DNA of 34,829 bases, taken from positions 1 through 34,829 of the forward strand of contig CACXUA010000028.1 in NCBI GenBank assembly GCA_902770725.1, read 5' to 3'. The notes beneath the pieces are model-generated. The model was not told the DNA's origin and did not search any database. It was given only the letters and a program-made list of their open reading frames with translations. Within the stretch, counting starts at the first letter, position 1. Each line of letters opens with the position of its first letter. Shown piece by piece: positions 1 through 34,829 of the stretch. Source of the DNA: an uncultured Bacteroidales bacterium. GTDB lineage: Bacteria > Bacteroidota > Bacteroidia > Bacteroidales > Bacteroidaceae. The position numbers were made by a program, and so were the translations under genes.

Positions 1-3000
1 TCCTCAATCTCAGCCTTGGTTCCGCTTGTGAAGGTAAAGTGCAACGCCTTGAAGATGTCCCACTTAAGTGAGAAGTTGCGATTCCAAGTCCAGTTCTGGC
101 TGAAGGTTGCAGGTAATGCTGAGAAGTCGCCAGGGTTCTCAAGGTCACGCTCTTGAAGTTCATAGTAGTTGCGATTCATGTCTGTCGAGAACGTGATGCT
201 CTGGGGTGCAAATGCGAGATTCTGTGCTTTGATGATATCCAACCATTTGCTCTTGCCTTTGAGGTTCTTGAAGGGTTCCCAGGACTTCCAGTTCGGACTC
301 CATGAATAGTTGACGTTTGCTCTCCAATTCAACTCACGCTCATAAACGGTTGTCTGACCCTCTGTGAATTGTGTGGAACGACTATAGCCGAAAGTGAAGT
401 TGGCTGGGTCGTATGGCATTGGGTGCTTACGTGTGCTGATGTTGAGCCTTACACCAGTAAAGGAAAGGTTTTTGTTAGTTTCGGTATGGGTGGTGAGGCT
501 ACGCAGAGAGTCTCGTTGTCGCTTGTCGGCAAGAGCTTCGATAGCATCGTCCAGAAGCATGTCTGAATCGAAGGGATTATACTTGGGCGAAATCTTTTCC
601 TTGCTGTAGCTGTAGTACATTGGGACAGTAAGTTTCGCCTTCTCAGGAAGGAGGCGTCCCAAGTCGAAGTTGGTCGAAATGGCGTAATTGAAATTGTCCT
701 CGTTCTTGCGTTGTGCCACACTTTGCTCAATGCCTCCAAAGCCAGAGGTAATCATCTTTGCTGTTGCATTGACAGAACCCAAGTCGCTGACCTGAACCTG
801 AAGGTTTCCTTGAGCTGCCCAACCTCCACTGTTGCTGAATTCCTGAAGTCGGAGTTCGTTGGCCCAGACCTCGATGCTCTTTGTCCTTCCGCTGTTGTTG
901 CGAACACCAATCATGATGGTCTTAACCTCGCCCAAGGTGGGATTACCCATGATGGAGATGCGATTGTTCGGATGGTTCTCATCGTATGCTGAGAAGAGCC
1001 GATTCATGGAAGTGACGCCAAGACTTGCTTGTGTGTTACGCTGCTTTTTGAGTGAGGTGAAGATGTCGAAGTTGATGTCAACCATGTTTTCTGAAGGCCA
1101 GACTGCCAAGCATCCTTTAGCGCTATATGTGTCATAATAGCCTTCTGGCGTGAGTCTCAAGGGCACTTCATATTCGTAGTAGTTGCTCTTGTGGTCAGTA
1201 CCGAGACGAATGAATACGCTGCAATCACCATCGGTGGTTTCTGTGATGTTTTCGGCCAAGGCATTAGCGTGAACGTACATCTGCAAATGCTTGTACTGAC
1301 GCATGTCGTAGTTGCAATTCTTGTAAACGGCCTTAGACTCGCTTCCACCAAGGTTTCGAGCCACCATACACATTGCCTGTTCGTTGCTTTCAACAAGCTG
1401 TGCTTGCGATGGGTCTGTGATACGCGTAATGCCAGGAGGCAGGACGTAGTTGACGGGTTGCTTGTCGTTGTTCTCCTCGATGCTGACAGTGCTTATCTCC
1501 AGAGTTCCGTTGCCTGTGGAAACGGCGTTGCCGTTGTAGATGGGTTGCTGATAGGTTCGCCAATCACCTTGTACGAGGTCGAGAGTTGCAAGACGCAAAA
1601 TGGTTTCTTCTTCGAAGCCTGTCATGAAGATACGCATGAAACGAATGCTAGTGAAGTCCCTGATGTTACCTTCCTTATCTTCGTATTCTTGCAGGGGTAT
1701 TCTGAAAAGATACCACGTACATTCTTCTGTGTTACCGTTTCGAAGTTTTACGCTTGCTGTTCGCTTGTCGGCAATATGATTTCGTCCGACCACCATATCT
1801 TCAGGTCGAATGCTGACTCGGTACTGATAGTACTTCTCGTATTCGTTGAGGGTATAGTCTTGGTTGATGTCCTCCACATCGGGTGTTGACTTCCAAGCGG
1901 TCTCATAAGACTCAGGTCTGGTGTCAGAATCGGCACTGTTGCCTTGAGGCATATTGATGCGCTTATAGCGGTTCAAGATTGACGTTTGAAGTTGGTCGAA
2001 GTCGGAGCCTCGGAAGTAGTGGTAGTTGTCGTTGGCGGGGTCAGCATAGATGCTGTCGTAGACTGCTCCAGAGACTTTTCCCTGCATTTGCTGGAGATAG
2101 TTGGCATAGAGGCTGAATTCCCGCTCTTCGTCATCGTTGAGGCCATTCAGACCAACGTCTTGTCTGGCTCTTGCTCCAGCTTCGTTGTTGAAGGCATAGG
2201 TTACGCTGCTGCTGTTTGGAATGCGTCCCCAATAACCTTCTGTAAAGTATTGTGGATTACCATCAACAGGCATTCCGCTCTCAAAATACTTCTTGCCGTC
2301 TTTCAGAATATCCTCAGATACCTCGCCAAGGTTGAAGTAGAGGTCGCCGCCGTGATTGCCAGGCAGGTTGCGCTTGTAGATGAAGGGGTCCATCATCCAG
2401 AACTCGATGTACTCGATGTTCTGTGCCTCGAAGTCTGTGTTGTCGAGTTTGCGCATCATGCCGCCCCATCTTTTCTCAGGTTGGTTGAGGTGACCGTTTT
2501 GATCGACATCGGTTGTAAGGTTGTATGCGCCTCGTTCTTTGGGATAGAAGGCGATGTTCAGGACATTGAGTCCGTTGGCACTTGTATAGGTGTTTTGAGT
2601 CTTCTGTGGATAAAGCTCGCGTTCATAGACCTCACGAATGTAGTGACTGGAGAGTTGGTCGAGGTCGCTCTTGATGTGGCTTGGTGTAAGTGTACTGCTT
2701 CGACGTGTGAAGATGGGGTCAACGTAGTACCAGGCCAGCAAGGCTCGATTGTGTCCGTACTCAGCATTACTTGTTTGCTTGCTTTCTGGGAACATGCTTG
2801 GCGTACTCGACATACTCCAATATGTGGGTTGTGTCAGGCTGTTCTTGATGCTGCTGCTTTCGAAGTCGTCGAGATAGGAGGCATCGCCCTGAACACTATG
2901 ATTCTGTCCGGCAATGAGTTGAGCGAACTCACCGTTAAAGGAGATGAGGCTGGGTTGTGTGCATTGGATGAGCGGCAGTTTGTCAATGATGTTTGTAAGC

Positions 3001-5534
3001 CATTGACTCTCCTTTTTCCAGCTGATATGGAAGCCCCACAAGGTGTTCTTCAGAGGCTCATTACCCATGCTGACCTTTGTGGTGAGGGGTTGCTCACTGA
3101 GGTGCATGATTGTACCGCCAACCGTGAAGTTCTTGTTGATTGCGTAATCCATGTTTATGCCAAACATCGTTTTTCGCTGCATGCCGTAGTTGTCGTTACT
3201 TTCTACGGAAGCGCTGATGTTGGTGCCTGAATCGATGAGGCTTTGATTGATGATGGTCACGCGCCCCATGTTGTAATCGACGGTGTAGTCGGTATTTTCT
3301 GTAAGTGTTGTACCTCCTGCGGTTACAATGACAGAGCCTCTTGCGATGTTGGTTACGCCCAGGTCGATTTCTCCTGCGTTGTTGCCTTTGTAGCGACCAG
3401 TCAGGAGGAACTTGTCGTGTTCGGAGATCTGTTTAGCGATGGTTTTGGTACTATCGTAGAGTTCACGGAAGCAATACTTATCGGCCAGAGCTGGGTCGTC
3501 AATCCATTTTGCGAGGTGTTCGCCAAAGGGTTCTGTTACGGGGAAGATGATGCGACCCTTGCTGATGGTGTAGCCTTCCACGAAGTCGAACTGTCCATTG
3601 GGGTGTGGATTGTTCTTTGCGTCGAGTCGGTCCAGGTTGAGGGCTCTCAGGAGGATGGTGCTCTTGAACCTTTCTTCTGGCAAATAGCTGAGATAGACGC
3701 CTGTTGAGTCACTTTGGTACTTGATGTCGAGTCGGAACTTGTCGGCCATCACTTTCTGTGTACCGAGGTAATAGACGTTCTTCATCATCAGGCGCCATGT
3801 GGGCAGGTTGGGGCTGCCTGAAGTGCCTTTCAGCAACTTGACGTAGAGTGCTTTGGAGTTGTCTGTAAGGTCGCTTGCGAACTCGCCCACCTGATAGGTT
3901 GTGCCCATATAGGTGTATTCATAGGCAACGGCCAGCACGTCGTCCACTTGCAGGGTGCTGGAGAGGCTGACATAACCCAGAGCGTTGTTGACGGTGTATT
4001 CGCTGCTGTTTAGCTTTCGTGCCGCTTGCAGTTTTTCGTAATCGATGCTTCCATGAAACTCGTTGCCTCCTGCAATACCGTCGAGGATTGTTGTGGCTTG
4101 CGAGATGTCTCGAGCGTCGGGATAATTATTGATGAGCGTCTCGTATTCCGTGTTGGAACGGTTGCTGGGGACGTCGATGCCTGTGCCTGTCCAAAGGTTG
4201 GTGTTGTAAATGTAGTTTGATTCGCCCAGGTCGGCCAGAGCGATGACGTTACGGTTGTTTTCGGTTCTGCCGCTTTTGTTTGTGACCCAAATCTCAACGC
4301 GTTTGATGTTGATGCCGCTCGAGATGGTGGGCAGCGACTCCATGTTTTTGTCGAACCTTTCGCGGAAGAAGTGGGAGAGGAAGAAGTGTCGGTTTTCTTC
4401 GTAGTTTGTTGCGCTGAACTCGAAGTTGGTGGTTTGTGAGCCGCCTTTGCTGTTGACGCTCGAGCTGGCACTCTTCTTCTGGCTCACTACCGTTTGGATT
4501 TTGAGTTTTCCGAACTGCACGTCTGTTCGTAGTCCGAAGAGGCTGCTCACGCCTGGTACGAGGCTGATGTTGCTTGGGAATGAGACGTTGCCAGCTTCGA
4601 TGAGTTTGACGATTTCGTCTTCTTTGCCGTCGTATTTGAGTTTAAGGTTTTGAGCGTCGTAGTCGAAGGTTGCCTGAGTGTTGTAGTTCAGGTTCATGTT
4701 GATTTTGTCGCCCACCTTACCGTTGAGGCTGAGGTTGATTTTCTCGTCGAAGTCGAAGCCTATAGTCTTGCGGCGTGAAGCGGCCAGGGCTGGGTTGTTC
4801 ACCTTCTTCGAGTTGATGCCTATCTTCAGTTCTGCGCTACCTTGAGTCTTGATTTGCACACCTCCAGGGCCGAAGATTTTCTCTGCTGGACCGAGGCTGA
4901 AGTGCATATCTGTGAAGTCGAACTTGTTCTTTCCTTCTGCTTCGAAAGCTTCGATGTTTTTCTGCCGCCAGTATTGTTGCATGGAGTTCTGCAGAGACCA
5001 TTGCTGATACTCTTCTGGTGTCATCAGGACTGGTGCGTTCAGGAAGCTGGTGGCTGTGCCAAGTGTGAACCCTGAGCGGCCTGGGAGGATGCTTCCGGAT
5101 GAGGCTCCTGCAGCTCCTGTCTGGGATGAGCTTGGGGTAGAGGTGCTTTGACTTCTGCCGCCAGAGCTTCTGCCAGTGCCTCCTCGTGTGCTTCCTGTGT
5201 TTCCCTTTGTGCCTCCAGTGCTTCTTCCTGACGTAGTGCCTGTGGCGTCACCGCCTTCCAGCGAGGTTCCGATGGTGTAGGTGTTGTCCTTTTCGTCGTA
5301 GATGACCTCGGTTTTCAGGTTGTCAGGGTCTTTCAAGTCGGCCGTCTTTTTGCGAAGGTTCTTGGTGTCTTCTGTGCCAGTCTTGCGGACAGAATAGCGC
5401 GGCTTGCCATCTGTAATGGTGTCGGCAGGAGCAGCCTCGTTGACCATTGCCCCCTGTCCATTGACAGTTGATGCCAGGAGTAAGTTGATACCCAGCAGAA
5501 CTGATAAAACGAATATGACTTTTCGCGCGCTCAT
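1..5534 (-). CDS. sprA: SprA, type IX secretion outer-membrane translocon (5' part, runs off the window)
   Basis: SprA (Sov in Porphyromonas) is the giant outer-membrane beta-barrel channel of the type IX secretion system. The reading frame is open from the ATG at 5534 to the window edge, giving 1844 codons; family members are usually about 2400-2500 residues, so roughly the last quarter is missing. Visible evidence: an N-terminal signal peptide (hydrophobic stretch at residues 6-21), the segment MTPEEYQQW near residue 171, the repeated GVSSLFGLRTDVQFGKL type beta-barrel motif, and the family segment TDFEAQNIEYIEFWMMDPF near 2400 on this strand. Residues 94-148 are a Ser/Gly/Thr-rich low-complexity linker that I do not expect in the family. 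It is divergent from ruvA, an arrangement I recall from other Bacteroidota. No clear TAnnTTTG box was found upstream. Family assignment is confident; a client role for other genes here is inference. Confidence 0.95.
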   Translation of the reverse strand, partial: MSARKVIFVLSVLLGINLLLASTVNGQGAMVNEAAPADTITDGKPRYSVRKTGTEDTKNLRKKTADLKDPDNLKTEVIYDEKDNTYTIGTSLEGGDATGTTSGRSTGGTKGNTGSTRGGTGRSSGGRSQSTSTPSSSQTGAAGASSGSILPGRSGFTLGTATSFLNAPVLMTPEEYQQWSLQNSMQQYWRQKNIEAFEAEGKNKFDFTDMHFSLGPAEKIFGPGGVQIKTQGSAELKIGINSKKVNNPALAASRRKTIGFDFDEKINLSLNGKVGDKINMNLNYNTQATFDYDAQNLKLKYDGKEDEIVKLIEAGNVSFPSNISLVPGVSSLFGLRTDVQFGKLKIQTVVSQKKSASSSVNSKGGSQTTNFEFSATNYEENRHFFLSHFFRERFDKNMESLPTISSGINIKRVEIWVTNKSGRTENNRNVIALADLGESNYIYNTNLWTGTGIDVPSNRSNTEYETLINNYPDARDISQATTILDGIAGGNEFHGSIDYEKLQAARKLNSSEYTVNNALGYVSLSSTLQVDDVLAVAYEYTYMGTTYQVGEFASDLTDNSKALYVKLLKGTSGSPNLPTWRLMMKNVYYLGTQKVMADKFRLDIKYQSDSTGVYLSYLPEERFKSTILLRALNLDRLDAKNNPHPNGQFDFVEGYTISKGRIIFPVTEPFGEHLAKWIDDPALADKYCFRELYDSTKTIAKQISEHDKFLLTGRYKGNNAGEIDLGVTNIARGSVIVTAGGTTLTENTDYTVDYNMGRVTIINQSLIDSGTNISASVESNDNYGMQRKTMFGINMDYAINKNFTVGGTIMHLSEQPLTTKVSMGNEPLKNTLWGFHISWKKESQWLTNIIDKLPLIQCTQPSLISFNGEFAQLIAGQNHSVQGDASYLDDFESSSIKNSLTQPTYWSMSSTPSMFPESKQTSNAEYGHNRALLAWYYVDPIFTRRSSTLTPSHIKSDLDQLSSHYIREVYERELYPQKTQNTYTSANGLNVLNIAFYPKERGAYNLTTDVDQNGHLNQPEKRWGGMMRKLDNTDFEAQNIEYIEFWMMDPFIYKRNLPGNHGGDLYFNLGEVSEDILKDGKKYFESGMPVDGNPQYFTEGYWGRIPNSSSVTYAFNNEAGARARQDVGLNGLNDDEEREFSLYANYLQQMQGKVSGAVYDSIYADPANDNYHYFRGSDFDQLQTSILNRYKRINMPQGNSADSDTRPESYETAWKSTPDVEDINQDYTLNEYEKYYQYRVSIRPEDMVVGRNHIADKRTASVKLRNGNTEECTWYLFRIPLQEYEDKEGNIRDFTSIRFMRIFMTGFEEETILRLATLDLVQGDWRTYQQPIYNGNAVSTGNGTLEISTVSIEENNDKQPVNYVLPPGITRITDPSQAQLVESNEQAMCMVARNLGGSESKAVYKNCNYDMRQYKHLQMYVHANALAENITETTDGDCSVFIRLGTDHKSNYYEYEVPLRLTPEGYYDTYSAKGCLAVWPSENMVDINFDIFTSLKKQRNTQASLGVTSMNRLFSAYDENHPNNRISIMGNPTLGEVKTIMIGVRNNSGRTKSIEVWANELRLQEFSNSGGWAAQGNLQVQVSDLGSVNATAKMITSGFGGIEQSVAQRKNEDNFNYAISTNFDLGRLLPEKAKLTVPMYYSYSKEKISPKYNPFDSDMLLDDAIEALADKRQRDSLRSLTTHTETNKNLSFTGVRLNISTRKHPMPYDPANFTFGYSRSTQFTEGQTTVYERELNWRANVNYSWSPNWKSWEPFKNLKGKSKWLDIIKAQNLAFAPQSITFSTDMNRNYYELQERDLENPGDFSALPATFSQNWTWNRNFSLKWDIFKALHFTFTSGTKAEIE
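5440..5474. repeat. Degenerate 7-base tandem repeat inside sprA
   Basis: Five successive heptamers (TTGACCA, TTGCCCC, CTGTCCA, TTGACAG, TTGATGC) lie in the sprA codons just after the signal peptide. Read on the sense strand the unit is TGGTCAA, a rotation of the GTCAATG unit found at 14514-14541 in the CotH gene. Confidence 0.5.
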
Positions 5535-5632
5535 GTCTATATATTAACGTGCGTAGGCGTCCTTTTATTGTATATGTTGTTCTTTTTTCTTAATTTCTTA
5601 GTCTAATTCCCCTGTTTTTTCTCTTTTTTTTG

Positions 5633-5640
5633 TACCTTTG
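5633..5640 (+). promoter_or_regulatory. Bacteroidota -7 promoter element for ruvA
   Basis: TACCTTTG matches the TAnnTTTG -7 consensus of the Bacteroidota primary sigma factor. It lies 21 bases before the ruvA ATG, giving a short leader, and is preceded by a T-rich stretch. Confidence 0.75.
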
Positions 5641-5661
5641 CGCCGCAAAAATGAAAAAAGC

Positions 5662-6258
5662 ATGATTGAATACCTAAAAGGGAACCTTGCCGAACTGACT
5701 CCAGCGCTTGCAGTTGTCGAGTGTCATGGGGTGGGGTACGGCGTGAACATTTCTTTGAACACTTTCTCTGCCATTCAGGGCAAACAGGAGGTGAAGTTGT
5801 GGATTTCGGAATCGATTCGCGAGGATGCTTACCAGCTGTGGGGCTTTGGCACAAAGGCCGAGCGCGAACTTTTCCTCTTGCTGACCAGCGTGAGCGGCAT
5901 CGGAGCAAGCATTGCCAGGGTGATTCTCTCCTCCCTGACCGTTCAGGAACTGGCTGGCATCATCAGCGAGGGCAACGATAAAGTGCTGAAGACGGTGAAG
6001 GGCGTAGGCCCAAAGATGGCTCAGCGCATCATTGTGGAGCTTCACGACAAAATCGGTTCCCTTGGCATTCAGGCTGCATCGCCCTCTGCATCGGCTGCTC
6101 CTGTGGTCAACAAGGAGGTTCTCGACGAAGCCGTTGCTGCCCTCTCGATGCTTGGATTCAGTCCTGCTCCAACCCATAAAGTCGTACAGAAAATTCTAAC
6201 CGACGAGCCTGATGCACCGGTTGAACGCGTCATCAAGTTGGCTCTGAAAATGCTATAA
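5662..6258 (+). CDS. ruvA: Holliday junction branch migration protein RuvA
   Basis: RuvA is the tetrameric DNA-binding subunit that holds the four-way junction while RuvB hexamers drive branch migration in recombinational repair. The protein is 198 residues, the normal length. It starts MIEYLKGNL, the usual RuvA beginning, so I place the start at 5662 rather than at an in-frame TTG 24 bases upstream that falls inside the promoter. The first ~63 residues are the OB-fold domain; the helix-hairpin-helix pair lies around residues 70-125 ([24 protein letters not shown]); the C-terminal RuvB-contacting domain is at about 150-198 ([11 protein letters not shown]). cysQ follows after only 3 bases, so the two are probably one transcript. 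Nothing is unusual. Confidence 0.97.
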
Positions 6259-6261
6259 AAT

Positions 6262-7083
6262 ATGCAACCTGACAACATTCTAGACCTTGCGATTAACACT
6301 TCGGTATATGCTGGCAGAGAAATCATGCGCATATACAACGACCCCTCTCAGGACTTCGGCATCGAGATGAAGGCCGACAACAGTCCGCTCACGCTTGCCG
6401 ATAAGGCTTCGCACGACTGCATTGTAGAGCGTCTGAAGCCCTCCGGATATCCCATTCTCAGCGAGGAAGGGGCTCAGATTCCATACGAGGAGCGAAAGGA
6501 CTGGCATCGTCTCTGGATTGTTGATCCCTTGGACGGCACAAAGGAGTTCATAAAGCGAAATGGCGAATTTACGGTCAACATTGCCCTCATCGAAGACGGA
6601 AAGCCCATTCTTGGCATCATTTTCGCGCCTACACTTGGTACTGTTTATGGCGGAATCGTAGGTTGGGGAGCACGTCGAGTGGAAGGGATAAATCTCGATT
6701 ACCTTGATGTTCCCGTCACCCAGAGGAAGGAGCCTTTGACCTTCTATTCCCTGCCGCAACAGGCTTTGCTCGACCACGTTGGCCTGAAAGTTGTGGCCAG
6801 CCGTTCGCACATGAACCCAGAAACGGAGGAGTATATCGGCAAACTTCGCAAACTGAACCGCCATGTTGACCTTGTGAGCAAGGGAAGCAGTCTGAAAATG
6901 TGCCTTGTAGCCGAAGGAAGTGCCGATGTTTATCCGCGTTTTGCCCCCACAATGGAGTGGGACACTGCCGCAGGTGACGCCATTTGCCGTGCTTGTGGCA
7001 AGCAAGTCTTGGATTACAAGACGGGTTTGCCCCTCATTTATAACAAACCTGACCTCCACAATCCTTGGTTTATCGTAAAGTAA
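6262..7083 (+). CDS. cysQ: 3'(2'),5'-bisphosphate nucleotidase CysQ
   Basis: CysQ is a magnesium-dependent phosphatase of the inositol monophosphatase fold that removes the 3' phosphate of adenosine 3',5'-bisphosphate (PAP), a by-product of sulfate assimilation and carrier-protein loading. The 273-residue length is typical. The metal-binding signature WIVDPLDGT is at residues 85-93 (Asp88, Asp91), the upstream acidic SEEGA motif near residue 70, and the C-terminal WDTAAGDAI motif near residue 233. The KEFIKRNGEF extension after the signature separates CysQ from plain inositol phosphatases. It is the second gene of the ruvA operon and is followed by a strong intrinsic terminator at 7094-7130. 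Confidence 0.94.
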   Translation: MQPDNILDLAINTSVYAGREIMRIYNDPSQDFGIEMKADNSPLTLADKASHDCIVERLKPSGYPILSEEGAQIPYEERKDWHRLWIVDPLDGTKEFIKRNGEFTVNIALIEDGKPILGIIFAPTLGTVYGGIVGWGARRVEGINLDYLDVPVTQRKEPLTFYSLPQQALLDHVGLKVVASRSHMNPETEEYIGKLRKLNRHVDLVSKGSSLKMCLVAEGSADVYPRFAPTMEWDTAAGDAICRACGKQVLDYKTGLPLIYNKPDLHNPWFIVK

Positions 7084-7093
7084 CTGCCCCCTT

Positions 7094-7130
7094 AAAAATG
7101 CCCAATTCTTTCGATGAAATGGGCATTTTT
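7094..7130 (+). terminator. Intrinsic terminator after ruvA-cysQ
   Basis: A perfect 11-base stem, AAAAATGCCCA pairing with TGGGCATTTTT, with a 15-base loop. The right arm ends in a T run, and it lies 11 bases after the cysQ stop. Confidence 0.85.
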
Positions 7131-7161
7131 TATTGAATTTCCTGTGAGATGCCGCCTTGTC

Positions 7162-7263
7162 AAGTTTGCAAAGGCCGGACTTCTCTTGTGAAGTTGATTG
7201 CTGCATGGCGATGCAGCAATTGCTTTGTCGCCATGCAGCAATTGCTTTGTCGCCATGCAGCAA
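7162..7263. repeat. 22-base-period intergenic array, locus A
   Basis: Three adjacent 22-base units occupy 7198-7219, 7220-7241 and 7242-7263. The second and third are identical. The first is a near-perfect palindrome (TTGCTGCAT, GGCG, ATGCAGCAA). Every unit begins TTGCT and ends AGCAA. Upstream, 7162-7173 is the 12-mer AAGTTTGCAAAG, which also occurs in locus B (15191-15202) and on the minus strand of locus D. It lies between the convergent cysQ and GH20 genes, just past the cysQ terminator. The rest of this 293-base gap holds only the two terminators. Confidence 0.8.
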
Positions 7264-7300
7264 CGATTATCTCTGCAGGAATCGTGTAACCTAGCTGCAC

Positions 7301-7336
7301 AAAAAGAGCGGCACAACGTCATGAACGATGTGCCGC
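7301..7336 (-). terminator. Intrinsic terminator after the GH20 gene
   Basis: Inverted repeat GCGGCAC (7308-7314) with GTGCCGC (7330-7336), extendable to about 12 pairs with one mismatch. On the minus strand it is followed by CTCTTTTTG. It lies about 40 bases past the GH20 stop codon. Confidence 0.75.
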
Positions 7337-7376
7337 CTCCTATAGAAACTTCAATTCTTTGACTTGTCGGTAGCCT

Positions 7377-9080
7377 TTACTCCACTTCGTTGCAATAGAC
7401 GAGACCCATCTTGTCGTAGAGCTTCTTCAACTGAGGCAGACGCTTCTTCCAACCCTCGAAGTCCTTCTGCTCGGGCTTGCACCACTGCACTTCGCACATG
7501 CTGGCCAAGCGAGGCAACAACTGATAGAGGGCGTGCTCGGGATATGCCACCTGCTCGGTCCAGAGGTTGCCCTGATAGCCAAGGATGTAGTCGTCTTCCT
7601 CGTCGCTCAGTTCCTCAGGAACAAGGGGTTCGAAGCTGTAAATCTTGGAGCAGGAGACGATGTAGCTGTCGGTCGTGCGAGGTTGCTTGCCATAGTCCTT
7701 CAACTGCGGATGGTCGAGGTAGGCAAAGACGTTGGGGCTCATGATGACACGATGCTTCTGCTTGGCTGCTGCGACTCCGCCTTTGGTTCCTCGCCAAGAC
7801 ATCACGATGGCACCCTCGGACAGTCCGCCAGCCAGAATCTCGTCCCAGCCAATCAGGCTCCTTCCGCGAGAAGCGAGGAACTGCTCAATCTCGTGGTTAA
7901 TGTAACTCTGGAGCTTGTTCTCGGCACTACGTCCGTCCTGACTGCCTCTGTCGTCGCCGCCTTCAACCTTGACAGTCTCGGTCGTCAAGCCCAGTTCCTT
8001 AATCTTTGCCTGACACTTGGGGCACTTCTGCCAACGTTCCTTCGGACATTCGTCGCCACCGATATGGATGTAGGGAGAGGGGAAGACGTCGCAAAGCTCT
8101 CCGAAGACGGTCTTCAGGAAGGTCAGCGTCTCAGGATTGCCGCCACAAAGCACATCGCGCATCACACCCCAATATGGAGCAACAGGGTACGGACCGCCTG
8201 TGCAACCCAGGTTGGGGAAGACGTGAAGAGCACTCTGCATGTGGCCGGGCATATCGATTTCAGGCACTACGTTGACGTAACGTTCAGCAGCATACTTGAC
8301 CACATCGCGACACTCTTCCTGAGTATAGTAGCCGCCGTAAGGAATGTTGTCGTAGATGCGCATACGGCTGGGACCAATGACGGTCTTTTCGCGCACGCTA
8401 CCCTTCACGGCAAGGTCGGGCAGAGCTTTCACTTCGAAGCGCCAGCCCTGGTCTTCTGTCAGATGCCAATGGAACTGGTTGCAGCCGTGCAAAGCCATCA
8501 CGTCGATGTATTGCTTGACGAAATCGACAGAGAAGAAATGGCGGGCACAGTCGAGCATCACGCCACGATAGACGAAACGAGGCTGGTCGGTAATCTCCAC
8601 AAAAGGAAACTCAATCTTCTTGGCGTCCTTCGTGACGGGCAGGCTTTTGCGAAGTGTCTGAGCCGCACGGAACAGGCCAACGGGCTTGTAGGCAGTAACG
8701 AGAATGCCGTCCTTGTCCACCTTCAAGGTGTAGCTCTCTTCCTGCTGGTCGGTCAAAGCAACTGGCTTTTTGCTCTTTTTGCCCTTAGGGGCGGCAGGAG
8801 AGACGAGACGCAACTTAATCTGAGCGCCTTTGTCGTCGGGAGTCAGCTGAAGGGTCAAGCCTGTAGCTTCCTTCGTCCATTCCTTCAGGAACTGCGCAAT
8901 TCGCATGCATTCGGCATTGCTCTGGTCGTAGCTGATGCCTGTTCCGTTGGGGATTGCAAACAGCTGCGTTGTGTCCACCTTCACCTCTTTGGGCATAGGG
9001 ATGATGTCGTAGCTGGCACGTTGAGCCGAAGCGTAAATCGTGAGTAATAAAAACGTGGTGAGAGATAATAACCTTTTCAT
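7377..9080 (-). CDS. Secreted beta-N-acetylhexosaminidase, GH20
   Basis: Family 20 glycosidases remove terminal beta-linked GlcNAc or GalNAc from glycans by substrate-assisted catalysis. The 567-residue protein has a signal peptide (residues 1-19, ending ASA-Q), so it acts in the periplasm or at the surface. A GH20b-type N-terminal domain spans about residues 24-165, followed by the catalytic barrel. The diagnostic pair Asp343-Glu344 is in HIGGDECPKERW. Other barrel motifs are GVMLDCARHFF, FHWHLTEDQGW and VVPEIDMPGH. A CPKC motif follows the active site. It has its own promoter at 9115-9122, divergent from the GH30 gene across a 115-base gap, which hints at shared glycan use. Exact substrate cannot be read from sequence; mucin or host N-glycan is plausible. 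Confidence 0.95.
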   Translation of the reverse strand: MKRLLSLTTFLLLTIYASAQRASYDIIPMPKEVKVDTTQLFAIPNGTGISYDQSNAECMRIAQFLKEWTKEATGLTLQLTPDDKGAQIKLRLVSPAAPKGKKSKKPVALTDQQEESYTLKVDKDGILVTAYKPVGLFRAAQTLRKSLPVTKDAKKIEFPFVEITDQPRFVYRGVMLDCARHFFSVDFVKQYIDVMALHGCNQFHWHLTEDQGWRFEVKALPDLAVKGSVREKTVIGPSRMRIYDNIPYGGYYTQEECRDVVKYAAERYVNVVPEIDMPGHMQSALHVFPNLGCTGGPYPVAPYWGVMRDVLCGGNPETLTFLKTVFGELCDVFPSPYIHIGGDECPKERWQKCPKCQAKIKELGLTTETVKVEGGDDRGSQDGRSAENKLQSYINHEIEQFLASRGRSLIGWDEILAGGLSEGAIVMSWRGTKGGVAAAKQKHRVIMSPNVFAYLDHPQLKDYGKQPRTTDSYIVSCSKIYSFEPLVPEELSDEEDDYILGYQGNLWTEQVAYPEHALYQLLPRLASMCEVQWCKPEQKDFEGWKKRLPQLKKLYDKMGLVYCNEVE

Positions 9081-9114
9081 CGTTAGTTTTAGTTTTGGAG
9101 TTAATAATTTGGTG

Positions 9115-9122
9115 CAAAGATA
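9115..9122 (-). promoter_or_regulatory. -7 promoter element for the GH20 gene
   Basis: Minus-strand TATCTTTG matches TAnnTTTG and lies 34 bases before the GH20 ATG. Confidence 0.75.
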
Positions 9123-9130
9123 TAAAATAA

Positions 9131-9158
9131 TTCATAATTCATAATTCATAGTTCATAA
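9131..9158. repeat. 7-base tandem repeat between divergent promoters
   Basis: Four heptamers TTCATAA, TTCATAA, TTCATAG, TTCATAA lie between the GH20 promoter (9115-9122, minus) and the GH30 promoter (9166-9173, plus). Copy number would change spacing between the two promoters. Confidence 0.8.
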
Positions 9159-9165
9159 TAATTTA

Positions 9166-9173
9166 TAAATTTG
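9166..9173 (+). promoter_or_regulatory. -7 promoter element for the GH30 gene
   Basis: TAAATTTG matches TAnnTTTG and lies 22 bases before the GH30 start. Confidence 0.65.
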
Positions 9174-9195
9174 CAGCAAGAAAGCAATTTTATTG

Positions 9196-10590
9196 ATGAA
9201 GAGAGTTATTATAGTATTGGCATATTGTCTAATGACAACTTCCATGAAAGCTGTCAGCTATTCTGTCAATCCCGAGCAAGTCGTTCAGCATTGGGACGGC
9301 TGGGGCGTATCACTATGCTGGTGGGCAGGACAATGTGGCAAGTGGGACGAGGAGAAGGTGGACGAAATCATCGATTGGTTGGTCAGTCCCGATGGTCTCA
9401 ACTACTCGCATTTCCGCTATAACATAGGTGGCGGAGACGACCCTGAGAACCGCAATTGCGAGCTTCATCACATGGGCAAAGGCAAAGGCCTGCGAGCCGA
9501 AATGGAGGGGTTTAAGGACTTCACAGGCGACCAGTATCATTGGGAGCGCGATTCTGCCCAGCGCAGGATAATGCTCAAAATCAAGGAGAAGCGCCCTGAT
9601 GCTGTGTTCGAAGCCTTCAGCAACTCCTGCCCTTACTATATGACTTATAGTGGTTGTGTCGCTGGCAATAAAGATGGCAGCAAGGATAACCTCAAGCCCG
9701 AATACTACGAGGAGTTCGCACATTATCTCGTGGACGTCTGCAAGCACTACAAAGAGGCTTACGGCATCGAGTTCAAGACGCTGGAACCCTTCAACGAATC
9801 GGCCACGAGTTATTGGTATCAGAACGGTTCGCAGGAAGGCTGCCACTTCGATTACTCCTCGCAAATTGCCTTCCTTCGCGTCCTCGCTCCCATCCTGCAA
9901 GCATCAGGGCTCAGCACCATCATTTCTGCTTCCGACGAGACCAGCGTGGAGCACTCCATCAAGGCTATTCAGGCTTATAAGCAAGCAGGCGTTTTGCCTC
10001 TTGTTGGACAATGGAACACCCACACCTATCAAGGTGATACGAAGCAGCGCATTCGCCTCTCTGCATTGGTTCGAGAAGCAGGGAAACCCTTCTGGATGAG
10101 CGAAACGGGTTCTGGCGGAAAGGGTCTCGAAGGCAACCTGAAGATGGCTCAACGCCTCTTCGACGACATCAGATATCTGCAGCCTGAAGCATGGTTCGAC
10201 TGGCAATATATGGAGGAACGCAGCGACCAATGGTGCATGATTAACGGCAGTTTCCAAGGGCAGATTTATCGCAAGGTCAAGAACTACTTTGTTCGCCAGC
10301 AGTGCTCTCGTTTCATCAAGCGAGGTTACGACATCCTTCAGGCAGAATGTCCCCAGAGCCTCGCTGCCATCAGTCCCGCCCGCGACACATTAACATTGGT
10401 ACTTTTGAACGAAGGCGAAGAGACGACTCACAACATTCAGATTCAAAAATCCAGGTTCAAGAAGGCAAAAGTTTATCGCACCTCGGCTTCCGAGGATTTG
10501 GCTGTGGTAAAGGATGGTTTCAGTCTCAAAAACAACACGCTCAGCATCGTTTTGCCCAAGCAATCCATCACAACTGTAGTGCTTAAGTAA
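9196..10590 (+). CDS. Secreted glycoside hydrolase, GH30 family
   Basis: GH30 enzymes are retaining beta-glycosidases (glucosylceramidase, xylanase, endo-beta-1,6-galactanase). The 464-residue protein has a short hydrophobic signal sequence and starts the mature region SVNPEQVVQHWDGWGVSLCWW, typical of the galactanase-like branch. The proposed acid/base is Glu201 in LEPFNES and the nucleophile Glu303 in WMSETGS. The barrel covers about residues 25-380, with a C-terminal beta-sandwich after it (LTLVLLNEGEETTHNIQI). I use the ATG at 9196 rather than the TTG directly before it. It is transcribed from its own promoter, divergent from the GH20 gene. The next gene, 71 bases on, has its own signal peptide and weaker promoter-like box. 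The beta-1,6-galactanase reading is inference; the family is clear. Confidence 0.9.
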   Translation: MKRVIIVLAYCLMTTSMKAVSYSVNPEQVVQHWDGWGVSLCWWAGQCGKWDEEKVDEIIDWLVSPDGLNYSHFRYNIGGGDDPENRNCELHHMGKGKGLRAEMEGFKDFTGDQYHWERDSAQRRIMLKIKEKRPDAVFEAFSNSCPYYMTYSGCVAGNKDGSKDNLKPEYYEEFAHYLVDVCKHYKEAYGIEFKTLEPFNESATSYWYQNGSQEGCHFDYSSQIAFLRVLAPILQASGLSTIISASDETSVEHSIKAIQAYKQAGVLPLVGQWNTHTYQGDTKQRIRLSALVREAGKPFWMSETGSGGKGLEGNLKMAQRLFDDIRYLQPEAWFDWQYMEERSDQWCMINGSFQGQIYRKVKNYFVRQQCSRFIKRGYDILQAECPQSLAAISPARDTLTLVLLNEGEETTHNIQIQKSRFKKAKVYRTSASEDLAVVKDGFSLKNNTLSIVLPKQSITTVVLK

Positions 10591-10630
10591 AAAATTTTAG
10601 GTTTTTGCCTAAGGTATTCGAAAATAATCG

Positions 10631-10638
10631 TATCTTTA
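10631..10638 (+). promoter_or_regulatory. Possible -7 element for the CotH/LTD gene
   Basis: TATCTTTA is one base off TAnnTTTG and lies 24 bases before the ATG, with a TTTTTG stretch at 10602-10607 as a possible upstream element. Confidence 0.45.
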
Positions 10639-10661
10639 GACGGATTATGTGCTCTGATACG

Positions 10662-13600
10662 ATGAAAAACTACATACGTTGTCTTCTCTCTCTCCTGTTC
10701 TTGCCTGCCTTTGCTTGGGCACAAGACACAGCAACACCCGAACTGTATATCAACGAGATTCAGGTCGCAAACTTCGACCAGTACTTAGATAATGCCAATT
10801 GCTATGGAGGTTGGATTGAGTTGTATAATCCTTCTTCTCAGATTGTTTCTCTAGGTAACCATTATCTGGTAGATGGGGAAAATGAGTACAAATTGCCAGC
10901 AGCAATAGGAAAAGTTCCTGCAGGTGGCTTCAAAGTGCTTTGGTTCGACCATTATTATTCGGAAGGCAATTATGGCTCTGGGGCAAGGTCTCAAATCCCA
11001 TTTAAGTTGGATGTTGATGGCGGCACAATCAGTCTTCTAAACTCGGACAGAACAGTCATTTCCTCTGTTCCCTATCCCCCTTGTATCGCCCGATGCTCTT
11101 GGGCTCGAACCACAGATGGGGCAGAAGAATGGAGCTGGACAGGAGTACCTTCGCCCAGCAAGTCAAATAACGAAAGCACCTTTGCTACGTCTCGTCTTGA
11201 AGAACCAACCTTCACCATCGATTCCAAAGTCTTCACAGAGAGCTTCTGGACGCGAGTGAGGATTCCTTCTGGCTATACTTTACGCTATACTTTGGACGGA
11301 AGTGCTCCTACAGCCACTAATGGCGAGACGAGCACGAACGGTCTCTTTGAGATTACTTCCACAACGATTCTGCGCGTTTGTTTCCTGAAGGAAGGTTGGT
11401 TGCCGAGTCGGGTTGTAACACGCAGTTACATCTATCAGAACCACGACTATTACCTGCCGATTCTCTCTGTTGTCTCAGAACCGAAGAACTTCTTCGACGA
11501 CAAAGTTGGCGTTTTCATTAAGGGTACCAACGGAATGAGCGGCAACGGTCAGAGCACCGCCTGCAATTGGAATATGGATTGGGAGCGGCCGGTAAATATG
11601 GAGTATCTGGTTCCTGTTAAGGACGAGAATGGCAACACCAGCTATTCTCTGGTGCTGAACCAAGAGATGGACTTGGAGATTTGTGGAGGCTACACGCGGG
11701 CTTACGGTGGTGCAACCTTCGATGGCAAAACCTGGGAGGCAAGAAGTTCGTTCCGCCTGAAGACAGATAAGAAGTATGAGGGCGTGAATGCGATTAGTTA
11801 TCCCGTCTTCCCTTCGAAGCCTTACAATAAGTATCGTTGCTGGCAGGTTCGCAATGGTGGTAACGATACCTTCGCTCGCATCAAAGACCCCGCCATACAG
11901 ATGATGGTAATCAAGAGCGGCTTCTATGTTGATTGCCAAGACTATCAGCCTGCTCACGTCTTCCTGAACGGCGATTATTACGGAATGCTCAACATTCGCG
12001 AGAGCAATAACAAGCACTTTGCCCTCAGCAACTACGGCATAGACTTCGACGATATGGACCAGTTCGACCTGAGTAATGCCAAGTACAATCAGAAGTTGGG
12101 TGATGACCAAGCTTGGCTGCAACTCCTGAATCTGGCAAGACAATTGTCTCAGAACAAGTCGGAGGAAACGTATAGGCAGATTTGTGACCTCCTTGACATA
12201 GACGAATATGTGAACTATATGGCTCTTGATTGCTATATTGGTCCTTCGGATTGGATAACGAACACAAACAATGTGAAGGGCTTCCGCAGTCGAACAGACG
12301 GCAAGTTCCACTTCGTCCTCTTCGACCTCGATTCTGCTTTTGGGAGTTCCAGTATGCTCACACAGGTTCTGAACACAGACCGTGGTGCAAATGTTGACGA
12401 CCTCTTCTGCTACTTGATGACTTACGACCCATTCCGTCGTCAGTTCATGGATGCTTATTGCATCGTGGATGGCAGCATTTTCGAGCCCACTCGTTGTGAG
12501 GAGATTGTGCGAGAGATTTATCAGAACATCAGTCCAGCCTTATCGTTTGAAGGCTCCAGCTCGAACACAGGATTGATAAGTACCGTTCGCTCTGCCCATA
12601 ACGGAGCCCGCATCACTACCCTCAAGAACTATTATGGAGTCAACTATGGCCTCTTTGCAAACATCTCCTCAAACATTCCTGAAGCGCGTCTCTCTGTGAA
12701 TGGACAAGAGATTCCTACAGGCAAGTTCGAGGGCTATCTCTTTTCCTACAATGGTCAGCCCATAACGCTTTCAGCAAAAGCTCCTGCAGGTTATACCTTT
12801 AATGGCTGGATGTTGGAGAGCTCGGAGCTCATCAGTTCGACACTTGTTCCGAATGAGTCTGAATGGATGTACTACGACCAAGGCTCGATGGATGGCTTCG
12901 ACTGGAAGGCTCTTTCCTTCGACGAGACTGCAAATGGCTGGCGAACAGGGACTGCTCCCTTTGGCTTTGCTAAAGAGGGCTACTTCATGCAGGAGAACTC
13001 TGCCACGAAACTCGATCCAGGTTCCGACACCAGGCGTCCCACTTACTACTTCCGCAAGACCTTCCATCTCGATTCTCCGCTTGCAGATGGCGATGTCCTT
13101 TCCTTCAACTATCAGGTGGATGATGGCATGATGCTTTACGTCAACGGACACGAGGTTGGCGGGTATTATGTTACCAGCGGCTCGTCGTATTCAGACTTTA
13201 CTCAAGGAGGGCACGTTGAAGGGCAGAATCCTTATGTTGGCAGCTTTGTGATTCCTCACGAATATCTGCTTGTCGGCGAGAACCAGATAGCTGTAGAAGT
13301 GAAGAACTGTCATGGGACCAGCAGCGACATTTGGTTCGAAGGAAACCTGATGCTCGTTGGTAATGAGATGGGGGTTGCCTCAGCGAGCGAGAGTTTCGAC
13401 CTCATGGAGAAATATAGTGCAGACAGTCGTATCGCCTTGAAAGCTATGTATGTTCCGATTACGGATGAGCGTCAACGTTGGGCTGCAGGTGCTTCACCTT
13501 TGCGAATCAACGAGGTCGATGTGGTCGGTAATATAAGCATAAATGATTATGGCAGGAAGTCGGATTGGGTCGAAATCTATAATACGACGGACCAAGACAT

Positions 13601-15008
13601 TTCCCTCGAAGGCATTTATTTCAGCGATGATTCCAGCGACCCACAGAAGTTCCAGCTGAGTTCGGGCATTGTTCCTGCTCATGGCACACAGATAATCTGG
13701 TGCGACAAGCTGGAGCCCATCAGTCAGCTCCACGCTCCCTTCAAGCTCACGAATGCCGATGGAGCACGCGTTTGCATACAAGCTGCCGACGGTTCATGGG
13801 CGGACTGCCTGGAATACCTTACCCTCGATGGGTACAATACCTTCGGCAGGTATCCAGACGGAGCCAATATGTCAACCATTCTGAACCAGCCCACTATCAA
13901 CAAGTCCAACAAGTTGGGGCTGTCTGACTTCAGTCTTCTTACAGACGACGACTGGTTGGGACCAGACAGAACCATCACAATCGACCTTGCTGAAGGCTGG
14001 AACTGGACCTCGCATAATATGGCAGAGAGTGTTGACAAGAGCCGATTCCTGACTGATGCTCTCCAGTTGCGTGGACAAACCCAGAGCCTCTTGTTCAGCG
14101 AGGAGAATGGCTGGCAAGGAACACTTAGCGCTCTTGAAGCGGCGAAGGGCTACAAGATCAGGATGCAAAAGGAAGCTTCTGTTACACTTCGAGGGCCGAT
14201 TTATGATGTCAACACTCCAGTCGTCTTGCAGGCAGGATGGAACTGGATTGGCTGTCCTCTCTATAGTCCCACCACTTTGCAGGCTGCGCTTGCTCTCTAC
14301 GACCCGCATGAAGGCGACAAAGTCGTTGGTCTCGATGCCTTTGCCACCTACGAGAACGGACGCTGGAACGGCTCGCTGAAGGCTCTCAGCCCAGGGCAGT
14401 CATACCTCTTCTATGCTGCTCAGTCGCAAACATTCTGCTGGCAAAGCCTCAGTTCCCCAAGTGCTCGTAAACGTCGTTATGCCCCAGCAGAAGCGACTGC
14501 GGCAGATGAAATGGTTAATGGTCAATGGTCAATGGTCAATAATATTCATGCTTATCCAGATGTGATGACCTTAGTGGCTCGTGTGGAAGCTGATGAGCAG
14601 GTCTCTCTCGACGGCACGTATTATGTCGGAGCCTTCTGTGGTGATACCCTGCGAGGCATTGGAGTTTTGGATGGTGACTTGCTCTATATGAACATTCATG
14701 GCGAAGGACCAGACCAACTTGTCTTCCGTCTGCTCGATGGCGAAGGCGAAGTCTATCATTCAGCAGGCTATGTCGTTTTTCAGGCTTGCAAGCAGTTGGG
14801 CACAGTACAGAATCCCTATCCGCTTTGGTTCTCGAGTCAGGATATCATAGACGAGATAAAGCCAGCCTTTGCTTCGTCCGATAAAGTTCGAGCCATTCAG
14901 TATTTCAATCTTTCGGGTCAGCAGATTGCCAAGCCAACTTCGGGCGTCTGCATCCGCAAGATTACTTATGAGGACGGAAGCGTCAAGGTGTCGAAATTGA
15001 AGTACTGA
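10662..15008 (+). CDS. Large secreted CotH-kinase / lamin-tail domain surface protein
   Basis: A 1448-residue exported protein. The start at 10662 places a classic signal peptide at the N-terminus (ending AWA-QD). Order: lamin-tail domain ~25-175 (ELYINEIQVANF, GGWIELYNPS); chitobiase-like sandwich ~185-255 (LRYTLDGSAPTATNG); CotH-type kinase-like domain ~265-640, with FLNGDYYGMLNIRES near 434 and HFVLFDLDSAFGSS near 552; an InlB-repeat-like stretch; a galactose-binding-like region ~725-900; second lamin-tail domain from ~948 (LRINEVDVVG, DWVEIYN); two related AGWNW-type modules at ~1111 and ~1191; and a C-terminal sorting-like motif YFNLSGQQIAKPTSGV. CotH relatives phosphorylate secreted proteins in spore coats; whether this one is active is unknown. 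Type IX export is inference from the terminus plus sprA nearby. A 7-base repeat interrupts the coding region near residue 1285. Confidence 0.88.
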   Translation: MKNYIRCLLSLLFLPAFAWAQDTATPELYINEIQVANFDQYLDNANCYGGWIELYNPSSQIVSLGNHYLVDGENEYKLPAAIGKVPAGGFKVLWFDHYYSEGNYGSGARSQIPFKLDVDGGTISLLNSDRTVISSVPYPPCIARCSWARTTDGAEEWSWTGVPSPSKSNNESTFATSRLEEPTFTIDSKVFTESFWTRVRIPSGYTLRYTLDGSAPTATNGETSTNGLFEITSTTILRVCFLKEGWLPSRVVTRSYIYQNHDYYLPILSVVSEPKNFFDDKVGVFIKGTNGMSGNGQSTACNWNMDWERPVNMEYLVPVKDENGNTSYSLVLNQEMDLEICGGYTRAYGGATFDGKTWEARSSFRLKTDKKYEGVNAISYPVFPSKPYNKYRCWQVRNGGNDTFARIKDPAIQMMVIKSGFYVDCQDYQPAHVFLNGDYYGMLNIRESNNKHFALSNYGIDFDDMDQFDLSNAKYNQKLGDDQAWLQLLNLARQLSQNKSEETYRQICDLLDIDEYVNYMALDCYIGPSDWITNTNNVKGFRSRTDGKFHFVLFDLDSAFGSSSMLTQVLNTDRGANVDDLFCYLMTYDPFRRQFMDAYCIVDGSIFEPTRCEEIVREIYQNISPALSFEGSSSNTGLISTVRSAHNGARITTLKNYYGVNYGLFANISSNIPEARLSVNGQEIPTGKFEGYLFSYNGQPITLSAKAPAGYTFNGWMLESSELISSTLVPNESEWMYYDQGSMDGFDWKALSFDETANGWRTGTAPFGFAKEGYFMQENSATKLDPGSDTRRPTYYFRKTFHLDSPLADGDVLSFNYQVDDGMMLYVNGHEVGGYYVTSGSSYSDFTQGGHVEGQNPYVGSFVIPHEYLLVGENQIAVEVKNCHGTSSDIWFEGNLMLVGNEMGVASASESFDLMEKYSADSRIALKAMYVPITDERQRWAAGASPLRINEVDVVGNISINDYGRKSDWVEIYNTTDQDISLEGIYFSDDSSDPQKFQLSSGIVPAHGTQIIWCDKLEPISQLHAPFKLTNADGARVCIQAADGSWADCLEYLTLDGYNTFGRYPDGANMSTILNQPTINKSNKLGLSDFSLLTDDDWLGPDRTITIDLAEGWNWTSHNMAESVDKSRFLTDALQLRGQTQSLLFSEENGWQGTLSALEAAKGYKIRMQKEASVTLRGPIYDVNTPVVLQAGWNWIGCPLYSPTTLQAALALYDPHEGDKVVGLDAFATYENGRWNGSLKALSPGQSYLFYAAQSQTFCWQSLSSPSARKRRYAPAEATAADEMVNGQWSMVNNIHAYPDVMTLVARVEADEQVSLDGTYYVGAFCGDTLRGIGVLDGDLLYMNIHGEGPDQLVFRLLDGEGEVYHSAGYVVFQACKQLGTVQNPYPLWFSSQDIIDEIKPAFASSDKVRAIQYFNLSGQQIAKPTSGVCIRKITYEDGSVKVSKLKY
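14514..14541. repeat. 7-base tandem repeat inside the CotH/LTD gene
   Basis: Heptamers GTTAATG, GTCAATG, GTCAATG, GTCAATA, translated as MVNGQWSMVN, in a linker before the last folded module. Same unit, rotated, as the sense strand of the repeat at 5440-5474. Confidence 0.8.
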
Positions 15009-15016
15009 CAGATTGA

Positions 15017-15236
15017 AATTTGGTTCGTAGCGGCCGCCGTGAATTCTTTTGGCGGGCGCTACGATTTCTTTTGGCGGGCGCCGTGAATATTTTTGGCGGC
15101 CGCTAAAACGTCAGGAGACACGTGAAGTCTCCCCTCGACACCAGTCAACTCTCCCAACTTGACACGTGAACCTGCCCAACTTAACACGTTAAGTTTGCAA
15201 AGATGGCACGTTAAGTTTAGCGACTTGACTGGGGGA
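15017..15236. repeat. 22-base-period intergenic array, locus B
   Basis: Ten consecutive 22-base frames fit, starting 15017, 15039, 15061, 15083, 15105, 15127, 15149, 15171, 15193 and 15215. The left half is GC-rich (units with TTTTGGCGGGCGC). The right half carries CACGTGAA or CACGTTAA in each unit. From 15178 the layout is arm AACTT, centre AACACGTT, arm AAGTT, linker TGCA. It fills the gap between the CotH gene and the pheT promoter; no gene is apparent in the gap. Confidence 0.8.
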
Positions 15237-15270
15237 ATGTAGAAAAAAGGCGCGCGTAGTTCAAAATAAT

Positions 15271-15298
15271 TCTTCATTCTTCATTCTTCATTCTTATT
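15271..15298. repeat. 7-base tandem repeat upstream of the pheT promoter
   Basis: Heptamers TCTTCAT three times plus a degenerate fourth (TCTTATT), ending 8 bases before the pheT -7 element. Confidence 0.75.
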
Positions 15299-15305
15299 TT
15301 TTTTG

Positions 15306-15313
15306 TACCTTTG
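15306..15313 (+). promoter_or_regulatory. -7 promoter element for pheT-yebC
   Basis: TACCTTTG, 33 bases before the pheT ATG, preceded by a T run; same form as the ruvA promoter. Confidence 0.75.
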
Positions 15314-15346
15314 CACGCGATTTATAAATAATAAGGTAAAGAAGCA

Positions 15347-17854
15347 ATGAACATTTCATACAAATGGCTTAAGGAATATGTCGATACAACCCTAAGCGCA
15401 CAAGAGGTTGCTGATGCTCTCACAAGTGCTGGCCTCGAGGTTGATAGCGTGGAAGAAGTGCAGACCATCAAGGGTGGTTTGGAAGGTTTGTATGTGGCTG
15501 AAGTGCTGACTTGCGAGCCGCATCCAGACAGCGACCACATGCATGTTTGCACCGTCAATGTGGGTCAGGGCGAGCCTCTGCAGATTGTCTGCGGCGCTCC
15601 CAACGTCGCTGCCGGTCAGAAGGTTATTGCTGCCGTAGTTGGAACCAAGCTTTACGACGGCGACGAGTGCTTCACCATCAAGCGCAGCAAACTGCGTGGC
15701 GTGGAGAGCTTCGGAATGCTTTGTGCTGAGGACGAGATTGGCATCGGAAACGACCACAACGGCATCATCGTGCTTCCTCAGGAAGCTAGGGTCGGCACAC
15801 CTGCTGCCGAATACTATCACGTTGAGAGCGATTGGCTGATTGAAGTCGATATCACACCCAACAGAGCAGACGCTTGCAGCCATTATGGTGTGGCTCGCGA
15901 CCTCTATGCCTGGCTCGTTCAGAACGGCTACAAGACCAGTCTTCATCGTCCCGATTGCGAGAAGTTCAAGGTGGACGACGAGTCGCTGCCCATCAGCATC
16001 ACCATCGACGACCCGAACCTCTGTCCTCGCTACGTTGGCGTTACTTTGACGGGCTGCGAGGTGAAGGAAAGTCCTGACTGGCTTCAGAACAAGCTTCGCA
16101 CGATTGGCCTGCGTCCCATCAACAATATCGTGGATATCACGAACTTCATCATGATGGCTTACGGACAGCCTCTGCATTGCTTCGACGCAGATATGATTGA
16201 GGGCAAACAGGTAATCGTCAAGACTTTGCCAGAAGGCACTCCTTTCATAACGCTCGATGGCGTGGAGCATAAGCTCTCGAATCAAGACCTGGCCATCTGC
16301 AATGCTAAGGAGCCGATGTGTATTGCCGGCGTCTTCGGCGGAAAGGGTAGTGGTACGTACGACACGACTGTCAATGTCCTGCTCGAAAGCGCTTACTTCA
16401 ATCCGACCAGCATCCGCAAGAGTGCGCGCCGTCACGGCTTGAGCACAGATGCAAGCTTCCGCTTCGAGCGTGGCATCGACCCCAACGGTCAGGTGTATGC
16501 CATCAAGCAGGCAGCCATCCTCGCAAAGGAACTGGCAGGCGCGAAGGTCAGCATGCAGATTGTGGATGTGCATCCAAAAGAGCTGCCTGACTTCAAGGTA
16601 TCACTCAAATACGACTACGTGGATACCCTCATCGGCAAGCACATTCCCGAGGAAACCATCAAGAGCATCGTGACGAGTCTCGAGATGAAGATTGATAAGG
16701 AAACTGCCGAAGGTCTGGAACTCACGGTTCCCGCTTACAGAGTGGATGTGCAGCGTCCTTGCGATGTTGTGGAGGATATTCTTCGCATCTATGGATATAA
16801 TAATGTAGAGATACCGACGACGCTCAAGAACAGCCTGACCACCAAGACAATTCACGATACGAGCCATAAGCTGCAGAACATTATTGCAGAGCAGCTCGTT
16901 GGTGGTGGCTTCCGTGAAATCCTCAATAACAGCCTGCAGCGTGGCGCATATTATGACGGCTTGGAGTCTTACAAGAGCGAGGAGTCTGTGAAGCTTCTCA
17001 ATCCGCTCAGCCAAGACCTCAATGTGCTTCGCCAGACACTTCTCTTCGGAGGACTGGAGAGCATTGCTCGCAACATCAGTTATCGCAACACAGACCTGCG
17101 CTTCTTCGAGTATGGCAACTGCTATCGTTTCCAGGCAGAGAAGAAGTGTCCGGACATCATTCCTGGCGTGAGCAGCAGTCGCGACCCTGAGGTCATCAAG
17201 CATGTGCTCGATGCTTACAGCGAGGACTATCACCTCGGACTTTGGCTTACAGGCAAGCGCGTGCGTGGCAGTTGGGCTCATCCCGACGAGGACAGTTCGT
17301 TCGCCCAGCTCAAGGCTTATGTGATGAACATCTTCACCCGTCTTGGTGTTCCCTTCGGAATGCTTGTGTTTGGCGAAGGCAAGAGCGACATCTATAGTGC
17401 AAGCATCTGCATCGAGAACAGAGGCGGCAAGGTGCTCGCAGAGATGGGCATCGTGTCGAACAAGCTCACAAAGGCATTCGACATCGATTCTCCTGTCTAT
17501 TTCGCCGACATCCGCTGGAACCAAATCCTGCGCATCATCCAGAAGCAGAACGTCACCTACACAGAGATAAGCAAGTTCCCAGCAGTAAGTCGCGACCTCG
17601 CTCTGCTGCTCGACAGCAATGTGCCTTTCGGCGAAGTGGAACGCATTGCCTATCAAACAGAGAAGAAGCTGCTCAAGGCAGTTAAGCTCTTCGACGTCTA
17701 TGAAGGCAAGAATCTGCCCGAAGGCAAGAAGTCCTATGCTGTGAACTTCATCCTGCAGGACAACGAGAAGACGATGGGCGACAAGCAAATCGACGCCATC
17801 ATGCAGAAACTCATCAACAACCTCAAGCAACAGCTTGGTGCTGAACTCAGATAG
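15347..17854 (+). CDS. pheT: Phenylalanine-tRNA ligase beta subunit
   Basis: The beta subunit of the alpha2-beta2 synthetase that charges tRNA-Phe; it binds the tRNA and carries the editing site. The protein has 835 residues, normal for the family. It starts MNISYKWLKEYVDT. Domains: EMAP-like tRNA-binding fold ~40-150 (VLTCEPHPDSDHMHVCTVN); B3/B4 editing domain ~215-395 (RPINNIVDITNFIMMAYGQPLHCFDAD); B5 domain ~415-495; catalytic-like core ~500-735; C-terminal ferredoxin-like anticodon-binding domain ~740-835 (FPAVSRDLALLLD). yebC follows 24 bases later, likely the same transcript. No T-box or tRNA-like leader is visible between promoter and start. Confidence 0.97.
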   Translation: MNISYKWLKEYVDTTLSAQEVADALTSAGLEVDSVEEVQTIKGGLEGLYVAEVLTCEPHPDSDHMHVCTVNVGQGEPLQIVCGAPNVAAGQKVIAAVVGTKLYDGDECFTIKRSKLRGVESFGMLCAEDEIGIGNDHNGIIVLPQEARVGTPAAEYYHVESDWLIEVDITPNRADACSHYGVARDLYAWLVQNGYKTSLHRPDCEKFKVDDESLPISITIDDPNLCPRYVGVTLTGCEVKESPDWLQNKLRTIGLRPINNIVDITNFIMMAYGQPLHCFDADMIEGKQVIVKTLPEGTPFITLDGVEHKLSNQDLAICNAKEPMCIAGVFGGKGSGTYDTTVNVLLESAYFNPTSIRKSARRHGLSTDASFRFERGIDPNGQVYAIKQAAILAKELAGAKVSMQIVDVHPKELPDFKVSLKYDYVDTLIGKHIPEETIKSIVTSLEMKIDKETAEGLELTVPAYRVDVQRPCDVVEDILRIYGYNNVEIPTTLKNSLTTKTIHDTSHKLQNIIAEQLVGGGFREILNNSLQRGAYYDGLESYKSEESVKLLNPLSQDLNVLRQTLLFGGLESIARNISYRNTDLRFFEYGNCYRFQAEKKCPDIIPGVSSSRDPEVIKHVLDAYSEDYHLGLWLTGKRVRGSWAHPDEDSSFAQLKAYVMNIFTRLGVPFGMLVFGEGKSDIYSASICIENRGGKVLAEMGIVSNKLTKAFDIDSPVYFADIRWNQILRIIQKQNVTYTEISKFPAVSRDLALLLDSNVPFGEVERIAYQTEKKLLKAVKLFDVYEGKNLPEGKKSYAVNFILQDNEKTMGDKQIDAIMQKLINNLKQQLGAELR

Positions 17855-17878
17855 AAACAACATTAAATACTAAATACA

Positions 17879-18619
17879 ATGGGAAGAGCATTTGAATATC
17901 GCAAAGCGACTAAACTGAAGAGATGGGGCCACATGGCTAAGACATTCACCCGCCTGGGCAAGCAGATTGCCATTGCCGTGAAGGCTGGCGGTCCTGAACC
18001 AGAAAACAACCCAGCATTGCGTAGCGTTATCGCTGTCTGCAAGCGCGAGAACATGCCGAAGGACAACATCGAGCGCGCCATCAAGAACGCGATGGGTAAG
18101 GACCAGAGTGATTACAAGAGTGTGACTTACGAAGGATACGGCCCTCACGGTGTTGCTGTCTTTGTTGATACGCTTACCGACAACACAACCCGCACTGTTG
18201 CCGACGTTCGCAGCGTCTTCAATAAGTTCTCAGGCAACATGGGAACAACTGGTTCGCTGGCTTTCCTCTTCGACCACAAGTGCGTGTTTACCTTCAAGAA
18301 GAAGGACGGCATGGACATGGACGACTTCATCCTCGACATGATTGACTGCGGTGTTGAGGAAGAATATGATGAGGAGTACGACGAGGAGAAGGACGTAACC
18401 ACCATCACTATCTATGGCGAGCCGACCAGCTTCAATGCCATTCAGAAGAAACTCGAGGCAGATGGTTTCGAGGAAGTGGGCGGTGAGTTCACCTACATCC
18501 CCAACGACACGAAGGACGTAACTCCAGAGCAGCGAGAGACTATCAACAAGATGGTGGAGAAGCTCGAGGAATTCGATGACGTCCAGACCGTTTATACAAA
18601 CATGAAGCCAGAGGAGTAA
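17879..18619 (+). CDS. yebC: YebC/PmpR family protein (TACO1-like)
   Basis: YebC-family proteins were long listed as DNA-binding regulators; more recent work links the family (with mitochondrial TACO1) to relieving ribosome stalling. The 246-residue protein begins MGRAFEYRKATKLKRWGHMAKTF, the Bacteroidota form of the GHSKWANIKHRK motif. The three-domain layout is intact: helical N-terminal domain to ~75 (NNPALRSVIAVCKRENMPKDNIERAI), then two alpha/beta domains (YEGYGPHGVAVFVD; GTTGSLAFLFDHKCVF). A very acidic stretch EEEYDEEYDEEKD lies near residue 160. It follows pheT in one operon and ends in a terminator at 18653. Confidence 0.95.
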   Translation: MGRAFEYRKATKLKRWGHMAKTFTRLGKQIAIAVKAGGPEPENNPALRSVIAVCKRENMPKDNIERAIKNAMGKDQSDYKSVTYEGYGPHGVAVFVDTLTDNTTRTVADVRSVFNKFSGNMGTTGSLAFLFDHKCVFTFKKKDGMDMDDFILDMIDCGVEEEYDEEYDEEKDVTTITIYGEPTSFNAIQKKLEADGFEEVGGEFTYIPNDTKDVTPEQRETINKMVEKLEEFDDVQTVYTNMKPEE

Positions 18620-18652
18620 AATTTGGTCAAGAAGCTTTATGTTAATAAGAAT

Positions 18653-18687
18653 AGCGTGCTCTTCTAACCAGAGGAGCACGCTTTGTT
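18653..18687 (+). terminator. Intrinsic terminator after pheT-yebC
   Basis: AGCGTGCTC (18653-18661) pairs perfectly with GAGCACGCT (18674-18682), with further partial pairing inside, followed by TTGTTTAT. Confidence 0.8.
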
Positions 18688-18690
18688 TAT

Positions 18691-18756
18691 AAACTAGGCG
18701 TGTCTAATTGCCAAACTAGGCGTGCCTAATTTGCAAAACAGGCTGGGCTTGTTTTA
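18691..18756. repeat. 22-base-period intergenic array, locus C
   Basis: Units at 18691-18712, 18713-18734 and a diverged third at 18735-18756. Units one and two follow the arm, centre, arm layout (AACTA; GGCGTGTC or GGCGTGCC; TAATT) with linkers GCCA and TGCA. It sits between the yebC terminator and the dnaB stop; the third unit reaches over the dnaB stop codon. Confidence 0.7.
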
Positions 18757-20225
18757 GAACTTGTCTTCTTGTGGAGCGCTTTGAAGCCCTTCGAATGAGT
18801 CGTTTGTGCCGAGAGCGTTGGCAATCTTGTCGCTTTCTGCCATCTCTTCTGGCGTCATCTTCGGAGAGACATAGCGCCCACCCATATCGCTTTCTTGTGT
18901 GCCAGGAAGGGGAACTGATGATTCGAGGTCGGAGAAGCGGGCAAACTCGCTGCGGAATGCTAGCTTGATGTCGCCAACGGAACCGTTGCGGTGCTTAGCG
19001 ATAATGAACATTGCCTTTCCTCGCCAGTCATAGCCCTTGTCATCCTGAAATAGCTTGTAGTACTCGGGACGATGGATGAAGCAAACGATGTCGGCGTCCT
19101 GTTCGATGGCACCCGACTCACGCAAGTCACTCAGCACGGGTTGCTTGTTGTCGAATCCTTCACGGCTTTCTACGCCATGTTCAGTCCGCTTGCCTGCATC
19201 AGTTGCAGATAGTCAATCATGATGGCTTTGATGCCATACTCGCGAACCAATCGACGTGCCTTTGTTTGAAGCTCGAAGACGCTGAGCGATGGTGTGTCGT
19301 CAATGTAGATAGGTGCATTGTAAAGCTGTCGTACGCGCTTGTCGAGCTGTCCCCATTCGTATGGCAACAACTGTCCGCTGCGAAGCTTCTCGCCGCTTAG
19401 CTCGCTGACGTTGACCATGAGTCGCTGTACAAGTTGCTGGTTGCTCATCTCGAGGCTGAACATCGCACAAGGAATCTTGTAGTCAACAGCCATGCGTTTT
19501 ATCATGGAGAGCGCAAAGGCTGTCTTACCCATAGATGGGCGAGCTGCGATGATGATGAGGTCGCTGTTTTGCCATCCGTTCGTAATCTTGTCCAGTTCTT
19601 GGAAACCTGTTGGCAGTCCGCTCAGTCCGCCTTCCTTGGCTTGTGCCTTCTGGATGAGTTCATAAACCTGGCTGATGATAGGATCGATCTGTGTGAAGTC
19701 CTTCTTCATGTTCTTCTGTGCGATGGAGAAGAGCGTGCTCTCAGCTTCTTGCATCAGGTCGGCAACATCGATTGTAGCATCAAAAGCTTTTGTCTGAACA
19801 AGACTGGCAAAGGTGATGAGCTGACGTTGCAGGGACTTCTGGGCGATTATCTTGGCGTGATATTCGATATGGGCAGAACTGGCGACTTGTGTATTGATTT
19901 GCATCAGATAGACCTCGCCACCTGCAGCTTCGAGGTTGTCTGTGCTCTCAAGCTGGTTAATGACAGTCATGATGTCGACAGGCTTTTGCTCAGCGTTAAG
20001 CGTCTGTATAGCCTGATAGATGAGTTGGTGACGATGGTCGTAGAAGCTCTCAGGCTTGAGCAGTTCTGCAACTAAGCCATACGATTCCTGTTCCACCATG
20101 AGTGCACCCAGCACAGCCACCTCCATATCGAGGCTTTGCGGCTGCTTGTGCCCATATTGGTCAACCTGAGGCACTTCCACAATCTTTGTTGTGCCCGAAT
20201 GCTTTTTTCTTGATGTCTCTGCCAT
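18754..20225 (-). pseudogene. dnaB: Replicative DNA helicase DnaB, internal deletion plus frameshift
   Basis: DnaB is the hexameric helicase of the replication fork. The ATG at 20225 (MAETSRKKHSG) is chosen over an in-frame TTG 27 bases upstream. The first part is normal: N-terminal domain (SLDMEVAVLGALMV), Walker A ARPSMGKTAF, and MIDYLQLMQASGLNM. It then hits a TAG at 19170-19172. Another frame picks up exactly where DnaB should resume (GVESREGFDNKQPVLSDLRESGAIEQDAD) and runs to the stop at 18754. The joined protein lacks about 33 residues that family members have between the LQLM and GVESR segments, including the ALSQLNR motif. The frame offset requires a loss of 3n+1 bases, consistent with about 100. 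Either the gene is broken or the assembly lost a segment; because dnaB is normally essential, assembly error or a second copy must be considered. Confidence 0.9.
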
Positions 20226-20260
20226 ATCTTTGTTTTGTCTTGTTTCAGCCAATTGCCTTG

Positions 20261-20268
20261 CAAAGATA
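20261..20268 (-). promoter_or_regulatory. -7 promoter element for dnaB
   Basis: Minus-strand TATCTTTG, 35 bases before the dnaB ATG at 20225; it supports that start over the upstream TTG. Confidence 0.7.
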
Positions 20269-20337
20269 CATAAAAAACTTGAATTACGTATTTGCTTGGG
20301 AAAGAATTTTCATTAAGACAGCACACATTGTTATAAT

Positions 20338-20372
20338 AAAAAGACAGCCCCCATGAAGGGAGCTGCCTTTTT
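20338..20372 (-). terminator. Intrinsic terminator after the 51-residue peptide gene
   Basis: Two 15-base arms (20338-20352 and 20358-20372) pair along their full length with two G-T wobbles, loop of 5. On the minus strand the stem ends in TTTTT followed by ATTATAA. It closes the 23267-20395 transcript. Confidence 0.85.
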
Positions 20373-20394
20373 CTATAGATTTAGGAGCGAGGTC

Positions 20395-20550
20395 TTATTC
20401 CTCTTCCCAAATGTCCCAAGTTGTTTCTTCCTTTGTCAGAGCGCTGCCACCATCTACGGTGTCGTCGCTGATGGGAAGACTCTCAGCCAGCATCTGTGCT
20501 GCCATTGCCAACTCAACCTGCATTGCAGGAATTAAATATGTTTTCTTCAT
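20395..20550 (-). CDS. Small peptide, 51 residues, overlapping the preceding secreted protein gene
   Basis: This small gene starts with ATG at 20548-20550, sharing one base with the TAA of the 905-residue gene upstream (TAATG), so its translation is probably coupled. The peptide starts MKKTYLIPAMQVELAMAAQM, is acidic towards the end and finishes TTWDIWEEE. It has no convincing signal peptide and no cysteines. I recall many short Bacteroidales ORFs that begin in the same way (MKKTY-IP--QV), but know no function for them. A strong terminator follows 22 bases after its stop, so the transcript is made to include it. The clean stop, the overlap and the terminator are what make it credible. Function unknown. 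Confidence 0.7.
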   Translation of the reverse strand: MKKTYLIPAMQVELAMAAQMLAESLPISDDTVDGGSALTKEETTWDIWEEE

Positions 20551-23267
20551 TAGAACAGAACTTTTTTACCATTAATAATGTTGATGCCCTTCTGCATCTT
20601 CTGGATGCGCTGACCTGCAATGTTGTAAATAGCATCGTTAGCGTTAAGGTTAGCGTCAACGCCACTGATGCCAGTTGCATCGTCGCCGTCGAAGTAGAAT
20701 GCCTTCACGCCGCTTGCGCTCTGATAGTATGCCTTGCCTGCAGCGATTGTGCCAGTAGCCTTGTAGAAGCCAACCTTGCCGTCAACCTTAGCAAGAACGT
20801 ACATTGTGCCGTCTGCCTCGGTAGCAGCAGTTGTACCCTTCAGGTCGTTTGCAATATTGATGGCAGGAAGGTCAGCAGCAAGCTTGTTGTAGTATGTACC
20901 CTTCAGGACAACAGCATTGCCGGCAGGAACCTCGACTCCAATTTCGCTGAGGTCGAGCCATGTGTTGTTGAGAACAGCTGCATAAGCCTTCACGTCACCA
21001 TTCAGTTCGTAGCCTGTTGTGGCGTCGTAAAGAGTTGCATAACCAGCTTCGCCTACATAGCTAACAGGTGCGTTTCCGAATACGGGATGAGTGTCTGTGC
21101 CAATGAGTTGGCTGAATGCAGCACCAAGCTTGTAAGCCAGTTCACCGCTTGCAAGCATGTTGTCTGTAATCTTTGTGGGACCCCAGTTAAGATCCTTGTC
21201 GCAGAAGTTGTTTGTCAATGTGCAACCATTGGGGAAACGTCCGAAGCCATCACAATTGGTGGTTTCACCAATAGCGTAGCAGTTTTCAACTACAGCACCG
21301 TCGCCACTCCAACCAGTGAGCTGACCGTTCTCACTGTTACCTTTAATAGCACCTGTGCTGTAGCAGTTGGTCATGTAGAGTTTAGCATAACTACCATTCA
21401 GCATATTTACGCCCAGAATGCCGCCTACGTTGTTGCCGCGACCTGTGATGCTAGCCTCGTTGCCAAGGCATTCCAGACGAACTTCGCCATCCTGAGAATG
21501 CCAGATTTCACCTACGATGCCGACATGAGCATTACCTGTGAGAGAGCAGGAGTTGTCGAGTGTGAAGTTCTTGATGACTGCACCTTCTGAAATTACGCCG
21601 AACACACCAACTTCGTTCTTGTCAAGATCAGCGACGAGGTTCTTTATCTTGTAACCTTGTCCGTCGAATGTGCCAGCATAGCGTGTGTTGCCTTGTCCCC
21701 AAAGACCGCCAATAGGAGCAAAGTCCTTCACACCAGTGAAGTCGATGTCGTTCATCAGGCGAGCATTCACAGGAGCGTTGCAGTCTGCATTTGCTGTAAG
21801 ATTGTGTACGTTACGATAGTCCTTAATCATTGCAGCGAACCAACGCATCTGCTTGTTGTCAGAGATTTCATAGTATCCGTCAGTGGCAGGTGTCATATAA
21901 TCAGCTACATATTCCACCATTGCTTTGCAGACTGTACAGAAACCGTTATCAATAATATGAGAATCGTGTTGCTCTTCGTTAACATTTGCATAGACAACAG
22001 TTCCCATTGGGGTACCTCCACAGTCGAAATGCGCGTTGGCATATACTTGGCTATGACCGCCAACAGAGAAGGGAACAGGAATTTCATCTGTGCCAATAGT
22101 TTGATACCATGCAATTGCAGATTGGTCACCATTTAACTTATAACAGAGTTCGCCACTTGCAACTGTAGATCTGGCTATCTTATTACCTTGTATATAGAAA
22201 TCAGCTCCATTTGCATCATAGCAGTTAGTAGCAGACACAGCGCCATCGTTGCGATAAAGGCTTCTGTTACCATCCATGTTATAAATGTCACCAATATTCC
22301 AACAGTTGGTGAAGGTGGTTCCACTCTGTGTCCAACCTGCAAAGGCAGCACATTGTCCGTCCTGACCATGCACCTCACCAGTATTAGCACAGTTCGTGGC
22401 AAGAATCTTTTTGCCATCAGTTGCGCAGCCGACGAGACCGGCAGCGTTAGCATCAGTGTTGCCTGTTGCTTCGACACGTGCTCGGTTGATAACATTCTTA
22501 AGTGTGACATCGCCATTGCGGTCTCGTGCGAATCCGATGATACCACCTATTTTAGCTACACCCTTAAATGAGCTATTAGTGCCAATCACCAGATCATGAA
22601 TGTATGCAACATCTGCATAGCAGAAAAGTCCAATACTACTATAGTTGCTGTTTACAATGGCATAATCAATGGTATGAGTGCCACCATCGAATTCTCCCTT
22701 AAACTTGTGCTTGTCAGAAGCCATTGGGGTGAAGGTCTTTCCTTGGAAACTGAGGTCGGCAGTAAGGCGAGCCTTTGATGTGTTTGTCTCATCAGTGGCT
22801 ATGTATGCTGCAAACCAGTAATAATCATTTACAGATGAAATCAGATAGAAATCTCCATCCTTCGAAGGCTCAGTCAGTTTATCTGCTTTAATTTTTTTTG
22901 TGCTGATATTGAAGCTGACGAGGTACATGCCTTCTTCTGCAACGCAGAACTTGTTGTCTCCGTTGCTATCTGTAGAGAGGTCTGACCAATCAGAGGTCAA
23001 TACTGTTCCCTGAGAAGGCGCCCAAAAGCCTCCCCATTCATTGGCTCCATTTGGAATCTTAAAACGGCCATTGTCGCCCTCGCCAACTGTCAACTTGACG
23101 GCTGCTGCCCAAGTTGTTCCGTCTGCTGAGTAAGCGCGTACTGCACTTCTTTGCCATTCACCGGCATTCCAACCACTCTCGGTACAGCCACCGACGAGGT
23201 AATACTCATCTGCATACATGCTAATGCAGCAAGTAAGCGCCATGATAAGAGCTAATACTTTTTTCAT
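20550..23267 (-). CDS. Large secreted protein with GLUG-like repeat modules and C-terminal sorting-like motif
   Basis: A 905-residue exported protein with a signal peptide (MKKVLALIMALTCCISMYA). The first ~110 residues (YYLVGGCTESGWNAGEW, FKIPNGANEWGGFWAPSQG) resemble the beta-sandwich of SusE/SusF-type starch-binding proteins. Two longer sections follow, each beginning with a YYWFAAYIATDE / MRWFAAMIKDY type segment and then modules such as FKGEFDGGTHTIDYAIV and YAGTFDGQGYKIKNLV with GLFCYAD / GVFGVIS, which is the GLUG-type beta-helix pattern of bacterial adhesins. The last ~27 residues, IYNIAGQRIQKMQKGINIIN plus GKKVLF, form the short sorting-like terminus common in Prevotella. It is likely surface-exposed and binds a glycan or host surface; ligand unknown. 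Own promoter at 23333-23340; followed directly by a coupled 51-residue peptide. Confidence 0.85.
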   Translation of the reverse strand: MKKVLALIMALTCCISMYADEYYLVGGCTESGWNAGEWQRSAVRAYSADGTTWAAAVKLTVGEGDNGRFKIPNGANEWGGFWAPSQGTVLTSDWSDLSTDSNGDNKFCVAEEGMYLVSFNISTKKIKADKLTEPSKDGDFYLISSVNDYYWFAAYIATDETNTSKARLTADLSFQGKTFTPMASDKHKFKGEFDGGTHTIDYAIVNSNYSSIGLFCYADVAYIHDLVIGTNSSFKGVAKIGGIIGFARDRNGDVTLKNVINRARVEATGNTDANAAGLVGCATDGKKILATNCANTGEVHGQDGQCAAFAGWTQSGTTFTNCWNIGDIYNMDGNRSLYRNDGAVSATNCYDANGADFYIQGNKIARSTVASGELCYKLNGDQSAIAWYQTIGTDEIPVPFSVGGHSQVYANAHFDCGGTPMGTVVYANVNEEQHDSHIIDNGFCTVCKAMVEYVADYMTPATDGYYEISDNKQMRWFAAMIKDYRNVHNLTANADCNAPVNARLMNDIDFTGVKDFAPIGGLWGQGNTRYAGTFDGQGYKIKNLVADLDKNEVGVFGVISEGAVIKNFTLDNSCSLTGNAHVGIVGEIWHSQDGEVRLECLGNEASITGRGNNVGGILGVNMLNGSYAKLYMTNCYSTGAIKGNSENGQLTGWSGDGAVVENCYAIGETTNCDGFGRFPNGCTLTNNFCDKDLNWGPTKITDNMLASGELAYKLGAAFSQLIGTDTHPVFGNAPVSYVGEAGYATLYDATTGYELNGDVKAYAAVLNNTWLDLSEIGVEVPAGNAVVLKGTYYNKLAADLPAINIANDLKGTTAATEADGTMYVLAKVDGKVGFYKATGTIAAGKAYYQSASGVKAFYFDGDDATGISGVDANLNANDAIYNIAGQRIQKMQKGINIINGKKVLF

Positions 23268-23332
23268 TGTTGTTTTTGTTAATTAATGGATAAAAAATAT
23301 TTAAAGTTTGCTTTATTGTACATATTGAACTG

Positions 23333-23340
23333 CAAAGGTA
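23333..23340 (-). promoter_or_regulatory. -7 promoter element for the 905-residue secreted protein
   Basis: Minus-strand TACCTTTG, 65 bases before the ATG, in an AT-rich leader. Confidence 0.7.
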
Positions 23341-23446
23341 CGCATTATTTATATATTTATATATAATTTTTGCAGAAAATAAGCATTATTGTAATCAAAT
23401 GGATAAAATAAAGGGACGTTTGTGGACGTCCCTGATATATATTGCA

Positions 23447-23574
23447 AAGTTAACGTGCGAAGTTGTTCAAGTTAACGTGCGAACTTTGCAAACTTAACGT
23501 GCGAAGTTGTTCAAGTTAACGTGCGAACTTTGCAAACTTAACGTGTGAAGTTGGCGAACTTGACTGGCGTCGAG
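23447..23574. repeat. 22-base-period intergenic array, locus D
   Basis: The most regular array. From 23447: arm (AAGTT or AACTT, 5), centre AACGTGCG (8), arm (5), linker (4), repeated at 23447, 23469, 23491, 23513 and 23535, with a final half-unit at 23557 that ends GACTGGCG. Linkers alternate GTTC and TGCA, and arm orientation alternates, so four of five units are small inverted repeats. It lies just past the DUF4831 stop (23597) and before the 23333 promoter. The remaining gap holds no gene that I can see. Confidence 0.88.
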
Positions 23575-23596
23575 CTAAAGCTTGACTGCAGTAGTT

Positions 23597-24682
23597 TTAT
23601 TCCATCACATCCTTCGTTCCGCCAGTTGTCTGGAAGAAGGTGACTTGAGTGTTGGTTTTCTTGTCGAAGAGTGTGTTGGAAAGTATATCGACAATGCCGA
23701 ATTGAGCTATCGGAGTCTCCATGCTGACGAACTCCTGACCGTTATATGTGACGTTTATTTTTGCTCTGGCTGGGATGTTGTAGTAAACGCCATGATCCAT
23801 CTTGGCACGTTTCTTTGCTGCCTCTTCGGATGGTACAATTGTGGGGATGGTCTCGAGAACCTTGATGGAAACTATGACTGGTTCGCCTGCTAGGTTGTCA
23901 GCATCCAGCACTCCAAGCTTCCCAGAGAAGCGGAAAAGTATGTCGCGACTGGTCTCTTGCTGTGGGTCGTAGAAGAAGGAGAAGACTTCTGTGTCGGTTT
24001 GTGTAGTGCCGCTGAAGAGCGATTCGAGTACTGAAGCCTGTTTGTCGAGCTGGTCGAGCATAAGTTTCAGCTGAGCTCCATCCTTGGGGGTGTTCTCTGC
24101 TTCACCACGAATCAGGGCATTCTTGCTGTCACGAATGTCGTAGATTTCCTGAGCGCAGAGTTCTGCCATCTTAGCTGTGCTGCCTGCTGCAAGTATTTCC
24201 TGCGTCATATACGAACGGGGATTCTCGGGAGCTTGTCCTTTTTCTGGTTTTGGAAGGTCTGGCAGGAACGATTCGTTGGCGTCGCAATTGATGCTCAATA
24301 GAAGTCCGTCGCGACTAAGGCCAACCAGTGGTGCTACAGTCTTGCTCTTGATTTTGATGCTGTAAGCCTTGTTCTTGTCTGGTTTTCCGTATGGCTCAAA
24401 GGTTATGCTCTTCAGGTTCCACTTGACGCTTTCTTCCGTAGGAACGTTTTGCAGACGAAGATAGCGGTCGGCATACTTGTTGAAGTCGCCAGGACGGGTT
24501 GTTGTCTTCTCTGCAATAACGGTGACGCGGAAAGCGGTTCTCGGCAAGTAATAGGTAACGCCTTCGAGGGTGCTGCCTGGCACGAAAGGTTCTACCTCTG
24601 TCTGTGCCATTATTGACAACGGACAACAGACGACGGACAGCAGACCAAAGATGGTGGATAAAATAAAGATGCTCTGTCTCAT
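23597..24682 (-). CDS. Exported DUF4831 family protein
   Basis: A 361-residue protein with a signal peptide (MRQSIFILSTIFGLLSVVCCPLSIMAQ). I recognise the pattern YYLPRTAFRVTVIAEK, RPGDFNKYADRYL and SRDGLLLSIN as the Bacteroidota family DUF4831, whose function is unknown. A central helical segment (residues ~155-210, AGSTAKMAELCAQEIYDIRDSKNALIRGEAEN) precedes a beta-rich C-terminal half (DHGVYYNIPARAKINVTYNGQEF). No membrane segment or lipobox cysteine at the cleavage site is visible, so periplasmic or outer-surface location is likely. The second half of the signal peptide is encoded by a 7-base tandem repeat (24615-24642). It is the last gene of the minus-strand cluster from 27699, and is followed by array D. 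Confidence 0.75.
   Translation of the reverse strand: MRQSIFILSTIFGLLSVVCCPLSIMAQTEVEPFVPGSTLEGVTYYLPRTAFRVTVIAEKTTTRPGDFNKYADRYLRLQNVPTEESVKWNLKSITFEPYGKPDKNKAYSIKIKSKTVAPLVGLSRDGLLLSINCDANESFLPDLPKPEKGQAPENPRSYMTQEILAAGSTAKMAELCAQEIYDIRDSKNALIRGEAENTPKDGAQLKLMLDQLDKQASVLESLFSGTTQTDTEVFSFFYDPQQETSRDILFRFSGKLGVLDADNLAGEPVIVSIKVLETIPTIVPSEEAAKKRAKMDHGVYYNIPARAKINVTYNGQEFVSMETPIAQFGIVDILSNTLFDKKTNTQVTFFQTTGGTKDVME
24615..24642. repeat. 7-base tandem repeat encoding part of a signal peptide
   Basis: Heptamers GACAACG, GACAACA, GACGACG, GACAGCA on the plus strand; on the coding strand they encode LSVVCCPLS of the DUF4831 signal peptide. Confidence 0.7.
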
Positions 24683-24706
24683 ATCTTATTCTCTTAATTT
24701 CTTAAC

Positions 24707-24973
24707 TCATTTATGTCTGTTCGCACGTTGGCGACGGATGTCAGCTTTCTTTTTTGCTGCTCCGCTACCGTGTGCTCCTGTGATGTATTGTTTCTTCTTG
24801 GCTTTGGTCTTGACCTTAGCCTCTTCTTTCTTTGGCCCGCCTTTCGCGCCGCCTTTGAAAGTAATGCCGCTCAGGATAACAGCATCTATGTCATCTCCTC
24901 CATGACCCCCTCTAACTCCCCCGTGAGGGGGAGAACTAAGGAGTGAGGAGCTATCTTGTGGTTTATTCTTCAT
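24707..24973 (-). CDS. Small lysine-rich protein, N-terminus encoded by an inverted-repeat end
   Basis: An 88-residue ORF that I do not recognise. Its ATG (24971-24973) overlaps the last codons of the DUF559 gene in another frame, and residues ~12-24 (LSSPPHGGVRGGH) are translated straight from the left 37-bp repeat at 24904-24940. From about residue 27 on, the sequence looks native: DDIDAVILSGITFKGGAKGG, then a strongly basic tail with many KKK/KTK stretches and the end RRQRANRHK. The stop is 24 bases before the DUF4831 ATG. I infer a small basic gene whose original start was displaced by the DUF559 unit and replaced by a chimeric start. It could also be non-coding. No function proposed. Confidence 0.45.
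   Translation of the reverse strand: MKNKPQDSSSLLSSPPHGGVRGGHGGDDIDAVILSGITFKGGAKGGPKKEEAKVKTKAKKKQYITGAHGSGAAKKKADIRRQRANRHK
24904..24940. repeat. Left 37-bp inverted repeat of the DUF559 unit
   Basis: Reverse complement of 25356-25392 with no mismatch over 37 bases. Contains its own hairpin: CTCCCCC (24916-24922), loop GTGA, GGGGGAG (24927-24933). A competing stem, CCCCCTC (24906-24912) with GAGGGGG (24925-24931), is also possible. Confidence 0.92.
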
Positions 24974-25340
24974 TTAGTTTCTGCTCTATAGTTTTAATTA
25001 CTTTGTCAGTTTGGGAAATAACTTCATCATTTGTAAAGCGAATTAGCTTAAAGCCAAAAGATTCAAGGCGTTCTGTGCGACCTTCATCATATTGTTGTTG
25101 TTCATATTCGGAATGATATGCGCCATCTACTTCAATGATAAGTTTTGACTCCAATGAAACGAAATCTACTATATAGTCTGCAATAATGTATTGCCTGAAA
25201 AACTTTGTTTTTAATTGTCTATCCCTTATGTTTTCCCATAGAATTGCTTCTGCATCAGTAGGATTCTTCCTATTCTCACGAGCCCAATCCTTCAAAAAGG
25301 AGTAACTGTCACTTGCTGCCCATTTCAATTCGTCATTCAT
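24963..25340 (-). CDS. DUF559 family protein, Vsr-like endonuclease fold
   Basis: DUF559 proteins belong to the restriction-endonuclease-like superfamily near Vsr very-short-patch-repair nucleases; their function is largely untested. The 125-residue protein (start ATG 25340) shows the family signature in order: RENRKNPTDAEAILWENIRDRQL (~20-42), FFRQYIIADYIVDFVSLESKL (~47-67), then IIEVDGAYHSEYEQQQYDEGRTERLESFGFKLIRFTNDEV. The D-x(n)-E-V-D arrangement (DFVSLESKLIIEVDG) matches the catalytic core of the fold. An upstream GTG (25371-25373) is in frame but sits inside the right inverted repeat, so I prefer the ATG. Codons are AT-rich compared with neighbours, and the gene is flanked by perfect inverted repeats, so transfer is likely. 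Whether it acts on those repeats is speculation. Confidence 0.88.
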   Translation of the reverse strand: MNDELKWAASDSYSFLKDWARENRKNPTDAEAILWENIRDRQLKTKFFRQYIIADYIVDFVSLESKLIIEVDGAYHSEYEQQQYDEGRTERLESFGFKLIRFTNDEVISQTDKVIKTIEQKLNEE

Positions 25341-25355
25341 TGGTCTTCCTGCATT

Positions 25356-25392
25356 CTTAGTTCTCCCCCTCACGGGGGAGTTAGAGGGGGTC
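25356..25392. repeat. Right 37-bp inverted repeat of the DUF559 unit
   Basis: Exact reverse complement of 24904-24940. Reads CTTAGTTCTCCCCCTCACGG onward; its last base is part of the stop codon of the gene to the right. Confidence 0.92.
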
Positions 25393-26579
25393 TAATGATG
25401 GAACAGTCTTACACCAGTGAAGGCCATTGCGATTCCGTATTTGTCGCAAGTCATGATGACGTGGTCGTCACGAACGCTGCCACCGGCTTGAGCAATATAT
25501 TCCACACCGCTCTTGTGGGCTCGCTCCACGTTGTCGCCAAAGGGGAAGAATGCATCACTGCCAAGGCTGACTTTTGTGTTCTTGGCAATCCATTCTTTCT
25601 TCTCTTCGCGGCTGAGAGGCTCAGGCTTTTCTGTGAAGAACTTCTGCCATTCGCCCTCGGCAAGAACGTCCATGTAATCGTCGCTGATATAGACGTCGAT
25701 TGTGTTGTCTCTGTCAGCACGACGAATGCCTGGAATGAAGGGTAGAGCCATTACTTTGGGATTCTGACGGAGCCACCAAATGTCGGCTTTGCTTCCTGCC
25801 AGACGTGTGCAATGGATGCGGCTCTGCTGACCTGCACCAATACCGATTGCCTGGCCGTCTTTAACGTAGCAAACGCTGTTGCTTTGGGTGTATTTAAGTG
25901 TAATGAGTGCAATGATGAGGTCGCGACGAGCATCTTCGGGGAAGTGCTTGTTGGCTGTGGGAATGTTCTCGAAGAGAGCAGGGTCGTCCAGCTTCACCTC
26001 GTTTCTGCCTTGCTCGAAGGTGACGCCAAACACTTGCTTGCGTTCGATGGGAGCAGGAACATAATTGGGGTCAATCTTGATGATGTTGTAGGTGCCTTTA
26101 CGTTTCTCACGCAATATCTGCAGAGCTTCCTCGGTAAAGTCGGGGGCAATGACGCCGTCGCTCACTTCTCGTTTGATGATGAGAGCTGTTGCTTCGTCGC
26201 AAGTATCGCTCAGGGCAATAAAGTCACCATAGCTGCTCATGCGGTCTGCACCACGAGCACGGGCATAGGCACAGGCGATGGGGCTGAGGGGAACCTTGAT
26301 GTCGTCCACGAAATAGATGCGAGCCAAAGTGTCGCTTAGTGGCAGTCCGACTGCAGCTCCTGCGGGGGAGACGTGCTTAAAGCTGGCTGCTGCAGGGAGT
26401 CCTGTTGCTGCCTTGAGTTCCTTGACGAGTTGCCAGCTGTTCAGCGCATCGAGGAAGTTGATGTATCCTGGTCTTCCGCCCAGCACTTCGATAGGCAGTT
26501 CGCCTTCTTCCATGAAGATGCGTGAGGGCTTTTGGTTGGGGTTGCAGCCATATTTGAGCTGCAGTTCTTTCTGTGCCAT
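25392..26579 (-). CDS. Stand-alone AICAR formyltransferase (PurH C-terminal domain only)
   Basis: This enzyme transfers a formyl group from 10-formyl-tetrahydrofolate to AICAR, the penultimate step of purine synthesis. The 395-residue protein begins directly at the transformylase module (LKYGCNPNQKPSRIF, the counterpart of RYGENPHQ) and has the catalytic Lys68-His69 in SFKHVSPAGAAVG. Other family motifs: GGRPGYINFLDALNSWQLVKEL, DGVIAPDFTEEAL, IGIGAGQQSRIHCTRLAGSKAD, SDAFFPFGDNVERA, and the end AMAFTGVRLFHH. The IMP cyclohydrolase domain (about 190 N-terminal residues in bifunctional PurH) is absent, so cyclisation must be done by another protein. I recall such single-domain forms in Bacteroides. 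It starts 13 bases after the zinc-ribbon gene, likely one operon. Its stop codon abuts the DUF559 unit. Confidence 0.92.
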   Translation of the reverse strand: MAQKELQLKYGCNPNQKPSRIFMEEGELPIEVLGGRPGYINFLDALNSWQLVKELKAATGLPAAASFKHVSPAGAAVGLPLSDTLARIYFVDDIKVPLSPIACAYARARGADRMSSYGDFIALSDTCDEATALIIKREVSDGVIAPDFTEEALQILREKRKGTYNIIKIDPNYVPAPIERKQVFGVTFEQGRNEVKLDDPALFENIPTANKHFPEDARRDLIIALITLKYTQSNSVCYVKDGQAIGIGAGQQSRIHCTRLAGSKADIWWLRQNPKVMALPFIPGIRRADRDNTIDVYISDDYMDVLAEGEWQKFFTEKPEPLSREEKKEWIAKNTKVSLGSDAFFPFGDNVERAHKSGVEYIAQAGGSVRDDHVIMTCDKYGIAMAFTGVRLFHH

Positions 26580-26592
26580 ATTGCGTGTTATA

Positions 26593-27699
26593 TTATTTAG
26601 TAATGTTCATGCGCACGAGCTTTTGCTCTGAGTTGATAAGGGCGTTGACGTGATAGATGTTTGCTGAGGGCTGATTGGTGTCGCTACGACTGATTGTCTC
26701 TTGCAGGTTGACTTCTACAGCGAAACCGGTGTTGCCGTCTGGGAGTGTCTCTTTGTGAACATCCATCTTCTGTCCGATAGCATAATGAAGTCCGATGACG
26801 TCGTTAGCCATCTTCTCTTTTGCATATTCGATGATGGCTTCCGCGTCGGCATTTTGCTTGCCACAGAAGTTCATCATTGTGTCTGGAATGGCTGCTTTTG
26901 CTGCTTCAATGTCTTGATTTGCAATGGCTTTCGAGAAGAAGCTCTCGAGTGTGCCACGAATCATGGCTTTTTCTTCTGGTGTCACTTTCGAGAGGAGCAG
27001 GTTGTTCTTCACCTCTGAAGCGTTATCGACAAATCGTCCGGAAGGGTGCTTTGCCAGGTAATCCGTGATGGCGTCTTCGTTTCCGATAGCCAGCGCTTCA
27101 TTCCAATCGATGGAGTCGAGCATATCTTCCAAAGTTCGTCCACGAAGGGAGTTGGGATGCTTTTGCTGGAAGAGTGAGATGCTCGAACGGTTGATGCCTT
27201 TCAGGAGCTGCTTCCAGTCTTCTGCTTCTGCCTGAAGGACAAGCATCCGCTCGTTTATTTCGTCGAAGTGCTTGCTGTCGGGGTAGTCGATGAGGAACTG
27301 CTGATAGAACTCAGGATTGGTGACGCCTTCCAGACGCTCGTAGTCTTCCTGTTCCTTTTGTTCCATTCTGTGCTGGTTGTAGAAGTAGTAACCTGTGCAG
27401 AGCAGAATGAGACAGATGACTATGCCGATGATGGCAGGACCTTTCGACTTGTGTGGCTTTTTCTTCTTTTTGACGGGTTTTGCTTGAGGCTCAGCTGCTT
27501 GAGGTTGAGGCTCTTGCTTTGTTGCGACGGGTTCCAGTTTTGCTCCACATTCAGGGCATTTGCCTTGGGTTTGGAGGCAATAGCTTCCGCAACTGGGACA
27601 TTTCCTCAGGTTGCCAGAGATGTTTGTGCCACAATGCGGACAAGTGCCAGCCATTGTGGAGACTTGGCCACGACATTCAGGACATTTGATGATGCTCAC
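26593..27699 (-). CDS. Double zinc-ribbon single-pass membrane protein
   Basis: A 368-residue protein of no named family that I recognise. Two zinc ribbons at the N-terminus: Cys6/Cys9 with Cys20/Cys23 (KCPECRG, TCPHCGT) and Cys34/Cys37 with Cys48/Cys51 (KCPSCGS, KCPECGA). A Gln/Pro/Lys-rich linker leads to one membrane helix at ~91-110 (GPAIIGIVICLILLCTGYYF). Beyond it lies a charged helical region (residues ~115-240) with repeated motifs like FLIDYPDSKHFDEINERML and YLAKHPSGRFVDNA, TPR-like in character, and then a C-terminal alpha/beta domain. Positive charges before the helix suggest that the ribbons stay cytoplasmic. It heads the minus-strand cluster; no TAnnTTTG box is evident in front of it. 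Confidence 0.85.
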   Translation of the reverse strand: MSIIKCPECRGQVSTMAGTCPHCGTNISGNLRKCPSCGSYCLQTQGKCPECGAKLEPVATKQEPQPQAAEPQAKPVKKKKKPHKSKGPAIIGIVICLILLCTGYYFYNQHRMEQKEQEDYERLEGVTNPEFYQQFLIDYPDSKHFDEINERMLVLQAEAEDWKQLLKGINRSSISLFQQKHPNSLRGRTLEDMLDSIDWNEALAIGNEDAITDYLAKHPSGRFVDNASEVKNNLLLSKVTPEEKAMIRGTLESFFSKAIANQDIEAAKAAIPDTMMNFCGKQNADAEAIIEYAKEKMANDVIGLHYAIGQKMDVHKETLPDGNTGFAVEVNLQETISRSDTNQPSANIYHVNALINSEQKLVRMNITK

Positions 27700-27748
27700 C
27701 TTATATATAATTTATAATTCACAATAATATGAATCCTTTTTAATGGCA

Positions 27749-27785
27749 CAAAGGGACACAGGCTTTTTACGGCCGTGCCCCTTTG
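27749..27785 (-). terminator. Hairpin after rplI
   Basis: Inverted repeat (27749-27763 with 27772-27785): CAAAGGG-type arms with one bulge, loop of 8. No T run follows on the minus strand, so it may be an RNA 3' end or processing structure rather than a canonical terminator. Confidence 0.5.
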
Positions 27786-27806
27786 CTTCGCATATGAAAG
27801 TAAAAC

Positions 27807-28409
27807 TTACTCTTCAGTCTTCTCCTCTTCTGCTGGAGCCTCGGCCTCTTCTTCGGCGAGAGTTTCCTCTACGACGGGAGCTTCCTCCTCAGCAGGAGTT
27901 TCTTCTTTTCTTGCCTTTCTGGGCTTCTTCTCTGCGGGAGCTTCCTCGGCAGGAGTCTCAGGCTTGTCCATTTCGACTGTTACGGTGAAGGGAACCTGAG
28001 CAGCCACTTCCTTGTGAAGCTTAACTACTGCGACATATTCGCCAGCAGCCTTAACGTCCTTGACGGCGATAATCTTGCGGTCGATGTCGAAGCCGAGCTT
28101 CTGGAGTTCTTCTGCAACCTGTACATTGTTCACGCTGCCATAGATGACACCGGTGCTGCTTGCCTTTGCGTTGATGGTCAGGCTTACTGCGTTCAGCTTC
28201 TCTGCGAGAGCCTCAGCCTCAGCCTTGATCTTAGCGAGCTTGACAGCCTTCTGCTTGAGTTCCTCGGCGAGGACTTTCTTAGCGCTTTCGCTAGCGATAA
28301 CGCCCTTGCCCTGGGGAATCAGATAGTTGCGGCCGTAGCCAGCCTTAACGTTCACGATGTCGTTCTTGTAACCGAGTCCGATTACGTCTTCTTTCAGTAT
28401 AATTTCCAT
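27807..28409 (-). CDS. rplI: Large ribosomal subunit protein bL9 with acidic C-terminal tail
   Basis: bL9 binds 23S rRNA at the base of the L1 stalk and limits frameshifting. Residues 1-~148 are a normal L9: N-terminal domain MEIILKEDVIGLGYKNDIVNVKAGYGRNYLIPQGKG, connecting helix, and C-terminal domain ending VVKLHKEVAAQVPFTVTVEM. A further ~50 residues form a low-complexity Glu/Ala/Pro tail with repeated PAEE and one basic patch (KKPRKARK). The usual length is about 150, here 200. It is the last gene of rpsF-rpsR-rplI, 16 bases after rpsR. Confidence 0.95.
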   Translation of the reverse strand: MEIILKEDVIGLGYKNDIVNVKAGYGRNYLIPQGKGVIASESAKKVLAEELKQKAVKLAKIKAEAEALAEKLNAVSLTINAKASSTGVIYGSVNNVQVAEELQKLGFDIDRKIIAVKDVKAAGEYVAVVKLHKEVAAQVPFTVTVEMDKPETPAEEAPAEKKPRKARKEETPAEEEAPVVEETLAEEEAEAPAEEEKTEE

Positions 28410-28425
28410 AATCTTCCTCCTTACT

Positions 28426-28692
28426 TTACTTCATCAAATCGGTTACGAAAGGCAGCAGAGCGAGGTGACGGGCACGCTTAACGGCCTGAGCGACACGACG
28501 CTGATACTTGAGGGAAGTGCCTGTGATGCGGCGGGGCAGAATCTTACCCTGCTCGTTGAGGAACTTCTTCAGGAATTCGGGGTCCTTGTAGTCAATGTAC
28601 TTGATACCGCTCTTCTTGAAACGGCAGTACTTCTTCTTCTTGACGTCAATAGCGGGAGCGGTCAAGTAGCGGATTTCTGATTGCTGTGCCAT
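28426..28692 (-). CDS. rpsR: Small ribosomal subunit protein bS18
   Basis: bS18 pairs with bS6 on the platform of the 30S subunit. The protein is 88 residues with the family core [21 protein letters not shown] and [32 protein letters not shown]. It starts 3 bases after rpsF and lies in the conserved rpsF-rpsR-rplI order, without a single-strand binding protein gene in between. Nothing is unusual. Confidence 0.97.
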
Positions 28693-28695
28693 GTG

Positions 28696-29043
28696 TTATG
28701 CCTCCTCCACTTTAGGTTGTTTGTTACCTCTTCTCTTGGCTGCGTACTCGGCTGCGTACTTCTCCATCTTAACGGTAAGATAGCGGAGCACCTTTTCGTC
28801 GCGACGGTACTGGGTCTCGAGAGTCTTAATTGTCTCAGGAGCTGCATTGAACTCAATGAGCTCGTAGAATCCTGTTGTCTTCTTGTCGATGGGGTAGGCA
28901 AGTTTCTTCAGGCCCCAGTTCTCTTCGCTGATGATTTCTGCACCAGCCTGTGTGAGGACGCCTTTGAACTTTTCTACCGTTTCCTTCATCTGTTCATCAG
29001 ACAAAACGGGAGTCAAAATGAAAACGGTTTCGTATTGGTTCAT
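28696..29043 (-). CDS. rpsF: Small ribosomal subunit protein bS6
   Basis: bS6 binds 16S rRNA together with bS18. The 115-residue protein starts [26 protein letters not shown] and contains [24 protein letters not shown], the family core. It has a short basic C-terminal end ([15 protein letters not shown]). First gene of the operon, with a promoter at 29092-29099. In other bacteria this operon's leader can bind the S6:S18 complex; I did not identify that motif here. Confidence 0.97.
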
Positions 29044-29091
29044 AATACGTTAAATAAGTTAATAAATAATGTTCTGCTTGTTAAAGCGCGG

Positions 29092-29099
29092 CAAAGGTA
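29092..29099 (-). promoter_or_regulatory. -7 promoter element for rpsF-rpsR-rplI
   Basis: Minus-strand TACCTTTG, 48 bases before the rpsF start, preceded by a T-rich stretch. Confidence 0.75.
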
Positions 29100-29164
29100 C
29101 GGCTTTTTTCTGGAACAGCCAAACATTTTCCTTAATTTTCTTTCGTTACTTGCATTTTTTTCTC

Positions 29165-29172
29165 TATCTTTG
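29165..29172 (+). promoter_or_regulatory. -7 promoter element for the nitroreductase-TonB_C gene
   Basis: TATCTTTG, 26 bases before the ATG at 29199; divergent from the rpsF promoter. Confidence 0.75.
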
Positions 29173-29198
29173 CAGCATCAACGATAATATGAAGTCCT

Positions 29199-30167
29199 AT
29201 GAAAAGATTGTTTTTCTGCCTCGTGGCAATGATGGGCGTGCTGACCCTCTCGGCACAATTTGAGAACGAAGTCATCAACAACATCATGGCGCGTCGTTCT
29301 GTGCGCAAGTACCTGGACAAGCCTGTCGAGCACGCCAAACTGGAGGCTGTTGCCCAAGCCGGCATCAACGCTCCGAGCGCGAGGAACTGGCAGTATTGGG
29401 CAGTCAGGATTATCGAGGACCAGAAGCTCATTAATGATGTGAGCGAGGTCTATAAGCAGTCGAACCCCGATGCTGTGAGCCGCGACCCGAACTTCAAGAA
29501 TATGTTCCGTAATGCGCCAAACCTGATTTGCGTCTGCGCTCCGAAGGACGGAGGCTTCGACCTCGACGCAGGACTGCTGGGCGAGAATATGATGCTGGCA
29601 GCTCAGTCATTAGGCCTCGGCACCTGCATCCAGACGGGACCGGTTCGTTTCCTCCTCACGAACGAGAAAGCGAAGTTCTTCCTCGACCGCCTCGACATCC
29701 CTGAAGGCTATAAGTTGCTCTATGTCATTGCAATAGGCTATCCCGACGAGAAGCCCGATGCCCGTCCTCGTGACGCTTCGAAGGTGAAATTCATCAGTGG
29801 CGAAACTTCGAAGGAAACAAGCGAGGACGACGGACTATTTATTGATTATTTCGAGAATGCACAGTTCCCGGGTGGCGACAAAGCGTGCATGAAATGGCTT
29901 CAGGAGCATATAAAATACCCCGAAGGCTATACTTCCAACCAGCCTCAAGGGAAAGTCGTCGTCAGTTTCATCGTTGAAAAGGACGGTTCGCTCGATAGCA
30001 TAATGGTGAAAAGTTCACCCGATCCTTTGCTTTCCGAAGAGGCTATTCGTGTCGTGAGGGAAATGCCGAAATGGAAACCGGCACATCAATATTTTCCTCC
30101 ACCACGGCAAGGGAGCGAGGCTGTACGTGCGCGCTATTTCCTTCCCATAATCTTCAGGCAACATTAA
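29199..30167 (+). CDS. Exported nitroreductase fused to a TonB C-terminal domain
   Basis: A 322-residue two-domain protein. Residues 1-19 (MKRLFFCLVAMMGVLTLSA) are a signal peptide. Residues ~25-195 are a nitroreductase-family FMN oxidoreductase fold: IMARRSVRKYLDKPVEHAKLEA, APSARNWQYWAV, and GLLGENMMLAAQSLGLGTC. After a ~25-residue acidic linker, residues ~221-322 match the TonB C-terminal domain as found in Bacteroidota: AQFPGGDKACMKWLQEHIKYP, GKVVVSFIVEKDGSLDSIMV, and EEAIRVVREMPKWKPAHQ. TonB domains contact outer-membrane receptors in the periplasm; nitroreductases reduce nitro or quinone compounds with FMN. There is no N-terminal membrane anchor like that of true TonB. An out-of-frame ATG lies 10 bases upstream. 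Electron donor, location of FMN loading and role are unknown. The pairing of domains is what is unusual. Confidence 0.9.
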   Translation: MKRLFFCLVAMMGVLTLSAQFENEVINNIMARRSVRKYLDKPVEHAKLEAVAQAGINAPSARNWQYWAVRIIEDQKLINDVSEVYKQSNPDAVSRDPNFKNMFRNAPNLICVCAPKDGGFDLDAGLLGENMMLAAQSLGLGTCIQTGPVRFLLTNEKAKFFLDRLDIPEGYKLLYVIAIGYPDEKPDARPRDASKVKFISGETSKETSEDDGLFIDYFENAQFPGGDKACMKWLQEHIKYPEGYTSNQPQGKVVVSFIVEKDGSLDSIMVKSSPDPLLSEEAIRVVREMPKWKPAHQYFPPPRQGSEAVRARYFLPIIFRQH

Positions 30168-30202
30168 ACAGGGATAATCTCCTTCCTTAATGTGTCCGAA
30201 GG

Positions 30203-30490
30203 TCAGCCCTTTCGTTTCGGATTCTTTGGGAACCAGCCTTTCTCCACGCGTTCTTTTTGCTTGAAGAGTTCGCCGATGCCCCAGAGCGCAGAGGCTCCGA
30301 ACACGCCCAGGAACGACGAGAGATAGATGTTTGGCGTGAACAGCGCAGCCACGATGCAAACGATGCCCACCACGAGATAGAGAATCCAAGGGCGCGTGCC
30401 CCAGTAGTATTCGGTTTTGATGACGAGCGGATGCCAGATTCCGATGGTCAGAAACGTCATTACAGCAATGGAAATACCAGTGAAATACAT
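30203..30490 (-). CDS. DUF4491 family membrane protein
   Basis: A 95-residue membrane protein with three hydrophobic segments (residues ~3-20, ~36-52, ~57-75) and a conserved charged end, FKQKERVEKGWFPKNPKRKG. I recognise FTGISIAVMTFLTIGIWHPLVIK followed by EYYWGTRPW as the DUF4491 family, found almost only in Bacteroidota; function unknown. It is convergent with the nitroreductase gene (35-base gap) and has its own promoter at 30513-30520. Confidence 0.85.
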   Translation of the reverse strand: MYFTGISIAVMTFLTIGIWHPLVIKTEYYWGTRPWILYLVVGIVCIVAALFTPNIYLSSFLGVFGASALWGIGELFKQKERVEKGWFPKNPKRKG

Positions 30491-30512
30491 GTCAGAGTCT
30501 AATTTTCGGCTG

Positions 30513-30520
30513 CAAAATTA
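30513..30520 (-). promoter_or_regulatory. -7 promoter element for the DUF4491 gene
   Basis: Minus-strand TAATTTTG, 23 bases before the start codon, directly next to the repeat copy at 30521. Confidence 0.65.
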
Positions 30521-30644
30521 CGAATAAGCGAGCGAAATACCAAATTTATTTGGGCATTTCCGAGCGAAAGTAACTAAGACCGCAGGTCAAAGTTCTTCGT
30601 TTTCACTCAGGCGGCATAGCCGGAGTCCGAATAAGCGAGCGAAA
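30521..30644. repeat. Direct repeat CGAATAAGCGAGCGAAA with partial third copy
   Basis: The identical 17-mer occurs at 30521-30537 and 30628-30644, each followed within 3 bases by ACCAAA. A partial third copy, CGAGCGAAAG, is at 30561-30570. Between them lies a small hairpin CCAAA-TTTA-TTTGG. I recall similar sequences upstream of promoters in other Prevotella genomes, but cannot verify this here. Confidence 0.7.
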
Positions 30645-30664
30645 GCACCAAACACATACAACAA

Positions 30665-30695
30665 TCCCCACTGCAGAGAAATGCTGCAGCGGGGA
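30665..30695 (-). terminator. Terminator-like hairpin after the 30722 gene
   Basis: TCCCC-A-CTGCAG pairs with CTGCAG-C-GGGGA (11 pairs, one mismatch, loop of 7), 27 bases past the TAA at 30722. Downstream T content is only moderate on the minus strand. Confidence 0.6.
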
Positions 30696-30721
30696 GTTGG
30701 TTTGCTAGTAAGGATTGTGAT

Positions 30722-33700
30722 TTACTTTACCAAGATTTTCTTGCTGTTGATGATATTGATGCCCTTTTGCAACTTGTTCAAGCGTTGGCCTGCCAGGTTG
30801 TAAACCTTGTCGTCCTCCACTTTCTTGTCTGCCTTTATATCGCTTATGCCGTCTGGATCTATAAGCCATGCGATATCCGACGCGGTACGAATTGGAAGTC
30901 AACAGCCGAATTGTAAAGTGAGTAAGGTATTTCTGTAAGAGATTCATCCGAGGCGAGGTCGAAGGAGTAGTCCATACCAGAGAAGGTGTATATCTCTGGA
31001 CCATTACCATTGTCGACGAAGACGCTATAACTCAGCAGTTCAGGATCGAGGAGCCCGCCATCGGTATCCTTTGTGGGCAAAGTGAAGAATAACCTACTGA
31101 AACCAGACTGGTCTCCGCAGTCATACCATTCGTCAACGGTAGGAGCGGCAGGAATGGCGGAAGTGGCATTATAGATGAAGGCATAGGGTAATGTGTTTCC
31201 TTCTGCATCTACCTTGGGATACTCAATTGCCGCCCAGCTCTTGTCGTCATCATACATGAGATACATGCCCGTTGCATTATACCAATCCGGGTAGCTTTCA
31301 TTCGTGTTCCCCACAGCATTCAGCAGATACAAATTGTCGCCATCAACAAGGAATTCAATTGCTTCAACACTCATGTCGACGGTTGGGGTGAATTCGTAGT
31401 CTGGTTCTTCTGTTCCAGAATTAGCCACTTGAACCATTTCGGTTGAGCCCCAATAGAGTTGTATGCCATAAACGTTCCAATCATTCCAATACAGGTACTG
31501 GCCTGTAGGAATAGAGATGATGCCGGTTGTTTCGTCGTAAGTACCCTCTACCCATGCGTCATAACTCCGGTAGTACCATGATGGGTTCTTAATGTAAACC
31601 TGTCCTTCCGGCCCATATGCAACGTAGAATTTGCCATCCGCTTCGACGGGATAGTTATTGAAGTTGCCGTAACATAAACTGTTGCGCTGATAAGTGACAA
31701 TCGTATAATCGGAGGGTATTTCTGTAATTGGGGTTGGAGGATTCTCGTAAGTGACGTGAACATAGATTGTAACGCTATTGTCAGGCATCACAAACGAACA
31801 TATTACTGTCCCGTCTTCCAAAGTAGATTGGGTTGTGCCCTGGTAGTAGCCATTGCTATTATTCACAACGTATATGCTGTGAATCTTAGTTCCTTCATTC
31901 ACTTTAATCGAGAATTCAACCGTTGTGCCTGCTGATGCTTCGTTGGGGCAAGTCACTTCGGCTGGGAGTCCGCTATTATTGAGAGTTATTGCATATGGCG
32001 CATCTCCATCTATGAAGGGTGTGTCCGTGATGGAGCCGCCGAAGGTGCCATCCACTCTGTCGTAAAGTCCCACAACATCATTCTTCTTTGCAGGGAGGAA
32101 TTCGTGAACCAGGACGTCGTCCTCATAGATTTTGCAACCGTAGAGTTTCACGACGGATCTGCTTTGGTCAGCCTGAATAGCACTACCAGGCTCGCTTGAA
32201 GTGTTGATGTCGAAGAGGAACATAGGTGTCTGGCCTTCGTCTGCTGTGCCTGTTGTTGTCACGCTTCCGGCTTCTTCGCTAGGATTGTTTGCCCTGTACC
32301 AGGTTGCGGTCTGCCCAGAAGCGACAACCTTGATGCGCTCGTTATAGACGAACTCCTGATCGTCCGACGTCTCGGCTCCAGAACGGCTGAAGCATGCTTT
32401 ATTATTATTGCCAAAGCGCGTGAAGAGGGCGAAAGAGTTGTGGTTGTAGTCGCCCAGACGCGCTCCGAACAGAGCCTCGTAGCCGCGGCTGAGGTCGCGA
32501 ATCACCTTGCAGTCCAGCTCCATAACCGTGTTCGCTTTGTGAATGTAGTTCGTATTGAAGGCCTGATTGCCATCCGTGCGGATACTGTTCAGCAGGGTAA
32601 TGTCGGAAGGGGAACCGTTGAATGCACCGCATCTTGTGCAATATCCGTCCGAGCCCCAGTCGTGTCCGAGAGCGGGGATTTCATCGCCATCTTCTTGCAA
32701 ACCACAGCGTTGGCAGGTATGGCTCTGGAGGCCAGCTTCCGTGCAAGTGGGTTCGACTCCTACCTCCCATTCGCCCCATTCGTGTCCAAGAGCGGGGATT
32801 GGTTCGCCAGTTTCTTGCAAACCACAGCGTTGGCAGGTATGGGATTGGAGGCCTGTTTCCGTGCAGGTAGGTTCGAGCGAAGTCTCCCATTCGCCCCAGT
32901 CGTGTCCGAGAGCAGGGATTTCATCGCCCAGTTCTTCCAGACCGCAGAATTGGCAGGTATGGGCCAGACGGCCAGTTTCCGTACAACTGGGTTCGAGCGA
33001 AGTCGTCCATGGACCCCAAACGTGGCCGTCCACGGTACAGTCGTAGTTGCCTGCGATCTCCCTGCCCTTGAGCGAAAGGTTCTTGAACTCAGGGCCGTAT
33101 TGCCCACTCCAGTATTTCCTGTCTTGACCTCTGACTACGAACCTCAAAAAGCGCGTGCCTGACACCAAGGTGAACGCACCAGTCTGGAAAGCCCGCCATT
33201 CCGGAATGTAGCTCTTGTCGTCGATCAAGGTAATGGTGGTAAGCACACTGCCGTCGGCATTCAGCTCATCGACATACACATTCGCAACAAAGGCGCCGAA
33301 ACCGTCTTTCTCCCATGGCGACCTCATCAGAGCGGAAGCCACGCAAACCGCCTGCCCCCTGTCGATACGAGTGTCGCTGAAGCCTTTCTCGATAAGGTCG
33401 ACAGTCTGCTCGAGCTTGCATTCTTTATACGAAGAAGCCCAAAAGTGGGAGCCGTCCGTATCATCAAAGATACCCCATCCGCTGCCGCCGTTCGTCACAC
33501 CCCAGCCGTTGGAGGTGCCGTCGCAGTCTCCGTTCGTCAGGAGCTCCATGAATTGACTGATCATGGGCTCTTCATCATTAACTCTAATCTTGAGCGAAAG
33601 GTTCTTGAACTGAGGGCCGAAATGTCCACCCCAATTCTTTATGTCCTTACCTCTGACTATGTACACCAGTTTGCGTGTCCCGGGAACCAGAACGACCGGG

Positions 33701-34137
33701 GTGGTCGTGGAAGTCACCCAATCCGTATGTATGCTCAAGTCGTCGTACACGACAACGGTGGAAAGCTCATTGCCGTCGTCGTCCTGCATCGAGACATACA
33801 CATTCGCAACAGTGGCGGCAAGGGACCCACTCTCCCAATAGGCTCTCACCATGGCAGAAGCCATTATTTCCACCCTGCCATTGTCGACGGGTTCGGGACC
33901 GAGGTCGCCAGAAAGCCAAATGTTCTGAGAAAGTCTGCATTCGCCATACGACGAGGCCCAGTAATATTCACCGCCCTCATCCGTCTCGATAGCCCAACCG
34001 TCGCCACCGTTCTCCACATTCCAACCATCGTAGGTGCCGTCGCAGTGGCCGTTGGTAAGGATTTCCATGAAATCGCCAGCCCAAGCCGTCGTAGCCCCGG
34101 CCATGACAGCGAGCAAAAGAAGTAACAGTTTCTTCAT
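30722..34137 (-). CDS. Large secreted multidomain surface protein, frameshifted before its C-terminal motif
   Basis: An exported protein with a signal peptide (MKKLLLLLLAVMAGATTAWA). Two related carbohydrate-binding-like sandwiches follow at ~22-185 and ~195-365 (NGHCDGTYDGWNVENGG; NGDCDGTSNGWGVTNGG). Then come 40-residue CxxC repeats at ~369-505, a lectin-like domain at ~513-720 (NTNYIHKANTVMEL, GYEALFGARLGDYNHNSF), an InlB-like stretch, and beta-rich modules. The main frame meets a TAG at 30859-30861 after 1092 codons. Another frame carries ASDIAWLIDPDGISDI and then VYNLAGQRLNKLQKGINIIN, the sorting-like terminus, ending with TAA at 30722. A single lost base near 30881-30892 joins them naturally (FRTASDIAW). 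So either the gene lost its sorting signal or this is a sequencing error. Surface adhesin or glycan-binding role is inference. Confidence 0.85.
32661..33035 (-). repeat. 120-bp tandem repeat coding for 40-residue Cys-rich modules
   Basis: The 22-mer containing ACAGCGTTGGCAGGTATGG recurs at 32700 and 32820, and as a variant at 32940, exactly 120 bases apart. It encodes LGH-(D/E)WGEWE, EPTCTE-GLQSHTCQRCGLQE and IPA. Incomplete modules flank the set. Confidence 0.88.
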
Positions 34138-34197
34138 ACCTTTTAATACCTTTAAAATAATAATAATGTTGATTGTTGATTGCCTATAGTTTCAGTA

Positions 34198-34205
34198 CAA
34201 AATTA
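34198..34205 (-). promoter_or_regulatory. -7 promoter element for the 30722 surface protein gene
   Basis: Minus-strand TAATTTTG, 60 bases before the ATG at 34137. Confidence 0.6.
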
Positions 34206-34408
34206 CTACATTATTTTCAATTATGCGACAAATTGCACAAAAAATATTCCTAATTCGTCACATTTGACACAAAAAGGGAAGCAACATTACGGAAAAGTTC
34301 TCTCAAGCAAAGGGTTTGCGCAGAAATCATCCAAATTTTATCAACAAGAATCTTTCAGATTGTTGAAAACTTTCTGCGGGAATTCTTGCAGAATTTCGAA
34401 AGTCGTAG

Positions 34409-34416
34409 TAATTTTG
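34409..34416 (+). promoter_or_regulatory. -7 promoter element for the 34498 ORF
   Basis: TAATTTTG with a TTG 20 bases upstream (34386-34388), 81 bases before the ATG. The 34138-34497 gap holds this, the opposite promoter at 34198, and small palindromes (CCATGA-A-TCATGG near 34431). Confidence 0.5.
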
Positions 34417-34497
34417 CTGCCACTTTTGCTTCCATGAATCATGGCTGCGTGGAGGTGAAAAACACTTGAGTATTAACCACCTAATTTCTAAACCTTT

Positions 34498-34829
34498 ATG
34501 GATAACAACTTTTTAACCAGGACTGAGGGCGAAGACCCTCTCTGTGTCGTGAGACAATTTTCGCAAAGCATTCATTCTCTGATGGTTAACTACGACGAGA
34601 TGGCTGTCCGACTGGAGCAAAGTCAGCTGAGAATCCGTGAGCTGGAGCAGGAGAACGAACGCCTCTTGCTGGAGCAGCAGAAGAACGATTTGTGGTCGAG
34701 CCGCGTGACGTACGAGAATGTGGTGGAACTGATTGCCGGAGTTCTCGAACTCTTTCCATTGCTCGAAGGTCTGACGCGAGCGGCGAGCTGTGCCCGAGTT
34801 CATATAGCGGCGTTTCTCGGCCTCGTAGA
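34498..34829 (+). CDS. Partial coiled-coil ORF, runs off the window
   Basis: The ATG at 34498 opens a frame to the window end (110 codons): MDNNFLTRTEGEDPLCVVRQ, then VRLEQSQLRIRELEQENERL in a heptad-like coiled coil at ~37-68. The last ~20 residues (from LTRAAS) look less protein-like. The opposite strand from the right edge reads EKRRYMNSGTARRSRQTFEQ, also with plausible codons, so the region beyond about 34700 is ambiguous. The promoter at 34409 favours the plus-strand gene. I do not recognise a family. Confidence 0.4.
   Translation, partial: MDNNFLTRTEGEDPLCVVRQFSQSIHSLMVNYDEMAVRLEQSQLRIRELEQENERLLLEQQKNDLWSSRVTYENVVELIAGVLELFPLLEGLTRAASCARVHIAAFLGLV

Follow-up and report, generated by a model that had tools for sequence, protein, structure and literature searches.

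A small nuclease gene between inverted hairpin arms as a probable selfish, frame-capturing unit in Bacteroidota

A short AT-rich gene for a DUF559 protein sits between two inverted palindromes in the 34,829-nucleotide stretch of uncultured Bacteroidales DNA analysed here (the window), and the locus raises the question of whether these 489 bp, two inverted arms plus a nuclease gene, are a mobile unit or a resident gene that happens to have hairpins beside it. We judge that the segment is probably a selfish, frame-capturing unit, most likely spread by its own nuclease, although neither cutting nor movement has been measured. The observed anatomy is collected in Table 1. The arms at 24904-24940 and 25356-25392 are reverse complements at 37 of 37 bases, and a repeat search confirms this match, extends it inward to 46 nt at 91%, and finds that it ends at the outer edges, as the preliminary description of the locus had stated. 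Each arm contains a hairpin, CTCCCCC-GTGA-GGGGGAG, with a 7-bp stem and a 4-nt loop. C/T-stem hairpins of this kind (stem of 7 or more, loop of 3-8) are found in the 34.8-kb window in the two arms only, with four start positions observed versus a mean of 0.1 after triplet shuffling.

Table 1. Features of the unit and of its two host genes in the window
Feature	Position	Strand	Remarks
Upstream host gene, AICARFT/IMPCHase family	25392..26579	(-)	Stop codon and arm have base 25392 in common
5' arm (gene direction)	25356..25392	(-)	GACCCCCTCTAACTCCCCCGTGAGGGGGAGAACTAAG; first base is the final base of the upstream TAG stop
DUF559 nuclease gene	24963..25340	(-)	125 aa from ATG; GTG alternative to 25373
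Start codon (ATG) of downstream small ORF	24971..24973	(-)	Supplied by the unit, within the last codons of DUF559
3' arm	24904..24940	(-)	Exact inverted copy of the 5' arm; read in frame into the next gene, as part of SSPPHGGVRGG
Captured host gene, small conserved ORF	24707..24973	(-)	88 aa; conserved part GGDDIDAVI...RANRHK

The gene between the arms had been described as an AT-rich Vsr/restriction-fold gene unlike its neighbours, and this is correct: its GC content is 0.347 versus 0.527 and 0.493 for the neighbours, and its GC3 is 0.286 versus 0.588 and 0.561. The protein, which would be 136 aa long if started at the upstream GTG, is a member of PF04480 (DUF559; E = 7e-34, 116.4 bits against a curated cut-off of 20.6); Pfam finds nothing else in the unit apart from one sub-threshold REase model, and no extra DNA-binding domain in the 125-aa protein. 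An AlphaFold model (pLDDT 84) gives 3hrl and the catalytic domain of I-Bth0305I (3r3p) as its best Foldseek matches, followed by AbaSI-like enzymes and Vsr; the similarity to I-Bth0305I has an E-value of 0.002 by sequence and 1.7e-4 by Foldseek. We observe conservation of the putative active site, with E42, T39, D70, E81, D83, H87, D96 and R99 each present in 150-152 of 152 proteins. By predicted fold and by these acidic and histidine residues, the protein qualifies as EDxHD/Vsr-like, with the caveat that the residues that give EDxHD its name are unaligned; PMC9403480 places a DUF559 gene in the EDxHD family. The conservation argues for selection on activity; some DUF559 copies contain stops. 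The source genome, G000, is 80.6% complete and has one DUF559 match. The preliminary description saw no known transposase, which holds for Y1/RAYT enzymes, with no Y1_Tnp match in this incomplete genome; the window remains unscanned for other transposase families.

The association of arms with DUF559 genes is observed well beyond this locus. Inverted arms lie within 250 nt of 66 of 79 testable DUF559 loci, out of 80 loci from genome contigs in this first test, compared with one of 294 shifted windows, and the arms in the window are therefore not a matter of chance. Adding loci from relatives and using a wider search window gives arms in 125 of 158 testable Bacteroidota loci (70/79, 41/49 and 14/30 in the individual samples; controls 1/300, 0/180 and 0/112), which bears out the expectation that arms flank DUF559 more often than chance would allow. 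By the test used, 31 of 152 non-redundant loci have no arms; we count these against our preferred reading, and they were dropped before the classification below, as was one locus at a contig edge. The arms have a common form, (A)GACCC(A/T)CCCC followed by about 2 bases and a stem such as CCCCTCCC/GGGAGGGG. The stem sequence itself varies among units, with 33 kinds counted in 92 arms. Of 97 left arms, 82 form a stem of 7 or more, versus 30 of 1840 shuffled ones, and stems exchanged between units pair less well than a unit's own. Likeness between the two arms of one unit is 0.92, a value inflated by the selection of arms for their match, and left arms compared between units that share a host gene reach 0.63. 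At the AICARFT locus, G033 carries a DUF559 unit with a different arm type on both sides. One unit elsewhere (L058) has arms of ~130 nt; an additional ~80 nt is common to both of them, which looks like copying from one arm to its partner.

Capture of the downstream reading frame, a feature absent from the interpretation given in the preliminary description, is observed at the other edge of the unit. The unit had been placed exactly between a stop codon and a small ORF; it does adjoin the stop, but overlaps its last base and contains the start codon of the small ORF, so that the right arm is translated, as MKNKPQDSSSLLSSPPHGGVRGGHGGDDIDAV.... The earlier observation is thus confirmed as real, with a larger extent than first described. 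Relatives without the unit have an ATG just ahead of the conserved part of the small ORF, whereas in G000, G013 and G033, among the loci listed (the loci of the latter two also appear as L038 and L041), the start is inside the unit and the frame runs through the 3' arm. The same arrangement is usual elsewhere: leuC, folD, argB, gmk, coaD and uvrA take their start codon from a unit whose right arm is translated. We classified 120 non-redundant armed units and find 64 with strict N-terminal capture (frame open through the arm, no ATG within the next 75 nt), 32 with looser capture (open frame but an ATG nearby), seven internal fusions, four whose frame is closed and 13 for which the rule applied identifies no co-directional gene. 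This rule misjudges short genes, as all three small-ORF loci, which on reading are captured, were assigned to the last two classes, and its control is imperfect, with 137 of 487 other ORFs open for 75 nt or more before their first ATG. An in-frame ATG lies ahead of the arm in 79 of the 96 N-terminally capturing units. Stronger evidence comes from where the host family models start. Nine of ten hosts scanned (LeuC, FolD, ArgB, CoaD, UvrA, ArgG, PurD, ArgC and Gmk) begin at profile position 1-5, no more than ~6 residues after the arm peptide; RsmG is the exception, at profile position 6 and 21 residues later. Frame capture is well supported. Two related observations concern palindromes near captured genes: G003 has two inverted palindromes at the AICARFT locus with no nuclease and an in-frame ATG kept, and a start-captured UvrA gene (L111) has two further Pro/Gly-rich inserts that resemble translated palindromes.

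Units also reside inside genes. In 20 of 159 loci the open frame extends for at least 80 residues to either side of DUF559, and the internal hosts include RecG (three Maribacter records), LeuRS (four), MetH (two), a CCA-adding enzyme, a helicase and restriction subunits; the identity of RecG and of LeuRS was confirmed for one host each, and the others are named by reading. Alignment of the RecG host to 1gm5 runs to residue 516 and resumes at 519, with ~148 residues inserted and two skipped, and that of the LeuRS host stops at 236 and resumes at 242, with five skipped; both inserts thus fall between neighbouring residues of solved relatives. Within the PDB hits listed the two inserts match only the DUF559 structure 3hrl. 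No intein splicing domain is found by Pfam in the unit of the window, nor in the fused RecG and LeuRS among 35 of 35 and the best 60 of 73 PDB hits, respectively; for the other fusions its absence rests on reading only.

These insertions bear on the possibility that DUF559 is a resident Vsr-like repair or defence nuclease and that the hairpins are terminators or regulatory elements. PMC12907096 lends this some support: in Caulobacter cells without a cytosine methyltransferase, the DUF559 protein VsrA brings about an SOS response. We nevertheless regard it as very improbable, given that DUF559 matches are patchy, numbering 0-5 per genome in one genus, that host genes differ between loci, that the insertions within RecG and LeuRS are in frame, and that an arm-bounded exchange is found at rmlB (see below). 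Vsr and Vsr-like DUF559 proteins such as VsrA do have the nuclease fold and active-site residues in common with the protein described here; to our knowledge, proteins of the Vsr/VsrA type do not occur within an arm-bounded unit. Membership in a defence system was rejected, as PADLOC gives three weak hits, the best of them to a homing endonuclease.

Comparison of orthologous sites reveals that close relatives differ in whether they have the unit. We observe related species without it at the rmlB, leuC and AICARFT sites, in a comparison that covered 16 of 30 rmlB loci and 30 leuC loci, and absence from sister genomes, a mark of homing genes, is thereby met. G000 and G005 are sisters in the AICARFT tree; the former is empty at rmlB, and the latter has no unit at the AICARFT locus. 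At leuC, G032 and G017 are occupied and G013, G033 and G036 have short arm-like remnants, by reading. The empty rmlB site of G027 reads AGTCCGTTTACATACCAAGTATAACTATGAAACTTAACATT, and G005 and G020 read ..CCGTTCAC, unit, CAACATC. The insertion is observed to replace 21-23 host nt that contain the upstream stop and the ATG, with no target-site duplication at rmlB, the sole site examined at base level. As a separate observation, the end of the AICARFT gene in G005 (L149) has, where G000 has its unit, a single palindrome of another type, AGACCCCCTAACCCCCTTTAGGGGGAA, which resembles the arms of a unit in G024 (L222).

Between G005 and G020 the rmlB units show one mismatch in 463 nt, while their 500-nt flanks differ by 11-13% (flank bins 84-92% alike; Fisher p = 1e-18) and the first differences beyond the arms are 9 and 10 nt away from them. 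This is the clearest case of what appears, from the alignment, to be exchange of a unit between species with edges at the arms. Both genomes were probably assembled from metagenomic data (completeness of G020 is 62%, in ~240 contigs), and a chimera is conceivable. Two strain records, Prevotella denticola NCTC13067 and P. veroralis DSM 19559, are 97.3% alike in the unit versus 80-90% in the flanks. Across 12 selected pairs the unit is more alike than the flanks at p < 0.05 in eight, no difference is seen in three, and one (L064/L140) is the reverse, with the unit less alike; among all 251 pairs with the same host, the unit exceeds its downstream flank in likeness in 35 and does not in 216. Only 14 of 86 similar unit pairs (above 72% identity and 60% coverage) have different flanks, and these at 72-84% identity, which indicates that new host genes are rarely reached. 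In the nuclease tree, units with the same host gene tend to group (35 changes versus 78.4 when shuffled), yet supported clades with more than one host also occur, and the window's unit belongs to one of them. The tree is built on few columns, leaves many forks unresolved and omits seven of 159 loci (five duplicates and two short). With arm association, presence and absence among relatives, the rmlB exchange and scattered matching palindromes all on its side, the proposal of a minimal mobile unit has held up, and mobility of the unit is well supported. Phages and plasmids were rejected as its main vehicle: of 50,697 phage records (E 1e-5) only five have a relative, and of 72,556 records of plasmids (E 1e-3) only 40, all below 60% identity, and no arms are present at the four viral-contig DUF559 loci checked of the eight found.

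A homing endonuclease gene would explain mobility in another way, by cutting the unoccupied host gene at a single conserved position and having the unit copied in by gene conversion, with the arms as mere linkers or hairpins that the enzyme does not recognize. The homology to the homing endonuclease I-Bth0305I fits this model, as does, indirectly, the occupation of the rmlB junction in two species by a near-identical unit; so do the same LeuRS position, by reading and among the loci listed, in genomes from three families and the same RecG position, again by reading, in three Maribacter records. We consider it unlikely, if still to be reckoned with. The arms occur alone in unrelated genes with no nuclease, and the downstream frames form 76 clusters (a few probably not real genes) with no common target apparent. 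Identity at rmlB falls within 9-10 nt of the arms, so that any co-conversion tract would be very short, and Pfam finds no DNA-binding domain added to the 125-aa protein. Homing endonuclease genes and inteins (PMC3943268, PMC6083498) resemble the unit in having an EDxHD-related nuclease in or beside conserved genes, in being missing from sister genomes and in occupying the same site in different species. Unlike in inteins, no splicing domain is seen in the DUF559 unit, and the host protein either retains the insert or takes the unit's start codon.

Solitary copies of the arms bear further on what moves the unit. The 17-nt arm core has 11 exact copies in G000, two of them within the unit. When this core is counted with up to 1 mismatch and unit arms are included, the arm type of the window's unit has, among the matches listed, 4-57 copies in the seven genomes scored with a DUF559 of that type (G016 was typed on one side only) and 0-5 copies in 28 of 30 other genomes; the exceptions, in which no DUF559 was found, are G027 (84% complete), with 23 copies, and G006, with nine. 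The preliminary description had held that a 37-mer scattered without DUF559 would refute mobility of the unit. That outcome is half met, as solitary palindromes do exist but are commonest in genomes that have a DUF559 unit of the same arm type, with the exceptions given. Copy number is associated with a matching DUF559 when phylogeny is ignored (Mann-Whitney p = 5e-5); with phylogeny taken into account, none of ~4 independent pairs goes against the association (sign test p = 0.125-0.5), and with so few pairs it cannot reach significance.

Of the 26 own solitary palindromes in G000, nine are within a frame that stays open for 60 codons in both directions, and 11 fall in no class; the corresponding shares of random positions are 64% and 15%. 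They are depleted inside genes, yet about a third are in frame; a strict preference for reading frames was rejected on this comparison with random positions. An FBPase-like gene has 37 nt including the palindrome in G000 and G005 versus 16 nt in six of seven relatives, a net gain of 21, and G035 has a different 40 nt at this position. At one gene position (L027, L333, L339), G000 and G005 have a palindrome type different from that of G013, and G036 and G027 have none, which suggests a hot spot or replacement of one palindrome type by another. Two inverted palindromes ~215 bp apart in G000 (G000:C65:213-463) have no DUF559 match and are possibly a nuclease-less derivative.

The solitary copies could alternatively mean that the palindromes are REP- or MITE-like and are moved by another enzyme, such as a RAYT, with DUF559 as a trapped passenger. 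Palindromes do occur without DUF559, and a Y1_Tnp gene is present in G027 (23 copies, no DUF559 found) as well as in G013 and G035. Against this, Y1_Tnp is unmatched in 14 of 20 incomplete genomes, including the palindrome-rich G000, G005, G015, G020 and G031; the Y1_Tnp genes of G027 and G013 have a different flanking repeat; and matched arms at 125 of 158 loci together with kept active sites are hardly expected of a passenger. We find this explanation improbable and reject it as the main reading on the first two of these counts. The RAYT-like Y1_Tnp genes themselves (L374 in G027 and L376 in G013) are flanked by an inverted repeat of the GCCCAGGGCA..CGCCCTGGG type, which is a separate repeat system in the same genus.

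The layout had been likened to REP-associated transposase units with a nuclease in place of the Y1 transposase, a comparison that the comparative data support. In REPtrons (PMC3733652), hairpin repeats flank an enzyme gene with a tag or tail on one side, and the repeat is scattered as singles and inverted pairs, with some REPs inside genes. The scattered, inverted flanking hairpins of a REPtron are thus met here and its Y1 tyrosine transposase is not, its place being taken by a restriction-fold nuclease; the arms begin with GACCC, not with GTAG/CGTC, and, again unlike REPtrons as described there, the DUF559 unit is translated in frame and provides start codons. Rickettsia palindromic elements (RPEs) are similar in another respect, namely, that palindromes lie in frame in protein genes and are tolerated as an added peptide (reviewed in PMC10969869). 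The FBPase-like gene and nine of the 26 solitary palindromes above meet this description. We know of no enzyme gene that accompanies RPEs, whereas the palindromes described here also flank a nuclease gene. No account of DUF559 with palindromic ends was found in those parts of the openly licensed PMC literature that could be consulted.

Our preferred reading, a selfish unit spread by its own nuclease, would work as follows. The two inverted, hairpin-bearing arms would be the ends of a unit built around a gene for a nuclease of putative Vsr/EDxHD fold. With no stops in a usable frame, the arms encode Pro/Gly/Ser-rich linkers, and for this reason the unit can reside at a gene start or in frame inside a gene without splicing. 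At a gene start it replaces the host's start codon, the host gene would come to depend on the start codon or frame of the unit, and clean loss would be hard because removal would take the start codon or disturb the frame, an inference from the anatomy. The nuclease would most likely cut or nick the arm hairpins, possibly on the lagging strand, and/or the empty site, and so spread both the unit and solitary arms; repair would then copy the unit in, replacing a short host tract without target duplication. Nicking or cutting and copying by repair are inferred from the enzyme, the matched hairpin ends, the solitary ends and the tract replacement, and it is likewise by inference that we assign to DUF559 the driving of movement, the recognition of the arms and the chemistry.

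Inteins and mobile introns can invade genes because they are spliced out. The nuclease unit apparently invades genes without splicing, by means of protein-readable ends and a loaned start codon, and looks like a widespread, so far undescribed kind of mobile element. It would provide a candidate enzyme for palindromic repeats in reading frames and would account for unusual Pro/Gly-rich inserts, at N-termini or internal, among the proteins of Bacteroidota; predicted gene starts at such loci may be systematically wrong. More tentatively, and aware that this may well prove mistaken, we suggest that DUF559 proteins are the mobility enzymes of a large group of cross-phylum elements with protein-coding hairpin ends, which spread as units and as solitary ends, replace host tracts and seize the starts or frames of important genes. 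If this is true, the elements would be splicing-free counterparts of inteins, and DUF559 the missing enzyme behind several orphan families of C-rich palindromic repeats in bacteria.

Outside Bacteroidota, plasmid loci of Cyanobacteriota, Deinococcota and Alphaproteobacteria have arms in 11 of 19 cases versus 0 of 38 controls, in a test that covered 19 of the 40 plasmid records with a relative. In Pseudanabaena galeata a unit is embedded in frame in a large gene whose annotation is DUF559 protein; judged from motifs alone, the host gene reads like a DNA methyltransferase. On pSymB of Sinorhizobium meliloti, a DUF559 gene (L372) has inverted arms scoring 102, and its palindromes are reminiscent of what we take to be known rhizobial intergenic repeats.
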